55,000 nt of DNA, taken from the NCBI RefSeq assembly GCF_900187885.1, contig NZ_FYEK01000022.1, forward strand, positions 1 through 55,000, given 5' to 3'. Position 1 is the first letter of the stretch; every line of letters begins with the position of its first letter. The translations under genes and the position numbers were made by a program. The notes under the pieces are model-generated. The model saw nothing but the letters and a program-made list of their open reading frames with translations. It was not told where the DNA came from and ran no database searches. Below are positions 1 through 55,000 of this stretch, in pieces. The stretch comes from Thermoflexus hugenholtzii JAD2 (GTDB taxonomy: Bacteria; Chloroflexota; Anaerolineae; Thermoflexales; Thermoflexaceae).

Positions 1-534
1 GGCCTCCTCGGTGCGGCGCTGGGCTTCGGCGAGTTCGGCGAAGCGGCGGTCGGTCTCGGCCCGGTGTTCCAGAAACTCTTGGCGGTGTTCCAGGAACTCC
101 TGGCGGTGGGCGGCGAAAGTTTCGTTCAGCTTGCGGATCGTGTCGGCCATCTCCGCGAAGCGGCGATCGGTTTCGGCGCGATGGGCGGCCAGGGCCTCCT
201 CGGTGCGGCGCTGGGCTTCGGCGAGTTCGGCGAAGCGGCGATCCACCTCCGCCCGGAAGGCGGCGAAGGCCTCGTCGCGTTGCTGCTGCGCCTGTGTGAG
301 AGTCGCCACCGATTCGGTCAGGGCCTTCACGGACTGGGCCAGGTCCTGCACCGTGGTCTTCAAGTCCTCGACGGCCCGCTCCACCCGGCCGACCCGCAAG
401 GAGAGCCGGCGCAGGATCTTGGGGGAATCCAGCAGCTCTCGGGTGAGCAGGCGCTGGCGCAGGGCCTCCACCCACTCCGGGTGCCGGTCCAGCAGGCGCA
501 TCAGGTCGTTGAAATCCCGCACCGTGAACCCCAT
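1..534 (-). CDS. Coiled-coil protein, 3' part cut off by window edge
   Basis: The reading frame starts at ATG 534 (MGFTVRDFNDLMRLL) behind a good GGAGG ribosome site and stays open for 178 codons to base 1, so the C-terminus lies outside the window. After about 65 residues rich in Leu/Arg the protein becomes a continuous heptad-like coiled coil, with repeated phrases such as HRAETDRRFAELAEAQRR. A 48-bp block at 1-48 recurs exactly at 193-240, so the coil is built from repeated 64-residue units. Similar proteins (DUF3782-like, often ending in a PD-(D/E)XK nuclease domain) are known in Chloroflexota and cyanobacteria. Whether this one has the nuclease domain cannot be seen. No enzymatic motif is present in the visible part. 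Confidence 0.75.
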   Translation of the reverse strand, partial: MGFTVRDFNDLMRLLDRHPEWVEALRQRLLTRELLDSPKILRRLSLRVGRVERAVEDLKTTVQDLAQSVKALTESVATLTQAQQQRDEAFAAFRAEVDRRFAELAEAQRRTEEALAAHRAETDRRFAEMADTIRKLNETFAAHRQEFLEHRQEFLEHRAETDRRFAELAEAQRRTEEA

Positions 535-555
535 CGCCGCCTCCTTCGAAGAGAG

Positions 556-586
556 ATTTTAGCACAGGATGCGCCACGCCTTCCAA
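556..586 (-). promoter_or_regulatory. Putative promoter of the coiled-coil gene
   Basis: On the minus strand a TAAAAT -10 box (556-561) is preceded by TGC (extended -10). A TTGGAA -35-like box (581-586) lies 19 bp upstream. The spacer is long, so this is a moderate call. Confidence 0.45.
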
Positions 587-786
587 TGCAGCCATGATGG
601 ATCAGGGCTTTCCAGTTTTCCGCATATAGGCCAATTGTGAGCTGTTGCCTTACGCGTCCTGTGGTCGAAAGTAAGCACCCTTCCAGAAGGCCGGAGGGCC
701 TCGCTGGGGAATGCGGCGCTCCGGGAGCTGCCTGAGTTATCATAGATAGCAAGACGATCCCCTGCGTTCTTGAGGAGGGAGGCACG

Positions 787-1269
787 ATGGACCCGGAGGT
801 CCGCAAGCGCACCCTGCGGTTGATCACCTACGGCCTGTATGTGCTCACCGCCGCGGACGGAGAGGAGATCGCGGCGGGGACCATCAACTGGCTCTCCCAG
901 GCTTCCTTCCAGCCGCCCCTGGTGATGGTGGGGATCAAGAAGGACAGCCATCTGCACGCCCTGATCGAGCGGACGGGGAAGTTCGCGGTCAACATCCTGG
1001 GGGCTGGACAGAAGGAGATCGCCTCGGCCTTCTTCCGTCCCACCCAGGTCGCCGAGGGGAAGCTGAACGGTTATCCGTTCGAATGGGGGCCGCGGACCGG
1101 CGCACCCCTTCTGGTGGACCTGCCGGCCTGGTTCGAGGCCCAGGTGACCGATGCGGTGCGTCGGGGGGACCACACCGTGTTCGTCGCCGAGGTCATCGAG
1201 GCCGGCCTGCGGGATCCGGAGGCCCGGCCGCTGGTGATGTGGGACACGGGATGGTTTTACGGGGGATAA
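787..1269 (+). CDS. Flavin reductase-like FMN-binding protein
   Basis: This 160-residue protein has the fold signature of the flavin reductase-like family: an N-terminal LITYGLYVLTA strand, then GTINWLSQASFQPPLVMVGI, a KKDSHLHALIERTGKFAVNIL segment and a C-terminal VFVAEVIEAG strand. Members bind FMN and either reduce free flavin with NAD(P)H or act as small FMN carriers. The substrate cannot be told from sequence. The start has a GAGGGAGG ribosome site just upstream. Enolase follows 48 bp after the stop codon on the same strand, so the two are probably co-transcribed, although no functional link is obvious. Length is normal for the single-domain form. Confidence 0.8.
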   Translation: MDPEVRKRTLRLITYGLYVLTAADGEEIAAGTINWLSQASFQPPLVMVGIKKDSHLHALIERTGKFAVNILGAGQKEIASAFFRPTQVAEGKLNGYPFEWGPRTGAPLLVDLPAWFEAQVTDAVRRGDHTVFVAEVIEAGLRDPEARPLVMWDTGWFYGG

Positions 1270-2622
<1,353 letters not shown>

Positions 2623-2665
2623 AAGGCTGAACGATCTCCGGTCGATTGTGTCGGGAAGGGACGGG

Positions 2666-2726
2666 GACCATCCGCGAATGGGCGGGCGCAGAGGCTTCGG
2701 GGACCATGCGGGATTCGCGGATGGTC
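2666..2726 (+). terminator. Long-loop inverted repeat after enolase, terminator-like
   Basis: Two perfect 14-bp arms (GACCATCCGCGAAT at 2666-2679 and its complement at 2713-2726) are separated by 33 bases. They lie in the 139-bp gap between enolase and the DegV gene. There is no strong T-run, only CTTTCCT, so factor-independent termination is uncertain. mRNA stabilisation or a protein site are alternatives. Confidence 0.5.
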
Positions 2727-2761
2727 TTTCCTAAGGAAACCACTAAAAGAAAGGAGCTCGG

Positions 2762-3622
2762 ATGATCCGCGTGGTCACGGACAGCGGCGCGCATCTTCCC
2801 CCGGCCCTCTTCGAGGAGCTGGGGATCACCGTCGTCCCTCTGGTCGTGAACATGGGGGGACAGACCTACTACGAGGGGGAGGATCTGGATCTGGAGGCGT
2901 TCTATGACTACCTGCGGTCCTCCCCCACGTTACCCACCACGTCCCAGCCGCCGGTGGGCCGGTTCTACGAGGTCTACCGGCGGCTGAGCGAGGAGGGCGC
3001 CACGATCATCTCACTGCACCTCTCCTCGGCCCTGAGCGGGACGTATGCGGCGGCCGTCGCAGCGCGGGAGATGCTGCCCGGGGCGGATATCCATGTGGTG
3101 GACACCCAGTTGATCTCGGTGCCCCAGGGGATCCTGGTGCTGGAGGCTGCCCGCATGGCCCGGGCGGGGGCGACGGCGAAGGAGATCGTGGAGCGGATGG
3201 AGTTCATGCGAGCCCACACGGTCTTCTACTTTGTGCTCGATACCCTGGAGTATCTGGCCAAGGGCGGGCGGGTGAGCCACATCCAGGCGCTCATGGGGAA
3301 CGTGCTGCAGCTCAAGCCCATCCTCAAGCTGCACGAGGGACGGATCGAGGCCCACGAGCGGGTGCGCACCACCCAGCGGGCCCGGGCCCGGCTCCAGGAG
3401 CTGATCCGGGAATACGCGCGGGGGCGGAAGGACCTGCGCATCGGGGTGATGCACACCCGGCTTCCGGAGGTGGCGGAGGCGGTCGCCCGCGCGCTGCGGG
3501 AGGAGCTGCGGCCGGCGGAGATCTTCGTCGCCGAGGCCGGCCCGGCGGTGGCCACTCATGCCGGGCCCGGCGGGCTGGGCCTGGCATGCTACGGAGAAGA
3601 GGCGGAAGGGGGCGGGGCATGA
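2762..3622 (+). CDS. DegV family fatty acid-binding protein
   Basis: The 286-residue protein begins MIRVVTDSGAHLPPALFEELGI, the typical DegV N-terminus, followed by the TSQPPVGRFYEVYRRL segment whose TSQPP motif contacts the lipid head, HLSSALSGTYAAA, VVDTQLISVPQG and the YLAKGGRVSH motif. DegV/FakB proteins bind a single fatty acid and, with a FakA kinase, can feed exogenous fatty acids into phospholipids. No fakA-like gene is in this window, so the partner is unknown. AAAGGAG lies 5 bp before the start. The stop codon overlaps the next ATG in an ATGA arrangement, indicating translational coupling with the broken Uma2 gene. Confidence 0.92.
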   Translation: MIRVVTDSGAHLPPALFEELGITVVPLVVNMGGQTYYEGEDLDLEAFYDYLRSSPTLPTTSQPPVGRFYEVYRRLSEEGATIISLHLSSALSGTYAAAVAAREMLPGADIHVVDTQLISVPQGILVLEAARMARAGATAKEIVERMEFMRAHTVFYFVLDTLEYLAKGGRVSHIQALMGNVLQLKPILKLHEGRIEAHERVRTTQRARARLQELIREYARGRKDLRIGVMHTRLPEVAEAVARALREELRPAEIFVAEAGPAVATHAGPGGLGLACYGEEAEGGGA

Positions 3623-4261
3623 AGAGGATGAAGTTCGGCACGCGGGTGGAGGTGGCGGAGCGGATGACCGCGGAGGAGTTCCTGGAGCTGGCCCCGGAGG
3701 ATCGCAAGGCGGAGCTCATCGATGGGGTGATGATCATGCCTTCACCGGCCCTGGACATCCACGAGCGGCTGTTCGGCTTCCTGTTCCGCTTGATCAGCGA
3801 ATATGTGGAGATGTATGATCTGGGGGAGGTGCGGGGATCGCGGACGCCGGTCGTTTTGGCGTCGGACCAGGTGTATGAGCCGGACATCTTGTTTGTGGCC
3901 CGGGAGCGGGTGGGTTTGATCACCGAGCGGGGGGGTGATGGGGGCGCCGGACCTGGTGGTGGAGATCCTGTCCCGGGCGACGGTGGCATATGATCGGGGG
4001 CCGAAGTTGCGGGGGTATGAGCGGGCGGGGGTGCGGGAGGTATGGTTGATTGACCCCTATGGGCCGGCGGGGACGGAGTTTTACCAGCTGGAAGGGGGGC
4101 AGTTCGTGCCGGCCCGGGTGGAGGGCGGGGTGTTGCGGAGCGCGGCGATCCCGGTCTTTGCGTTGCGGGCCGAGTGGCTGTGGCCGGAGGGGCGGTTCAT
4201 CCCGGTCCGGGAGGCCCTGGCCTGGATGGAAGCCCAGGGTGGGCCTTCCGCGGCCGCCTAA
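3619..4261 (+). pseudogene. Uma2 family (DUF820) PD-(D/E)XK nuclease, frameshifted
   Basis: The first frame reads MKRMKFGTRVEVAERMTAEEF through VYEPDILFVARERVGLITER. The second frame continues with VMGAPDLVVEILSRATVAYD and EVWLIDPYGPAG. Together they make a complete Uma2 protein of about 213 residues with the usual DGV, PDI.FV, PDLVVEILS and V.EYWLIDP-like motifs of the Uma2 endonuclease fold. The junction lies in a run of seven G at 3929-3935, and removing one G restores the whole frame. This is either a homopolymer sequencing error, a phase-variable tract or a true pseudogene. The start ATG overlaps the DegV stop. Uma2 genes are often multicopy in such genomes, with unknown physiological role. 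Confidence 0.85.
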
Positions 4262-4498
4262 GACGGGAGCTTTTTGGCTTTCCGGGGGGAGGGTTTGCTT
4301 CGGATCCGATCACAGCGCGAGGGCAGCAAGGCGGCGGCGTGCCTGCGTCCGGCCGGCCCGGGCGGACGGGGGTGGAATCCCCGAGTCGATTCAAGGACGG
4401 GGAGGCCACTGCCCGCTCTTCTTCGCCCACCTGGTGACGCGTTGTTGTGATCCTAATGAGGATCTCGGATGTCGTGGCCCCGTGTCCCCGTGCCGAGT
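4262..4498. other. Non-coding stretch after the Uma2 gene
   Basis: I see no convincing gene in this part of the 377-bp gap before the tRNA genes. It is GC-rich with no clear terminator hairpin. The remainder of the gap holds the 74-bp palindromic repeat and the tRNA promoter, listed separately. Confidence 0.6.
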
Positions 4499-4572
4499 GT
4501 GTCCCGAAATCGTAGGACAACTGCAGTCAGTTGTCCTACAAAGCGACCAGGCCTGGCAAAATTGGGACCCAC
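4499..4572 (+). repeat. 74-bp palindromic element, copy 1
   Basis: The element begins GTGTCCCGAAAT and ends ATTGGGACCCAC, so its ends are inverted repeats. Inside is a perfect 12-bp stem GTAGGACAACTG (4512-4523) with its complement at 4528-4539 and a 4-base loop. A second copy of identical length and same orientation sits at 39193-39266. Both end 17-24 bp upstream of the -35 box of a strong promoter. It could be a MITE, a transcription terminator for upstream genes or an operator. Confidence 0.85.
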
Positions 4573-4595
4573 CGGCCCAGGCCCTGTGCTCGATC

Positions 4596-4625
4596 TTGAC
4601 ATGGTCCATGTCCTCCGGGTAAAAT
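4596..4625 (+). promoter_or_regulatory. Promoter of the tRNA-Ala pair
   Basis: A consensus TTGACA (4596-4601) and a TAAAAT (4620-4625) are separated by 18 bp, and the first tRNA begins 14 bp after the -10 box. This matches a sigma70-type stable RNA promoter. Confidence 0.85.
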
Positions 4626-4638
4626 GAAGAGTGCACGT

Positions 4639-4711
4639 GGGGCCGTAGCTCAGCTGGGAGAGCGCTCCTCTCGCACGGGAGAGGTCGCCGGTTCGAATCC
4701 GGTCGGCTCCA
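4639..4711 (+). tRNA. tRNA-Ala (anticodon CGC)
   Basis: A complete 73-base cloverleaf: acceptor GGGGCCG pairs with CGGCTCC, D-arm GCTC/GAGC, anticodon stem CTCCT/GGGAG with loop CTCGCAC (anticodon CGC, reads GCG), variable AGGTC, T-arm GCCGG-TTCGAAT-CCGGT, and A73. The 3' CCA is not encoded, so it must be added by a nucleotidyltransferase. Confidence 0.95.
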
Positions 4712-4726
4712 CTGGTTGGAAATCGT

Positions 4727-4799
4727 GGGCCCGTAGCGCAGCTGGGAGCGCGCCTCAATGGCATTGAGGAGGTCACGGGTTCGAATCCCGTCGGGTCCA
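4727..4799 (+). tRNA. tRNA-Ala (anticodon GGC)
   Basis: A 73-base cloverleaf 15 bp after the first tRNA: acceptor GGGCCCG/CGGGTCC, D-arm GCGC/GCGC, anticodon stem CCTCA/TGAGG with loop ATGGCAT (anticodon GGC, reads GCC), T-arm ACGGG-TTCGAAT-CCCGT, and A73. CCA is not encoded. It is probably co-transcribed with the CGC tRNA; the pair covers the two GC-ending alanine codons preferred in this GC-rich genome. Confidence 0.95.
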
Positions 4800-4808
4800 C
4801 CTGTTCCA

Positions 4809-4834
4809 GGGCGCGAAAGCGCCCTAATTTTTAT
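4809..4834 (+). terminator. Rho-independent terminator of the tRNA pair
   Basis: The hairpin GGGCGC-GAAA-GCGCCC (4809-4824) has a stable GNRA loop and is followed by TAATTTTTAT. It ends the tRNA transcript and separates it from the T-box leader. Confidence 0.9.
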
Positions 4835-4845
4835 CCGTCGTCGGA

Positions 4846-5181
4846 TTGTGGAGCCTGCTAAAGGCGGGGAAGGGGAGTAGTAGGCCATCCTCCAGCGAGC
4901 GGCCGGTTGGTGCGAGGCCGCACGGCCCCTGAGGAGGGCCAGCGGGGCGAGGGTCCCTCGGGTCATCCCCGGATCCCGGGCGACTCTGGTGGAAGCCCCC
5001 AAAGGCTGAACTCGCCCCGGAGCTGCCGGGGTGAACGTCTGCCCGGCGGGTAGCCCCGGCCGGGTCGCGCCCGTTACCGCGCCAGAGCGCACCGGAGGCG
5101 CAGACCCCGCGCTCCCGGTGAATCAGGGTGGGACCGCGGAGGAGCCCCCCTTCGTCCCTGACGGAGGGGGGCTCTTTCCTT
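4846..5181 (+). promoter_or_regulatory. Leucine T-box riboswitch with transcription attenuator
   Basis: T-box leaders bind uncharged tRNA and switch a terminator to an antiterminator. Landmarks here, in order: the AGTAGTA motif (4876-4882), the AG-bulge region CAGCGAGC (4893-4900), the distal GGTTGGTG loop (4905-4912), the specifier CTC (5011-5013) in the context CTGAA-CTC-G just before GCCCCGGAGCTGC, CCGTTA (5071-5076), and the T-box core GGGTGGGACCGCGG (5126-5139). The stem I base pairs CGGGG (4865-4869) with CCCCG (5015-5019). A CTC specifier means tRNA-Leu(GAG), which agrees with ilvE and leuS downstream. The base after TGG is G (5132), whereas pairing with the A73 discriminator of leucine tRNA would predict T. 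A clear promoter is not visible. Confidence 0.9.
5142..5181 (+). terminator. T-box attenuator hairpin
   Basis: Two 15-base arms (5142-5156 and 5160-5174, GAGCCCCCC against GGGGGGCTC plus six more pairs) with a 3-base loop are followed by TTTCCTT. It is the OFF-state terminator of the leucine T-box. Confidence 0.85.
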
Positions 5182-5228
5182 AAGAGACCGGGGCTCGAAG
5201 GATCCCGAATCGTTCCGGAGGGAGCGGG

Positions 5229-5744
5229 ATGACCGTGATGGCCCATGCGGCGGCCGGCGTGGTGGCCGCGTATGTCATCCAGCGCGCCGCCCATCAGCCC
5301 TTCCACCTGGGCGTGGCGGGTCTGGCGGCCCTGCTCAGCGGGCTGCCCGACCTGGATCTCCTGTGGGGCTGGTGGCGCCGGCGTCGGGCCGGGGGCGAAG
5401 GCCATAATCCCCACCACGCCCTCTGGACCCACACGCCATTGTTCTGGGGGATCTGGGGTCTTTGCCTGGCCTGGGCTTTCCACCTGCCGGTCGCCCTGGT
5501 GCTCGGGCTGGCTTTTGTGCACTTGGCGCTGGACAGCCTGGGGACCGACGATGGGATCATGTGGTTGTGGCCATGGCGGCGGCGGCAGTACGCCCTCTGG
5601 CCTCGGGACCTCCACGCCCCCGGGGTGCGGGGGCTGGCCTTCTATCGCCGCTATTACCGGCAGCCTCTTTTCCTTGCGCTGGAGCTCTCCTTGCTGGTGC
5701 TGGCCGGGGCCATCGTGGCCCATGAGCTGGTCTCCATACCCTGA
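5229..5744 (+). CDS. Membrane-bound YdjM/DUF457-like hydrolase
   Basis: This 171-residue membrane protein shows the layout of the YdjM/DUF457 family of putative metal-dependent hydrolases: an N-terminal MAHAAAGVVAAYV helix, GLPDLDLLWGW with two acidic residues, HNPHHALWTHTPLFWG (a His cluster) and FVHLALDSLGTDDG. Hydrophobic segments lie around residues 5-20, 60-85 and 145-165. The true substrate is unknown for the family. It is the first gene behind the leucine T-box, with a GGAGGG ribosome site and 14 bp to ilvE. It is therefore expected to be induced on leucine starvation, although no metabolic reason is evident. Confidence 0.75.
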   Translation: MTVMAHAAAGVVAAYVIQRAAHQPFHLGVAGLAALLSGLPDLDLLWGWWRRRRAGGEGHNPHHALWTHTPLFWGIWGLCLAWAFHLPVALVLGLAFVHLALDSLGTDDGIMWLWPWRRRQYALWPRDLHAPGVRGLAFYRRYYRQPLFLALELSLLVLAGAIVAHELVSIP

Positions 5745-5758
5745 GCAGGAGGATCCCG

Positions 5759-6688
5759 ATGGCGCTGAGAAGCGACTGGATCTGGTGGAACGGGCGGCTG
5801 GTCCCATGGGATCAGGCCACCGTCCACGTGACGGCGCACGCCCTCCACTACGGGACCAGCGTCTTCGAGGGGATCCGGGCGTATGAGACGCCGCAGGGGC
5901 CGGCCATCTTCCGGCTGCGGCCCCATCTGGCCCGCCTGTTCTTCTCCGCCCGGCTCCTGCGCATCGAGATCCCTTACACGGAGGAGCAGCTGGCCGAGGC
6001 GGTGGTGGAGACGGTGCGCGCCAACGGCCACGCCTCCTGCTACATCCGCCCCCTGGTCTTTCGGGGAGCGGGCGTCCTGGGGGTCGACGGCCGCTCCTGC
6101 CCGGTGGAGGTGGTGATCATCACTTTCGAGTGGGGAAAGTATCTGGGCCAGGAGGCCCTGGAGAAGGGCGTGGACGTCATCGTCTCCTCCTGGCGGCGCA
6201 TGGCACCGGATACCTTCCCTGCTCTGGGGAAGATCGGGGGCCAGTATGTGAACTCGCAGTTCGCCGCCATGGAGGCCCATGACCTGGGCTATGCCGAGGC
6301 GATCATGCTGGATGCCTACGGCTACGTGGCCGAGGGGAGCGGGGAGAACCTCTTCCTGGTGAAGGACGGGGTGATCTACACGCCGCCCCTCCACAACTCG
6401 ATCCTGCTCGGGGTCACCCGCGACGCCGTGCTCACCCTGGCCCGGGAGCAGGGCCTGGAGGTCCGGGAGCAACCCATCCCCCGGGAGTGGCTCTACGCCG
6501 CCGATGAGATCTTCATGACCGGGACGGCGGCGGAGATCACCCCCGTGCGATCGGTGGACCGCATTCGCATCGGCTGCGGGGAGCCGGGGCCGATCACCCG
6601 GCGGCTGCAGGAGCGCTTCTTCGCCATCGTGACCGGCCAGGCGCCGGATCTTTATGGATGGCTGACGGTGGTGGATCGGAAAGGATGA
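5759..6688 (+). CDS. ilvE: Branched-chain amino acid aminotransferase
   Basis: A PLP fold type IV aminotransferase that transfers amino groups between glutamate and the keto acids of Leu, Ile and Val. Visible signatures in 309 residues: the [17 protein letters not shown] start, [17 protein letters not shown], the [16 protein letters not shown] substrate region, the PLP lysine in [11 protein letters not shown] (Lys158), [29 protein letters not shown] and [12 protein letters not shown]. The length matches bacterial IlvE. An AGGAGGATCCCG sequence precedes ATG 5759. It lies downstream of the leucine T-box and immediately before leuS, so expression should rise when tRNA-Leu is uncharged. Confidence 0.95.
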
Positions 6689-6702
6689 AAAGGAGGTGTG
6701 GG

Positions 6703-9147
6703 ATGGAGCGCTATGAGCCTCAGGCCATCGAGCCGAAGTGGCAGCAGCGCTGGGAGGAAAGCGGGATCTACCGGGCGGTCCGCGACCCGAGCCGCCCCAA
6801 GTTCTATTTCCTGACCATGTTCCCGTATCCCTCGGGCGACCTGCACATGGGTCACTGGTTCGCCATGGCCCCCAGCGACGCCGTCGCCCGCTACCTGCGC
6901 ATGAAAGGCTACAACGTCCTCTTCCCCATCGGCTTCGACGCCTTCGGCCTGCCCGCGGAGAACGCCGCCATCAAGCACAACACCCACCCCAAGACCTGGA
7001 CCTATGCCAACATCGAGCGGATGCGCCGGCAGCTGCGCCGCATGGGGGCCTCCTTTGACTGGACACGGGAGGTCATCACCTGCGAGCCGGAATACTACAA
7101 ATGGAACCAGTGGTTCTTCATCCAGTTCTACAAGCGCGGGCTGGCCTACCGCAAACGCTCAGCGGTGGATTTCTGCCCGACGTGCAACACCACCCTGGCC
7201 CGGGAGCAGGTGGTCTCCCAGGACGGGGAGCGGGTCTGCGAACGGTGTGGGACACCGGTGATCAAGAAGGAGCTGGAGCAGTGGTTCCTGCGCATCACCG
7301 CCTACGCCGACGAACTGCTGGACCACAGCCGGCTGGACTGGCCGGAGCGGGTGTGCACGATGCAGAAGAACTGGATCGGCCGCAGCGAAGGCGCTGAGAT
7401 CGTCTTCCCCACCGAGGGGGAGGATTCCATTGTGGTTTTCACCACCCGCCCGGACACCCTGTTCGGGGCCACCTTCGTCGTGCTGGCTCCGGAACATCCC
7501 CTGGTGCCGAAGCTGACCGCCCCGGAGCGCCGCGCTGAAGTGGAGGCCTACATCCATGAGGCCCAGCGCCGCACCGAGATCGAGCGGCTATCCCTGGAGC
7601 GGGAGAAGACCGGCGTCTTCATCGGGGCCTACGCCCGCCATCCGCTGACGGAGGAGCGGCTGCCCATCTGGATCTCCGACTACGTGCTGATGGAATACGG
7701 GACGGGGGCGGTGATGGGCGTGCCCGCCCACGATCAGCGGGACTTCGAGTTCGCCACGAAGTTCAACTTGCCCATCCGGGTGGTGATCGCCCCGCCCGGC
7801 TGGCAGGGGGAGCCCCTGTCGGCCGCTTACGAGGGGCCCGGGACGATGGTGAACTCCGGCCCCTTCGACGGCCTGCCCAGCGAGGAGGGCAAGAAGGCCG
7901 TGGTGGCCGAGCTGGAGCGACGCGGCCTGGGCCGCCCCGCCGTCTCCTACCGCTTGCGGGACTGGTGCATCAGCCGCCAGCGCTACTGGGGCACCCCTAT
8001 CCCCATCATCTACTGCCCGAAGTGCGGCACCGTCCCCGTGCCGGAAGACCAGCTGCCGGTGCTGTTGCCGGAGACCGTCAACGTCCTGCCCACCGGCGAG
8101 TCGCCTCTGAAATACCTGGAGGAGTTCGTCCGGACGACGTGCCCGCAGTGCGGCGGCCCGGCCGAGCGGGAGACCGACACGATGGACACCTTCGTCGATT
8201 CCTCCTGGTATCAATACCGCTACCTGAGCCCGCACAAGGACGACGCGCCGTGGGATGAGGAGGAGGCCCGCTACTGGCTGCCGGTGGACCTCTACACCGG
8301 CGGCGTCGAGCACGCTACCATGCACCTGCTCTACACCCGGTTCTGGACCAAGGTCCTGCGCGATATGGGAATGGTCTGGTTCGATGAGCCGATGATCCGC
8401 CTGCGCAACCAGGGCGTCATCCTGGGAGAGGACCGGGAGAAGATGTCCAAGTCCCGGGGCAACGTGGTGGCCCCTGACGAGCTGGTGGAGCGCTACGGGG
8501 CGGACACCGTGCGGGCTTACCTGATGTTCGGCTTCCGCTGGGACCTGGGCGGCCCCTGGAGCTCCACCGGCATCGAAGGGGTCCACCGCTGGCTAAACCG
8601 GGTGTGGAACCTGGTCCTGGAGCCGGCCGCGGCCGCAGGGGAGCCCACGCCCGAACAGGTGGCCGAGCTGCGGCGCTGGACCCATCGCACCATCAAGCGG
8701 GTGAGCCAGGACCTGGAGGACTTCGAGTTCAACACCGCCATCGCTGCCCTGATGGAGTTCACCAACTACCTCCAGGAGGCGAAGGCAACCCCGGTGGCCG
8801 GCCACGAGGCCTGGCGGGAGGCCATCCGGACGCTGCTGTTGTTGCTGGCGCCTTTCACCCCGCACCTGGCGGAGGAGCTGTGGGAGCGCCTGGGCTATCC
8901 CTACAGCATTCACCAGCAGCCGTGGCCGCAATGGGATGAAGCTCTGGCCCGGGCCGATACCATCACCCTGGTGATCCAGATCAACGGGCGGGTGCGGGAC
9001 CGGGTGGAGGTGCCGGCCTCGATCACCGAGGAGGAGGCCCGGCGCATCGCCCTGGACCGGGCCAACGTCCGCCGTCATCTGGGGGACCGCCAGCCCCAGC
9101 GCATCATCTATGTGCCCGGGCGGCTGATCAACATCGTGGTGGAATGA
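6703..9147 (+). CDS. leuS: Leucyl-tRNA synthetase
   Basis: This class I synthetase charges tRNA-Leu. The 814-residue protein contains the HMGH signature at 48-51, a CPTC...CERC zinc module, the CP1 editing domain with [13 protein letters not shown] and [15 protein letters not shown], a second CPKC...CPQC zinc module, DSSWYQYRY, and KMSKS at 580-584. The C-terminal domain ends in [14 protein letters not shown]. An in-frame ATG exists at 6658 inside ilvE, but AAAAGGAGGTG lies just before ATG 6703, and [17 protein letters not shown] is the usual LeuRS start. It is the last gene of the leucine T-box operon and has a strong terminator after it. Confidence 0.97.
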
Positions 9148-9172
9148 GCCGCAGCCTGTATGCTGCCGGCGC

Positions 9173-9211
9173 GGCGGGGCGGGCATCCGTGCCTGCCCCG
9201 CCGGTGTTTTT
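9173..9211 (+). terminator. Rho-independent terminator of leuS
   Basis: A GC-rich hairpin, GGCGGGGC-G-GGCA (9173-9185) against TGCC-T-GCCCCGCC (9190-9202) with a 4-base loop, is followed by GGTG and five T (9207-9211). It lies 25 bp after the leuS stop. Confidence 0.88.
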
Positions 9212-9440
9212 CTCCAGCGGCCTCGTTGGGACCTCGGGCCCGCGCCGACAGAGGAGCGGAAGCCTCTCCCCCTGCAGGCCGAAATTCCTTATCGGCCGCA
9301 GGCCGCGACCTGCGCCTTCTCGAAGAGGAAAGGTTCGGGGCTGAAGCCCCTCCTGCGACAAGAAAGGGGGTATCGGCGAAGGCTGACGCTCGGCGCCGCA
9401 TGTCCTCCGGGAGGCCGGTTTCCAATCGGCGCGGGACAGC
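9212..9440. repeat. Intergenic repeat cluster between convergent leuS and M50-like gene
   Basis: No gene is evident. The stretch contains GGGGCTGAAGCCCC (9337-9350), a motif shared with 24917-24932. From about 9370 to 9440 the reverse strand reads like a diverged copy of the hairpin-chain repeat at 19387-19512 (CGCCGATTGGAAACCGGCC, then GCGTCAGCCTTCGCCG). Stems are kept while bases differ. Confidence 0.55.
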
Positions 9441-10166
9441 TTATCGGCTCAGAAGCCAGTTGAGGGCGAGGAGGAGGATCAGGATCGGGAGGTCCACGGC
9501 GAGGAGAAGGGCGAACAGGGGCGTGAGCCGCGACAGGAGATGGACGGTCACCTCGGCGAGGGCCGGGAGGAGGGAGCTGGGTCCGGCCAGCAGCAGCAGC
9601 CCCAGCAGCGCCCCACCTGCGATCCCCACCGCCGGCCATGCCGCCCGATCGGAAGGGCTCGGCCACATCGCGTTCCCCACGGTAAAGAGCAGGTAAAGAA
9701 GCGCCCCGCCGCCCTCCCGTTGCAACAGCCCCTGGAGCGCCTGCGCGGCAGAAGCCCACAGGGCCAGCCCGGACGAAGGGGTTGAAGGCTCCGCTCCTCC
9801 CATCAGCGCGATCACGCCGATCCCGGTCAACAGCGGGGCCGCCCCGATCAGGCTCATCCGGAAGGGATCCCCCTCCTCCAGCTGCACCGCCCCCAGACGG
9901 ATCCGACCGCCCATCCGCCGGGGCCAGAACACAAAACGATAGCGGCGGATCCCCAGGAGCAGCGCCGCGATCCAGTGGCTGAGCTCGTGGAGGAGCACGC
10001 CCGGGAACAGCAGGGCCCAGTAGAGCACGATGGCCGCGTCGGGATCCCGCGCCAGGCGGTGCAGCGCGAGCTGGAGGTTCCGATGCAGGGCTCGCTGCGT
10101 GAGGTAGAGCAGCCCGGCGGTGAGGAGGAAGGCCAGGCCGGTCTCCAGGTGAGCCCTTTCAGCCAT
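9441..10166 (-). CDS. M50-like integral membrane metalloprotease
   Basis: The 241-residue membrane protein carries HELSHW at residues 60-65, the HExxH zinc motif of site-2 (M50) proteases, inside a hydrophobic segment (LFPGVLLHELSHWIAALLLG). Further hydrophobic stretches lie near residues 8-25, 105-125, 150-170, 175-200 and 215-240. No NPDG-type second motif is obvious, so activity is uncertain. GGGAGGAGG lies 6 bp before the start, and the first 8 bases overlap the end of fmt, so it is translationally coupled to fmt. The substrate is unknown. Confidence 0.75.
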   Translation of the reverse strand: MAERAHLETGLAFLLTAGLLYLTQRALHRNLQLALHRLARDPDAAIVLYWALLFPGVLLHELSHWIAALLLGIRRYRFVFWPRRMGGRIRLGAVQLEEGDPFRMSLIGAAPLLTGIGVIALMGGAEPSTPSSGLALWASAAQALQGLLQREGGGALLYLLFTVGNAMWPSPSDRAAWPAVGIAGGALLGLLLLAGPSSLLPALAEVTVHLLSRLTPLFALLLAVDLPILILLLALNWLLSR

Positions 10167-11106
10167 CCCGGGCCTCCTCCCGGCCCAGGGTCGCCCCGAG
10201 GAAATCCGGATGGCCGTTCAGAAAGGCCTCGATGGGCATCATCCGCTTGCCCTCCATCTGAACCATCTGGAGCTCCAGGACGCCCTCGCCCGTCCCCACG
10301 CCCGCCCCGCCGTTCACCCGCACCACCCGGCCGGGAGGCGCGTGGAGGTCGAGGCGGACCCGGGCCGGGCCGATCTTCAACAGGCGGCCTTTCCAGAACG
10401 TGTAAGCGCCGGGCCAGGGCGTGAAGGCCCGGATGCGCCGTTCGATCTCCACCGCCGGGCGGCGCCAGTCGATCTCCCCATCCGCTTTGGTGATCCGCGG
10501 GCAGTAAGTGGCCTGGGACGGATCCTGGGGTTGCGGCGTGATCTCCCCCGCCAGCCAGCGTCGCAGGGTCTCCCGCATCAGGCGGGCCCCCCGTCGGGCC
10601 AGACGCTCCCCCAGGGTTTCCGCGGTGTCCTCCGGGTAAATCGGCTCCCGTTCCATCGCCAGGATCGGCCCGGCGTCCACCTCCTCGGTCATCAGCATCA
10701 CCGTCACACCGGTCTCCGAATCCCCGTGGAGGAGGGCGGCCTGGATCGGCGCGGGGCCCCGGTAGCGGGGGAGGAGCGAAGCGTGAAGATTCAGGCATCC
10801 GTAGGGGGGAAGGGCGAGCACCTCCGGGGGCAGGATCAGCCCGTACGCCACCACCACGATGACCTCCGGCCGTAGGGCCCGCAGCTGGGCCACCGCCTCC
10901 GGGTCCCGGCGGAGGGAGCGGGGCTGGAACACCGGAAGCCCCCGTTCCTGGGCCCAGACCTTCACCGGCGGCGGGGTGGGGCGCAGGCCGCGCCCGGCGG
11001 GTTTGTCCGGCTGGGTGAACACCCCCACGATCTCGTGCTCCTCCGCCAGGGCCTCGAAGGTGGGCAGGGCAAAGGTGGGGGAGCCCATCAGCACCAGGCG
11101 CGCCAT
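10159..11106 (-). CDS. fmt: Methionyl-tRNA formyltransferase
   Basis: Fmt formylates initiator Met-tRNA using 10-formyl-THF. The 315-residue protein starts MARLVLMGSPTFALPTFEAL and contains VFTQPDKPAGRGL, HASLLPRYRGPAPI (with the conserved SLLPRxRG motif), TGVTVMLMTEEVDAGPIL and a C-terminal WPGAYTFWKGRLLKI domain. ATG codons occur at 11109 and 11106. GGAGGAGG ends one base before 11109, which is too close, so 11106 is preferred. The DUF971 stop overlaps this start. There is no adjacent def gene, the common partner. Confidence 0.95.
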   Translation of the reverse strand: MARLVLMGSPTFALPTFEALAEEHEIVGVFTQPDKPAGRGLRPTPPPVKVWAQERGLPVFQPRSLRRDPEAVAQLRALRPEVIVVVAYGLILPPEVLALPPYGCLNLHASLLPRYRGPAPIQAALLHGDSETGVTVMLMTEEVDAGPILAMEREPIYPEDTAETLGERLARRGARLMRETLRRWLAGEITPQPQDPSQATYCPRITKADGEIDWRRPAVEIERRIRAFTPWPGAYTFWKGRLLKIGPARVRLDLHAPPGRVVRVNGGAGVGTGEGVLELQMVQMEGKRMMPIEAFLNGHPDFLGATLGREEARDG

Positions 11107-11399
11107 CATCCCTCCTCCAGCTCCCGCAGATAGCGCCACGTGTAGATGCCCGCCGAGTGACCGTCCCCCCAGAAGAAACGCACCGCGTAGTTGCCCACCG
11201 GCTCCAGGCCCACCAGCGTGTCATCGGGGGCAGGGCGCAGGAACAGAGGATCTTCCTGTGCGCGCTGGGCCTCCACTCGGCACAGGGCGCAGGGGCAGGC
11301 TGCCCGCAGCCGGGACCATGAGAAGGCACGTTGGAGACCATCCGGCCACTCCACGATCACCGATCGTGTCTCCGGATCGATCCGGGCCCACGCCGGCAT
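11106..11399 (-). CDS. DUF971 domain protein
   Basis: This 97-residue single-domain protein has the DUF971 pattern: VIVEWPDGLQRAFSWSRLRAACPCALCR, then VGLEPVGNYAVRFFWGDGHSAGIYTW and LRELEE. In gamma-butyrobetaine hydroxylases the equivalent N-terminal domain binds zinc. Here the Cys residues (CPCALC) and GHSAGIYTW His are retained. Free-standing bacterial copies have been linked loosely to iron-sulfur protein maturation; I treat that as background, not evidence. It is the first gene of a three-gene minus-strand cluster with fmt and the M50-like gene, overlapping fmt by 1-4 bases. Confidence 0.85.
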   Translation of the reverse strand: MPAWARIDPETRSVIVEWPDGLQRAFSWSRLRAACPCALCRVEAQRAQEDPLFLRPAPDDTLVGLEPVGNYAVRFFWGDGHSAGIYTWRYLRELEEG

Positions 11400-12024
11400 C
11401 GATTCCTCCCCTTCCCAAGTTCGAAGCTCACCCTTTTGGGACCTCGCTGTTCATTTTCCCCGAATCGACCGGAACCGGAAAAGCCGGGCGAGGTCCCGAG
11501 GCCCCATCGTTCGAATCGCTCGGCGGTGGATGTTGAAACTTCGAGGGGAAGAGCGATCGATCCGCTCGAAGACCATCCTTTCCCGGAGGGCAGGGGAGGG
11601 CGCGTCCCGAGGCGCGGGGAGATCCCAAGCACCCGACAGGGCCCCCGCACGTCCGCCCCCAGTGCGATCGCGAGCCGGGGCTTCCAAGACCTCCGCGGGG
11701 GTCTGGATCGCCTTCCTGGGGCCCCAAAGGGATCACAGGGGACAAACCTCCAAGGTTTCCTAAGCCCCCGACCCGAGGCCCCACACGGTCCTTGCAGGAT
11801 GCAATTTTGATGTTTCCGGCACGATAAAACATTTATACACCTCATTTTAGACCAATCGACCAAAGTTATGCTGTATATTAAAGTTTTATTTGGGTTGAAT
11901 GATATGTAATTTGATCCCAAATTATGACCGCGATATTTTAATTGAGGGTTGCATGGAGTGGGAGTAAGTGGGTGTAGAATAGGGGGGAATGGGTGTGGGG
12001 AAGAGCTCGGTGAGGAGGGAATCG
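11400..12024. other. 625-bp non-coding region with an AT-rich island
   Basis: Two divergent genes flank this gap. The left part (11438-11800) is GC-rich with several inverted repeats: 10-bp arms GGGACCTCGC at 11438-11447 and its complement at 11488-11497, and small stems such as AAACC-TCCAA-GGTTT near 11744-11758. From about 11805 to 11950 the composition flips to strongly AT-rich (runs such as TTTTATTTGGG and ATATTTTAATT), unlike anything nearby except the nrdJ intein 1 region. One DnaA-box-like string TTATACACC occurs. I find no rRNA, tmRNA, RNase P or SRP RNA signature. Confidence 0.6.
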
Positions 12025-12411
12025 ATGTATCCGGACAGCGAGATCCTGTTCCCGCCCCGGTGCATCCCGTTGTTGGCGGAGGTGCGGGGCAAGGCATGGA
12101 AGGCGCTGGTGCGTCGGGTGGCCCGGCTGCCGGAGGACCATCCGGACACGCTGGCCCTTTCCTTGACCGTGATCCGCCTCGCAGGCTGCTTGACCTGCGA
12201 CATGGACAGCTACCGGGCGTCCCTGGGGTGCGCGACCTGCTCCCAGCGGGCCGTGGCCGGGTTCAAGGGGACGGACGAGCAGTTGATCGAGCGCTTCGAG
12301 GAGGCCCGGGAGGAGATCGAGGCTTACCTGAACCGGGGGGTGCGTCCTTCGATGAAGCGGAAGGCCTCCAAGCAGAAGGCCTCCGGACCCTCGAGCGCTC
12401 CGGCCCGGTAG
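12025..12411 (+). CDS. Conserved cysteine-containing hypothetical protein
   Basis: The 128-residue soluble protein starts MYPDSEILFPPRCIPLLAEV, preceded by AGGAGG 6 bp upstream; an upstream in-frame ATG at 11989 has no ribosome site. I recognise the general pattern from Chloroflexota genomes but know no function. Visible features: a helical segment LRGKAWKALVRRVARLPEDH-like region, ALSLTVIRLAGCLTC, then GCATC about 12 residues later (two CxxC pairs, possible metal site), an acidic helix EQLIERFEEAREEIEAYL and a Lys/Ser-rich tail. It stands alone, downstream of the AT-rich island. Confidence 0.7.
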   Translation: MYPDSEILFPPRCIPLLAEVRGKAWKALVRRVARLPEDHPDTLALSLTVIRLAGCLTCDMDSYRASLGCATCSQRAVAGFKGTDEQLIERFEEAREEIEAYLNRGVRPSMKRKASKQKASGPSSAPAR

Positions 12412-12740
12412 TGGCTGGGGTTCGGACGCGAGTTGGGACAGAGGGAGAGGGATCTCCTCGCCGGGTAGAATGGTGAGGGATAGCCCGACCCCCGAGGTCT
12501 CCCATGACCCAGCCTGTCCTGATGCGCGGATTGAGACCAGCCTGGTTTGAGGAGGAGACCCCCGGCGGGCTTTGGAGCTGTTGAAGGCGATTTCGGGCGA
12601 GCGCGCGCCGGTGCGGGATGGGGAGTTCAGCAGGGGGACGGTTTCGATGCGGGACCGGCAGGCCCTCGTGGGCGCCGGCTGCCTTCCACCTCTTCTTCCC
12701 ACGCACCCCCGCGGATGTCTGAGCCTCAGGGCCGGGTGCC
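12412..12740. other. 329-bp gap without a recognisable gene
   Basis: The gap lies between the convergent cysteine-rich gene and sufU. Short frames exist (for example from ATG 12504, 26 codons), but none has a good ribosome site or a recognisable motif. No clear terminator hairpin was found. Confidence 0.5.
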
Positions 12741-13133
12741 TCAGCCCAGCTCGTCCCAGTCGATCTTCGGCAACCCGTAGAGGCCGGCTTTGAGGACCTT
12801 CAGGGAGAGCAGGGCGCACTTGATGCGGGCCGGCCCCAGGGGGATCCCCAGCATCTCCAGGATATCGTCGCGGGTCAGCCGGCGGGCCTCCTCGACGGTG
12901 GCCCCCTTGATCCGCTCGGTCAGCATGGACGCCGAGGCCTGGCTGATCGCGCATCCTTTCCCCGAAAACCGCACATCCACGATGCGCCCATCCTGCACCT
13001 TCAGGTCAATCCGGATCCGATCCCCGCACAGGGGATTGTCATCTTCGTAGGAGATGTCCGCGTCCGGCAGCACGCCGTAATTGCGTGGGTTCTCATAATG
13101 ATCCAGGATGATCTCCCGGTAGAGGTCTTCCAT
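12741..13133 (-). CDS. sufU: SufU/NifU-like iron-sulfur cluster scaffold
   Basis: SufU accepts persulfide sulfur from SufS for Fe-S assembly. The 130-residue protein begins MEDLYREIILDHYENPRNYG and shows the three conserved cysteines with the Asp: NPLCGDRIRI, SGKGCAISQASASML and IKCALLSLKVL. The frame is open further upstream, with ATGs at 13187 and 13184, but the family starts at MEDLYRE, and GAGAGGG precedes ATG 13133. No sufS, sufC, sufB or sufD gene is nearby. A SufR-like regulator is encoded 31 kb away at 44662. Confidence 0.93.
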   Translation of the reverse strand: MEDLYREIILDHYENPRNYGVLPDADISYEDDNPLCGDRIRIDLKVQDGRIVDVRFSGKGCAISQASASMLTERIKGATVEEARRLTRDDILEMLGIPLGPARIKCALLSLKVLKAGLYGLPKIDWDELG

Positions 13134-13207
13134 CGCCCTCTCGCCCCAGGAAAGAGATGCCCTTCCCAACGTCTCATCCGTCATCATACCACGGTCCCGG
13201 CCGCTCT

Positions 13208-13870
13208 TCACGTTTGGGGCCTGAGATCCCGGCAAGGGGGGAGGCGCAGCGTCTCGCTCCGTCCATCCAGGGCGGCGATCCGATCCAGGACGGCGGCCGC
13301 GCTGATCGCAGAAGGGGAATCCCCTTCCTCGGTGAGGAGGATGTGCACGGCCAGGCCGAAGGGATTCAGGGCGTCCCGGGCCGCATAGGCCAGCGCGAGC
13401 AGCCCGGCTTTCCCGGCCCCATAGGCGGCGTGGGGGATCTTCCCCTCCAGAATCGGCGCGGGAATCATGAAGACGAAGGCCCCGCGTCCCCGCGAGATCA
13501 TCGCCGGGGCGGCGGCCTGCAGCAGATTGAAAGCCCCTTTGAGGATCACAGCCACCGTGCGGTCCCATTCGTATTCCCCCATCTCTAGCAGCCCGCGGTG
13601 CGGATGGACCTCCGCGTGATGGACGACCAGGTCCAGCCGGCCCCAGCGGTCCAGGATCTCCTGGACCATGGCTCCTACGGCCACCCGATTGGCCACATCC
13701 GCGTGGAAAGGCTCCGCGGATCCCCCCGCCGTGCGGATTTGTTCGGCGGTCCGCTCCGCGGCGGCCGGGTGGATGTCGTTGGCTACGATGTGGAAGCCGC
13801 GGGCGGCCAGCTCCTGGGCGAGGCGCTCCCCCCATCCGCGCCCGGCCCCGGTGATCAGCGCGATCTTCAT
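13208..13870 (-). CDS. Short-chain dehydrogenase-like protein, active site incomplete
   Basis: The N-terminus MKIALITGAGRGWGERLAQEL carries the TGxxxGxG dinucleotide motif (residues 7-14), and YGAGK gives Tyr150 and Lys154 in normal spacing. The usual NNAG motif is HHAE (84-87), and the position 13 residues before Tyr150, normally the catalytic Ser, is Pro in FMIPAPIL. Cofactor binding is likely, but classical SDR catalysis is doubtful. AGGAGG lies 5 bp before ATG 13870, favouring it over an upstream ATG. The gene is 20 bp after ychF on the same strand. Length (220) is slightly short for the family. Confidence 0.8.
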   Translation of the reverse strand: MKIALITGAGRGWGERLAQELAARGFHIVANDIHPAAAERTAEQIRTAGGSAEPFHADVANRVAVGAMVQEILDRWGRLDLVVHHAEVHPHRGLLEMGEYEWDRTVAVILKGAFNLLQAAAPAMISRGRGAFVFMIPAPILEGKIPHAAYGAGKAGLLALAYAARDALNPFGLAVHILLTEEGDSPSAISAAAVLDRIAALDGRSETLRLPPCRDLRPQT

Positions 13871-13890
13871 CCTTTCCTCCTGGCGTGCGC

Positions 13891-14982
13891 TCATGCGTGG
13901 AATCGGAAGTGCAGAACGTCCCCGTCCTGGACCTCGTAGTCGCGCCCCTCGATGCGCCAGAGGCCTCGCTCCCGGGCGGCCTGGGGGGAGCCGGCCTCGA
14001 CCAGGACGTTCCAGGGAATCACCTCGGCCCGGATGAAGCCGCGTTCCATATCGGAGTGCACCCGCCCGGCCGCTTGCTGCGCGCGGGTCCCCTTTCGGAT
14101 GGCCCAGGCCCGCACCTCATGGCCGCCGGTGATGGTGAAGAACGTGATGAGGCCCAGATGGGCATAGGCCGCCTGGATCAGGCGATCCAGGGCGGAGCCG
14201 GAGAGGCCCAGGCTTTCCCGATAGGCTCGGGCTTCCTCCTCAGGCCATTCGTTCAGGGCGGCCTCCAGCTCCGCGCAGACGACGAGGAAGGGGCTTCCCT
14301 CGGCCACCGCACGACGGGCCAGCTCCGCTGCTGCAGAGCCGTCTTCCGGAAGGTCCTTCTCCGAAACATTCAGGACGATCAGGCGGGGCTTGTCGGTGAG
14401 CAGGAAGAGCTCCCGCAACAGCCCCTGCCAGGCTGCCCGGCCCGGCCAGGTTCGGGCCGGACGACCGGACTGGAGATGGGCGGCCAGATCCTCCAGGGCG
14501 GCGAGGGTTTCGGCGAAGGCCTGGGGATCGGCCTTCGCCGCCCTCCGGGTCTTCTCCAGGCGGCGCTGCACCGTCTCCAGATCGGCCAGCGCCAGCTCCA
14601 GATCCAGCACCTCCAGCTCCGCCAGGGGATCCACCTCGCCCAGGCCGGCCGGGACGTTCGGCGCCTCGAACCCGCGGAGCACCATCAGGATGGCATCTAC
14701 CTCACGGATGTGCGCCAGGAACTGGTTCCCAAGACCTTCCCCCCGATGGGCGTTCCGCACCAGCCCGGCGATGTCCACAACGGTCAGGGTGGCCGGGACC
14801 ACCCGCTCCGGTTGGATGATCCGGGCCAGGGCGTCCAGCCGGGGATCGGGCACAGGGACGACGCCGCGGTGCGGCTCGATGGTGGTGAAGGGATAGGGCG
14901 CGGTGGGCACTGAGTGGCGGGTAAGGGCATTGAAAAGCGTCGATTTGCCCGCGTTGGGCATCCCCACCAGACCGATCTCCAT
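13891..14982 (-). CDS. ychF: Obg-like ATPase YchF
   Basis: YchF/OLA1 is a ribosome-associated ATPase of the Obg family. The 363-residue protein shows the G1 loop GMPNAGKST (7-15), TTIEPHRGVV (switch I), G3 DIAGLVRNAHRGEGLGNQFL, a helical coiled domain in the middle, LIVLNVSEKD in the position of the G4 motif, and the C-terminal TGS domain (ITFFTITGGHEVRAWAIRKGT to DYEVQDGDVLHFRF). Length is typical. It heads a pair with the SDR-like gene. Confidence 0.96.
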   Translation of the reverse strand: MEIGLVGMPNAGKSTLFNALTRHSVPTAPYPFTTIEPHRGVVPVPDPRLDALARIIQPERVVPATLTVVDIAGLVRNAHRGEGLGNQFLAHIREVDAILMVLRGFEAPNVPAGLGEVDPLAELEVLDLELALADLETVQRRLEKTRRAAKADPQAFAETLAALEDLAAHLQSGRPARTWPGRAAWQGLLRELFLLTDKPRLIVLNVSEKDLPEDGSAAAELARRAVAEGSPFLVVCAELEAALNEWPEEEARAYRESLGLSGSALDRLIQAAYAHLGLITFFTITGGHEVRAWAIRKGTRAQQAAGRVHSDMERGFIRAEVIPWNVLVEAGSPQAARERGLWRIEGRDYEVQDGDVLHFRFHA

Positions 14983-15075
14983 CGTCGCCTCGGCTTTTCG
15001 AAATGTCCCCGAGGAAGATTCTACCGGAAACCGGGCGTTCGGGCCTCCGGGACGGCCGGGCGTGGGGTCAACGGC

Positions 15076-15630
15076 TCATGGACGGATCTCGATCGGAAGG
15101 GGAAGGATCACGCCATCTGTCCTGGAGCCGTCCACCGGGATCCGGCCGCCGGGGGGCGCCCGGCGATACAGCCCCACCTTGAGGACATAGCGCCCGGGGG
15201 AGACGGTATTCGGGACCCGGAGGCGATAGAAGTCGCTGTAGAGCTGCCCCGGCCGCCAGCGGGGGAGGGGCAGAGAGGCGGGATGCTCGTGATCCTCCTG
15301 AAACACTTGATGGGCCTCGGGGTGATCGGCAGGGAGGACGTGGGCGTAGACGCTCAGGGGTTCGGTGACCGGCCGGAGGGCGCGGAACCAGAGGGTCAGG
15401 CCGATGTCCTCGTCCCGGCGGACTTGCGGCGACTCGATGGAAAAAGCGGCCAGCTCCACCTGGCCGCCGAACCGCTGGTTCAGGCAGAGGCGGCCGGCGC
15501 CCTCGCAGAAGGGCTGATGGCGGATCCACGCCCAGCCCGCGAGGGCGACCCCGTTCAGGGCGATGCCAGCGAACAGGAGCAGGATGAGGATCGCGGAGGC
15601 CCATCGGGCTGGAAGCCTGAAACCAAACAC
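15076..15630 (-). CDS. Membrane-anchored beta-sandwich protein, unknown
   Basis: The 184-residue protein has an N-terminal membrane anchor (about residues 10-35, ASAILILLLFAGIALNGVAL). The outer part resembles the C-terminal sandwich domains found on some Chloroflexota glycosyltransferases and secreted proteins: VELAAFSIESPQVRRDEDI, LSVYAHVLPADHPEAHQ, WRPGQLYSDFYRLRVPN, and SPGRYVLKVGLYRRAPPGGR. No catalytic motif is visible. It is downstream of the YqhQ-like gene by 120 bp on the same strand. Function unknown. Confidence 0.65.
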   Translation of the reverse strand: MFGFRLPARWASAILILLLFAGIALNGVALAGWAWIRHQPFCEGAGRLCLNQRFGGQVELAAFSIESPQVRRDEDIGLTLWFRALRPVTEPLSVYAHVLPADHPEAHQVFQEDHEHPASLPLPRWRPGQLYSDFYRLRVPNTVSPGRYVLKVGLYRRAPPGGRIPVDGSRTDGVILPLPIEIRP

Positions 15631-15750
15631 CGGGGGGACCGGCCGGCGGAGGCCCCACAGCCCGAAGGCTCATAAGGCGGCGATCCCGAGCCGGAAACCC
15701 CAGGCGATGGGGAGGAACCCCGCTCGGTTTGCGGCGATCCCTCCTGATGC

Positions 15751-16683
15751 TCATAGTCTGGAGGCCTCATCCCCAGTGACAGCCTCCGTTGAGGACTCCA
15801 GCGCCCGGGCAGCCTCGAGGGCGGCCAGGGCGACTTCCAGCATGGCGTCGTCGGGCTCCCGCGTGGTCAACCGTTGAAGCCACAGGTTCGGCGCGAAGAG
15901 CCAGGACACCGGTCGCAGATGATGGTAACGGGCGCTCAGCCACAGCAGCTCATAGGAAAGACCTGCCAGGGCCGGGAGCAGGGCCAGGCGGAGCAGCAGG
16001 CGCTCGATGACCGTCGAAGCAGGTAGGAAAGCAAAAAGGACCGCGGCGACCACGATCACCGTGAGGAGAAACGCGGTGCCGCAGCGAGGGTGAGCGGTGG
16101 GGAAGGGGCGGGCCCCAGCCACCGTGAGGGGCGCCCCAGCCTCCAGGGCGTGCACCACTTTGTGCTCGGCGCCGTGGTAGGCGAAGACGCGGCGGACCTC
16201 GGGATGGCGCCCGACGGCGATCAGGTAGCCGATCACCAACCCGAGGCGGAGGGCCGCTTCCACCGCCGTCCGGATCCACGCGGAGGTCCCCAGCGCCCCT
16301 TCGATCCCCTCCGCTAGGAAAGCCGGCAGCAGCAGGAAGATCCCCAGGGCGAGGGCCAGGGAGAGCGCCATCGTGAGCAGGGCGGCCGGGCTTCGCAGGC
16401 CCTCCCGGGTTTCGATCTCCCCGGCCGCCACCGTGGCGGAGAACCAGAGGGCTTCCATCCCCCAGCGCAGGGTCTCCCAGAGGACGAAGACGCCCCGGAG
16501 GAAGGGCCAGCGGCGCCAGCCCCGCCGGGGCGGCAGCCGGGTCGTCCAGCGGACGATCTGCCCATCGGGGGCGCGGACGGCCACGGCCAGCCCCGCCGGC
16601 CCCCGGATCATCACCCCTTCCAGGACGGCCTGGCCTCCATAGAGGGCAGTGACGCGCGGTGGAACGGAAACGCGCTCCGACAT
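15751..16683 (-). CDS. DUF1385 (YqhQ-like) membrane protein
   Basis: The 310-residue protein shows the DUF1385 hallmarks: YGGQAVLEGVMIRGP at the start, PFLRGVFVLWETLRWGMEAL, then membrane helices (about 100-125 and 140-160), FAYHGAEHKVVHALEAG with a conserved GAEHK motif, HPRCGTAFLLTVI, further helices, and NLWLQRLTTREPDDAMLEVALAAL-type C-terminus. The family is a predicted metal-dependent membrane protein of unknown activity, widespread in Gram-positives and Chloroflexota. It ends the minus-strand run sbcD-sbcC-DUF1385 with only 9 bp to sbcC, suggesting co-transcription. Confidence 0.9.
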   Translation of the reverse strand: MSERVSVPPRVTALYGGQAVLEGVMIRGPAGLAVAVRAPDGQIVRWTTRLPPRRGWRRWPFLRGVFVLWETLRWGMEALWFSATVAAGEIETREGLRSPAALLTMALSLALALGIFLLLPAFLAEGIEGALGTSAWIRTAVEAALRLGLVIGYLIAVGRHPEVRRVFAYHGAEHKVVHALEAGAPLTVAGARPFPTAHPRCGTAFLLTVIVVAAVLFAFLPASTVIERLLLRLALLPALAGLSYELLWLSARYHHLRPVSWLFAPNLWLQRLTTREPDDAMLEVALAALEAARALESSTEAVTGDEASRL

Positions 16684-16692
16684 CCCTGCGCC

Positions 16693-19239
16693 TCACATCA
16701 CGATGTGCAGCCGGGAGCCCGCCGCCGTCTTGCGGACCTCAATGCGGACCGGGAAGGCGTCCTGGAACTCCTCCAGGTGGGAGATCACCAGGATCGTGGC
16801 GAACTCGTCCTTGATGGCGTTCAGGGCTTCGATCAGCCGCTCCCGGCCCGCCTGGTCCTGGGAGCCGAACCCCTCATCCACCACCAGCAGCCGCAGGGGG
16901 GTTCCGGAGCGCCGGGCGAGGATCCGGGAGAGGGCCAGGCGGATGGCGAAGTCCACCCGGAACTTCTCCCCGCCGGAGAAGTTTTCGTAGGGCCGCTCCT
17001 CCCCCTCGTCGGAGATCAGGATGTCCAGAGTCTCCCGGACGTTGCCTTCTTTGGTCTCCCGCTGGGAGCGGAAGCGCACGGTGAGGCGCCCGTCGGTCAG
17101 GCGGTGGAGGATGCGGTTGGCCTCCTCCTCGATCTCCGGGAGGATGGCTTCGATGATCATGGCCGGGACCCCGTTCCGGCTGAAGGCGAGCTGCAGATCC
17201 CGATAGAGCCCTTTTTCCTCCTCCAGGCGGAGGATCTCCTCCTGCAGGCTCTGCCGTTCCTGTTCCAGCTGATCGAGGATCTTGAGCCGCTGTTCGGCAG
17301 CGATCAGGCGATCCCGCGCTTCCCGCTCCGCCCGCCGGGCTTCCTCCAGCCGTCGCTGGGCTTCGGGCAAGGCCTTCAGGCGCTCCGTCAGCGCCTGCCC
17401 GGTCTGTTCCAGCTCCCCGATGGATCGGAGGATGCGCTCCCGGCGTTCGAGGCTGTCGTGATACAGGCCCTCCAGCCGGCGGAGGGCTTCCTCCTCCTGG
17501 GGGACGCGCTGCTCGGCCTCCTGAAGGCGCGGCCAGTCCTGGGCCTCCTCCTCCAGCGCTCGGATCCGCCGGCCCAGGGCGCGGTGGGCCTCGGCGTCGT
17601 AGCCTAGGGTGCGGAGCGCTTCGTCGATGTGGCGCAGCTCGGCTTGCGCCTCGGGGGCGATGAGATCCTCCTGGAGCCGTCGTTCCACTTCTTGAAGCGC
17701 TGCCTCCAGGTCCGCGAGCCGTTCCTTTTCCCGCAGGATGTCCGCCCGCTCCCCCTCGATCTGCTCCAGGCGGGATTGGAGTCGGGCAAGGGCGCTTAGG
17801 ACCTGTCGGCATTCCTCCAGGCGGGCGGCGGTCTCGGCCTGTTCCTGCTCCAGCGCCTGGAGACGGTTCTGGTTCTCCCGGTAGCGGTCGGCCCGGCGGC
17901 GTCCTTCTTCCTCCCACTCCCGGCGCAGGCGTTCCCGTTCCGCATCGGGAAGGGGGCGACGGCATGTGGGGCATTCCGCTCCGATCTGTGCGATGGCCTG
18001 GATGCGCGCTTTGAGATCCTTCATTTCTTCATAGAGGCGGCGGTTCTCGCTCTGACGTTCGACCCGCTCGGCCTGCAGCGTCTGAAGCCGTTCCTCGAGG
18101 GCCTGGATCTCCTGCTCCAGCGCAGGCTGCCGGCTCAGGCGCTCCCGGAGGTCGGCGGCCTCGCGCTCCAGCTCTGGCAGGCGGCTCGCGCGATCCCGGG
18201 CGGCTTCGATCTCTCGCTCCAGTCGCTGGCGTTCCCCCTCCAGCTGCGCCAGGGCGACGGCGATTTGCTTCTCCAGCTCGGCGCGGCGCTCTCGAAGGGC
18301 ATTCGCGGCATGGGAGGCCTCGTCCATGCGGGCGAGCTCCTCCCGGGCGCGCTGGAGCGCGGCCCAGGTGGCCTCGATGGCGGTCCGTCGCTCGAGCAGC
18401 GCGCGCCACCGGCGCAGGGATTCCTCCTGCTGGCGGATCTGTTCCTCCAGGCGAGCCAGGCTGTTTTCTACCTCTTGGCGCTGGGCCTGCAGCTCGCGGA
18501 GCCGCCCCTGGACCTCGCGGGCCCGCTCCTCATCCCGGCGCAGCTCCTCCCAGACCTTCTCCGCTTTCTCCCGCTCCTCCTGCCGGGCCAGATGCTCGGC
18601 CGAGGCCTTCCGGAGCTCGGCTTCCCGCTGAGGGCGCTGGGCCAGCTCCTTCTCGCATTCCTGGATCCGCCAGCGCAGGGTCTCCAGCTCCTGATCGATG
18701 CGGCGGATCTTCTCCTTCGCCCGCTCCTCCAGCTCTGCCCATCGTCTGAGCTGGAGGATCTCCGCCAGGACGTCCTTGCGCTCTGCGGGGGTTTTGGTGG
18801 TGAACTCATCGGCGCGCCCCTGACGGATGAAGGCGGAGTTCACGAAGGTTTCGAAGTCGATCCCGAGGGTCTGGGAGATCAGCCGCTCGGTCTCCCGGAG
18901 GCCGGAACCGGTGAGGGAGCGACGGCGGGGCGCCAGCATCTGGAAGTCCAGGGTGCTGCCTTTCCCCCGGCGGCGGGTGCGGGTCACCTGATAGAGGGCC
19001 TCCCCTAAGCGGAAGGTGAGGCTCACCCGGGCCTCTTTTTCTCCCCGATGCACCAGCAGATCCTGATCCCGGTCCAGACGGGAGGTCTTCCCCCACAGGG
19101 CCCATGTGATGGCATCCAAGAGGCTGCTCTTGCCGGCCCCGTTGGGCCCCACCAGCGCGGCCATGTGCAGGCCGTTGAAATCCAGGACCCCTTCTCGATA
19201 GCTCAGAAAGTTCTTTAACTCCAGCCGAACCAGCTCCAT
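16693..19239 (-). CDS. sbcC: SbcC-like (Rad50 family) nuclease ATPase subunit
   Basis: With SbcD this forms a nuclease that opens DNA hairpins and processes double-strand ends. The 848-residue protein begins MELVRLELKNFLSYREGVL with Walker A GPNGAGKSS at 31-39 and a Q-loop SAFIRQGRADEF. It has two very long coiled-coil arms rich in Glu, Arg and Leu around a zinc hook CPTC (Cys423 and Cys426). The C-terminal ABC half has NFSGGEKFRVDFAIRLALS (signature) and LLVVDEGFGSQD (Walker B with catalytic Glu). The gene is shorter than E. coli SbcC and closer to the compact thermophile form. sbcD lies upstream, separated by 282 bp of repeats. Confidence 0.93.
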   Translation of the reverse strand: MELVRLELKNFLSYREGVLDFNGLHMAALVGPNGAGKSSLLDAITWALWGKTSRLDRDQDLLVHRGEKEARVSLTFRLGEALYQVTRTRRRGKGSTLDFQMLAPRRRSLTGSGLRETERLISQTLGIDFETFVNSAFIRQGRADEFTTKTPAERKDVLAEILQLRRWAELEERAKEKIRRIDQELETLRWRIQECEKELAQRPQREAELRKASAEHLARQEEREKAEKVWEELRRDEERAREVQGRLRELQAQRQEVENSLARLEEQIRQQEESLRRWRALLERRTAIEATWAALQRAREELARMDEASHAANALRERRAELEKQIAVALAQLEGERQRLEREIEAARDRASRLPELEREAADLRERLSRQPALEQEIQALEERLQTLQAERVERQSENRRLYEEMKDLKARIQAIAQIGAECPTCRRPLPDAERERLRREWEEEGRRRADRYRENQNRLQALEQEQAETAARLEECRQVLSALARLQSRLEQIEGERADILREKERLADLEAALQEVERRLQEDLIAPEAQAELRHIDEALRTLGYDAEAHRALGRRIRALEEEAQDWPRLQEAEQRVPQEEEALRRLEGLYHDSLERRERILRSIGELEQTGQALTERLKALPEAQRRLEEARRAEREARDRLIAAEQRLKILDQLEQERQSLQEEILRLEEEKGLYRDLQLAFSRNGVPAMIIEAILPEIEEEANRILHRLTDGRLTVRFRSQRETKEGNVRETLDILISDEGEERPYENFSGGEKFRVDFAIRLALSRILARRSGTPLRLLVVDEGFGSQDQAGRERLIEALNAIKDEFATILVISHLEEFQDAFPVRIEVRKTAAGSRLHIVM

Positions 19240-19386
19240 CGCGCTTTACCTCTACCAGGGCGGCGGAGATCTTCTAACGGATCCGCATGTCCATCCTCTT
19301 CCGATTGCCATCGGCCTCTAAGGCGCTGTGCGCCGGACGTCGCCTTCGCCGGCGCAGAATGTTTTCCCGATCGGCGCAGGCTTTCG
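19240..19386. repeat. Partial upstream copy of the hairpin-chain repeat
   Basis: From about 19308 (ATCGGCCTCTAAGGCGCTG) to 19386 the sequence aligns with the start of the main copy that follows (ATCGGCCTTCTGAGGCGCT), giving a tandem arrangement with a unit of roughly 85-90 bp. No gene is seen here. Confidence 0.6.
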
Positions 19387-19512
19387 CGCCGATTGAAATC
19401 GGCCTTCTGAGGCGCTCCGCGCCGGGCGTCGGCGAAGGCCGACGCCTTTTTCCTTACGATCGGCGGAGGCCGACCGTCGGCCGGAGGCCTCCTCCGGTCG
19501 AATTCATTCGAC
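19387..19512 (+). repeat. Hairpin-chain repeat, copy A (about 126 bp)
   Basis: The element starts CGCCGATTGAAATCGGCC and ends CGGTCGAATTCATTCGAC. In between are successive small hairpins, for example GGCGTCGGC-GAA-GGCCGACGCC. The reverse complement of 50890-51019 begins and ends with the same strings and aligns throughout. It lies between sbcD and sbcC. Confidence 0.8.
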
Positions 19513-19521
19513 GTGTGAAGC

Positions 19522-20787
19522 TCACGGCTCTTCCTCGCGCATCAGCTGCTCCGCCAGGCGGAGCAATCGCTCCCGTCGCCCGGGGTCCGGCGGGGGATCC
19601 CGGGAGTCCAGGTAGCGGGCCAGCAGATCCAGGGGGGTCAGATGTTCCATCTCCGTCAGGCTGATGCGGGAGCGGACGCTTTCCTCCCGTTCGATGTGAA
19701 GGCTTGAGACGGAGAACGCGCCGGCCTTCTCCAGCTCCTCCCGGAGCCGGGCCTCTCGCAGACGCTCCGCCTGCTCCGGCCGGATGCGCACCCGGGCCCG
19801 CACCACCGCCTCCCGGATCCGATCGGCCTGGCGGCGGATCTCGGCGATGGCGGTCATCTCTGGGTCGGCGGCCTGGCGGAGGTCCAGGGAGAGGGTGAAG
19901 AAACGCCGGGCGGGGAGCTCGACGAAGCGCCACCGGGCATCCCCCCGGCGAACCTCCACCCAGCAAAAGCCCTTCGGCTCATCTTCCTCGCTGAAGTCCA
20001 CCCGCTCCACGCTCCCGCTGTAGACAATCGGTGGAGCCCCATCGCCCAGGGCCTGATGCTTGTGGATATGGCCCAGGGCCACGTAGTCGATGGCCGGATG
20101 GCGGAACATGGAGGGAGGCAGGACCACGTCGTAGCCGATCATCACCTGGCGCTCGGAGCCGTAGGCCGCCCCCTCGATGGAGAAATGCCCGGCCACGATG
20201 GTCGGCAGAGCGGGATCGATCTTCGTCTCCAGGAGATGTTGGAGCACCGCGTGAAGCGTCTCCCGGAGCTGATGATCCAGCTCCTCCGGGGAGAGGTTTC
20301 TCCAGGTTTCATCTTTCAGGAGGCGGCTGCGCACCGGGAAGGGCATGCCGATCACCTGGAGAGGGCCGCGGCGCGTGTCAATGCGATGCACGTCCTCCCG
20401 GCGCCCCACAATGAGGCCTTCGCCGCCCCGGAGCAGCGGCCGGAACTCCCCGAAAACGTCCAGCGGGGTGGCCCGCTTCTCCATCCCCGGCAGATCGTGG
20501 TTGCCGACCAGTAGGAACACCGGGAGGCCCGCCTCCAGCAGGCGCCGGAGGCGAGCGGCGAACTCCCGCAGATAGGTCGGGGAGGGATCCCGGTTCTTGA
20601 AGGCGTCCCCACAGAAAAGGATCAGGTCGGCCTCGTGCTCGATGGCGTAGTCCACGATGCGATCAAAGGCATATAGGAAGTCCACCACCCGCCGGTTCAG
20701 GCCGGTCTGGGGGTCGATCTGGCCGTGGGCCTCCATGCCGATATGCAGATCGGCGAAATGAAGGACGCGAATGGGCTCGGGTGCCAT
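19522..20787 (-). CDS. sbcD: SbcD-like (Mre11 family) exonuclease subunit
   Basis: This metallophosphoesterase partner of SbcC has the phosphoesterase motifs in order: FADLH at 11-15, CGDAF at 59-63, GNHD at 95-98, VAGHFSIEG and ALGHIHKHQ. These coordinate the two metal ions at the nuclease site. The C-terminal part (about residues 290-421) has a capping region and a helix pair likely to bind the SbcC coiled-coil base. Length 421 is typical. No strong ribosome site is seen before ATG 20787. The neighbour sbcC follows on the same strand after a repeat-filled gap. Confidence 0.93.
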   Translation of the reverse strand: MAPEPIRVLHFADLHIGMEAHGQIDPQTGLNRRVVDFLYAFDRIVDYAIEHEADLILFCGDAFKNRDPSPTYLREFAARLRRLLEAGLPVFLLVGNHDLPGMEKRATPLDVFGEFRPLLRGGEGLIVGRREDVHRIDTRRGPLQVIGMPFPVRSRLLKDETWRNLSPEELDHQLRETLHAVLQHLLETKIDPALPTIVAGHFSIEGAAYGSERQVMIGYDVVLPPSMFRHPAIDYVALGHIHKHQALGDGAPPIVYSGSVERVDFSEEDEPKGFCWVEVRRGDARWRFVELPARRFFTLSLDLRQAADPEMTAIAEIRRQADRIREAVVRARVRIRPEQAERLREARLREELEKAGAFSVSSLHIEREESVRSRISLTEMEHLTPLDLLARYLDSRDPPPDPGRRERLLRLAEQLMREEEP

Positions 20788-20835
20788 AAGTGGTCCCAGA
20801 GAGCGGGAAGTTCACGGAAATTTTAACCGAAGTCA

Positions 20836-20873
20836 CCGCTCCTCGCCTCCCGCTAATGAGGAGGGGAGAGCGG
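20836..20873 (-). terminator. Terminator-like hairpin after the PT-rich secreted protein gene
   Basis: The arms CCGCTC-CTCGCCTCC and GGAGGGGAGAGCGG pair with small bulges just beyond the stop at 20877. On the minus strand the following sequence is TGACTTCGGTTAAAATTT, a weak T tract. Confidence 0.5.
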
Positions 20874-20876
20874 CCC

Positions 20877-21590
20877 TCAGGGGGCGCGGGGCCGACGGGC
20901 CAGCCGGCGCCAGGCCCAGCGCAGGAGCCGGATCCCGCCCCAGGCCCCGAACAGCAGGAAGGTCCATTGGACTCCCCGGAGGAACGCACCGATCAACGCC
21001 TCGGGGCCCAAGGAATCCCTCCCGGTGGTCCGACCGATCCCCGGGATCGGGGTGAGGGTGGGGCCGGGCGTGGGAGTGGGGGGCAGCTCGATCTGAACGG
21101 TCGGGGTGAGGACAGGGGTGCCAGTGGGCTCGGGCTCAAAAGTTGGGGCGATCTCCTCCGTAGGGGTAGGGGTGGGCATCGCGTTCGCCACCCGGTATCC
21201 GGGGAACAGGAAATCCTGGTGGCCGCCTCCTTGATCCCAGATGCGGATCAGGATCACGTAATCCCCATCGGGGAAGAGCGTGGTGTTCCAAGTGGCCAGG
21301 ACCATCGGCACTTCCGCGCGGACCGCCCGGCCCTCGACCAGCCAGCGCCACTCTTTGGTGAAATCATAGGCGTCCAGGATGGCCACGTCGTATTTGGCGA
21401 AGTTGGGATGGGTGGCGATGCCCACGATGTCGACGGTGCCCCGCACTGGCTGATCCCGGGGAGGCGAGATCACCTGGGCGTTGCCCTGGGCCCAGGCGAT
21501 GGCCGAGATCCGTCCTACCGCTCCCACTCCGAGGAGCAGGAGCAGAAGCCGGAGGAAGGCGCGAGGTCGGGGATCGAGGCGGGACCTCAT
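20877..21590 (-). CDS. Secreted PT-rich Ig-like protein with C-terminal membrane anchor
   Basis: The ATG at 21590 overlaps the FmdB stop (ATGA), which decides the start. The 237-residue protein has a signal-like N-terminus (RAFLRLLLLLLGVGAVG), a sandwich domain with QVISPPRDQPVRGTVDIVG and SWNTTLFPDGDYVILIRIWD-like strands, a long Pro/Thr linker (TPTPT repeats, about residues 140-190), and a C-terminal hydrophobic helix VQWTFLLFGAWGGIRLL followed by basic residues. This is the layout of surface proteins common in Chloroflexota, with the domain outside the membrane. Ligand unknown. Confidence 0.75.
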   Translation of the reverse strand: MRSRLDPRPRAFLRLLLLLLGVGAVGRISAIAWAQGNAQVISPPRDQPVRGTVDIVGIATHPNFAKYDVAILDAYDFTKEWRWLVEGRAVRAEVPMVLATWNTTLFPDGDYVILIRIWDQGGGHQDFLFPGYRVANAMPTPTPTEEIAPTFEPEPTGTPVLTPTVQIELPPTPTPGPTLTPIPGIGRTTGRDSLGPEALIGAFLRGVQWTFLLFGAWGGIRLLRWAWRRLARRPRAP

Positions 21591-21814
21591 CGATGGCATC
21601 CGCATGCGGCGCAGGAGTGAGCGGAGCACCCGGCGCACCCGGCCGGGCCGGTCACGATCCTCCCGTCGCTGACCGCGGCGAACAGGGAGATCAGGCGCCC
21701 GGTGCGCAGGCTCCCACACTGGGCGCAGGGGGCAGGATCGTCGGCGTGGGCCATCCCCCGCAACAGCTCGAACTTCGTCCCGCAATCCTGGCAGAGGTAT
21801 TCATACAGCGGCAT
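21587..21814 (-). CDS. FmdB family zinc-ribbon protein
   Basis: The 75-residue protein starts MPLYEYLCQDCGTKFELL, the standard FmdB/CxxC_CxxC_SSSS family start, with the second pair in PCAQCGSLRTGRL, and a Cys-rich tail (GCAGCSAHSCAACGCH). The family is annotated as a putative regulator after FmdB of methylotrophs, but its role is not established. It overlaps the next gene by 4 bases (ATGA) and lies 14 bp from the oxoamine synthase gene, so the three are likely one transcription unit. Confidence 0.88.
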   Translation of the reverse strand: MPLYEYLCQDCGTKFELLRGMAHADDPAPCAQCGSLRTGRLISLFAAVSDGRIVTGPAGCAGCSAHSCAACGCHR

Positions 21815-21828
21815 CCTCGCGTTCCTCC

Positions 21829-23058
21829 TCAGGGATGGGCGGAAGGCGCAGGTTCCTCGGCATGGGCGGTCGAGGGGTTGATGAGGCCCAGCATCCGCCC
21901 CACCCGCTCGAAGATCTCCAGGCCGCGCTCCAGCTGCTCGTCGGTGTGGGTGGCCATATACGAGGTGCGCAGGAGCTGCTTGCCGGGAGGGACGGCGGGG
22001 CCGACCACACAGTTGACGTAGACTCCGTTCTCGAAGAGCGCCTTCCAGGCCAGGGCAGTTTTGATGTCGTCGCCGATGATGATGGGCACGATGGGGGTCT
22101 GGCTGGGCCCGATGTCGAAGCCCAGGCGGCGGAGCTCGTAGCGCATGCGGGCGCCGATCTCGTTGACCCGTTGGACTCGCTCCGGCTCCTCCAGCATGAT
22201 CTCCAGGGCGGCCAGCACCGCGGCCACGTTGGGGGCGGGCAGGCTGGCGCTGAAGATCAGGGAGCGAGCGTGGTGCTGGATGTAGTGGATCACCGCCTCG
22301 TCCCCGGCGATGAACCCGCCGATGGAGGCGAAGGACTTGCTGAAGGTGCCCATGATGAGATCCACCTGATCCGTGAGCCCGAAGTGGGCGGCGGTCCCGC
22401 GCCCGTTGGGGCCGAGGACCCCCAGGGAGTGGGCGTCGTCGACCATCAGGCGCGCGCCGTGTTTGCGGCAGATCTCCACCAGCTGGGGCAGCGGGGCGAT
22501 GTCCCCGCCCATGGAATACACCCCATCCACCACCACCAGCTTGCCCGCCTCGGGAGGGAGAGCAGCCAGCAGGCGCTCCAGGGCGGCCATGTCGTTGTGG
22601 GAGAAACGCTTGGTCACCCCCATCGACATCCGGGCGCCGTCCACGATGCTGGCGTGATCCTCTTTATCCAGGATCACGTAATCCCCCCGCCCGACGAGGG
22701 CGGAGATGGTCCCCAGGTTGGTCTGATAGCCCGTGGAGAACACCAGGGCCGCTTCCTTGCCGACGAAGGCGGCCAGGCGCTCCTCCAGCTCCCGATGCAG
22801 GCGCAGGGTGCCGTTCAGGAAGCGGGAGCCGGTGCATGAGGTGCCATAGCGCTTGAGGGCCTCGATGGCCGCCTCTTTGACCTTGGGATGGGTGGTCAGG
22901 CCCAGGTAGTTGTTGGAGCCGAACATCAGGATGCGGCGCCCCTGGTAGATGACCTCGGTGCCCTCGTTTTCCTCCAGGGGGATGAAATAGGGATAGAAGC
23001 CGGCGGCCATCGCTTCTTTCGCGGTGGTGAACCCGTAGCACTTCGCGAAGATATCCAT
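21829..23058 (-). CDS. Alpha-oxoamine synthase (KBL/BioF/SPT family)
   Basis: A PLP-dependent enzyme condensing an amino acid with an acyl-CoA. The 409-residue protein shows SNNYLGLTTHPKVKEA, GTSCTGSRFLNGT, VFSTGYQTNLG, DKEDHASIVDGARMS, VVDGVYSMGGDIAPL, VDDAHSLGVLGPNGRG and the PLP lysine in GTFSKSFASIGG (Lys241). The N-terminal extension MDIFAKCYGFTTAKEAMAAG and the KSFASIGG context are closer to serine palmitoyltransferase-like and CqsA-like enzymes than to BioF, but specificity cannot be settled by eye. There are no bio genes nearby. ATG 23058 has GGAGGGG upstream, which favours it over earlier ATGs. Confidence 0.88.
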   Translation of the reverse strand: MDIFAKCYGFTTAKEAMAAGFYPYFIPLEENEGTEVIYQGRRILMFGSNNYLGLTTHPKVKEAAIEALKRYGTSCTGSRFLNGTLRLHRELEERLAAFVGKEAALVFSTGYQTNLGTISALVGRGDYVILDKEDHASIVDGARMSMGVTKRFSHNDMAALERLLAALPPEAGKLVVVDGVYSMGGDIAPLPQLVEICRKHGARLMVDDAHSLGVLGPNGRGTAAHFGLTDQVDLIMGTFSKSFASIGGFIAGDEAVIHYIQHHARSLIFSASLPAPNVAAVLAALEIMLEEPERVQRVNEIGARMRYELRRLGFDIGPSQTPIVPIIIGDDIKTALAWKALFENGVYVNCVVGPAVPPGKQLLRTSYMATHTDEQLERGLEIFERVGRMLGLINPSTAHAEEPAPSAHP

Positions 23059-23252
23059 CGCCCCCTCCATCGGATTTCGCATGCGGAAAGGCCACATCGC
23101 GCCGGGCGGGTCTTCGGAGGGTGCCCCATGCTCACCCCTTCAATTGTAGAAGGAACGGCCCTTCCGTCAACCCTCCCCCGCTCGGCCTGCCCCACGTTAC
23201 AATGGAAGCAAGTGAGGAAGCGATGGACAGGCCGGAGCTCCGGGAGGAACCG

Positions 23253-23660
23253 ATGACGCGTTGGAGTGGAGTGGCGTTGGGAGGGGATCTTCTCCTCTTC
23301 CTGATCTTCGCGGCGATGGGGCGGGCCAGCCACGGCCTGCTGCTGGAAGGGCCGCCCCTCTGGGGAGTGGTCCGAGCGGCCCTCCCCTTCGCCCTCGCCT
23401 GGCTGGTGCTGATCCCCCTGTTCGGCGGACATCGCCCGGATCCCTCGGCGACATTCGCCCGGGTGGGGGTTCGCACCGGGCTGGCCTGGCTGGGGGCATG
23501 GGCCTTGGGGCTGGCCCTGCGGAGCCTCCTTCTCGGGCGGCCGGCCCCGCTGGCCTTCGCCCTGATCACCCTGATCGGCAACGGCGCGTTGTTGCTCGCC
23601 TGGCGGTTGTTGCTGCACGCCGCACTTCGACGCCGGGCGGCCCCGGAGGCCCTGCGATGA
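23253..23660 (+). CDS. DUF3054 membrane protein
   Basis: The 135-residue protein has four predicted membrane helices. The pattern GGDLLLFLIFAAMGRASHG near the start matches DUF3054, a small membrane family of unknown role, followed by PFALAWLVLIPLFGG and VRTGLAWLGAWALGLALRSLLL. GGGAGG lies before ATG 23253; an alternative ATG at 23223 also has GAGGAAG upstream. Its TGA overlaps the next ATG, making it the first gene of a four-gene overlapping operon. Confidence 0.8.
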   Translation: MTRWSGVALGGDLLLFLIFAAMGRASHGLLLEGPPLWGVVRAALPFALAWLVLIPLFGGHRPDPSATFARVGVRTGLAWLGAWALGLALRSLLLGRPAPLAFALITLIGNGALLLAWRLLLHAALRRRAAPEALR

Positions 23661-23917
23661 GCGAACCGGAAGCCCTCACGCGCCTCCGGGAGGTCAAGCG
23701 ACGGCGGGAGGCGGAGCTGCTGCGCAAGGCCAACGTGGTGGCCGTCGGTATCGGCTATCGGCAGCGGGGCGGCCGGCCGACCGGCGAGCTCTGCCTGGTC
23801 GTCTCCGTTCGCCGCAAGGTCCCGCTGGAGGAGCTGGCCCCTGAGGACCGCATCCCGCCGGAGATCGACGGGGTTCCGGTGGATGTTCAGGAGGTCGGGG
23901 CGTTGCGGGCGTTTTGA
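23657..23917 (+). CDS. NAL1-like N-terminal domain protein
   Basis: The 86-residue protein contains KANVVAVGIGYRQRGGRPTGE, LCLVVSVRRKVPLEEL and IPPEIDGVPVDVQEVG. This pattern is the N-terminal region of NAL1-like serine protease homologues in Chloroflexota and other bacteria (nVvGvGiGyk...GELalvVfVrrK...iP..idGvpvdV). Here it stands alone without the protease domain. No function is known for the free form. It starts with an ATGA overlap to the DUF3054 gene, and the Cas4-like gene begins 7 bp after its stop. Confidence 0.7.
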   Translation: MSEPEALTRLREVKRRREAELLRKANVVAVGIGYRQRGGRPTGELCLVVSVRRKVPLEELAPEDRIPPEIDGVPVDVQEVGALRAF

Positions 23918-23924
23918 TCCGGCG

Positions 23925-24431
23925 ATGACGCTGACGGGTCTTCTGTTGCTGGTCCTGGCGGTGTTCCTCGGCGGGATCGGATGGCTCCTCCGGCGGATGG
24001 CGGGCCTGCCCGGCGGGGCCGTGGTCGCCGAGGACCTCGGCGGACGTCCCGCCCCGGTGCTGCGGGCGCCCCGTTACGGTTTGAGCGGGCGGCCCGACGT
24101 GTTGATCCGCCGTCCGGAGGGACTGATCCCGGTGGAGGTGAAATCGGGGTCCGCGCCGGCGCGGCCTTACGATTCCCATCGCCTGCAGCTGGCGGCCTAC
24201 TGTCTGCTGGTGGAGGAGGCCCTGGGGGAGCGCCCGCCCTACGGGCTGATCCGCTACCGGGATCGGACCTTCCGCGTGGATTACACGGAGGCGTTGCGGG
24301 AGGAGCTGCTCGGTGTCTTGGAGGCCATGCGGCGGGATCTGGTCTATGGAGAAGCGCACCGTTCCCACGCCATCCCGGCCCGTTGCCGGGCCTGCGGGTT
24401 TCGGCCGATCTGCGAGGAGGCGCTGGAATGA
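23925..24431 (+). CDS. Membrane-anchored Cas4-like nuclease
   Basis: The N-terminus (residues 4-22, TGLLLLVLAVFLGGIGWLL) is a membrane helix. The rest is a PD-(D/E)XK Dna2/Cas4 domain: LSGRPDVL (Asp58), PVEVKSG (Glu71, Lys73), HRLQLAAYCLL (Gln88, Tyr92) and a C-terminal CRACGFRPIC cluster (Cys154, Cys157, Cys163). The first of the four Fe-S cysteines usual in Cas4 is not visible at the N-terminus, where the membrane helix sits. No cas1, cas2 or CRISPR array is nearby. The start is uncertain; an in-frame ATG at 23883 would overlap the previous gene. It overlaps the MNT gene by 4 bases. Confidence 0.82.
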   Translation: MTLTGLLLLVLAVFLGGIGWLLRRMAGLPGGAVVAEDLGGRPAPVLRAPRYGLSGRPDVLIRRPEGLIPVEVKSGSAPARPYDSHRLQLAAYCLLVEEALGERPPYGLIRYRDRTFRVDYTEALREELLGVLEAMRRDLVYGEAHRSHAIPARCRACGFRPICEEALE

Positions 24432-24901
24432 GCAGCCCAAACGATAGGACGCTGGAGGCTCGCCTGGAGCGGGCGAAGGAGATCCTCGCCGCCCATGGGG
24501 TGGAGTTCGCTTTGCTCTTCGGATCCTTTGCCCGGGGCACGGCGAGGCCGTGGAGCGATCTGGATGTGGCCGTGTATATTTCCGAGGACGTCCATGCTCA
24601 TATGTCGGCGCTCGATTTGGGACGGCTCGCTGCGGAGCTGGAGATCGCCCTGGGCCGGAGTGTGGATCTTCTGGTTCTGAACACGGCCCTGGAGCGCCGT
24701 CCCGCCCTCACGCATCGGGTGCTCGCGGAGGGCCGCTTGTTTTTCTGCAAAGATCACGAACGGTTTGTGGCTTTCCGGGCGCGGGCGATCCAGCGCTATC
24801 TGGATACGGCCTTCCTGCGCGCCATGGTTCAGCAGGCCTTTGAGGAGCGTCTTCGAACCGGCCGTCTTGCCGAGGAGCCGCCCCATGAACCCCGTGAATG
24901 A
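24428..24901 (+). CDS. Minimal nucleotidyltransferase (MntA-like antitoxin)
   Basis: The 157-residue protein contains the MNT signature GSFARG (32-37) with SDLD (43-46) and the downstream strand VDLLVLNTA. In MntA/HepT systems this protein AMPylates and neutralises a HEPN RNase toxin encoded next door. The start overlaps the Cas4-like stop (ATGA). An ATG at 24885 within its 3' end, with GAGGAG upstream, is placed exactly where a HEPN gene would start, but only 17 codons follow (see next entry). It is therefore an MNT without an intact partner in view. Confidence 0.85.
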   Translation: MSSPNDRTLEARLERAKEILAAHGVEFALLFGSFARGTARPWSDLDVAVYISEDVHAHMSALDLGRLAAELEIALGRSVDLLVLNTALERRPALTHRVLAEGRLFFCKDHERFVAFRARAIQRYLDTAFLRAMVQQAFEERLRTGRLAEEPPHEPRE

Positions 24902-24938
24902 GCGTCTGCTCCGCCTGGGGGCTGAAGCCCCCCTATAA
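24885..24938 (+). pseudogene. Possible truncated HEPN (HepT) toxin start
   Basis: From ATG 24885 the frame reads MNPVNERLLRL and then runs into GGGGGCTGAAGCCCCC (24917-24932), a repeat motif also found at 9337, and stops at TAA 24936. GAGGAG lies upstream, and the overlap with the MNT end is typical of MNT/HEPN pairs. The remnant is too short to prove identity; that it was a HEPN gene is inferred from position. Confidence 0.4.
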
Positions 24939-24949
24939 AAATTCGGGGG
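24917..24949 (+). repeat. GGGGGCTGAAGCCCCC repeat element
   Basis: A 16-bp near-palindrome followed by CTATAAAAATTCGGGGGC, abutting the stop of the enoyl-CoA hydratase gene at 24950. The core recurs at 9337-9350. It lies exactly where the putative HEPN frame breaks off. Confidence 0.55.
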
Positions 24950-25705
24950 CTACATACTTCGCCGGTTCAGGAAACGCGCTTTGGCGGCCCAGTGGGCGGG
25001 GGCGGCCCAGAGGCGGGCGAAGCGCTCCCGCTCTGCCGCCAGGGCGGCCTCGTAGGGCATCTCCTCCCCCTCCCGCAGCAGGGCCTTGACCGCCCGCACG
25101 GCCTCCGCGTCCCATTGGAGGATCTCCTCGGCCAGCGCCCGGGCGACGGCGAGGGCCTGGCCGGCTGGTGCGATGCGTTCCACCAGGCCCAGCTGCAGCG
25201 CCTCCGAAGCCCCGATGCGTCGGGCGGTCAGGAGCAGCTCCATGGCGCGGCCGAGCCCCACCCGCCGCCGCAGCCGCTGCCCGCCGCCCCATCCGGGCGG
25301 GAGGGCCCATGTGATCTGCACGAAGGCCAGGTCCGCGTCCTCCGCCATCACCCGCAGATCGCAGGCCAGGGCCACCTCCGCCCCGCCCCCCCGGGCGGGG
25401 CCGTTGATGGCCGCGATGCTGATCCAGGGCGCCGTCTCCATCCGGCGCAACGCCTCTCCCATCAGCGTCGAGAGCCGCCGGCCGTCCGCCTCGGTGCGGT
25501 AGCTGCTTAACTCGTATAGATCCGCCCCTGAGAGGAACGCCCCCTCCGCGCCGGTGAGGATCACCACCCGCAGCGTCGGATCCGCGCAGGCCTCCTCCAC
25601 CGCCCGGGCGAAGGTCTCCATCGTGGCCCAATCCATCGCGTTGCGCCGATGGGGCCGATCCACTGTCCAGAGGGCCAGGCCGCCCTCGCGGGTGATCCGC
25701 AACAT
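24950..25705 (-). CDS. Enoyl-CoA hydratase/isomerase family protein
   Basis: The crotonase-fold protein of 251 residues shows the oxyanion-hole strand AFLSGADLYEL, then INGPARGGGAEVALACDLRVM, FVQITWALPPGWGGGQRLRRRVG and the helix ARRIGASEALQLGLVERI. Family members hydrate or isomerise acyl-CoAs in fatty acid or amino acid degradation; substrate is not predictable. It is monocistronic by appearance. The C-terminus ends abruptly (FLNRRSM) against the repeat element, so the last residues may have been altered by its arrival. Confidence 0.88.
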   Translation of the reverse strand: MLRITREGGLALWTVDRPHRRNAMDWATMETFARAVEEACADPTLRVVILTGAEGAFLSGADLYELSSYRTEADGRRLSTLMGEALRRMETAPWISIAAINGPARGGGAEVALACDLRVMAEDADLAFVQITWALPPGWGGGQRLRRRVGLGRAMELLLTARRIGASEALQLGLVERIAPAGQALAVARALAEEILQWDAEAVRAVKALLREGEEMPYEAALAAERERFARLWAAPAHWAAKARFLNRRSM

Positions 25706-25844
25706 CCCCTCCTCCTCTCCCGCATACGTTCGGGGACCATGATAGCCTGGACCATCCGCCGGAGGGCGGATCCGATGTCTCCGGAAGACGGGCGCAAGAT
25801 ATAATCACGGAGAAGGATCCATTCCCTTCGCCGTGAGGTGTCCG

Positions 25845-26948
25845 ATGAGCGATCCGCGTCTGGAGAAGTGGGCCCGGGTGCTGGTGGACTACGCCACGGC
25901 GGTGAAGCCGGGGGACAAGGTGGCTCTCCGGGGCACCCCGGCCGCCGCTCCCTTGCTCCTCACCCTCTACCGGCAGGTCCTGGAGCGAGGGGCCTATCCC
26001 CACCTGCTGGTCTCCCTCCCGGGGGCGGCCGAGATCTTCTACCGGGTGGCGGAGGATCATCAGCTCACCTTTGTCTCTCCCATCGACCGGTTGGTGGTCG
26101 AGACCTTCGACGTCCTGATCAGCGTGCTCAGCGAGACCAACACCCGCTCCCTGAGCACGGTGGATCCGGCCCGTCAGGCGAAGGCCTCCGCGGCCCGCCG
26201 GGATCTCACCCGCACCTATATGGAGCGGGCCGCCCGGGGGGAGCTGCGCTGGGTCCTCACCCTCTACCCTACCGAGGCCTACGCGCAGGAGGCGGAGATG
26301 AGCCTCCAGGAGTTCGAGGACTTCGTCTACGAGGCAGGCTGGCTCAACGACGAAGATCCCGTCGCCCGCTGGCAGGAGCAGGCGGCCTTCCAGGCGCGCC
26401 TGGTGGAATGGCTGAAGGGCCGCCGTCGGGTCTACATCCGCGGCCCGAACGCGGACCTGGTGCTGGGGATCGAGGGGCGAACTTTCATCAGCGCCGACGG
26501 CCGCCACAACTTCCCCGACGGCGAGATCTTCACCGGCCCCGAGGAGACCGTTACCGAAGGCTGGGTCCGCTTCACCTACCCCGCCCTCTACGGCGGCCGG
26601 GAGGTCGACGGCGTGGAGCTAGTCTTCGAGGGCGGGCGGGTGGTGAAGGCCACGGCCAAAAAGAACGAGGCCTTCCTCCACCGCATGCTGGAGACCGACG
26701 AGGGCGCCCGGCGGCTGGGGGAGCTGGGCATCGGCACGAATTTCGCCATCCGCCGCTTCACCCGCAACATCCTCTTCGACGAGAAGCTCGGCGGCACCTT
26801 CCACCTCGCCCTGGGCGCCGCCTATCCCGAGACCGGAGGGACCAACCAGTCCGCCATCCACTGGGACCTGATCTGTGATCTGAAAGAAGGAGAGATCGTG
26901 GTGGATGGCGAGGTCCTCTATCGGGATGGGAAGTTCATGATCGGATAA
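25845..26948 (+). CDS. M29 family aminopeptidase (AmpS/PepS type)
   Basis: The 367-residue protein starts MSDPRLEKWARVLVDYATAV and contains the M29 features NFPDGEIFTGPEE (metal-binding Glu), EGWVRFTYPA, ELGIGTNFAIRRF, FDEKLGGTFHLALGAAYPETGG and SAIHWDLICDL (His and Asp ligands). M29 enzymes remove N-terminal residues from peptides using two metal ions and are typical of thermophiles. ATG 25845 follows GTGAGGTG; an in-frame ATG at 25833 is less likely. A TATAAT at 25800-25805 may be its -10 box, with no good -35. Confidence 0.92.
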   Translation: MSDPRLEKWARVLVDYATAVKPGDKVALRGTPAAAPLLLTLYRQVLERGAYPHLLVSLPGAAEIFYRVAEDHQLTFVSPIDRLVVETFDVLISVLSETNTRSLSTVDPARQAKASAARRDLTRTYMERAARGELRWVLTLYPTEAYAQEAEMSLQEFEDFVYEAGWLNDEDPVARWQEQAAFQARLVEWLKGRRRVYIRGPNADLVLGIEGRTFISADGRHNFPDGEIFTGPEETVTEGWVRFTYPALYGGREVDGVELVFEGGRVVKATAKKNEAFLHRMLETDEGARRLGELGIGTNFAIRRFTRNILFDEKLGGTFHLALGAAYPETGGTNQSAIHWDLICDLKEGEIVVDGEVLYRDGKFMIG

Positions 26949-26971
26949 CCTCCTGCTTCCGGTGGAAGGGG

Positions 26972-27601
26972 ATGGCCGGGATGACCATCGAGATCCGTGG
27001 GATTCGGGTGGATCCCCGGTTGCTGGAGCCCCGGCCGGTGCAGCGGTGCGGCCCCGCCTACTGCCGGGGGCGCTGCTGCGCCTATGGGGTGTGGGTGCGG
27101 GTGGAGCAGCGGGATGAGATCCTCCGCCACGCCGAGCTCGTCCAGCGGGTCCTGCCGCCGGACCGCCGGGATCCGAGCCGCTGGTTCGATCCGGAGCCCG
27201 AATGGGATGACACGCCGCCCGCGGGTTACTGGGTGGGGACCACGGTCATCGAAAACCCCAACCATCCGGTCGGTCAGTCGTGCATCTTCCTGCTGGACGA
27301 CGGCCGCTGCGGCCTGCAGGTGGCGGCCGTAGAGGCCGGCATGCATCCTTGGGCCCTCAAGCCCTTCCACTGCGCCCTCTACCCCCTCACCCTGTGGGAA
27401 GGTCAGCTGATCCTGGATGACGAGAACGAGCTCTACGCGGAGGCCTCCTGCCAGCAGCCCGCCGAGACGGCCCGTCCGCTGTTTCTGGTCTTCGATCAGG
27501 AGGTGAAGTGGGTGCTGGGGGAGGAGGGCTTTCAGACCCTTCTGGATCTGTATCGCGCCCGTTATGGAGCCGAAGGATCTCCTGAGTCTGGAAGCGTATG
27601 A
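26972..27601 (+). CDS. DUF3109 (YkgJ-like) cysteine-rich protein
   Basis: The 209-residue protein has a zinc/iron-chelating type cysteine set: QRCGPAYCRGRCC near residues 25-36, QSCIFLLDDGRCGLQ, and HPWALKPFHCALYPLTL. This matches DUF3109, related to the YkgJ CxxCxxCC domain, of unknown function. ATG 26972 or 26981 could be the start. The last 38 bases overlap the start of queA, suggesting coupling. Confidence 0.8.
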   Translation: MAGMTIEIRGIRVDPRLLEPRPVQRCGPAYCRGRCCAYGVWVRVEQRDEILRHAELVQRVLPPDRRDPSRWFDPEPEWDDTPPAGYWVGTTVIENPNHPVGQSCIFLLDDGRCGLQVAAVEAGMHPWALKPFHCALYPLTLWEGQLILDDENELYAEASCQQPAETARPLFLVFDQEVKWVLGEEGFQTLLDLYRARYGAEGSPESGSV

Positions 27602-28640
27602 TTATGAGCTGCCGCCCGACCGCATCGCCCAGGAGCCCGTCGAGCCTCGGGACGCCTCGCGGCTGATGGTGGTGGACCGGGCGACCGGGAGGATCGAGCA
27701 CCGGATCTTCCGCGAGATCGTAGCGTATCTGCGGCCGGGGGATCTGCTGGTGTTCAACGACACCCGGGTGATCCCGGCCCGCCTGTTCGCCATGAAGCCT
27801 ACCGGCGGTCGGGTGGAGCTCCTGCTGGTGCGGCGGGTGGCGGCGGATCGCTGGTGGGCGATGGTGCGGGGTCGGGGCGTCCGCCCGGGCCTGCGCTTGC
27901 AGCTGCTCTCCGGCAACCAGCCCATCGATCTCCACGCCGAGGTGGAGGCCGAGGGCGAGGGTCCGCTCCGCCTGCTCCGCTTCTCGGTCCCTCCGGAGGG
28001 CTGGCTGGAACGGCTGGGCGTGATCCCCCTCCCCCCTTACATCCGAAAGCCCCTCCACGACCCGGAGCGCTACCAGACCGTCTATGCCCGGGCGCCCGGC
28101 TCCGTGGCCGCCCCGACGGCCGGGCTGCACTTCACCCCCGAGCTCCTGGCCCGCCTGCGGGAGCACGGCGTCCGCTTCGCCTTCGTCACCCTCCACATCA
28201 GTCTGGACACCTTCCGTCCCATCGAGACCCCGGATGTCCGGGAGCACAAGCTGCACCGGGAGTGGTGCATCTTGTCCCCGGAGACGGCGGAGCAGATCAA
28301 CCGGACCCGGCTGGAGGGCGGGCGCATCGTGGCGGTGGGCACCACCGTGGTGCGGGTCCTGGAGACCGCCGCCCGTTACGGCCTGGGTTGCTCCCCGGAG
28401 GATGTCTGCCCCTGGCGGACGGTGGGGCCTTTCGAGGGGGAGACCGATCTTTACATCTATCCCGGGTTCACCTTCCGCGCCGTCGACGCCCTCATCACCA
28501 ACTTCCATCTCCCTCGCTCCACGCTGCTCCTGCTGGTGGCTGCCTTCATGGGCTATGATCTCATGCGCCGGGCCTATCAGACGGCCATCGCCGAAGGCTA
28601 TCGGTTCTATTCCTTCGGCGACGCTATGCTGATCCTGTGA
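27564..28640 (+). CDS. queA: tRNA preQ1 ribosyltransferase-isomerase QueA
   Basis: QueA transfers the ribosyl part of SAM to preQ1 in tRNA during queuosine synthesis. The 358-residue protein shows YDYELPPDRIAQEPVEPRD at the start, the DLLVFNDTRVIPARL motif, VELLLVRRV, LGVIPLPPYIRKP, YQTVYARAPGSVAAPTAGLHF, ITNFHLPRSTLLLLVAAFMG and SFGDAMLIL at the end. All expected motifs are present. The start lies inside the DUF3109 gene without a strong ribosome site. Its TGA overlaps the GTG start of sfsA. Confidence 0.95.
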   Translation: MEPKDLLSLEAYDYELPPDRIAQEPVEPRDASRLMVVDRATGRIEHRIFREIVAYLRPGDLLVFNDTRVIPARLFAMKPTGGRVELLLVRRVAADRWWAMVRGRGVRPGLRLQLLSGNQPIDLHAEVEAEGEGPLRLLRFSVPPEGWLERLGVIPLPPYIRKPLHDPERYQTVYARAPGSVAAPTAGLHFTPELLARLREHGVRFAFVTLHISLDTFRPIETPDVREHKLHREWCILSPETAEQINRTRLEGGRIVAVGTTVVRVLETAARYGLGCSPEDVCPWRTVGPFEGETDLYIYPGFTFRAVDALITNFHLPRSTLLLLVAAFMGYDLMRRAYQTAIAEGYRFYSFGDAMLIL

Positions 28641-29338
28641 GCCTTGCCGCCATGCGCTGGCCGCCCTTGATCCCCGCGGTGTTCCTGCGACGTCTGAATC
28701 GCTTCGCGGTGGAGGTGCGCCTCGGCCGGCGCCGGACACAGGCCCATCTGCCCAACTCCGGCCGCCTGCACGAGCTGCTCATCCCGGGATACCCGATGTG
28801 GCTGGCCCGCCGGGAGGGCCCGCGGCGCACCCGCTACGATGTCCAGCTCGTGGCCCTCCCGGACGGCACCTTGGTCTCCGCGGACGCCCGGGTTCCCAAT
28901 GCCCTGTTCCGGGAGGCCTGGGCCGAAGGGCGGTTGGCGCCTTTCCGCCGCTACATCCGTCTGCTCCCGGAGCCCCCTCTGGGGGAGGGCCGGGTGGACT
29001 TCCGCCTGGAGGGTCCGGAGGGCCTGGCTTATGTGGAGGTGAAAAGCGTCACTCTGGTCGAGGATGGCTGCGGCCTCTTCCCGGATGCTCCCACGGAGCG
29101 GGGGCGGCGCCATCTCTCCGCGCTCCAGGCAGCCTACGCGGCGGGCGCCCAGGCCTTCATCGTCTTCATCGTGCAGCGGCCGGACGCCCGGGCCTTCCGC
29201 CCCCACGACGCGGCGGACCCCGCCTTCGGGCGGATGCTGCGGGCGGTCGTGGCCGGAGGGGTGCAGGCCCTGGCCTACCGGTGCACGGTCTCCATTGAGG
29301 AGATCCGGCTGGCCGAGGCCATCCCGGTGATCCTGTGA
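28637..29338 (+). CDS. sfsA: SfsA family DNA-binding/nuclease protein
   Basis: The 233-residue protein contains FLRRLNRFAVEVRLG, AHLPNSGRLHELLIPG, DARVPNALFREAW, the nuclease-like core RVDFRLEGPEGLAYVEVKSVTL (PD-(D/E)XK-type Glu and Lys) and FPDAPTERGRRHLSAL. SfsA was first described as a sugar fermentation stimulation protein; the fold suggests a DNA/RNA nuclease. The GTG at 28637 gives a GTGA overlap with queA; ATG 28652 is an alternative start. Confidence 0.92.
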   Translation: MSLAAMRWPPLIPAVFLRRLNRFAVEVRLGRRRTQAHLPNSGRLHELLIPGYPMWLARREGPRRTRYDVQLVALPDGTLVSADARVPNALFREAWAEGRLAPFRRYIRLLPEPPLGEGRVDFRLEGPEGLAYVEVKSVTLVEDGCGLFPDAPTERGRRHLSALQAAYAAGAQAFIVFIVQRPDARAFRPHDAADPAFGRMLRAVVAGGVQALAYRCTVSIEEIRLAEAIPVIL

Positions 29339-29381
29339 GGAAGTCGGGTCGATCAGGGAATCCGTCTGGAGGTCTGATTCC

Positions 29382-31349
29382 GTGTCGACGGAGCGCGCGC
29401 ATCCATCCGGCGTCCCGGATCCTGCGGGGAAGCCCTATCGGGTTCGGGGCGTCTGGCTCGATCGCTTCCGATACCGCTGGTTCGGCATGCTGGAGGTGGA
29501 GGGGGAGGACGGGCGGCTTCGCCTGCCGATGACCGGGACCATCGCCCAGTGGTTCCGCCCGGGGGAGGAGGTGTGGGTGGCCCTGGGCGCAGGGGCGGAT
29601 CCCCAGGCCCTGACCTTCGATGCCTACGCCCTGTGGCGTGCGGTCGACGGGGAGTGGATCCCGGTCTGGCCCATGTATCAGGCTTCCTTCGTCCTGGAAC
29701 GCTCCTCCCCGCTTTCGACGGCGCCTCTGTATCGCTATGCCGTGCGGGCCCGGGAGGCCGGCCTGGAGTCGGACTTCGAGGCCATCGTCGATCTGGAGCA
29801 GCATCACTATGCCTCTGAGGCCGAGATCCTGGCCCGCTGGTGGTGCCCGGAGGATCGGATCTGGGCGGAGGCCAACGCCCGGCCCCAGTGCCCCCGCTGT
29901 CGCCGCCCCATGCGCTTCGGCGACCTCAAGGACGCCACCCGGGCCTCCCGCTTTCTGGTGTTGACCCTGGAGGAGCGCATGCCTTATGAGCCCCTTTACA
30001 TCGGATACGTGCGGATCGATCCGCCGATCCCTCTGATGCACCGCCGCCTGCCCGATGGCTCCGTCCAGCCCCATTTTCGGCAGGCCATCTTCCCCCCCGA
30101 ATGGTTCGAGCCTCCCTTCTGGCCGGAGCGCTATGAAGAGGAGCTGCAGCGGGAGCGGCCGGAGCTCACCCCCTTCGACCTGTGGTGGGAATCCCAGGAG
30201 ATCGCCCTGCGGGTCTGCGATACCCGGGTGGCCCGCCTGGCGCGGGTGGTGGTCCATCCGGATTACCGGGCGGATGGGTTGGGGCAGCTGGCCTTGCGAG
30301 CCGCCATCGCCTGGATCCGGGAGCGGCGGATCCCGGAGATGCGTCGTCCCAAGGTGCTTCTGGAAACCATCGCTCAGATGGCCCGTTACAACCCGTTTAT
30401 GGAGCGGGCGGGCTTCCGCTATCTCGGCGACACCGCCTCCGGGCGGCCGGTGCTGGTCTACCCGCTAACGGAGGAGGCGCAGCCTTACCTGGAGCGGTTC
30501 TATGAAACCGACCCGGTCGCCCGGGCCCATCGCGGGCGGCTCTACCGTCCGGCCTTCCGGCCGGTGGAGCCGCTGGCCGGCCCTATTCGCCTGCGGCATG
30601 TGACCTATCGCTATGAAAGCCTTCTGCGCCTGGCCGGGGTGGCGCGCCCGGTGCAGGAGGTGCTGGAGGCCTTTGGCGTTCAGGAGCGGGCGATCCAGAA
30701 GATCGTGCTGAAGGATGTATCCCTGACCATCCACCCCCAACAGGTGGTGGCATTGATTGGCGCGTCCGGGGCGGGGAAAACCACCTTGCTGCGCTTGCTG
30801 CTGGGGGCGGCGGCCCGGCGGGGGGAGGCCCCGCTGCCCCGTGGGGCGATCCGCGCCCTGTATGCCCTGCAGGCGGGGAGCATCGAGGTGCCGGAGAACA
30901 TCCGGGCGGCCGCGTATCTGCCGGGCGAGGTGGAGCCGGAGTTCGGGGAGGAGACCCTGCTGGAAGCCCTGTATCGGCGGACAGGGGATGAGGTGCTGGC
31001 CATCGAGGTCCTGAACGTGGCGGGGATCGCCGACGCGGTGCTCTACCGGGCGCGCTTCTCCGAGCTCTCCACCGGGCAGAAGGAGCGGGCGCGGATCGCC
31101 TACCTGCTGGCGGCGCGGCCGAACCTGCTGCTCATCGACGAGTTCGCCGCCCATCTGGATCCGGCGATGGCGCTGCGGGTGGCCCGTAAGGTGGCGGCTC
31201 TGTGCCGTGCCCACGGCATCACCCTGATCGCCGCCACTCACCGCCCGGAGGTCCTCCAGGGCCTGGAGCCCGACCTCACTGTCCTCATCGGCTATGGTCT
31301 CTTTCGGGTCCTCCCGCGCTCCGGAGAACCGGAGGCGCCAGCCGGGTGA
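29382..31349 (+). CDS. ABC-type ATPase fused to a GNAT acetyltransferase domain
   Basis: One 655-residue polypeptide. The N-terminal 110 residues are beta-rich. A CPRCRRPM pair lies around residue 170. The middle part carries a GNAT-like core (VARLARVVVHPDYRADGLGQLALRAA, about 285-310, the acetyl-CoA loop). The C-terminal third is an ABC ATPase with Walker A GASGAGKTT, signature LSTGQKERARIAYLL and Walker B LLLIDEFAAHLDP. This matches the rare COG2401 class (ABC ATPase fused to a predicted acetyltransferase), known mostly from archaea and a few thermophilic bacteria. No transmembrane segment is present, so it is not a transporter. It starts with GTG 43 bp after sfsA. Substrate unknown. Confidence 0.85.
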   Translation: MSTERAHPSGVPDPAGKPYRVRGVWLDRFRYRWFGMLEVEGEDGRLRLPMTGTIAQWFRPGEEVWVALGAGADPQALTFDAYALWRAVDGEWIPVWPMYQASFVLERSSPLSTAPLYRYAVRAREAGLESDFEAIVDLEQHHYASEAEILARWWCPEDRIWAEANARPQCPRCRRPMRFGDLKDATRASRFLVLTLEERMPYEPLYIGYVRIDPPIPLMHRRLPDGSVQPHFRQAIFPPEWFEPPFWPERYEEELQRERPELTPFDLWWESQEIALRVCDTRVARLARVVVHPDYRADGLGQLALRAAIAWIRERRIPEMRRPKVLLETIAQMARYNPFMERAGFRYLGDTASGRPVLVYPLTEEAQPYLERFYETDPVARAHRGRLYRPAFRPVEPLAGPIRLRHVTYRYESLLRLAGVARPVQEVLEAFGVQERAIQKIVLKDVSLTIHPQQVVALIGASGAGKTTLLRLLLGAAARRGEAPLPRGAIRALYALQAGSIEVPENIRAAAYLPGEVEPEFGEETLLEALYRRTGDEVLAIEVLNVAGIADAVLYRARFSELSTGQKERARIAYLLAARPNLLLIDEFAAHLDPAMALRVARKVAALCRAHGITLIAATHRPEVLQGLEPDLTVLIGYGLFRVLPRSGEPEAPAG

Positions 31350-31382
31350 GGGAATCCCCGCATTTCGTTCACCTTCGAGCCG

Positions 31383-31681
31383 ATGCGCTGGGCACAGGTG
31401 GGGCTGAACCTGGCTTTTGCAGGACTCACCCTGCTTCTGTTCGGGGGGCATTGCGCGCAGCTCCTCTCCAGGCCCGCGCCGCCTGGATCGCTTGGATCCT
31501 CGGACTGGTGCTGGTGGGGCTGATCACCCCGCCTGGATTCCAGAGCCTGGCTGGGCTGCCGGAGCCCTTACGGGGATGGCTTCGAGGCCTTCGGGTGGAT
31601 GCGTATCTGGTGCAGGCGGCGGCCTTCCCGCTGAGGATCGGCGTGCTGTCCCTGTGGCGCCGCTTACAGTCTCGCTCCTGA
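31383..31681 (+). pseudogene. Small two-helix membrane protein, frameshifted
   Basis: From ATG 31383 the frame reads MRWAQVGLNLAFAGLTLLLFGG, a membrane helix, then goes out of frame at a run of six G (31443-31448). The other frame continues with ARAAWIAWILGLVLVGLITPP, a second helix, and ends at TGA 31679-31681 (LWRRLQSRS). Adding one G would join them into about 99 residues. There is no recognisable family. It lies 33 bp after the ABC-GNAT gene. Confidence 0.6.
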
Positions 31682-31780
31682 GGGTGGGATGTGGATGGAT
31701 GAAACGGGGGGCAGCTCCACAGCGATGGGGGATTCCCGCCAGCCACCCCCTGCGATCCGATAGCGGATCCTCGCCGGGTG

Positions 31781-31836
31781 CGGAGCGCGAGGGGCGCTCT
31801 CCTACAGGCTGCTGAGCCCAATCCCCTCGCGCTCCG
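31781..31836. repeat. Perfect 14-bp inverted repeat between convergent genes
   Basis: CGGAGCGCGAGGGG (31781-31794) and its complement (31823-31836) are 28 bases apart, between the small membrane gene and the end of nrdJ. It may act as a bidirectional terminator, although no T-run follows. Confidence 0.5.
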
Positions 31837-31854
31837 GCGTCTCCGGATGCCGCG

Positions 31855-34800
31855 CTAACACTCGCTGTAGCCGCAGTTGTAGCAGGTCCGGCATCCCTCC
31901 TGTTCCAGCAGGGTGGCCTCCCCGCACTGGGGGCAGATGTCCCCCACCGGCCCCATGGCCCTCGGCTCCTCCTGGCCGGGATGGGGTTCTGATAACGGGA
32001 GGGCGGGCTGGACCGCAGGGGCGGGGGCGGCGGGGAGCTCCAGGCCCCGCTCGGCCAGATACTCCGCCAGCACCCGGGCGATGCCGTCGGGGAGGCTGCG
32101 AACCCGCTCCGGTCCGAAGCCCAGGGCGCGCCCCCCGCCGATGCCCTGGAGCTGGTCCACCACCTGGCGCAGCCGCTCGGCCGGGGGCACAGGCGAAGGC
32201 AGCCGCAGCAGCAGGGAGATCAGCCGCCCGATGGCCTCCGCCACCGCCGCGATGTCCGAGCCGGCCTTCCCCACGTTCAGGAACACCTCGAAGGGCTGGC
32301 CCTCCCCGTTCTCGTTCAGGGTGATGAAGGCCGTCCCCACCGGCGTGGCGATGCGATAGGTCACGCCCGCGAGCTTCTGGGGCCGGGGGCGCACCGTCGG
32401 GCCCACCGGTTGCGGCAGCGTCGGCTGAGCGGGAACCATCGCGGCCTCCTTCTGCTCCTTCTTGGCCTTGGTCTCCAGGGTCTCCAGGACTTCTTTCTGG
32501 CGGGAGCCGGCGACGTATACGGTAAGCCCTTTGCAGCCCAGCTTCCAAGCCATCATATAGGCCCGCTCGACGTCCTCCACGGTGGCGGTGGCGGGGAAGT
32601 TGATGGTATTGTGATTGCACAGGCCGTTGGCGATGAAGGTGTGGGAGTCGGGCACGTAGAGATCGAAGACCTCGGCGAAATCGCTCTCCACCCGCTCCAC
32701 CTCCACGAAGAAGCGATCCTCCCGGTCTTCTTCGAAGAAGGCGCGGGCGTAAGGATGGGCGACATCGTGGAAGTGGGTGTAAATCGCTTGGGTGGTTTCC
32801 CGATCGAGGCGATGTCCCTTCAACAGGGCGACACGAGCTCGCTGGTAAGCAATCCTGTCCTCTGGATACAAACTACGCAGGGAACGAGAGGACGATTCCT
32901 GCATCGCCCGGAGGGCTGTGGTGAGCGTGGATGGCATGAGCTCCGAGTAGTTAAACAGGCGATGCCGGCGCCCCTCATGCCGCCTGCTCAGGCGCTGGGC
33001 TTTCCATGGCTCCTCAAACTCCAGGAACTCCGCCAGGCGCTCTAAGGCCTTTCCGGAGACCGTCAGACCCCAGGCATGGGGGCCTGAGCGGTGGAGGCGG
33101 GAAAGGACGCCCAGGTTCAGGAACAAGGCTTGGAGCTGGCGGATCAGGGTCAGGCTGGACAGGGTGATCCCGAACATCCGCCCGTCCTGGCTCATAAAGG
33201 CGTCCTGCAACAGTCCCTTCAGGAAGGCTTTGATCTCCTCCCGGCTGCCTTTCAGAACACAGAGCGGGATGATCTTGTTCCGAGCCCCGGCCTTCATGCC
33301 CAGGTCGTTCAGCAGCCAGTGCCGGAGGGCCCTGGAGTTCACCTGCAGCGTGTAAACCTCCCGGCGCTTGTCCTTCAGGATATGCCCCTTCAAGCCAAAG
33401 AGGTCCTCGAAAAGACGAGCCAATCCCTCCAGGAGCTTCCGGCTGTGGTGAGCGATCGTAACGCCGTTTGCGGTGATGCTGCCCTCCGAGGTGATCCACC
33501 CCAGCACATAAGCCAGGTCCGGCGACATCCGCTCCGGCCAGCGAACCGGCTTGGAGCGCGTCCGGTAGGCTCCCGAATACGGGGGCAGAGGCTGTCCCGC
33601 GGGCCCGAACTGTTGCTGTCCGACATAGAGGACGACCAGGTCCCCCGGTTGCAGCTCATCCAGCCGACGGAAGCAAATCCGGCCGTCCGGGCCCAGGACA
33701 TGGACGCGATGGTTCGGCGTTCCGGCGATCTGGTAGCCATACGCCAGATGGATCCGCCGGATCTCCCGGCGTCCGCCGTAGTAGAAGGCCGCCGCCCGTT
33801 TGATCCCATAGGGGGTGACCACATCCAGGTCCAACGGCTCGAACTGATCCGGCAGGCGCATGGGGGAGATCTCCGCGATCGGAAGGAGGCCCTGGGCGGT
33901 CAGGACCATGGTGTCGCCTGTGACGCATTTGCTGATGCTGTTGTCGATAAACGCCTGGATGCTGGCCTGCATCCACACGTGTTCTTCGGGGGTGAGGTCC
34001 TGGGCGACCACGAAGGTGTGGCGGATCCAGTCCGGGAGCTCCTGGATGTGCTGGCAGGTGCCCTTGCGCAGGACCTCCTCGATGATCCGGGCGCGGGTCT
34101 CCTCGTCGAGGCCGGCCTCTTTGAGGGCGCGCATGAAGAGGGGGCTGACGTAGCGCAGCTCCAGGCGCCCTTCGGCCTCGTGGACGTAACGGATGTAGGC
34201 CAGGGCGAAGACCGGCTCGCACCCATAGCCCTCGCAGCCGGCGACGGTGGAGAGGGTACCGGTCGGCGCGACGGTTGTTTGAGCGGCGTTGCGGATGCCG
34301 TGACGGCGGATCCCCTCCACGATGGCGTTCCAGTCGAGTGGGGGTCGACCCCAGTCGCGGGTGTAGGGCTTGAGGGGCTTCGGGGGCTCCCACTTCAGGT
34401 CCTCGGGATCATAGATGCTGCCCCGGATGGCCGGGAAGGGCCCCCGCTCCCGGGCCAGCTCGATGCTGGTCCGCATCGCGTGATAGCGGATGAACTCCGC
34501 GATCTGGGCGGCGAACTCTTGGCCCTCCTCGGAGCCGTAGCGGATCCGCAGGTGATACATCAGATCCGCCAGCCCCATGAAGCCCAGGCCGATGCGGCGG
34601 GTCTTGAAGGCAGCCTCCTTCAGCTGAGGGACGGCGGGCACATACTGGTTGACCTGGACCACGTTGTCCAGGAAGCGGGTGGCCCACTCCACCGTCTCCC
34701 GCAGCTTCTCCCAGTCCACCTCCGCCTTGCCGTTCACGTATTTCACGTGGCGGGCCAGGTTCACGGAGCCCAGACAGCAGTTTTCATAAGGCCCCAACCA

Positions 34801-37800
34801 CTGTTCACCGCATCCCCGGGAGACATAGCCTTCCGTGATCCAGGTGTCGCTTCGGGGCTCGTAGAGGTCATAAACCGTTTCGTATCCAGCGAACTCAATC
34901 TTCACCACCTGGGCGGCCCAGTTCCCGCCGGTGAAGTTGCAGCGTAGGGCGGCCTCTTCCAGCCGCCGCCTCTTCTCCGGATGGCTGAGTCGGATTTGTT
35001 CAATAAACCGTCCCAAGCTGGCCCCGGAGATCACCACCTCATATTTGGGTCGATCATGGCGGATCTCCCGGCCGTTCAGGGCATGCCGCTTGCGAACGGT
35101 TCGATGGATGCGGGCATGGATTCCGAACATGAGCAGGATCAGCCGAACCTGACGGGCCAGCTCCTCACTGGAGGTGTGGAAACGAAGAAGAGGATGGTTA
35201 GAGGAGAGATCCACGCTTCCATCCGTGCTGAACAACCCATCCAAAAGCCCTTCCAGGAACTCACGGTTGCTGTTGATGTAAACCAGAGGCAAGCGCTTCT
35301 CCGGGCTCCGCGCGAGGGGCAGAAGGAGCGTGCGCACCCAGTCCGCAATGACAGGACCCGGCTCGGGATCCATCATCATGGAGCGGGAACCTGGATTGAC
35401 ATAGGTCGCGAAATGGGTGGCTCCCAGCTTCTGAAAGGCCTCCTGCACCACCGCGTTCCATTCTTCCTCATCGGCGTGGGTGCTGACACGGACCACATTG
35501 GGGAAGAGGGCGCGCTCGGTATAGCACCCATCTCCGACCAGCACACCGATCAGGAACCCGAACTCCCGATCGCTGAGATGAGGCGGCTTGTCCGGGACGG
35601 GGTTATTCGGCATTCGGGCTGGGAACACCCGGACCCAATCGCCCGGCTTCAGCTGATCCACCCGACGAGGCTCATAAAACTTCGTCCGGGAATCCCGGAC
35701 GTGGAACTGATGGGCCGCGGTGACCTTGATCACGCCTCCGTCAGACAGGAAAACACGATATACAGGGCGCTGCTCATAGACTTCAATACGCTCCACCCGA
35801 CCGGTCCCCAGAACGGTGCAGATCTCATCACCGACTCGGATCTCCGCCGCATACCGCCAGCCCTGCGGGGTGGCCACCAGCGTGTCCCCAGTCACACAAG
35901 GGTTTGTAGCTTCCAGCGTATAGAGATGCGGGACCGGGTTCGAGCGGTTGGCGGTGTCCAGGAAGAGGACGCCGGGCTCGCCGTTGTGGTGGGCCTGGGT
36001 CGCGATCTTGCGGAAGAGGTCCCGGGCCCGCACGCGCTTGTAGACCCGAATGGGGATGCCCGCCCGCTCGGCGTCCTCCAGGGTCCCCCGGAAGTTGCGA
36101 TACGCGGGGTGCAGCACATCCGGGAAGCGCAGCTCCCACTCCTCGTCGTTCTCCACCGCCCGCATGAAGGCGTCGGTGATGCCCACCGAGATGTTGAAGT
36201 TGGTGATGGCGTTCTCGTCCGTTTTACAGGTGATGAACTCCTCGATGTCCGGGTGGTCCACCCGCAACACCGCCATGTTGGCGCCCCGGCGCGTTCCGCC
36301 CTGCGCGATCTCCCCGAAGGCGCGATCGTAGACCCGCAGGAAGCCCACCGGGCCGGTGGCGCGGCCCATGGAGGAGAAGACTACGGCGTTCTTGGGGCGC
36401 AGGCGGGAGAAGGAGAAGCCGTTGCCGCCGCCGGTCTGCTGGATCAGCGCCGCATCCCGCAGCGTCTGGAAGATCCCTCCCGGGATCTTTCCCATGTCGT
36501 CTTCAAGGGGGAGGACAAAACAATTATGAACTACAACACCTTCTACAACGTAAGTGTGATCTTCTTCTACTTCACAGTTATAAACATATCCTTCGTAATA
36601 AATTTCGTCTATGTTTTCTATTTCGAAGTAAACGTGTTCTTCGTCCCGTAACACCCTATTATTTGACACTCCGGCGTCTGGGAGATGGATCCCGAAAGCC
36701 TTTTCAATTAATCGTCGAGATCGGAGAGGAGGCATGATGATCTGAGCAGCCTCACGGGCATTTGGAGTCACATAAGCGGTATCTACGCCACGAATCGATG
36801 CTTCATATCCCAATCGAAGCAAAATTTGCCACGTCTGAAAGATAAGAGTCGGGTTGCTTAACGTGAGTCGGAATGCCCTGAATAATTTGGCGGATTTCCT
36901 CCCATTAATCAGATACGCTTTCTCGCTGTAAAATCCGTCTCCTCGAAATAGACCTGTTAGAAACTCTTCTTGAAGATCAAAATTGGCATATTGCATCCAA
37001 ATAGGGATGCGTTTGTTGTAGGAATGTCGACCAAATTGAGTAAAGAACCACTGGGCAAGAGCTCGATTATATAAATCAATGTGAACCCAGTTTCCCCTTG
37101 AAGAATTCATAATAGGTGTAAATCCTAAAATGCTACTCAATATATTCGAGACATCGGCATGATATTCCTTTTCTTTGATGGAAAAAGTGAACCGCACATA
37201 TTCAAGATCTGGACCAAGTGTTCCCTCAGCCACGTAGTATCCACAAAGTCGTGCAACCTCGGAGCTAAGTGGGATATGGCGTGGGATCCAGCGAGCTTGG
37301 CGGCCGGAATTTTGATAAGCAGCCGGTCGACGAACCCGAATCGTGGTAGGGGTGCTCTGGACTTCGAGATCTTCCCCAGAGAGGGTCTCCGCTAAATCGA
37401 AGGAGGGTGTAGGAAGAATGCCTTTCGGAAAGCCGATGGCAACGCGATCTCCGGGACGGAGATCTGCGGCCATCACCCATCCCCGAGGAGTCAGAAAAGG
37501 ATGCTCCGGGGTTGCTTCGATCCTCCGGCCGATTCGTCGCACTTTGATGATCCGCAACGGCCCCCGATAAAATCGTCGAGACGTCTGCAGGACCGGCTGG
37601 TAGCGGCCTCGATGAGTCAGAACGCGATCACCGGGCTGTAGGTCGGCGATCCGTTTGAGTCCATGCTCTGTTATCACCCGTATTTCCGGCGTGAAACACG
37701 CCGCCAGCTGCCCCAGCGGGGTGCCGGCGCCGGTGAAGGTAGGGGAGTTGGGGAGGAAGCGGAGGGAGGTGAGCAGCTGGTAGAACCGCTCCTCCCACAG

Positions 37801-38004
37801 GGCCGGATCGCCGCCCAGCTCCTTCTCGGCCTCGGCGATGGCCCGGGCCACCCGGCGGAACATCTGGGGGATCGTCTCGACGGGACGGCCGTCCGGCCCC
37901 TTGCGCAGATACCGCCGCTCCAGAACGATGCGGCCGTTCTCTGTTAAGGGGATCTCCTCCTCCGGGTTGGCCTCATCCACTCGGATCTCCCAGCGCGTCG
38001 TCAT
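31855..38004 (-). CDS. nrdJ: Adenosylcobalamin-dependent ribonucleotide reductase with three inteins
   Basis: Class II RNR reduces ribonucleotides using a B12-generated thiyl radical. The 2049-residue precursor has four exteins (1-102, 495-702, 1065-1359, 1800-2049; 855 residues after splicing). Host motifs: [44 protein letters not shown], the split catalytic ATNP/CGEQ site (thiyl Cys is precursor residue 1065), [35 protein letters not shown] and SISK/TINFP. The C-terminal region ends in a zinc ribbon CPQC...CYNCGYSEC, as in NrdJ. GGAGG precedes the start. NrdR boxes and nrdR lie upstream. Function depends on excision of all three inteins, of which the second looks impaired. Confidence 0.95.
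32608..33927 (-). other. nrdJ intein 3 (440 residues, LAGLIDADG type)
   Basis: Inserted between SISK and TINFP. Block A is [13 protein letters not shown], block B contains GTPNHRVHV (TxxH), blocks F/G read [14 protein letters not shown] and end CNHN, followed by Thr as +1 nucleophile. Endonuclease motifs: [10 protein letters not shown] (140-149) and [15 protein letters not shown] (235-249). All splicing residues are present, and base composition matches the host gene, so this is an older resident than intein 1. Confidence 0.95.
34813..35898 (-). other. nrdJ intein 2 (362 residues), C-terminal splice residues lost
   Basis: Inserted between ATNP and CGEQ, directly before the thiyl-radical Cys. 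Block A ([13 protein letters not shown]) and block B (VTAAHQFHV) are normal, and two LAGLIDADG motifs are intact ([10 protein letters not shown] at 115-124; [14 protein letters not shown] at 214-227). The C-terminal blocks read [14 protein letters not shown] and end YVSRG before Cys. The usual block F His, penultimate His and terminal Asn are Thr, Arg and Gly. The nucleotides (CGG GGA TGC) confirm this. Confidence 0.92.
36523..37698 (-). other. nrdJ intein 1 (392 residues), AT-rich
   Basis: Inserted before CFVLPLED, a redox-cysteine site. Block A is [13 protein letters not shown], block [10 protein letters not shown], blocks [16 protein letters not shown] and VVVHN, +1 Cys. Endonuclease motifs: LCGYYVAEG (151-159) and [10 protein letters not shown] (246-255). 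All splicing residues are present. The DNA from about 36520 to 37300 is clearly richer in A and T than the exteins, with codons such as ATA, AAT and TTT, indicating recent horizontal arrival. Confidence 0.95.
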
Positions 38005-38198
38005 GGCCGCCTCCTTCCGGTGGGATGGATTCGAAGTGCTCCACGGATCACGCGTGTAGCGCCATCCATGAGATTCCGTCCCTCGTTCGCCCTGAGCGCC
38101 GAACCCGCGCGTCCCAACGGAAATCGGAATACGCTTCTGCCTGCATGACGGTTAACCTCCCACCTCCCGTCCCGCCTCCTGCCGGAACACAGGGAACG

Positions 38199-38239
38199 CC
38201 ATATATGGCGGTGACTATGTGTTTGAATCCCATATATGG
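38199..38239 (-). promoter_or_regulatory. Tandem NrdR boxes upstream of nrdJ
   Basis: Two copies of the palindrome CCATATATGG at 38199-38208 and 38230-38239 are spaced 31 bp start to start, three helical turns, as known for NrdR operators. They match the CwATATATwG core of the NrdR consensus. NrdR bound with dATP should repress nrdJ from here. Confidence 0.88.
38200..38227 (-). promoter_or_regulatory. Candidate nrdJ promoter overlapping the NrdR boxes
   Basis: On the minus strand TTCAAA (38222-38227) and TATATG (38200-38205) are 16 bp apart. The -10 lies inside an NrdR box, which would explain repression by occlusion. Match quality is modest. Confidence 0.4.
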
Positions 38240-38318
38240 TGGATCCCGGAGCACAGCGGGATCCTGGGTGTGGCTTCCGTTCGGTTGGGATGTGGCAGGG
38301 CCCGAGGGGTGGGCGCGT

Positions 38319-38810
38319 TCAGGCCGGGCCGGCCGGGGAGGGGGCGCCTTCCCGGGCTCGGGCCTCCAGGAGGCTATCGATCTCCCGGCGGATGCTTTCC
38401 AGGTCGCTTAGTCCAAGATAGACGATGGCATAGCGGATGTAGGCGATCTCGTCCAGCTCCTTTAACCCGGCGATCACCATGTCGCCGATCTGCCGGCTGG
38501 GGATCTCCGGCTTGCCCATGGCCTGGATGCGGGCCTCGATGCGCTCCACCAGCCGCTCCAGGGCCTCCGCCGGGATGGGCCGCTTGGCGCAGGCGATCTG
38601 GATCCCCCGCAACAGCTTCTCCCGATCGAAAGGCTCCCGCCGTCCATCCCGCTTGATGACCATGGGCGCCAGATGGATCGGACGCTCGATGGTGGTGAAC
38701 CGGCGCAGACACCGGGGGCACTCCCGACGGCGCCGCACCGCCCGCCGCTCCGCCTCCGGCGTGGTATCGATCACCCGCGTCTCCTCGCTCCCGCAGAAGG
38801 GACAACGCAC
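38319..38810 (-). CDS. nrdR: Transcriptional repressor NrdR
   Basis: NrdR senses ATP/dATP and represses ribonucleotide reductase genes. The 163-residue protein begins RCPFCGSEETRVIDT after a GTG start, with a four-Cys zinc ribbon (CPFC, CPRC) and an ATP-cone domain (MVIKRDGRREPFDREKLLRGI, then IGDMVIAGLKELDEIAYIRYAIVY). The family normally starts at the M/V-(K/R)CPFCG, so GTG 38810 is chosen over an upstream ATG at 38858. It is adjacent to nrdJ and its operator on the same strand. Confidence 0.95.
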   Translation of the reverse strand: MRCPFCGSEETRVIDTTPEAERRAVRRRRECPRCLRRFTTIERPIHLAPMVIKRDGRREPFDREKLLRGIQIACAKRPIPAEALERLVERIEARIQAMGKPEIPSRQIGDMVIAGLKELDEIAYIRYAIVYLGLSDLESIRREIDSLLEARAREGAPSPAGPA

Positions 38811-39192
38811 GTCGGGAACCCCCAGATCTTGGGTAAGATGGCCGGAGCCCCGCCACATCTTCCGGCCTCAAGCGGGCTTCCATCATAGCATAGCTGGGTC
38901 GGCCTGTCAAGGGGGATGGGCTGCGCCGGGGGCGCGTTCCCGGCCGGCCCTTTCCTTGATATCCGCTCCCGAGGGATGGGAGGAGGATCCCCCTCCCGGG
39001 GATGTACATCGGAGGATCGGGGGACGCCGGGGAGGGGCTGAGATCTCGGCGTGGTCCACCCCTCGTTGCGGGGCTTGTCGGTTCTTCTGGATGGATCCGG
39101 GCGCTGGGGATCCGTTCCCGGCGGATGGATCTTGGGGATGTGGGGTGGAGTCAGAGGGGACCGGTCGGGTCACCCTCATTGCGCGTTGAGGT
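38811..39192. other. Divergent intergenic region between nrdR and rplS, left part
   Basis: The 682-bp gap contains the nrdR promoter (38882-38910), then about 280 bp (38911-39192) of GC-rich sequence in which I see no gene, RNA or strong hairpin, then the 74-bp element and the rplS promoter listed separately. Confidence 0.55.
38882..38910 (-). promoter_or_regulatory. nrdR promoter
   Basis: On the minus strand TTGACA (38905-38910) and TATGAT (38882-38887) are separated by 17 bp, about 70 bp upstream of the GTG start. No NrdR box overlaps it. Confidence 0.85.
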
Positions 39193-39266
39193 GCGTCCCA
39201 AAATCGTAGGACAACTGCTTGCAGTTGTCCTACAAGGCGGCCAGGCCCGACAAAATCGGGACACAC
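39193..39266 (+). repeat. 74-bp palindromic element, copy 2
   Basis: It begins GCGTCCCAAAAT and ends AAAATCGGGACACAC. The inner stem GTAGGACAACTG (39206-39217) and its complement (39222-39233) are identical to copy 1 at 4499-4572; loops and some flanking bases differ. It lies 17 bp upstream of the rplS -35 box. Confidence 0.85.
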
Positions 39267-39283
39267 CCGCGTTGGGGGTGATG

Positions 39284-39312
39284 TTGTCAGGATCATACGG
39301 GGCGGCTATAAT
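39284..39312 (+). promoter_or_regulatory. rplS promoter
   Basis: TTGTCA (39284-39289) and a perfect TATAAT (39307-39312) with a 17-bp spacer. The leader to the rplS ATG is about 175 bases, long enough for regulation by structure, but no known L19 leader motif is evident. Confidence 0.88.
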
Positions 39313-39492
39313 GTCCCTCTGCATGCGGATCGCGGCGAAGATCGGCCATCGGCACGCTTGCGAACCCCGTGGCCACCTGGGGACGGAGATCCGGAAGAGG
39401 CCAGCGGGGCGATCGGGACGGGGTCCTCCAGGATCCTGATCGTCGCCATCATGAAGCCATTCGGGGCAAATCTCGGTGGAGAGGGAATCGGG

Positions 39493-39912
39493 ATGAGTGA
39501 TCTGATCCTTCAGCAGCTGGAGCGGGAATGGATCGCTGGGCGGCCGGTCCCGGAGCTCCGGCCGGGCGATGTGGTGCGCGTGCACCTGCGGGTGCGAGAG
39601 GGCGATAAGGAGCGGGTGCAGGTTTTTCAGGGGACGGTGATCCGCATCCGGGGCAGCGGCACCGGCCGCACTTTCACCGTGCGCCGCATCGCCGCCCACG
39701 GCATTGGGGTGGAGCGCACCTTTCCCCTGTATTCCCCGCGCATCGACCACATCGAGGTCGTGCGCCACTCCCGGGTCCGCCGCGCCCGGCTGTATTATCT
39801 GCGGGAGCGGTTCGGCAAGGCGGCCCGCTTGAAGGAGCGCCTGATCGCCGCCCCTGAGGCCGCGGAACTCCCCCCCGAAGCGCCTGAGGCCCCCGAGGAA
39901 GCCGGCGCGTAG
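39493..39912 (+). CDS. rplS: Ribosomal protein L19
   Basis: L19 sits at the 30S-50S interface. The 139-residue protein shows [58 protein letters not shown] and [21 protein letters not shown], all standard. It carries an extra C-terminal tail of about 20 residues rich in Ala, Pro and Glu. The frame is open upstream, but [13 protein letters not shown] fits the family start. It is transcribed alone, with its own promoter and terminator; trmD, the usual partner, is absent. Confidence 0.97.
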
Positions 39913-39956
39913 CCCCTCCTCTCAACCGGCATCTTGCGATCGAGCGCATGCCGCCG

Positions 39957-39992
39957 GGGCGGATGGGAAGAGAAGCTTCCATCCGCCCTTTT
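39957..39992 (+). terminator. rplS terminator
   Basis: GGGCGGATGG-G-AAG (39957-39970) pairs with CTTCCATCCGCCC (39976-39988), followed by TTTT and a second T-run (CTTTTTCC) shortly after. It lies 45 bp beyond the stop. Confidence 0.88.
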
Positions 39993-40120
39993 CGGCGTCT
40001 TTTTCCTGAGAGGGACGGAGAGCCGCCCGGACCACCGGCTATCATTTAATTGGGAGCGCATGTTCGGGAGAGGCCATCGGACGGCCTCCCGCTCCAGGGA
40101 TTCCGCGCGAAGGAGCCGGG

Positions 40121-41650
40121 ATGCTCGCCCGTCTGTGGAGCTGCGCCCTGATCGGGCTGAAAGGGGAGCCTGTGGCGGTGGAGGTGGACGTCAGCCGTGG
40201 GCAGCCGGGGTTCACCATCGTCGGGCTGCCGGACGCGGCGGTTCAGGAGGCGCGGGAGCGGGTGCGCTCAGCGATCCGCTATGCCGGCCTGTCCTTCCCG
40301 CTGGCCCGCATCGTGGTCAACCTGGCGCCGGCGGACCTGCGCAAGGAGGGCCCTTCTTATGATCTCCCCATCGCCCTGGGGGTGCTGATCGCCTCCGAGC
40401 AGCTCCCCCTGAACGCCGTGGAAGCGGCCATGGTGGTGGGAGAGCTGGGGCTGGACGGGTCGGTGCGCCATGTGCCGGGGGCCCTGGTGATGGCCGCCCT
40501 GGCCCGGGAGATGGGCATCCGCCGCCTCTTCGTCCCCGCCGCAGACGCCCCGGAGGCCGCCCTGGTGCCGGAGATCGAGATCTACCCCGTGGCCTCCTTG
40601 CGGGAGCTGGTGGATCACCTGCTCGGGCAGCGTCCGATTCCGACGCAGCCGCCCACGCCGCTGGATCGCTGGATCGACACGCCTCCCGCGGTGGACTTCG
40701 CGGACATCAAGGGGCAGGAGCACGCGAAGCGGGCCCTGGAGGTGGCGGCGGCCGGCAACCACAATGTGCTGATGATCGGCCCGCCCGGGACCGGGAAGAC
40801 GTTGCTGGCCCGGGCCCTCCCCGGGATCCTCCCCCGCCTCTCCCTGGAGGAGGCGCTGGAGGTGACCCGCATCTACAGCGTCGCGGACCTTCTTTCCTCG
40901 GAGTTCCCTCTGATCCGCCAGCGTCCCTTCCGGGCGCCCCATCACACCATCAGCCATGCTGGCCTGGTAGGCGGGGGGCGTTTTCCTCGCCCAGGGGAGA
41001 TCTCCCTGGCTCACCGAGGGGTGCTCTTCCTGGACGAGCTGCCGGAGTTCGATCTGCGCGCTTTGGAGGTGCTGCGTCAGCCCCTGGAGGACAAGCGAGT
41101 GGTGATCAGCCGGGCCGCCGGGACCCTGGAGTTCCCGGCGGCGTTCATGTTGGTGGCGGCCATGAACCCGTGCCCATGCGGCTACTACGGCGATCCCATC
41201 AAGCCCTGCACTTGTTCCCCGGCCATGGTCGCCCGTTACCAGAAACGCCTCAGCGGGCCGCTGCTGGATCGCATCGATATCCAGATCGAGGTCCCGCGGG
41301 TGGAGTATGAGAAGCTGTCCGACGACCGGCGGGGTGAGCCTTCGGCACAGATCCGGGAGCGGGTGGAACGCGCCCGGGCCCTCCAACGCCTGCGCTTCCA
41401 CGGAACCGGAGTGACGTGCAACGCGGAGATGGGGCCCGGGCACATCCGCGCGTATTGTCCGATGGAGCCCCAGGCCCAGGCCCTGTTGCGGGCGGCGATG
41501 CAGCAATTGCACCTTTCCGCCCGGGCTTATCATCGGGTTCTGAAGGTGGCCCGCACCATCGCGGACCTGGAGGGCTCGGAGATCCTGCAAGCCCATCACA
41601 TCGCCGAGGCCCTGCAGTATCGTCCCCGCTGGCCGATGGCCGGCGCGTGA
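40121..41650 (+). CDS. YifB/ComM family Mg-chelatase-like AAA+ ATPase
   Basis: The 509-residue protein starts [27 protein letters not shown] and has the N-terminal Lon-like domain ([42 protein letters not shown]), Walker A GPPGTGKT near residue 222, [28 protein letters not shown] (Walker B), [13 protein letters not shown] with a Cys cluster, and a C-terminal domain with [19 protein letters not shown]. ComM is a hexameric helicase promoting branch migration in natural transformation of some bacteria. Whether this copy does so is unknown. There is a GGAG before the ATG. Confidence 0.94.
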
Positions 41651-41689
41651 GCCCGCCGGATCGCAGTGCTTCAGAGCGGAGCGGTTGCC

Positions 41690-42466
41690 ATGACGATCCC
41701 CGGACGCCCGGATTTCTGGGGGAAGCTCTGGAATGCACAACGGCAGCGGCGGACCCGCCTGGGCCTTGCCCTGGCGGTGTGGCGGGATCGGATGCCGGCG
41801 CCGATGTTGCCGGTGGATGACCCGGTCTTCCCCTTCGCCCGAGCCATCCTGGAGGAAGTCGAGCCGTGGATCTGCGCCTGCGCCGTCCCGCTGATCCCCT
41901 TCCTGGCCGAGGGCGCGGCCGGGATGGTGGCGATGGAGCGTCTGATCCGCTATCTCCCCGACGATCTGCCCATCCTGCTGGACGCCCGGTGGCGGGATCC
42001 GGCTTCGGCGGGCGCGTATCTCCGGGCCGCCTTTGAGGTGTGGGGAGCGGACGCGGTGACGGTGGCTCCCGAGCTCCCGGCGGAGGCAGTCCCCCAAGGG
42101 GCTGCCAACGGGGCGATCTTCTGGTGGGCTCGGGAGGCGCCGGAGGCCGAGATCGCCGGCCGCCACGCCCGTGCCGCCCGCGCCCGTGGCCTGCTGGCGG
42201 GCCTCGCATACAGCACCCCGCTCTCCGTCCCCGAGGACCTCCGATGGGTCGCCCTGGAGGTCCAGGATCCCGCGGACCTTTCCAGGATGGCCGGAGGGCC
42301 GCCGCCGGCGGTGGTGTTTGTGGGGGAGCCGATCCTCTACGCCTCCCGACGCATGGATTTCCGGGAGGCCGCCCGCCGGGCTGCGGAGCGCTGGGCGCAG
42401 CAGCTGGCCGCCTGGCTTCCGGTTGACGCGCCGGACCCACAGGGGGAGCGGAGGGCGTCTGGATAA
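41690..42466 (+). CDS. PyrF-like (OMP decarboxylase fold) protein lacking the catalytic lysine
   Basis: The 258-residue protein follows the group 2 orotidine-phosphate decarboxylase pattern: DFWGKLWNAQRQRRTRLGLAL, DDPVFPFARAILEEV, LPILLDARWRDPASAGAYLRAAFEVWGADAVTV, and PILYASRRMDFREAARRAAERW near the end. The catalytic DAKRGD motif is DARWRD (98-103), the AyKPN lysine region is CACAVPLIP, and the phosphate-binding SR before ILYA is GE. It is probably not a working decarboxylase but a paralogue with another or no activity. The start at ATG 41690 lacks a strong ribosome site. yifB is 39 bp upstream. Confidence 0.75.
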   Translation: MTIPGRPDFWGKLWNAQRQRRTRLGLALAVWRDRMPAPMLPVDDPVFPFARAILEEVEPWICACAVPLIPFLAEGAAGMVAMERLIRYLPDDLPILLDARWRDPASAGAYLRAAFEVWGADAVTVAPELPAEAVPQGAANGAIFWWAREAPEAEIAGRHARAARARGLLAGLAYSTPLSVPEDLRWVALEVQDPADLSRMAGGPPPAVVFVGEPILYASRRMDFREAARRAAERWAQQLAAWLPVDAPDPQGERRASG

Positions 42467-42504
42467 TCGGGTGCATCCCACCTATGCCTTGGTCATCGGG
42501 TTCC

Positions 42505-42542
42505 TGAAGGTAGGGGCGACCGGCCGGTCGCCCCTACCTTCA
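42505..42542. repeat. 38-bp perfect palindrome, GTAGGGGCG family copy 1
   Basis: Arms TGAAGGTAGGGGCGACCGG and the exact complement with no loop. It shares GTAGGGGCG/CGCCCCTAC with 44527-44555 and 44601-44629, while the core differs (ACCGGCCGGT here). Confidence 0.85.
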
Positions 42543-42568
42543 CGCGAATGATGAGGGGACACCAGGGG

Positions 42569-43162
42569 ATGAATGAGCGGGATGAATCTCCATCTCCGGG
42601 ATCGATCCGCGGGATGAAGCGGGCCCTGCGCGCCCGATGGCTCGCCGAGCGGGAGGCGTTGCCTCCGGAGATCGTCGCCGCCGCCAGCGCGGCGGTCCGC
42701 GCGCACCTGGAGGCATGGCCTCCCTTTGCACAGGCCCATACGGTGCTGACGTATATGGCCTTCCGGAACGAGATCGATCTGACACCGCTGCTCGACCGCC
42801 ACCCCACGAAGCAATGGGTCCTCCCCCGGATCGCCCCTTCCCGGGAGCTATCGCTCCATCTGTATCAGCCGGGCGCTCTGGAGCGGCATCCTTACGGCAT
42901 GCTGGAGCCGACGCCGGAGTGCCCCGCGGTGGCCCCGGAGGCGATCGAGCTGGCCCTCATCCCGGGGGTGGCGTTCGATCGCCGGGGCTTCCGGCTGGGA
43001 TACGGCGGCGGGTATTTCGACCGCCTCCTCCCACGTCTTCGAGGGATCACCGTCGGGGTCACTTACGCCCGCTTCGTGGTGGATGCGCTCCCCCACACCG
43101 CTCAGGACAGCCGGGTGCAGTGGATCCTGACGGAGGCCGGCTGGCTCCGGGCGGAGGACTGA
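42569..43162 (+). CDS. 5-formyltetrahydrofolate cyclo-ligase
   Basis: The enzyme converts 5-formyl-THF to 5,10-methenyl-THF using ATP. The 197-residue protein has MKRALRARWLAEREALPPE, VLTYMAFRNEIDLTPLL, WVLPRIAPSRELSLHLYQ, YGMLEPTPECP, LALIPGVAFDRRGFRLGYGGGYFDRLL (the signature ATP/folate loop) and VGVTYARFVVDALPHTAQD. Several Met starts are possible; ATG 42569 is chosen, with the core beginning at ATG 42614. It lies 19 bp before the TctA-like gene. Confidence 0.92.
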   Translation: MNERDESPSPGSIRGMKRALRARWLAEREALPPEIVAAASAAVRAHLEAWPPFAQAHTVLTYMAFRNEIDLTPLLDRHPTKQWVLPRIAPSRELSLHLYQPGALERHPYGMLEPTPECPAVAPEAIELALIPGVAFDRRGFRLGYGGGYFDRLLPRLRGITVGVTYARFVVDALPHTAQDSRVQWILTEAGWLRAED

Positions 43163-43180
43163 CGGACGGGGGGCGCTCCG

Positions 43181-44488
43181 ATGTCCGCGGAGTTGCTGCT
43201 CGGAGTCGGGATGGGGTTGGCGCTGAGCGGGGCGAGCGCCATGGTCCCCGGTCTGCACCCTTACAATCTGGTGGCGGCCCTTCTGTTCACCCTTCAGGAG
43301 CGAAAAGGGATCCTTCCGGCCGACGGCGGGCTGGGGCTGGGCATCGGGGTGGCGGTGGGTTACGCGTTCTTCCACTTGGCCCCGGCGGTGTTCTATCAAA
43401 CCCCGGACGAAGGGACCATGGGGATCCTGTTGCCGGCTCAGAAGGCCCTCCGGGAGGGATGGGGGCAGGAGGCGGTGCAATGGGCCAGATGGGGGGCGTG
43501 GGGAGCCGTGATGGTCCTGCTGCTCTCGGCGCCCCTCTGGCCTCGGGGATGGGCGGCGCTGCGGGCGGTGCTGGTGCCGCACGTGGGCTGGATCCTGCTG
43601 GCCCTCAGCGCCTTCCTGTTGCTTTCGGAATGGCCGTGGGGCGCCGAGCGGCTGCCCACGCCGGGCCGGCGTCTGATGGCGGTCTGGGCGCGGCTCGGCG
43701 CCGGGGTGGTCACCTTCACTCTTTCCGGAGCGTTGGGCTTTCTCCTGCTCGCCCGGAACCCTCTCACCGGTCCCCTGGCGCGTCAGCCGTTGATCCCCGC
43801 CTTCCTGGGGCTGTTCGCGGTCCCCGGCCTGCTGCAGGCGATGACAGGTGGGCGGCCGGCTCCCCCACGCCCCTCGGGCGAGGCCCTTTCGTTCGGGGTC
43901 TGGGCGCGGGGGGTGGGAGCCGGGTTGCTGGGGGGTGTATTCGCGGTGCTTTTCCCGGGGGTGACGGCGGGGATCGGGGGGCTACTGGCGGGTCACGCCA
44001 CGGCCCAGCGGGATGATCGCGCCTTCCTGGTTGCCCAAGGGGCGGCCCGAGCTTTCTACAGCGTCGGCGTCTTCTGGCTGCTTCTCCTGCCGGACGCCCC
44101 CGCGCCGCGGGGTGGTCTGGGGACGATGCTGGCCCCCTGGGCCGGGCCGGCGACGCCGGACCGTTATCGCGCAGCGGTCCTGGCCACCGCGCTGGCGGCG
44201 GCGCTGGCCTTCCTACTGATGGAGCCCCTCACCTGGGGGATGAGCCGCTGGTCCGCCTCCCGAGCCTGGCGCGGGGTTTACGCGGCGGCACTGGCCCTGA
44301 TCGTCCTCAGCATCGCAGGGTTAGGGGGGATCCCGGGACTCGCGGTCCTGCTCGCCGCCTCTGGCATCGGCCTGCTTCCCTCCCTCACCGGCAGCCGTCG
44401 CCTGAACACCCTGGGGGTGATCCTGGTGCCCCTCACCCTGCGCCGTCTGGGGCTGGAGGATGCGGCGTGGCGCATACTGGGCGTGTAA
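43181..44488 (+). CDS. TctA-like (COG1784) membrane protein
   Basis: The 435-residue protein has about ten hydrophobic segments in two similar halves. Each half has a Gly/Pro-rich loop: GASAMVPGLHPYNLVAALLF near the start and FAVLFPGVTAGIGGLLAGH in the middle. This resembles the TctA transporter family, in the stand-alone COG1784 form with the GLHPN-like motif. The TctB and TctC partners of classical tripartite carriers are not present nearby. Substrate unknown. It is co-directional with, and close to, the cyclo-ligase gene. Confidence 0.78.
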   Translation: MSAELLLGVGMGLALSGASAMVPGLHPYNLVAALLFTLQERKGILPADGGLGLGIGVAVGYAFFHLAPAVFYQTPDEGTMGILLPAQKALREGWGQEAVQWARWGAWGAVMVLLLSAPLWPRGWAALRAVLVPHVGWILLALSAFLLLSEWPWGAERLPTPGRRLMAVWARLGAGVVTFTLSGALGFLLLARNPLTGPLARQPLIPAFLGLFAVPGLLQAMTGGRPAPPRPSGEALSFGVWARGVGAGLLGGVFAVLFPGVTAGIGGLLAGHATAQRDDRAFLVAQGAARAFYSVGVFWLLLLPDAPAPRGGLGTMLAPWAGPATPDRYRAAVLATALAAALAFLLMEPLTWGMSRWSASRAWRGVYAAALALIVLSIAGLGGIPGLAVLLAASGIGLLPSLTGSRRLNTLGVILVPLTLRRLGLEDAAWRILGV

Positions 44489-44526
44489 CCCGGGGTCATT
44501 CCCTTCGGTGTTGTTGGGATTGTCAA

Positions 44527-44555
44527 GTAGGGGCGCAGCGCCGCTGCACCCCTAT
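44527..44555. repeat. GTAGGGGCG palindrome copy 2 (imperfect)
   Basis: GTAGGGGCGCAGCG pairs with CGCTGCACCCCTAT, allowing G-T pairs. The arm sequence is the same as the other two copies, but the core is CAGCGCCGCTG. Confidence 0.7.
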
Positions 44556-44600
44556 CTCCCCGCGCCGTGTCCCGGTGTCGGGGGATGTAAGGATGTAGAT

Positions 44601-44629
44601 GTAGGGGCGAAAAAATTTTTCGCCCCTAC
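44601..44629. repeat. GTAGGGGCG palindrome copy 3
   Basis: GTAGGGGCG and CGCCCCTAC flank an AAAAAATTTTT core. It lies between the convergent TctA-like and SufR-like genes, where it could also serve as a bidirectional terminator. Confidence 0.85.
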
Positions 44630-44661
44630 CCCTGGGAAGGTCATTCGGCCAGGGCGGGGGA

Positions 44662-45258
44662 TCAGGCCGCTTCGGAGTGGATGCGGTAACGGCAGGCCGG
44701 ATCCCCGTGGATGATGCAGGAGACCCGCTCCGTCGGCGCCCCGAGCAGCTCCTCCATCAGGGCGGCGTCCAGGGCGCAAAGCCCCTCCTGTTCCCGGGCG
44801 ACCTCCAGGTAGGGGCAGTTGCGGATCTCCAGCCAGGCCGGGCCGTTGGTCGCGGGCTCGATCCGGGCCAGGTAGCCCTTCGAGTTAAGGAAGGAAACGA
44901 CGGCGGCGAGCCGGGCCGGACCGGCCAGTCCCTGGAGGGCGGCCTCCTCGCTGATGCGTCGGGCGATCTGACGGACCTCCGCCGTCGAGAGGGCGACCGG
45001 GAGGAGATGGCGGACGAGCCCTTCGTAGTTCCGTGGGAAGAGACGGTTGGCGGCCTCGGTGAGGGTGAAGACCAGGCGAGGACGCCCGCGGCCGTTGCGG
45101 TGGGTGCGGACCTCCCGGATCAGGCCCTCGGCGCGCAGGACGCGGAGGTGATGCCGGACGGTGACGGCGCGGAGGCCCAGCCGTGTGGCCAGCTCGACAG
45201 CGGTGGCTTCTCCTCGTTCCCGCAGGATCTGAAGGATACGAGACCTCGTGGCCTGCAT
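44662..45258 (-). CDS. SufR-like winged-helix regulator with four C-terminal cysteines
   Basis: The 198-residue protein has an N-terminal winged helix (TRSRILQILRERGEATAVELA, VTVRHHLRVLRAEGLI) of the ArsR/MarR-like type and a C-terminal sensor domain with Cys in RNCPYLEV, GLCALD, VSCIIHG and PACRY. This is the arrangement of SufR and related Fe-S cluster sensing repressors. The target here is not visible: sufU is 31 kb away and neighbours are unrelated. It has a strong promoter of its own. Confidence 0.82.
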   Translation of the reverse strand: MQATRSRILQILRERGEATAVELATRLGLRAVTVRHHLRVLRAEGLIREVRTHRNGRGRPRLVFTLTEAANRLFPRNYEGLVRHLLPVALSTAEVRQIARRISEEAALQGLAGPARLAAVVSFLNSKGYLARIEPATNGPAWLEIRNCPYLEVAREQEGLCALDAALMEELLGAPTERVSCIIHGDPACRYRIHSEAA

Positions 45259-45342
45259 CGGCCACCTCCGGAGTCAGGGAAGCCTGTGCCTCCCCTAAGA
45301 TCTCCGCCATCGCCGTCCATCCCCGCTGGCCCCTCTATCTCC

Positions 45343-45371
45343 AGCATAACCGATCCCGGGAAAAATGTCAA
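45343..45371 (-). promoter_or_regulatory. Promoter of the SufR-like gene
   Basis: On the minus strand TTGACA (45366-45371) and TATGCT (45343-45348) with a 17-bp spacer, about 80 bp before the start codon. Confidence 0.82.
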
Positions 45372-45473
45372 TGGAGCTGACCCAATCATGGGCTGCTGGT
45401 TGTCCACGGGGGCTGGGAAGGCGGTCATTGTCTCTCAAAAACGCTTCCCGGCTCTGAATTTATGGGTTTCCCA

Positions 45474-45502
45474 TTGACGGAGCGATCGGGGCTGGCTACA
45501 AT
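45474..45502 (+). promoter_or_regulatory. Promoter of the small membrane protein gene
   Basis: TTGACG (45474-45479) and TACAAT (45497-45502) with a 17-bp spacer, 66 bp before ATG 45569. Confidence 0.82.
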
Positions 45503-45568
45503 TCTATCTGTGTTGGTGAGGGGTTTCAGTGAAGAAGGCGCTCGATGAACTTCGCGGAGGGAGGTGGG

Positions 45569-45763
45569 ATGCTGGCCAAACGCATCGCCGTGATCGTGGG
45601 CGGGCTGATCATCGGGATCGCCCTGGATCTGTGTGTCCTGGCCCTCTATGCGATCCCCCCTGCCAAATACGGCTGGATTTATCATCTGGGCACGGCGCTC
45701 CCGCTGGCCCTGGCAGCGATGATCGTGCTGGATGCGGTGCTGAAGACGGAGATGCTCCCATAG
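45569..45763 (+). CDS. Small two-helix membrane protein
   Basis: The 64-residue protein MLAKRIAVIVGGLIIGIALDL... has hydrophobic segments at about 7-28 and 42-58. An excellent GGAGGGAGG ribosome site precedes ATG 45569, deciding it over ATG 45545. It has its own promoter and ends before a strong bidirectional terminator. No family is recognised. Confidence 0.75.
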   Translation: MLAKRIAVIVGGLIIGIALDLCVLALYAIPPAKYGWIYHLGTALPLALAAMIVLDAVLKTEMLP

Positions 45764-45869
45764 GCGTGGGGCTAAGGGGAAGCGCCGGGCTTTCGACCGC
45801 TGAATCCGACTTCCTGACGCGAGCCGGAGGAGAAGGGGTTGCCGGTTCGCAAGCCGGGATCCGAAAACG

Positions 45870-45903
45870 GATGAGGGGCGGGGAAAGATCCCCGCCCCTC
45901 ATC
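45870..45903. terminator. Bidirectional terminator between small membrane gene and rpsU
   Basis: Perfect 15-bp arms, GATGAGGGGCGGGGA (45870-45884) and its complement (45889-45903), with a 4-base loop. On the minus strand CGTTTTCGG follows, favouring termination of rpsU. Confidence 0.88.
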
Positions 45904-45928
45904 TCCTTCAGGGCTTCGGCGTTTCCGC

Positions 45929-46150
45929 TCAGAGCAAACCGGCGGCCCGCAGGGCCTTGAGCGTCGTCCGCCGGCTCTTGCGCAGCTTGGCCGCCTTCTT
46001 GCGCTTGCGGATCACGCTGGGCGGCTCGTAGTAGCGCCGGCGGCGGAGCTCCGAAAGCAACTTGTCGGCCTGGATCTGCTTGTTGAACCGCTTGAGGGCC
46101 GACTCGAAGGACTCCCCCTCCTCGATGACCACGCGCGCCAACCTTCCCAC
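45929..46150 (-). CDS. rpsU: Ribosomal protein S21
   Basis: S21 is a small basic 30S protein. The 73-residue sequence shows RVVIEEGESFESALKRFNKQI, LLSELRRRRYYEPPSVIRKRKK and a basic tail KLRKSRRTTLKAL. The start is GTG 46150 behind AAAGGGG. It is monocistronic with a consensus promoter and a strong terminator. Confidence 0.95.
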   Translation of the reverse strand: MGRLARVVIEEGESFESALKRFNKQIQADKLLSELRRRRYYEPPSVIRKRKKAAKLRKSRRTTLKALRAAGLL

Positions 46151-46188
46151 CCCCTTTCGTGTTCGGATCGATCTGCCTCACGCTTCCC

Positions 46189-46218
46189 ATTATAGGGGAA
46201 GCGGCAGGGGATTGTCAA
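46189..46218 (-). promoter_or_regulatory. rpsU promoter
   Basis: On the minus strand a perfect TTGACA (46213-46218) and a perfect TATAAT (46189-46194) with an 18-bp spacer, about 40 bp before the start codon. Confidence 0.92.
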
Positions 46219-46231
46219 TGGGCGTCGGCGC

Positions 46232-47215
46232 CTACCCGTGCATCAGGGTGATCAGCAGGGCGAGGACGAAGATCCCCAGGGCGGCCAAGGCCAGAAGTCG
46301 GTGGCGCCGCCAGAGGACCTCCCATGGGCTTTCGGGGGGCGCCCAGACCGCTGCGGGTGGGGAGGGCGGGGCCGTCCCCAGCAGCTCGGCCCGGAAGGCA
46401 GCGATGCTGGGAGGACGGTCATCCGGATGCAACGCCATGGCGTTCAGGATCGCCCGCTCCACCCGGGGGGAGATGCGCGGGTTGAGGGCGCGGGGCGGGA
46501 TCAGGCTGTCCGGCTTCAGGAAACGTTGCCGTGCGTCCGGCGGGGGCGTGTTGGTCAACAGATGATAGAGCGTAGCTCCCAGGGCATAGATGTCCGAGCG
46601 GATATCCGTGTGTCCGACGTCCCCCCCATACTGCTCCAGCGGCGTGTAGGCCGCGGTGCCGCGCCCCTGCAGGACCGTGATGGTGCGGTCCTCATCCGGC
46701 GCCAGGAGTTTGACCAGGCCGAAGTCCACCAGCTTGATCCGGCCGTCGGGGGTCAGCTTGATGTTCGAGGGTTTGATGTCCCGGTGGACGATGGGCGGGT
46801 TCTGCCGGTGCAGGTAATCCAGGGCCTCGCACAGCTGCTCCGCCCAGCTCAGCACCGTCCGCTCGTCGAGGAAGCGGCCGCTCTCCCGGGCCTCGTCGAT
46901 GAGCTCCCGCAGGTCCCGGCCGGGGACGAAATCCATCACCAGATAGTCGCGATCCCCTTCGGAGAAATAATCGGAGACCTTGGGGAGGTTGGGATGATCC
47001 AGCCGGGCCAGGACACTGGCCTCGCGATAGAACTGGGCGCGGGCCTGCTCCCGATAAGCGGGATCCGCCTCGAAGCCGAGCAGGATCTCCTTGATGGCGC
47101 AACGGCGTCCCTCCAGCAGCGTGTCCTCGGCTTCGTAGACGGCGCCCATCCCACCTCGTCCGATGGGGCGCAGGATGCGGTAGCGGCCGTGGAGCAACGT
47201 CCCCGGCTTGAGCAT
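46232..47215 (-). CDS. Serine/threonine protein kinase with C-terminal membrane anchor
   Basis: The 327-residue protein is a Hanks-type kinase: glycine loop IGRGGMGAVYEAED (18-31), Lys42 in CAIKE, HRDIKPSN (144-151), DFG (164-166), GTAAYTPLEQYGG activation segment, and DIRSDIYALGATLYHLLTN. After the kinase domain come a short Pro-rich stretch and a single membrane helix at about 307-324, ending LLITLMHG, with no extracellular sensor domain. ATG 47215 (MLKPGTLLHGRYRIL) is preferred over an upstream ATG. A matching phosphatase is not nearby. Confidence 0.94.
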   Translation of the reverse strand: MLKPGTLLHGRYRILRPIGRGGMGAVYEAEDTLLEGRRCAIKEILLGFEADPAYREQARAQFYREASVLARLDHPNLPKVSDYFSEGDRDYLVMDFVPGRDLRELIDEARESGRFLDERTVLSWAEQLCEALDYLHRQNPPIVHRDIKPSNIKLTPDGRIKLVDFGLVKLLAPDEDRTITVLQGRGTAAYTPLEQYGGDVGHTDIRSDIYALGATLYHLLTNTPPPDARQRFLKPDSLIPPRALNPRISPRVERAILNAMALHPDDRPPSIAAFRAELLGTAPPSPPAAVWAPPESPWEVLWRRHRLLALAALGIFVLALLITLMHG

Positions 47216-47348
47216 GGCGGTCCTCTTCCCCCACTCCAAAGCGCGCCCCGGCTGGGCGGCGGGCAGGATCCCGATTCCGGAGCGCTTTGCTTCATTTTAA
47301 CCGAGGGGAGCCCGCGCCGTCGGGGAGGGGCTGCGGAAACATAAAGGA

Positions 47349-47378
47349 TCGGGGAGGCCCCTCGCAGGACCTCCCCGA
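47349..47378 (-). terminator. Terminator of the epimerase gene
   Basis: TCGGGGAGG (47349-47357) and CCTCCCCGA (47370-47378) form a 9-bp stem. On the minus strand it is followed by TCCTTTATGTTT. It lies 28 bp after the epimerase stop. Confidence 0.75.
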
Positions 47379-47405
47379 CCTCGCCGGGATGGGACGCACT
47401 CGAAC

Positions 47406-48320
47406 TTATGAGGCGGTGGGGCGCAGGATGGCCCGCAGAGCGGATTCGGGATCCGGGTAACGGAAGGTGAAGCCGGCCTCGAGCAAACGCTTGGGGAGCA
47501 CGAACTGGCCGGTAAGCAGGAAGTCGGCCCCCTCCCCGAACAGCAGGCGCAGGGCGAAGGCGGGCACCGGCAGCCAGGAGGGGCGCCCTATCACCTTCCC
47601 CAGGATCCGGCAGAGCTCGGCGTTGCTGACCGGCTGGGGGGCGGTGAGGTTGTAGGGCCCCCGGGCCTCCGGGTTCTCCATCAGGAAGCGCGCCGCCTCC
47701 ACCCAGTCATCCCGGTGGATCCAGGACCACCCTTGGCGGCCGTTCCCCAGGGGGCCGCCCAGGAAGAGGCGGAAGGGAAGGAGCAGGCGGGGCAGGGCGC
47801 CCCCATCCTTCGCCAGAACGATCCCGGTGCGCAGGATCACCCGGCGGACTCCCATGGCCTCCACGGGCTGCGTGCTGGCCTCCCAGTCCACGGCCAGGCG
47901 GGCCAGGAAATCGCTCCCTGGGGGATCCTCTTCCGTTAACCGCTCCTCGCCCCGGGGCCCGTAGTAACCCACGGCGGAGGCCTGAAGGACGACCTGGGGT
48001 TTCTCCCGGGCGGCGGCGATGGCCTCCACGATGGCGCGGCCGGCGTTCAGCCGGCTCTCGCGGATGCGACGCTTGGTGGCCTCGGTCCACCGCTGGCCGA
48101 TGCTCTCCCCGGCCAGGTTGATGATCGCGAAGGCCCCCTCCACCAGATGCCCCCATCCCTCCGGGGTGCGCCCGTCCCAGCGCGCCCCCTGCACGCCGGG
48201 AGGCAGGCGCGCCGGCTCTGGTCGCCGGGAGAGGACGATCACCTCATCGCCCGCCTGGCGGAGCGCCTCCGCCAGGGCCCGGCCCAGCAATCCGGTCCCT
48301 CCGGTGATCAGCACGCGCAT
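47406..48320 (-). CDS. TIGR01777 family NAD-dependent epimerase-like protein
   Basis: The 304-residue protein has the Rossmann motif TGGTGLLG (6-13), INLAGESIGQRWTEATKRRIRESR (family signature), QASAVGYYGPRGEE (active-site Tyr), VILRTGIVLAKDGGALPRLLLPF and the C-terminal DUF1731-like region FGEGADFLLTGQFVLPKRLLEAGFTF. The family resembles sugar-nucleotide epimerases, but substrates are unknown; the E. coli relative is YfcH. GAGGAGG precedes the start. Confidence 0.92.
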   Translation of the reverse strand: MRVLITGGTGLLGRALAEALRQAGDEVIVLSRRPEPARLPPGVQGARWDGRTPEGWGHLVEGAFAIINLAGESIGQRWTEATKRRIRESRLNAGRAIVEAIAAAREKPQVVLQASAVGYYGPRGEERLTEEDPPGSDFLARLAVDWEASTQPVEAMGVRRVILRTGIVLAKDGGALPRLLLPFRLFLGGPLGNGRQGWSWIHRDDWVEAARFLMENPEARGPYNLTAPQPVSNAELCRILGKVIGRPSWLPVPAFALRLLFGEGADFLLTGQFVLPKRLLEAGFTFRYPDPESALRAILRPTAS

Positions 48321-48341
48321 GCGATCCTCCTCAGGCGGAAG

Positions 48342-50786
48342 CTACGGCTGCAGGATAAGGACGCCCTCCGCATTCCGTTCTACTTCCTCCCTGGACCAGA
48401 GCATCGGGTGATACTCCCCCTTCAGCCAGAGCGGGATGAAGTCGTCGTAGTGGGGATGATAGGGCAGCCCGGACTGGCCGGTGGTGTGGATGAAGCGGCT
48501 GTCGGACCAGTTGGCGATGGAGGCGATGAAGCGGAGGGAGGGCAGGCTGCGGACGGCGAACCCTTTCTGGACATTGAACCCGATGTTGTTTACCGCCGCG
48601 CTGGTCCCGGGGGCCGGGTAGGGGCCGCGGTTGAAGATGGCCTCGACCAGCCCAATACCGGATTGTCCCAGGGTCCCGTGGACGAAGGTGGCCGTGTGGA
48701 CCTTCCCCCAGGCCCAGGCGCGGGGATCCGGGCCGAGGCGCCCGCGCAGCTCAGCCACGGCCTGCTCGAAGGCCCGCCGCACGATGTCATCCCGGGTCTC
48801 CCGCTGCGGCGTGCGGAGATCGTCCCACCACGCCAGGTCCGGCTGGGCCAGCGCCCAGCGGGCCCAGTATCGGTTGTGGCTGCCCCCGGTCAGCAGCTCC
48901 CGCACAATCTCCTCACCCAGCTCGTCCACCCACGCTTCGTGAAGGAGATGCCGGAGGAAGGCCTCGAAGATCGTGGGGGCCGGGCTCTCCGGGGTGGCTC
49001 GGAAATCCCAGGCCCGCAGGAGATCCTGGGCCTGGCGGGCGAGAGGATCGGTAAACGAGACCTGGAGAACGTAGGGCGTGATGGCCTGGGCGGCCAGAGA
49101 GAAGGTGTCGTTCTGGATGGCGGCCATGTCTTCGATGGAGAGCCGGTCCTTCGCCCGGAGCAGATCCGTGATGCGCTGGGCCCGGTCCCCGTAATCCCAC
49201 ACGGCGGCCAGGAAGTAGGGATAGGCCGGATCCACCACCGCGTTGTTGGCGGTGACGATGAAGCCCTCCGGCGGGTCCAGCCGCCGGGGCATCTCCTCGT
49301 AGGGGACATATCCCGTCCACTCGTATTCGCCGGTCCAGCCCGGGACGGGCAACAGGCCGTCCCCCTTCGCCCGGATGGGGATGCGGCCGGTGGCCTGGTA
49401 GCCGATGTGGCCGTCTACATCCGCATAAACGAAGTTCTGGCCGGGGACGTCCCAGTCGGCCAGGGCGGCGTGGAACTCCTCCCAGTTCCGGGCGCGGTTC
49501 AGCCGCAGGAGTGCCCGCACGATTCCAGAGGGCTCCAGGGCGGTCCAGCGGAAGGCGTAGAGGGTCTGGGTGCGGGTCAGGGCTTCCACCACGTCGTTGA
49601 TCACCGGGCCGTGCCGGGTGATCCGCACCGGGAGGAGAAGAGGCTCCGCCTGTCCGGCGATGCGGATCTCCTCGGTGATCACCCGGACGGGCTCCCACTT
49701 CCCTTGAAATTCGACCTCGAAGGGGTTCTGGGGGTTCGCCCGCTCCAGATAGAGGTCCTGGACATCGGGCCCTATGTTGGTCACGCCCCAGGCGATGCGG
49801 TCGTTGTGGCCGATCACGACGCCGGGGACGCCGGGGAAGGAGGCGCCGGCGACCCGGAGGGGGCATTCGGGGGTGACGGGCTCGCAGTGCAGGGCCACCT
49901 CATACCAGATGCTGGGCATCTGGATGCTCAGGTGCGGATCGTTGGCCAGGAGAGGCTTTCCGGTGACGGTGCGGGATCCGGCCACCACCCAGTTGTTGGA
50001 CCCAATGTCCGGGGCATCCCCCAGGGTCATCCGCTGGAGGGAGCGGCCGATGTCCAGCAGTGCCCGCAGGGTTTCCTCTGGAACTTCGGCCACTGGCGTC
50101 GGGACAATGATCGGGCGGTCGGCGGGGTAGGGGAGGACGAGCTCCTTCAGGCGTTCCGCCCCGATCCGGTCGACGATACGGGCGTTGAGCAGCTCGTCGT
50201 CCCAGTTGCCCCCCAGGTCCCAGGCCATCACCTTGGCCCAGGCCACGGTGTGCAGGGGCTGCCAGGGCTCGATCTCCCAGCGGCGCCCGAACAGGCGGAA
50301 GAGGGTGAACTCCAGGGGCAGACGGTCTCGGTGGTGTTCCAGGTAAGCGTTCACCCCGGCCGCGTAGGCCTCGAGGATGGCCCGTTCCTCCGGGCCGAGG
50401 CGCTCCAGGTCCTGCTGGGCGGCCCGGTTCCAGCCCAGGGTGCGGATGAAGCGATCCTGGTTCAGGGTGGTCTTCCCCAGCATCTCCGAGAGGCGCCCGG
50501 TCCCGATGTGGCGCCAGAACTCCATCTGCCAGAAGCGGTCCTGGGCGTGGACGAAGCCCTGGGCCATGAACAGGTCGTGGAGGTTGGAGGCGTAGATGTG
50601 GGGCACTCCCCAGCGATCGCGGATGACGGTGACCGGGGCCCGCAGGCCGGGGAGGCGGAGGGTCCCGCGGGTCTGGGGGAAGGGCTGGCGGGAGGCCCGG
50701 TAGAAAGCGAGGGCGCCTCCGGCGAGGAAGAGCAGGATCAGGATCCCCAGGGCGATCCCGATCCAGAGCCGCATACGGCGGCGCAT
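48342..50786 (-). CDS. Penicillin acylase family Ntn-hydrolase
   Basis: The 814-residue exported precursor has an N-terminal membrane segment (about 7-28), an alpha region with PVTVIRDRWGVPHIYASN and AQGFVHAQDRFWQMEF, a spacer, and a beta chain expected to begin at Ser263 in GSNNWVVAG after autocleavage. Further motifs: LLANDPHLSIQMPSIWYEV, GVPGVVIGHNDRIAWGVTN and ITRHGPVI. Family members hydrolyse acyl amides, including acyl-homoserine lactones. The natural substrate is not predictable. AGGAGG lies 6 bp before the start. Confidence 0.93.
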   Translation of the reverse strand: MRRRMRLWIGIALGILILLFLAGGALAFYRASRQPFPQTRGTLRLPGLRAPVTVIRDRWGVPHIYASNLHDLFMAQGFVHAQDRFWQMEFWRHIGTGRLSEMLGKTTLNQDRFIRTLGWNRAAQQDLERLGPEERAILEAYAAGVNAYLEHHRDRLPLEFTLFRLFGRRWEIEPWQPLHTVAWAKVMAWDLGGNWDDELLNARIVDRIGAERLKELVLPYPADRPIIVPTPVAEVPEETLRALLDIGRSLQRMTLGDAPDIGSNNWVVAGSRTVTGKPLLANDPHLSIQMPSIWYEVALHCEPVTPECPLRVAGASFPGVPGVVIGHNDRIAWGVTNIGPDVQDLYLERANPQNPFEVEFQGKWEPVRVITEEIRIAGQAEPLLLPVRITRHGPVINDVVEALTRTQTLYAFRWTALEPSGIVRALLRLNRARNWEEFHAALADWDVPGQNFVYADVDGHIGYQATGRIPIRAKGDGLLPVPGWTGEYEWTGYVPYEEMPRRLDPPEGFIVTANNAVVDPAYPYFLAAVWDYGDRAQRITDLLRAKDRLSIEDMAAIQNDTFSLAAQAITPYVLQVSFTDPLARQAQDLLRAWDFRATPESPAPTIFEAFLRHLLHEAWVDELGEEIVRELLTGGSHNRYWARWALAQPDLAWWDDLRTPQRETRDDIVRRAFEQAVAELRGRLGPDPRAWAWGKVHTATFVHGTLGQSGIGLVEAIFNRGPYPAPGTSAAVNNIGFNVQKGFAVRSLPSLRFIASIANWSDSRFIHTTGQSGLPYHPHYDDFIPLWLKGEYHPMLWSREEVERNAEGVLILQP

Positions 50787-50889
50787 GGCGGCCTCCTGTG
50801 AGAGGTTCCCTCAGGTTCGGAGCCCGCCCCGGTAGCCTGTCCATCCCCGGGGCGGCACTTTTCTATCCTACACCCGGGTGGCCTTGGGC
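50787..50889. other. Start of the acylase-lepA intergenic region
   Basis: The 324-bp gap between divergent genes holds, in order, this unremarkable stretch, the hairpin-chain repeat copy B and the lepA promoter. Confidence 0.5.
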
Positions 50890-51019
50890 GTCGAATGAAT
50901 TCGGCCTTGAGAGGCCTTTGGCCAGCGGTCGGCCTGCGCCGACCGAGAAAGCATCTTTTGCGTCGGTGGAGGCCGACGCCTGGCGCGCCAGCGCCTTGAG
51001 CGGCCGATTTCAATCGGCG
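50890..51019 (-). repeat. Hairpin-chain repeat, copy B (about 130 bp)
   Basis: Read on the minus strand it starts CGCCGATTGAAATCGGCC and ends GGCCGAATTCATTCGAC, the same ends as copy A at 19387-19512. Internal stems are retained although the bases have changed (for example GCGTCGG-CCTCCA-CCGACGC). It ends 7 bp before the lepA -35 box. Confidence 0.8.
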
Positions 51020-51026
51020 GAGGCAT

Positions 51027-51056
51027 TTGACACCCGTTTCGCGCCATGGGTATGAT
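51027..51056 (+). promoter_or_regulatory. lepA promoter
   Basis: Perfect TTGACA (51027-51032) and TATGAT (51051-51056) with an 18-bp spacer, 54 bp before ATG 51111. Confidence 0.88.
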
Positions 51057-51110
51057 GCACAGCGAGACCGGCTTCGGGTGTACCTCTTCCCGAACCCGGA
51101 CGGGGGAGCG

Positions 51111-52916
51111 ATGGGATTGGAGCGCATCCGCAACTTTTGCATCATCGCCCACGTGGATCACGGCAAGACCACCCTGGCGGACCGGCTCCTGGAGCGCACC
51201 GGCACCATCCAGACGCGGGATGGGGTGGAGCTGGTGCTGGACTCCATGGATCTGGAGCGGGAGCGGGGGGTCACCATCAAGGCCTCGGCCGTCCGGATGC
51301 GCTACACGGCGCGGGACGGGCAGACCTACATCCTGAACCTGATCGACACGCCGGGCCACGTGGACTTTTCGTATGAGGTGGGCCGGGCCATGGCCGCCTG
51401 CGAGGGGGCGGTGCTGCTGGTGGACGCCACCCAGGGCATCGAGGCCCAGACCCTGGCCAACCTCTATCTGGCCCTGGAGCATGACCTGGTGATCATCCCG
51501 GTCGTGAACAAGATCGACCTGCCGGCGGCGCGGCCCGACGAGGTGGCCCGGGAGATCGCCGAGCTCATCGGTGTCCCCGAATCGGAGGTCCTCCGGATCT
51601 CCGCCAAATTGGGGATCGGCGTGGAGGAGGTCCTGGAGGCGGTGGTGCAGCGCGTCCCTCCCCCCCGGGGGGATCCGGAGGCCCCCCTTCAGGCCCTGAT
51701 CTTCGACAGCCACTACGATCCCTACAAGGGCGTCATCGCCTACGTGCGGGTGGTCAACGGGACCGTCTCCATGGGGCGGAAGATCATGGTGATGTCCACC
51801 GGGGTGACCAGCGAGCCGGTGGAGATCGGGGTCTTCACCCCGGACTTCACTCCAACGGGCCGCCTGGAGGCCGGCGAGGTGGGTTACGTGGCCACGGGCC
51901 TGAAATCTGTGCGGGAGTGTCGGGTGGGGGATACCCTGACCACGACCGATCGCCCGGCCCCCGAGCCCCTTCCCGGGTTCCGCCCCCCCAAGCCCATGGT
52001 CTTCGCCAGCTTCTATCCCTCGGAGGGGGAGGATTACGAGCTGTTGCGGGAGGCCCTGGAGAAGCTGCAGCTCAACGACGCCGCCCTGGTCTTCCAGCCG
52101 GAAACCTCCCAGGCCCTGGGCTTCGGCTTTCGCTGCGGCTTCCTGGGGATGTTCCATATGGAGATCGTCCAGGAGCGCTTAGAGCGGGAGTATGGGCTGG
52201 ACATCGTGGCCACCGCCCCCAGCGTGGAGTATGAGGTGGTGTTGCGGGACGGCTCGGTGAGGACCATCACCCGCCCTTCGGATCTCCCGGACGCCTCGTG
52301 GATCGAGGAGATCCGGGAGCCGTGGATGAAGGTCACCCTCATCACCCCGGCCGATTACATCGGGCCGGTGATGGATCTCATCACCTCGCGTCGGGGCGTC
52401 TATCAGAACATGACCTATCTGGATCCGCGGCGGGTGATGATCGAGGCCGAGGTCCCCCTGGCCGAGCTGCTCATCGATTTCTACGATGCCCTCAAGAGCC
52501 GCACCCGGGGCTACGCCTCCATGGATTACACCTTCATCGGGTATCGGGCGGGGGATCTGGTGAGGCTGGACCTCCTGGTGCACGGCCAGCCGGTGGACGC
52601 CCTGGCGCTGATCGTGCACCGGGATCAGGCGTATGCCAAGGGACGCGCCCTGGTGGAGAAGCTGCGGGAGGTGATCCCCCGCCAGCTGTTCGACGTGGCC
52701 ATCCAGGCGGCGGTGGGCGGGCGGGTTATCGCCCGGGCCACCATTAAGGCCATGCGCAAAGACGTGCTGGCCAAGTGCTACGGGGGCGACGTCACCCGCA
52801 AGCGGAAGCTGCTGGAGAAGCAGAAGGAAGGGAAGAAGCGCCTCAAGATGATCGGCCGCGTGGAAGTCCCCCAGGAGGCCTTCCTGGCCGTCCTCCGGCT
52901 GGGCCGGGAGGCCTGA
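51111..52916 (+). CDS. lepA: Elongation factor 4 (LepA)
   Basis: LepA is a ribosome-bound translational GTPase. The 601-residue protein begins [21 protein letters not shown] (G1), then ERGVTIKA (switch I), [12 protein letters not shown] (G3), VVNKIDLP (G4), the domain [28 protein letters not shown], the LepA-specific [25 protein letters not shown] and the C-terminal [32 protein letters not shown] precedes ATG 51111, which gives normal length; an upstream in-frame ATG at 51027 lies within the promoter and is rejected. Confidence 0.97.
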
Positions 52917-53127
52917 GCTGCCCTCCTCTGTTCTCTTTTCTTCCTTACCCTCCGATGTCCTTGCGCCTCCTCCACGAGCCCGGTCTGTTCCCAATTTGTT
53001 CCCACACCTCCCGTAGATTGGGGCCCGGGATGGCGAGAGGGGGCCCTTCCGTCTGTGCCCGAGCTCCATGCGGGGTATGGTTTCCCCCCTCCGATCCCTG
53101 GATCTCGCTGCCGATATGAGGTGGGCG

Positions 53128-54642
53128 ATGTTCTGGCATCGAAGGCGACCGAACCATACGGGTAATGGCGTGCGGGGGAGGCGATCAGGGGCCGTGCGGG
53201 CCATCGTGGCCCTGCTCGCGCTGATGATGGGCGGGTGGTGGGGGCTTCCTCTCACGGGAGCCTCTAGCGGGCCGGCGGCCGTCTGCCGGGCCGCGGCCAG
53301 CGCCGCCGCGGCCGGAACCCGCTTCCAGCGGGTCTATACCCTCCCACCCTGGAGCCCCGGGCCGTTGGCGGCGGCAACCACCGCCGACGGCGGCTTCCTC
53401 CTCGCGGGGATCGCCGGGAACCCTTACAACACCTCGGACTTCTATCTGATGAAAACAGACGCCGCCGGGAATGTGCTGTGGAACCGCACCTACAACGTCC
53501 TGCAAAAAGACGGCGGTGGTCTTCCCCCCGAAGGAGGCCGCGCCCTTGATCTGGTTCCGACCCCGGACGGCGGCTTTCTGCTGGCCGGCAGCGCGTGTTG
53601 CTACGGGGGCAAAGCAGTTGCTGAGGTGCTCAAGATCGGTGCGTCTGGCGAGGTCCTGTGGAACAAGACCTATCGCTCGTCCTCGGGAAGCATCCACATC
53701 AGCATCCGTCGCGCCGTGACCACATCTGATGGCGACTTTCTTCTGATCGGGCACAGCGGCCTGGACGCAACTTCCTACAGAATGTTCGCCGCCAAGATCG
53801 GCCCGGACGGCACGCTCCGGTGGAGCCGCACATACGACGCCCTTGGCAACGCCCTCGACCTTCTCAGGGATGTGACTCCCACGCCAGATGGCGGAGCGCT
53901 GCTGGTGGGAGAAATGTTTCAAGCCGGCGTAGCCCTGGCCTTCAAGATCGACGCCGATGGGAACGTGGATTGGGCGCGGATGTATGGTCAACAGTTTAAC
54001 GGCTTCATTACATGGGAACCCCACACAGTCGTACGGCTGCCCGGCGGCGACTTCGTGCTCGCCGGGTTCGGTGACGACCTCCGAGGACTGGGAGGGAGCG
54101 GCCCGTGGGTGCTGCGCGCCGACAGCAGCGGCAACCTGCGGTGGGCCGAGTTCGTGTCCCATTTTTTCCAGGGGATACGGGACACGGTTCCGCTGAGCGA
54201 CGGTGACGTGCTGCTCGTGGGCGTCGCCTGGGAAGAAGACTTCCGGGACATGGCAGCTGCGAAGATGACCCCCGACGGGGTAGTCCAGTGGGGACGCCGC
54301 TACGGAAGGACATACGATGATAGCGCTGCCGCAGCCGCAGCCGCCCCCGACGGCGGCTTCTTGCTGGTGGGCTTGTCGTCCAACGTCAGTGGGGAAGACC
54401 AATACCTCGTTCGGGCCGATGCGACTGGGAGCAGCGGGTGTCTGGAGCAGGACCTTCCCACGAGGGTCACTCCCATCGATCTCAACACTTTGTTCATCGG
54501 CACGCCCACCGTCCAGGCGACGGATGTAGCTCTGGTGGTGGATGCGTTGTCCCCTTCCGTGGGGACGCTGGCTACCCAGAGCGCCATCCTCTGCAGCGAC
54601 GCCATGGCCTGGCGGCTGTATTTGCCGCTGGTGCTCCGATAG
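53128..54642 (+). CDS. Secreted beta-propeller-like repeat protein
   Basis: The 504-residue protein has a signal-type N-terminus (basic HRRRPNH region, then VRAIVALLALMMGGWWGLPL). The body consists of about seven repeats of 45-60 residues with the pattern TPDGGFLLAG...KIDADGNVLWNRTY, for example TADGGFLLAGIAG, TPDGGFLLAGSAC, TPDGGALLVGEMF and APDGGFLLVGLSS. This is a PQQ/delta-60-like propeller. The C-terminus ends WRLYLPLVLR, a tail I associate with surface proteins of Chloroflexota. ATG 53128 has GAGGTG upstream. Ligand unknown. Confidence 0.82.
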   Translation: MFWHRRRPNHTGNGVRGRRSGAVRAIVALLALMMGGWWGLPLTGASSGPAAVCRAAASAAAAGTRFQRVYTLPPWSPGPLAAATTADGGFLLAGIAGNPYNTSDFYLMKTDAAGNVLWNRTYNVLQKDGGGLPPEGGRALDLVPTPDGGFLLAGSACCYGGKAVAEVLKIGASGEVLWNKTYRSSSGSIHISIRRAVTTSDGDFLLIGHSGLDATSYRMFAAKIGPDGTLRWSRTYDALGNALDLLRDVTPTPDGGALLVGEMFQAGVALAFKIDADGNVDWARMYGQQFNGFITWEPHTVVRLPGGDFVLAGFGDDLRGLGGSGPWVLRADSSGNLRWAEFVSHFFQGIRDTVPLSDGDVLLVGVAWEEDFRDMAAAKMTPDGVVQWGRRYGRTYDDSAAAAAAAPDGGFLLVGLSSNVSGEDQYLVRADATGSSGCLEQDLPTRVTPIDLNTLFIGTPTVQATDVALVVDALSPSVGTLATQSAILCSDAMAWRLYLPLVLR

Positions 54643-55000
54643 GTGAGCTACTTCCTGGGCGACGATCTGCACAGGCACAAGAGCGGGCTTGCGGTGTATC
54701 GGGAGCTTTCCCTGGGAGAGGTGTGACCAGGGGTGGAGGTGCGCCTCAAGGCCAGCTAGAAGATCTGCCGCCCCCGGGGCGGATCTTTCCCGGGTGCGGG
54801 TGAGGCTTGCCGGCGCGAAGGCGCTTTCCCTTGTGGAGGACGGCCGGCGGGCGATCGAAACCGGCCTGGGAGAGGTCTTCCTTTCGGCGCCCAAAGCCTA
54901 GCAGGAGGGGGGTGAGCGAAAGGGAGTGCGGGTGCGCTACCGGCTTTTGGGGGTGACACCTAAACACCGCCGGCGGCGCGCAGCCAAGCAAAGGCGGCGG
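54643..55000. other. Unresolved region at the window end
   Basis: Short frames run through this stretch on the plus strand (for example ...LAGAKALSLVEDGRRAIETG ending at 54901, and a basic frame ending RRRRAAKQRR at the edge). None has a convincing start, ribosome site or known motif. It may be decayed coding sequence or the start of a gene beyond the window. Confidence 0.4.

What the first reader, a model, noticed from the sequence alone, without database searches (positions are those of the whole stretch)
4499..4625. 74-bp palindromic element placed just upstream of strong promoters of translation genes (copy 1)
The element at 4499-4572 and the one at 39193-39266 have the same length, the same orientation and an identical 12-bp stem, with inverted ends GTGTCCC/GGGAC(A/C)CAC. 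Each ends 17-23 bp before the -35 box of a consensus promoter: the tRNA-Ala pair here, rplS at the other site. A mobile MITE inserting at random would not be expected to take the same place and direction twice. A shared operator, an insulator-terminator or an upstream activating site is plausible.
Basis: partly seen in the sequence, partly recalled or inferred. Interest (0 to 1): 0.65.

Follow-up and report, generated by a model that had tools for sequence, protein, structure and literature searches.

The report
Miniature transposon that inserts beside promoters
The repeated palindrome is a tiny non-autonomous transposon of a Thermoflexus bacterium that keeps landing at one fixed distance upstream of ordinary gene promoters, a rare targeting habit already known for its probable parent family (ISKra4), so it is a new, unusually clear member of a known kind and not a regulatory site.

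Summary
The two elements are real and are members of an 80-bp repeat family: about 17 copies in this Thermoflexus (Chloroflexota) genome and about 60 in a complete relative. It is a MITE: 11-bp inverted ends GGGTGTGTCCC, an internal 28-bp palindrome and 8-bp target-site duplications (73-77% identity per position, 31% by shuffling). The rplS copy has a clean empty site, promoter intact, in the relative. In 35 of 62 full-length copies the end lies about 15 bp from a -35 box or about 38 bp from a -10 box pointing away from it; displaced windows give 1.7 on average, 4 at most. It replicates in two further genomes. Both orientations occur, and young copies show it at least as strongly as old ones, so it reflects target choice rather than retention of an operator. 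This matches the published specificity of ISKra4 and ISLre2/TnGBS Mutator-like transposases. I found a complete ISKra4-type IS with identical 11-bp ends in another genus of the class, and an ISKra4 remnant in a sister species whose end matches the MITE at 20 of 23 positions; both have a -10 about 39 bp outward. No active transposase was found in the carriers.

The parts
4495..4574 (+). MITE copy 1 (80 bp, about 87% identical to the family consensus, old copy)
   Evidence: about 17 copies in G000
4495..4505 (+). left terminal inverted repeat, GAGTGTGTCCC (consensus GGGTGTGTCCC)
4564..4574 (-). right terminal inverted repeat, GGGACCCACCG (consensus GGGACACACCC)
4512..4539 (.). internal 28-bp palindrome GTAGGACAACTG-CAGT-CAGTTGTCCTAC
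4596..4625 (+). sigma-70-type promoter of the tRNA-Ala pair: TTGACA-18-TAAAAT, starting 21 bp from the element; present without the element in G004 and G002
4639..4801 (+). two tRNA-Ala genes (4639-4712 anticodon CGC; 4727-4801 anticodon GGC)
39189..39268 (+). MITE copy 2 (80 bp, 98% identical to consensus)
39189..39199 (+). left terminal inverted repeat of copy 2, AGGTGCGTCCC
39258..39268 (-). right terminal inverted repeat of copy 2, GGGACACACCC
39206..39233 (.). internal palindrome of copy 2
39183..39188 (+). left copy of the target-site duplication, GCGTTG (last 2 bases apparently lost at the junction)
39269..39276 (+). right copy of the target-site duplication, GCGTTGGG; single GCGCTGGG at the empty site of G004
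39284..39312 (+). promoter of rplS: TTGTCA-17-TATAAT, exactly 15 bp from the element end; intact at the empty site in G004

Best explanation
The element is a non-autonomous miniature transposon (MITE) mobilised by an ISKra4-type (Mutator-like, p-MULT 4) DDE transposase. The transposase recognises the GGGTGTGTCCC ends, cuts the target with an 8-bp stagger and integrates at a fixed place just upstream of sigma-70-type promoters, about -50 to -43 relative to the start site: 8 bp duplicated, 7 bp left, then the -35 box. Shown here: multicopy 80-bp unit, inverted ends, 8-bp duplications, an empty orthologous site, fixed promoter distance in four genomes, both orientations, matching ends on ISKra4-family IS. 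Inferred: that an ISKra4 transposase did the mobilising, and that targeting works through promoter-bound RNA polymerase or sigma rather than bare DNA sequence. No regulatory function is needed; inserting upstream of the polymerase footprint spares the host gene.
For: Copies in both orientations. TSD: 62 full-length copies match at 0.73-0.77 per position over exactly 8 positions, shuffled mean 0.31, maximum 0.37; repeated in 28 other copies at 0.54-0.86 over the same 8 positions. Empty site at rplS in G004. Fixed distance: outward -10 hexamers (>=5/6) 36-39 bp from the end in 25 of 117 flanks against 0.2 expected; TTGACA (>=5/6) at exactly 15 bp in 10 of 117; in loci mostly from G060/G061, 21 of 53 and 11 of 53; 35 of 62 copies against mean 1.7, maximum 4, in displaced windows. 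Copies with TSD 7-8/8: 23 of 38; degraded ones (0-4/8): 8 of 18. ISKra4 link: complete 1419-bp IS with both ends GGGTGTGTCCC, transposase NF033572 E = 7e-48, 9-bp duplication ATTGACCTA, TATAAT 39 bp outward; sister-species remnant ending GGGTGTGTCCCAAGTTTGTCGGG with TAAAAT about 39 bp outward; another ISKra4 IS in the genus with 8-bp duplication CGCTATCG and TTGACA at 15 bp. Literature: PMC3942029.
Against: No ISKra4-family transposase reaches E 0.001 in the carriers G000, G004, G006, G060 or G061, so the mobilising enzyme was not found in a carrier genome. The IS protein L235 is below the curated NF033572 cut-off (163.7 against 205 bits). Beyond the 11-bp ends the MITE resembles the known IS only over about 23 bp at its right end. 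About 45% of copies have no recognisable promoter at the canonical distance. Promoters are inferred from sequence, not mapped. Copy 1 itself is 21, not 15, bp from its -35.
Confidence: 0.9

Rival explanations
1. Random insertion followed by purifying selection: only insertions upstream of the -35 survive, so survivors appear near promoters.
For: Insertions inside genes or promoters would be harmful, and no promoter lies closer than about 10 bp in the strong set.
Against: Selection alone gives a lower bound, not a peak. The -10 counts fall from 25 at 36-39 bp to 5-6 per 4-bp bin at 40-47 bp and about 0-2 beyond, although intergenic space upstream is available at least at copy 1. Young copies show the peak as strongly as old ones.
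Confidence: 0.06
2. A functional cis-element (operator, activator site or insulator) kept at a fixed phase from promoters.
For: Fixed distance; strong hairpin; copies beside tRNA genes and rplS.
Against: 8-bp target duplications and an empty site; either end can face the promoter (20:14); orthologous promoters lack it; absent or nearly absent from several congeners; the whole 80 bp is conserved as a transposon copy, not only a binding core.
Confidence: 0.04
3. A sub-rival on mechanism: it is a promoter-targeting MITE, but the transposase recognises a DNA motif (TTGACA-like) directly and does not sense RNA polymerase.
For: TTGACA at exactly 15 bp is the sharpest single signal.
Against: Many sites have a good -10 at 37-40 bp and no recognisable -35, which fits recognition of the whole promoter complex better.
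Confidence: 0.25

Closest known systems
ISKra4 group insertion sequences (p-MULT 4, Mutator superfamily; Guerillot et al. 2014, PMC3942029)
   Same: Insertion 13-17 bp from the -35 of sigma-A promoters, 8-9 bp target duplications, near-perfect inverted ends with promoters found on both sides; the p-MULT 4 family is reported from Chloroflexi; a complete ISKra4-type IS in another genus of the class has identical 11-bp ends.
   Different: 80 bp, no transposase gene, internal palindrome; copy numbers of about 17-60 per genome.
TnGBS / ISLre2 (p-MULT 3)
   Same: Insertion 15-17 bp upstream of the -35 of sigma-A promoters.
   Different: Those insert in one orientation and mostly in Firmicutes; here both orientations, and transposase matches favour ISKra4 over ISLre2.
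Prokaryotic MITEs such as Correia elements (review PMC10969869)
   Same: Short, TIR-flanked, multicopy, intergenic, close to genes.
   Different: The review's main text names neither ISKra4 nor ISLre2; Correia elements carry promoters, this element sits at a fixed distance from existing ones.
Yeast Ty3/Ty1 targeting of Pol III genes (analogy only)
   Same: Integration at fixed positions guided by the transcription machinery; several copies here sit 50-70 bp before tRNA genes.
   Different: Retroelement integrase, Pol III; unrelated enzyme.

Membership tests
MITE | Short non-coding element with terminal inverted repeats in many copies | tested here: met
   80 bp, 11-bp TIR, about 17 to about 60 copies
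MITE | Target-site duplication | tested here: met
   8 bp
MITE | Insertion polymorphism / empty sites | tested here: met
   rplS locus in G004
MITE | Ends shared with an autonomous element | tested here: met
   ISKra4-type IS L235, 11/11 at both ends; remnant L229, 20/23 with the MITE right end
ISKra4 group (as non-autonomous derivative) | Insertion 13-17 bp upstream of -35 boxes in more than 20% of sites | tested here: met
ISKra4 group (as non-autonomous derivative) | 8-9 bp direct repeats | tested here: met
ISKra4 group (as non-autonomous derivative) | Both orientations relative to promoters, with near-identical IRs | tested here: met
   L:R 20:14
ISKra4 group (as non-autonomous derivative) | Encodes an ISKra4-family transposase | tested here: not met
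   no coding capacity in 80 bp; no such gene at E 0.001 in the carrier genomes. Hence called a derivative, not a member IS.
ISKra4 group (as non-autonomous derivative) | Mobilised by that transposase | not testable with these tools
   needs a transposition assay
TnGBS / ISLre2 (p-MULT 3) | Single orientation, right end next to the promoter | tested here: not met
   both ends face promoters, 20:14
Operator / insulator / activating site | Fixed orientation or conservation at orthologous promoters | tested here: not met

The most novel reading that the evidence does not exclude
Integration is guided by promoter-bound RNA polymerase holoenzyme, so the MITE family is a natural genome-wide record of polymerase-occupied promoters in a thermophilic Chloroflexota genus, including a preference for heavily used tRNA promoters.
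Probability: 0.5. Interest if true: 0.6.

Novelty: new member of a known kind. Interest (0 to 1): 0.42.

Why it matters
Very few bacterial transposons are known to target promoters at a fixed distance. This family shows it in a non-autonomous 80-bp element in a thermophilic Chloroflexota genus, with about 60 full-length sites in two close genomes and a replicate in two more. It gives a small, well-defined substrate with which to ask whether the ISKra4/ISLre2 transposases dock on RNA polymerase, and it marks probable promoters in genomes without transcript maps.

Tried and rejected
Rfam: only the two tRNAs. Phage records: no match to the copy 1 region; viral contigs: no exact match to the core motif. 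The G006 contig 244 pair of ends 1.67 kb apart looked like an IS but is two short deletion derivatives of the MITE around an unrelated gene. Truncated copies and the longer variants in L017, L075, L077 and L169 were checked for an autonomous parent; none was recognised. Helical periodicity of -35 distances (about 15, 24, 34) was considered and dropped: too few sites. A regulatory role was rejected for the reasons given.

Full report
What is there. The window lies in a Thermoflexus genome (relatives carrying the element are named Thermoflexus; the genus assignment of the window itself rests on that and on the kinship table). The element at the given place and its second copy are as described. 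Searching the whole genome gives about 17 copies. Among the eight congeners, a complete-genome relative (G004) has about 60, one (G006) about 20, and the others none or only fragments and the core palindrome. Two further genomes reached through named contigs (RSWP15 = G060 and 626A.7 = G061) carry a slightly diverged version.

It is a transposon. A profile of the family gives 62 full-length copies in G000 and G004. Comparing the flanks at every possible shift, exactly one shift gives a match: 8 bp on either side of the 11-bp end GGGTGTGTCCC, with 73-77% identity per position against 31% in shuffles whose maximum was 37%. Twenty-eight copies in other genomes, most of them from G060 and G061, give the same 8 bp independently. 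At rplS, G004 has 95-96% identical flanks, no element and a single target GCGCTGGG followed by GGCAATA and the same TTGTCA/TATAAT promoter. At the tRNA-Ala pair the promoter is conserved in G004 and G002 without the element, but upstream DNA there is too diverged to show the junction.

It sits at a fixed distance from promoters. Reading outward from element ends, -10 hexamers (at least 5 of 6 with A2 and T6) are found in 25 of 117 distinct flanks at 36-39 bp, where 0.2 are expected from the genome, and hardly anywhere else; the inward direction shows nothing comparable. TTGACA (5 of 6) peaks at exactly 15 bp. Some sites with a weak -35 still have a good -10 at the right place. By a joint criterion 35 of 62 copies qualify, against a mean of 1.7 and a maximum of 4 for the same windows displaced by 45-94 bp. 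The pattern replicates in the second set of genomes: 21 of 53 flanks for the -10, 11 of 53 for the -35 at 15 bp. The promoter may lie off either end (20 left, 14 right). Copies with good target duplications show it in 23 of 38 cases, degraded ones in 8 of 18, so it is not something acquired by slow selection.

What moved it. Guerillot et al. 2014 (PMC3942029) report that TnGBS/ISLre2 and some ISKra4-group Mutator-like transposases insert 13-17 bp upstream of sigma-A -35 boxes with 8-9 bp duplications, and that ISKra4-type elements with near-identical ends use both orientations. A search for the ISKra4 transposase model found it in two congeners, G002 and G005. In G002 a C-terminal fragment lies about 80 bp from the end GGGTGTGTCCCAAGTTTGTCGGG, which matches the MITE right end at 20 of 23 positions, and has TAAAAT about 39 bp outward. 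A different ISKra4 IS in G002, split over two contigs, has the 8-bp duplication CGCTATCG and TTGACA at 15 bp. In another genus of the class (G119, L235) a complete 1419-bp IS has GGGTGTGTCCCAA at both ends, a 367-aa protein whose best family is ISKra4 (E = 7e-48, below the curated cut-off), a 9-bp duplication and TATAAT 39 bp outward. The carriers themselves have no ISKra4 match, so the responsible enzyme was probably lost or is in strains not held.

Interpretation. The best account is a MITE of the ISKra4 kind that inherits its parent's promoter-upstream targeting. The -50 to -43 insertion position abuts the upstream edge of the region held by RNA polymerase (general knowledge), which agrees with the proposal repeated in PMC3942029 that such transposases touch the initiation complex; that step is inferred, not shown. 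A regulatory role is unnecessary and is opposed by free orientation, an empty site and promoters that exist without the element.

Window copies in this light. Copy 2 is a standard young insertion (98% to consensus, 15 bp from -35). Copy 1 is old (87%), with no recognisable duplication and 21 bp to the -35; the flank reads GGCCCA-GGCCCT, so a 6-bp duplication after insertion could account for the difference, but that is a guess.

Limits. Promoters are called from sequence. The library searched for papers is partial, so an ISKra4 MITE may have been described elsewhere; none was seen.

Noticed in passing
L035, L046, L056 (G025); L036, L047, L057 (G002); L048 (G005): The 28-bp palindrome GTAGGACAACTGCTCGCAGTTGTCCTAC occurs on its own, without the MITE ends, in dozens of copies in other genomes of the genus and class, like a REP-type repeat. 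It may have been captured by the MITE or spread separately.
   Followed up: partly
L074:1263-1316 and L074:2883-2929: Two short MITE copies that lack most or all of the internal palindrome; one keeps a perfect 8-bp duplication GACGGCGC. Probably palindrome deletions, or ancestors without the palindrome.
   Followed up: partly
L017:1499-2079, L075:971-1091, L077:1221-1577, L169:1363-1477: Longer relatives with MITE-like ends and different interiors (about 113 to 580 bp); L075 also lies 16 bp from a TTGACG.
   Followed up: partly
L017, L074:1440-1600: Frequent repeats of the form GTAGGAGCGGCTTTCGCCGCGAC in intergenic DNA of the genus, a separate repeat family.
   Followed up: no
L231 (G005:C8): A second ISKra4-family IS (ends AGGTGCATTTCAGTTT) with its transposase split over two frames and an 8-bp duplication GGAAGAGG.
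   Followed up: partly
L067, L065 (RSWP15): Single MITE copies with promoter-like sites at about the canonical distance on both sides, i.e. apparently inserted midway between divergent promoters.
   Followed up: no
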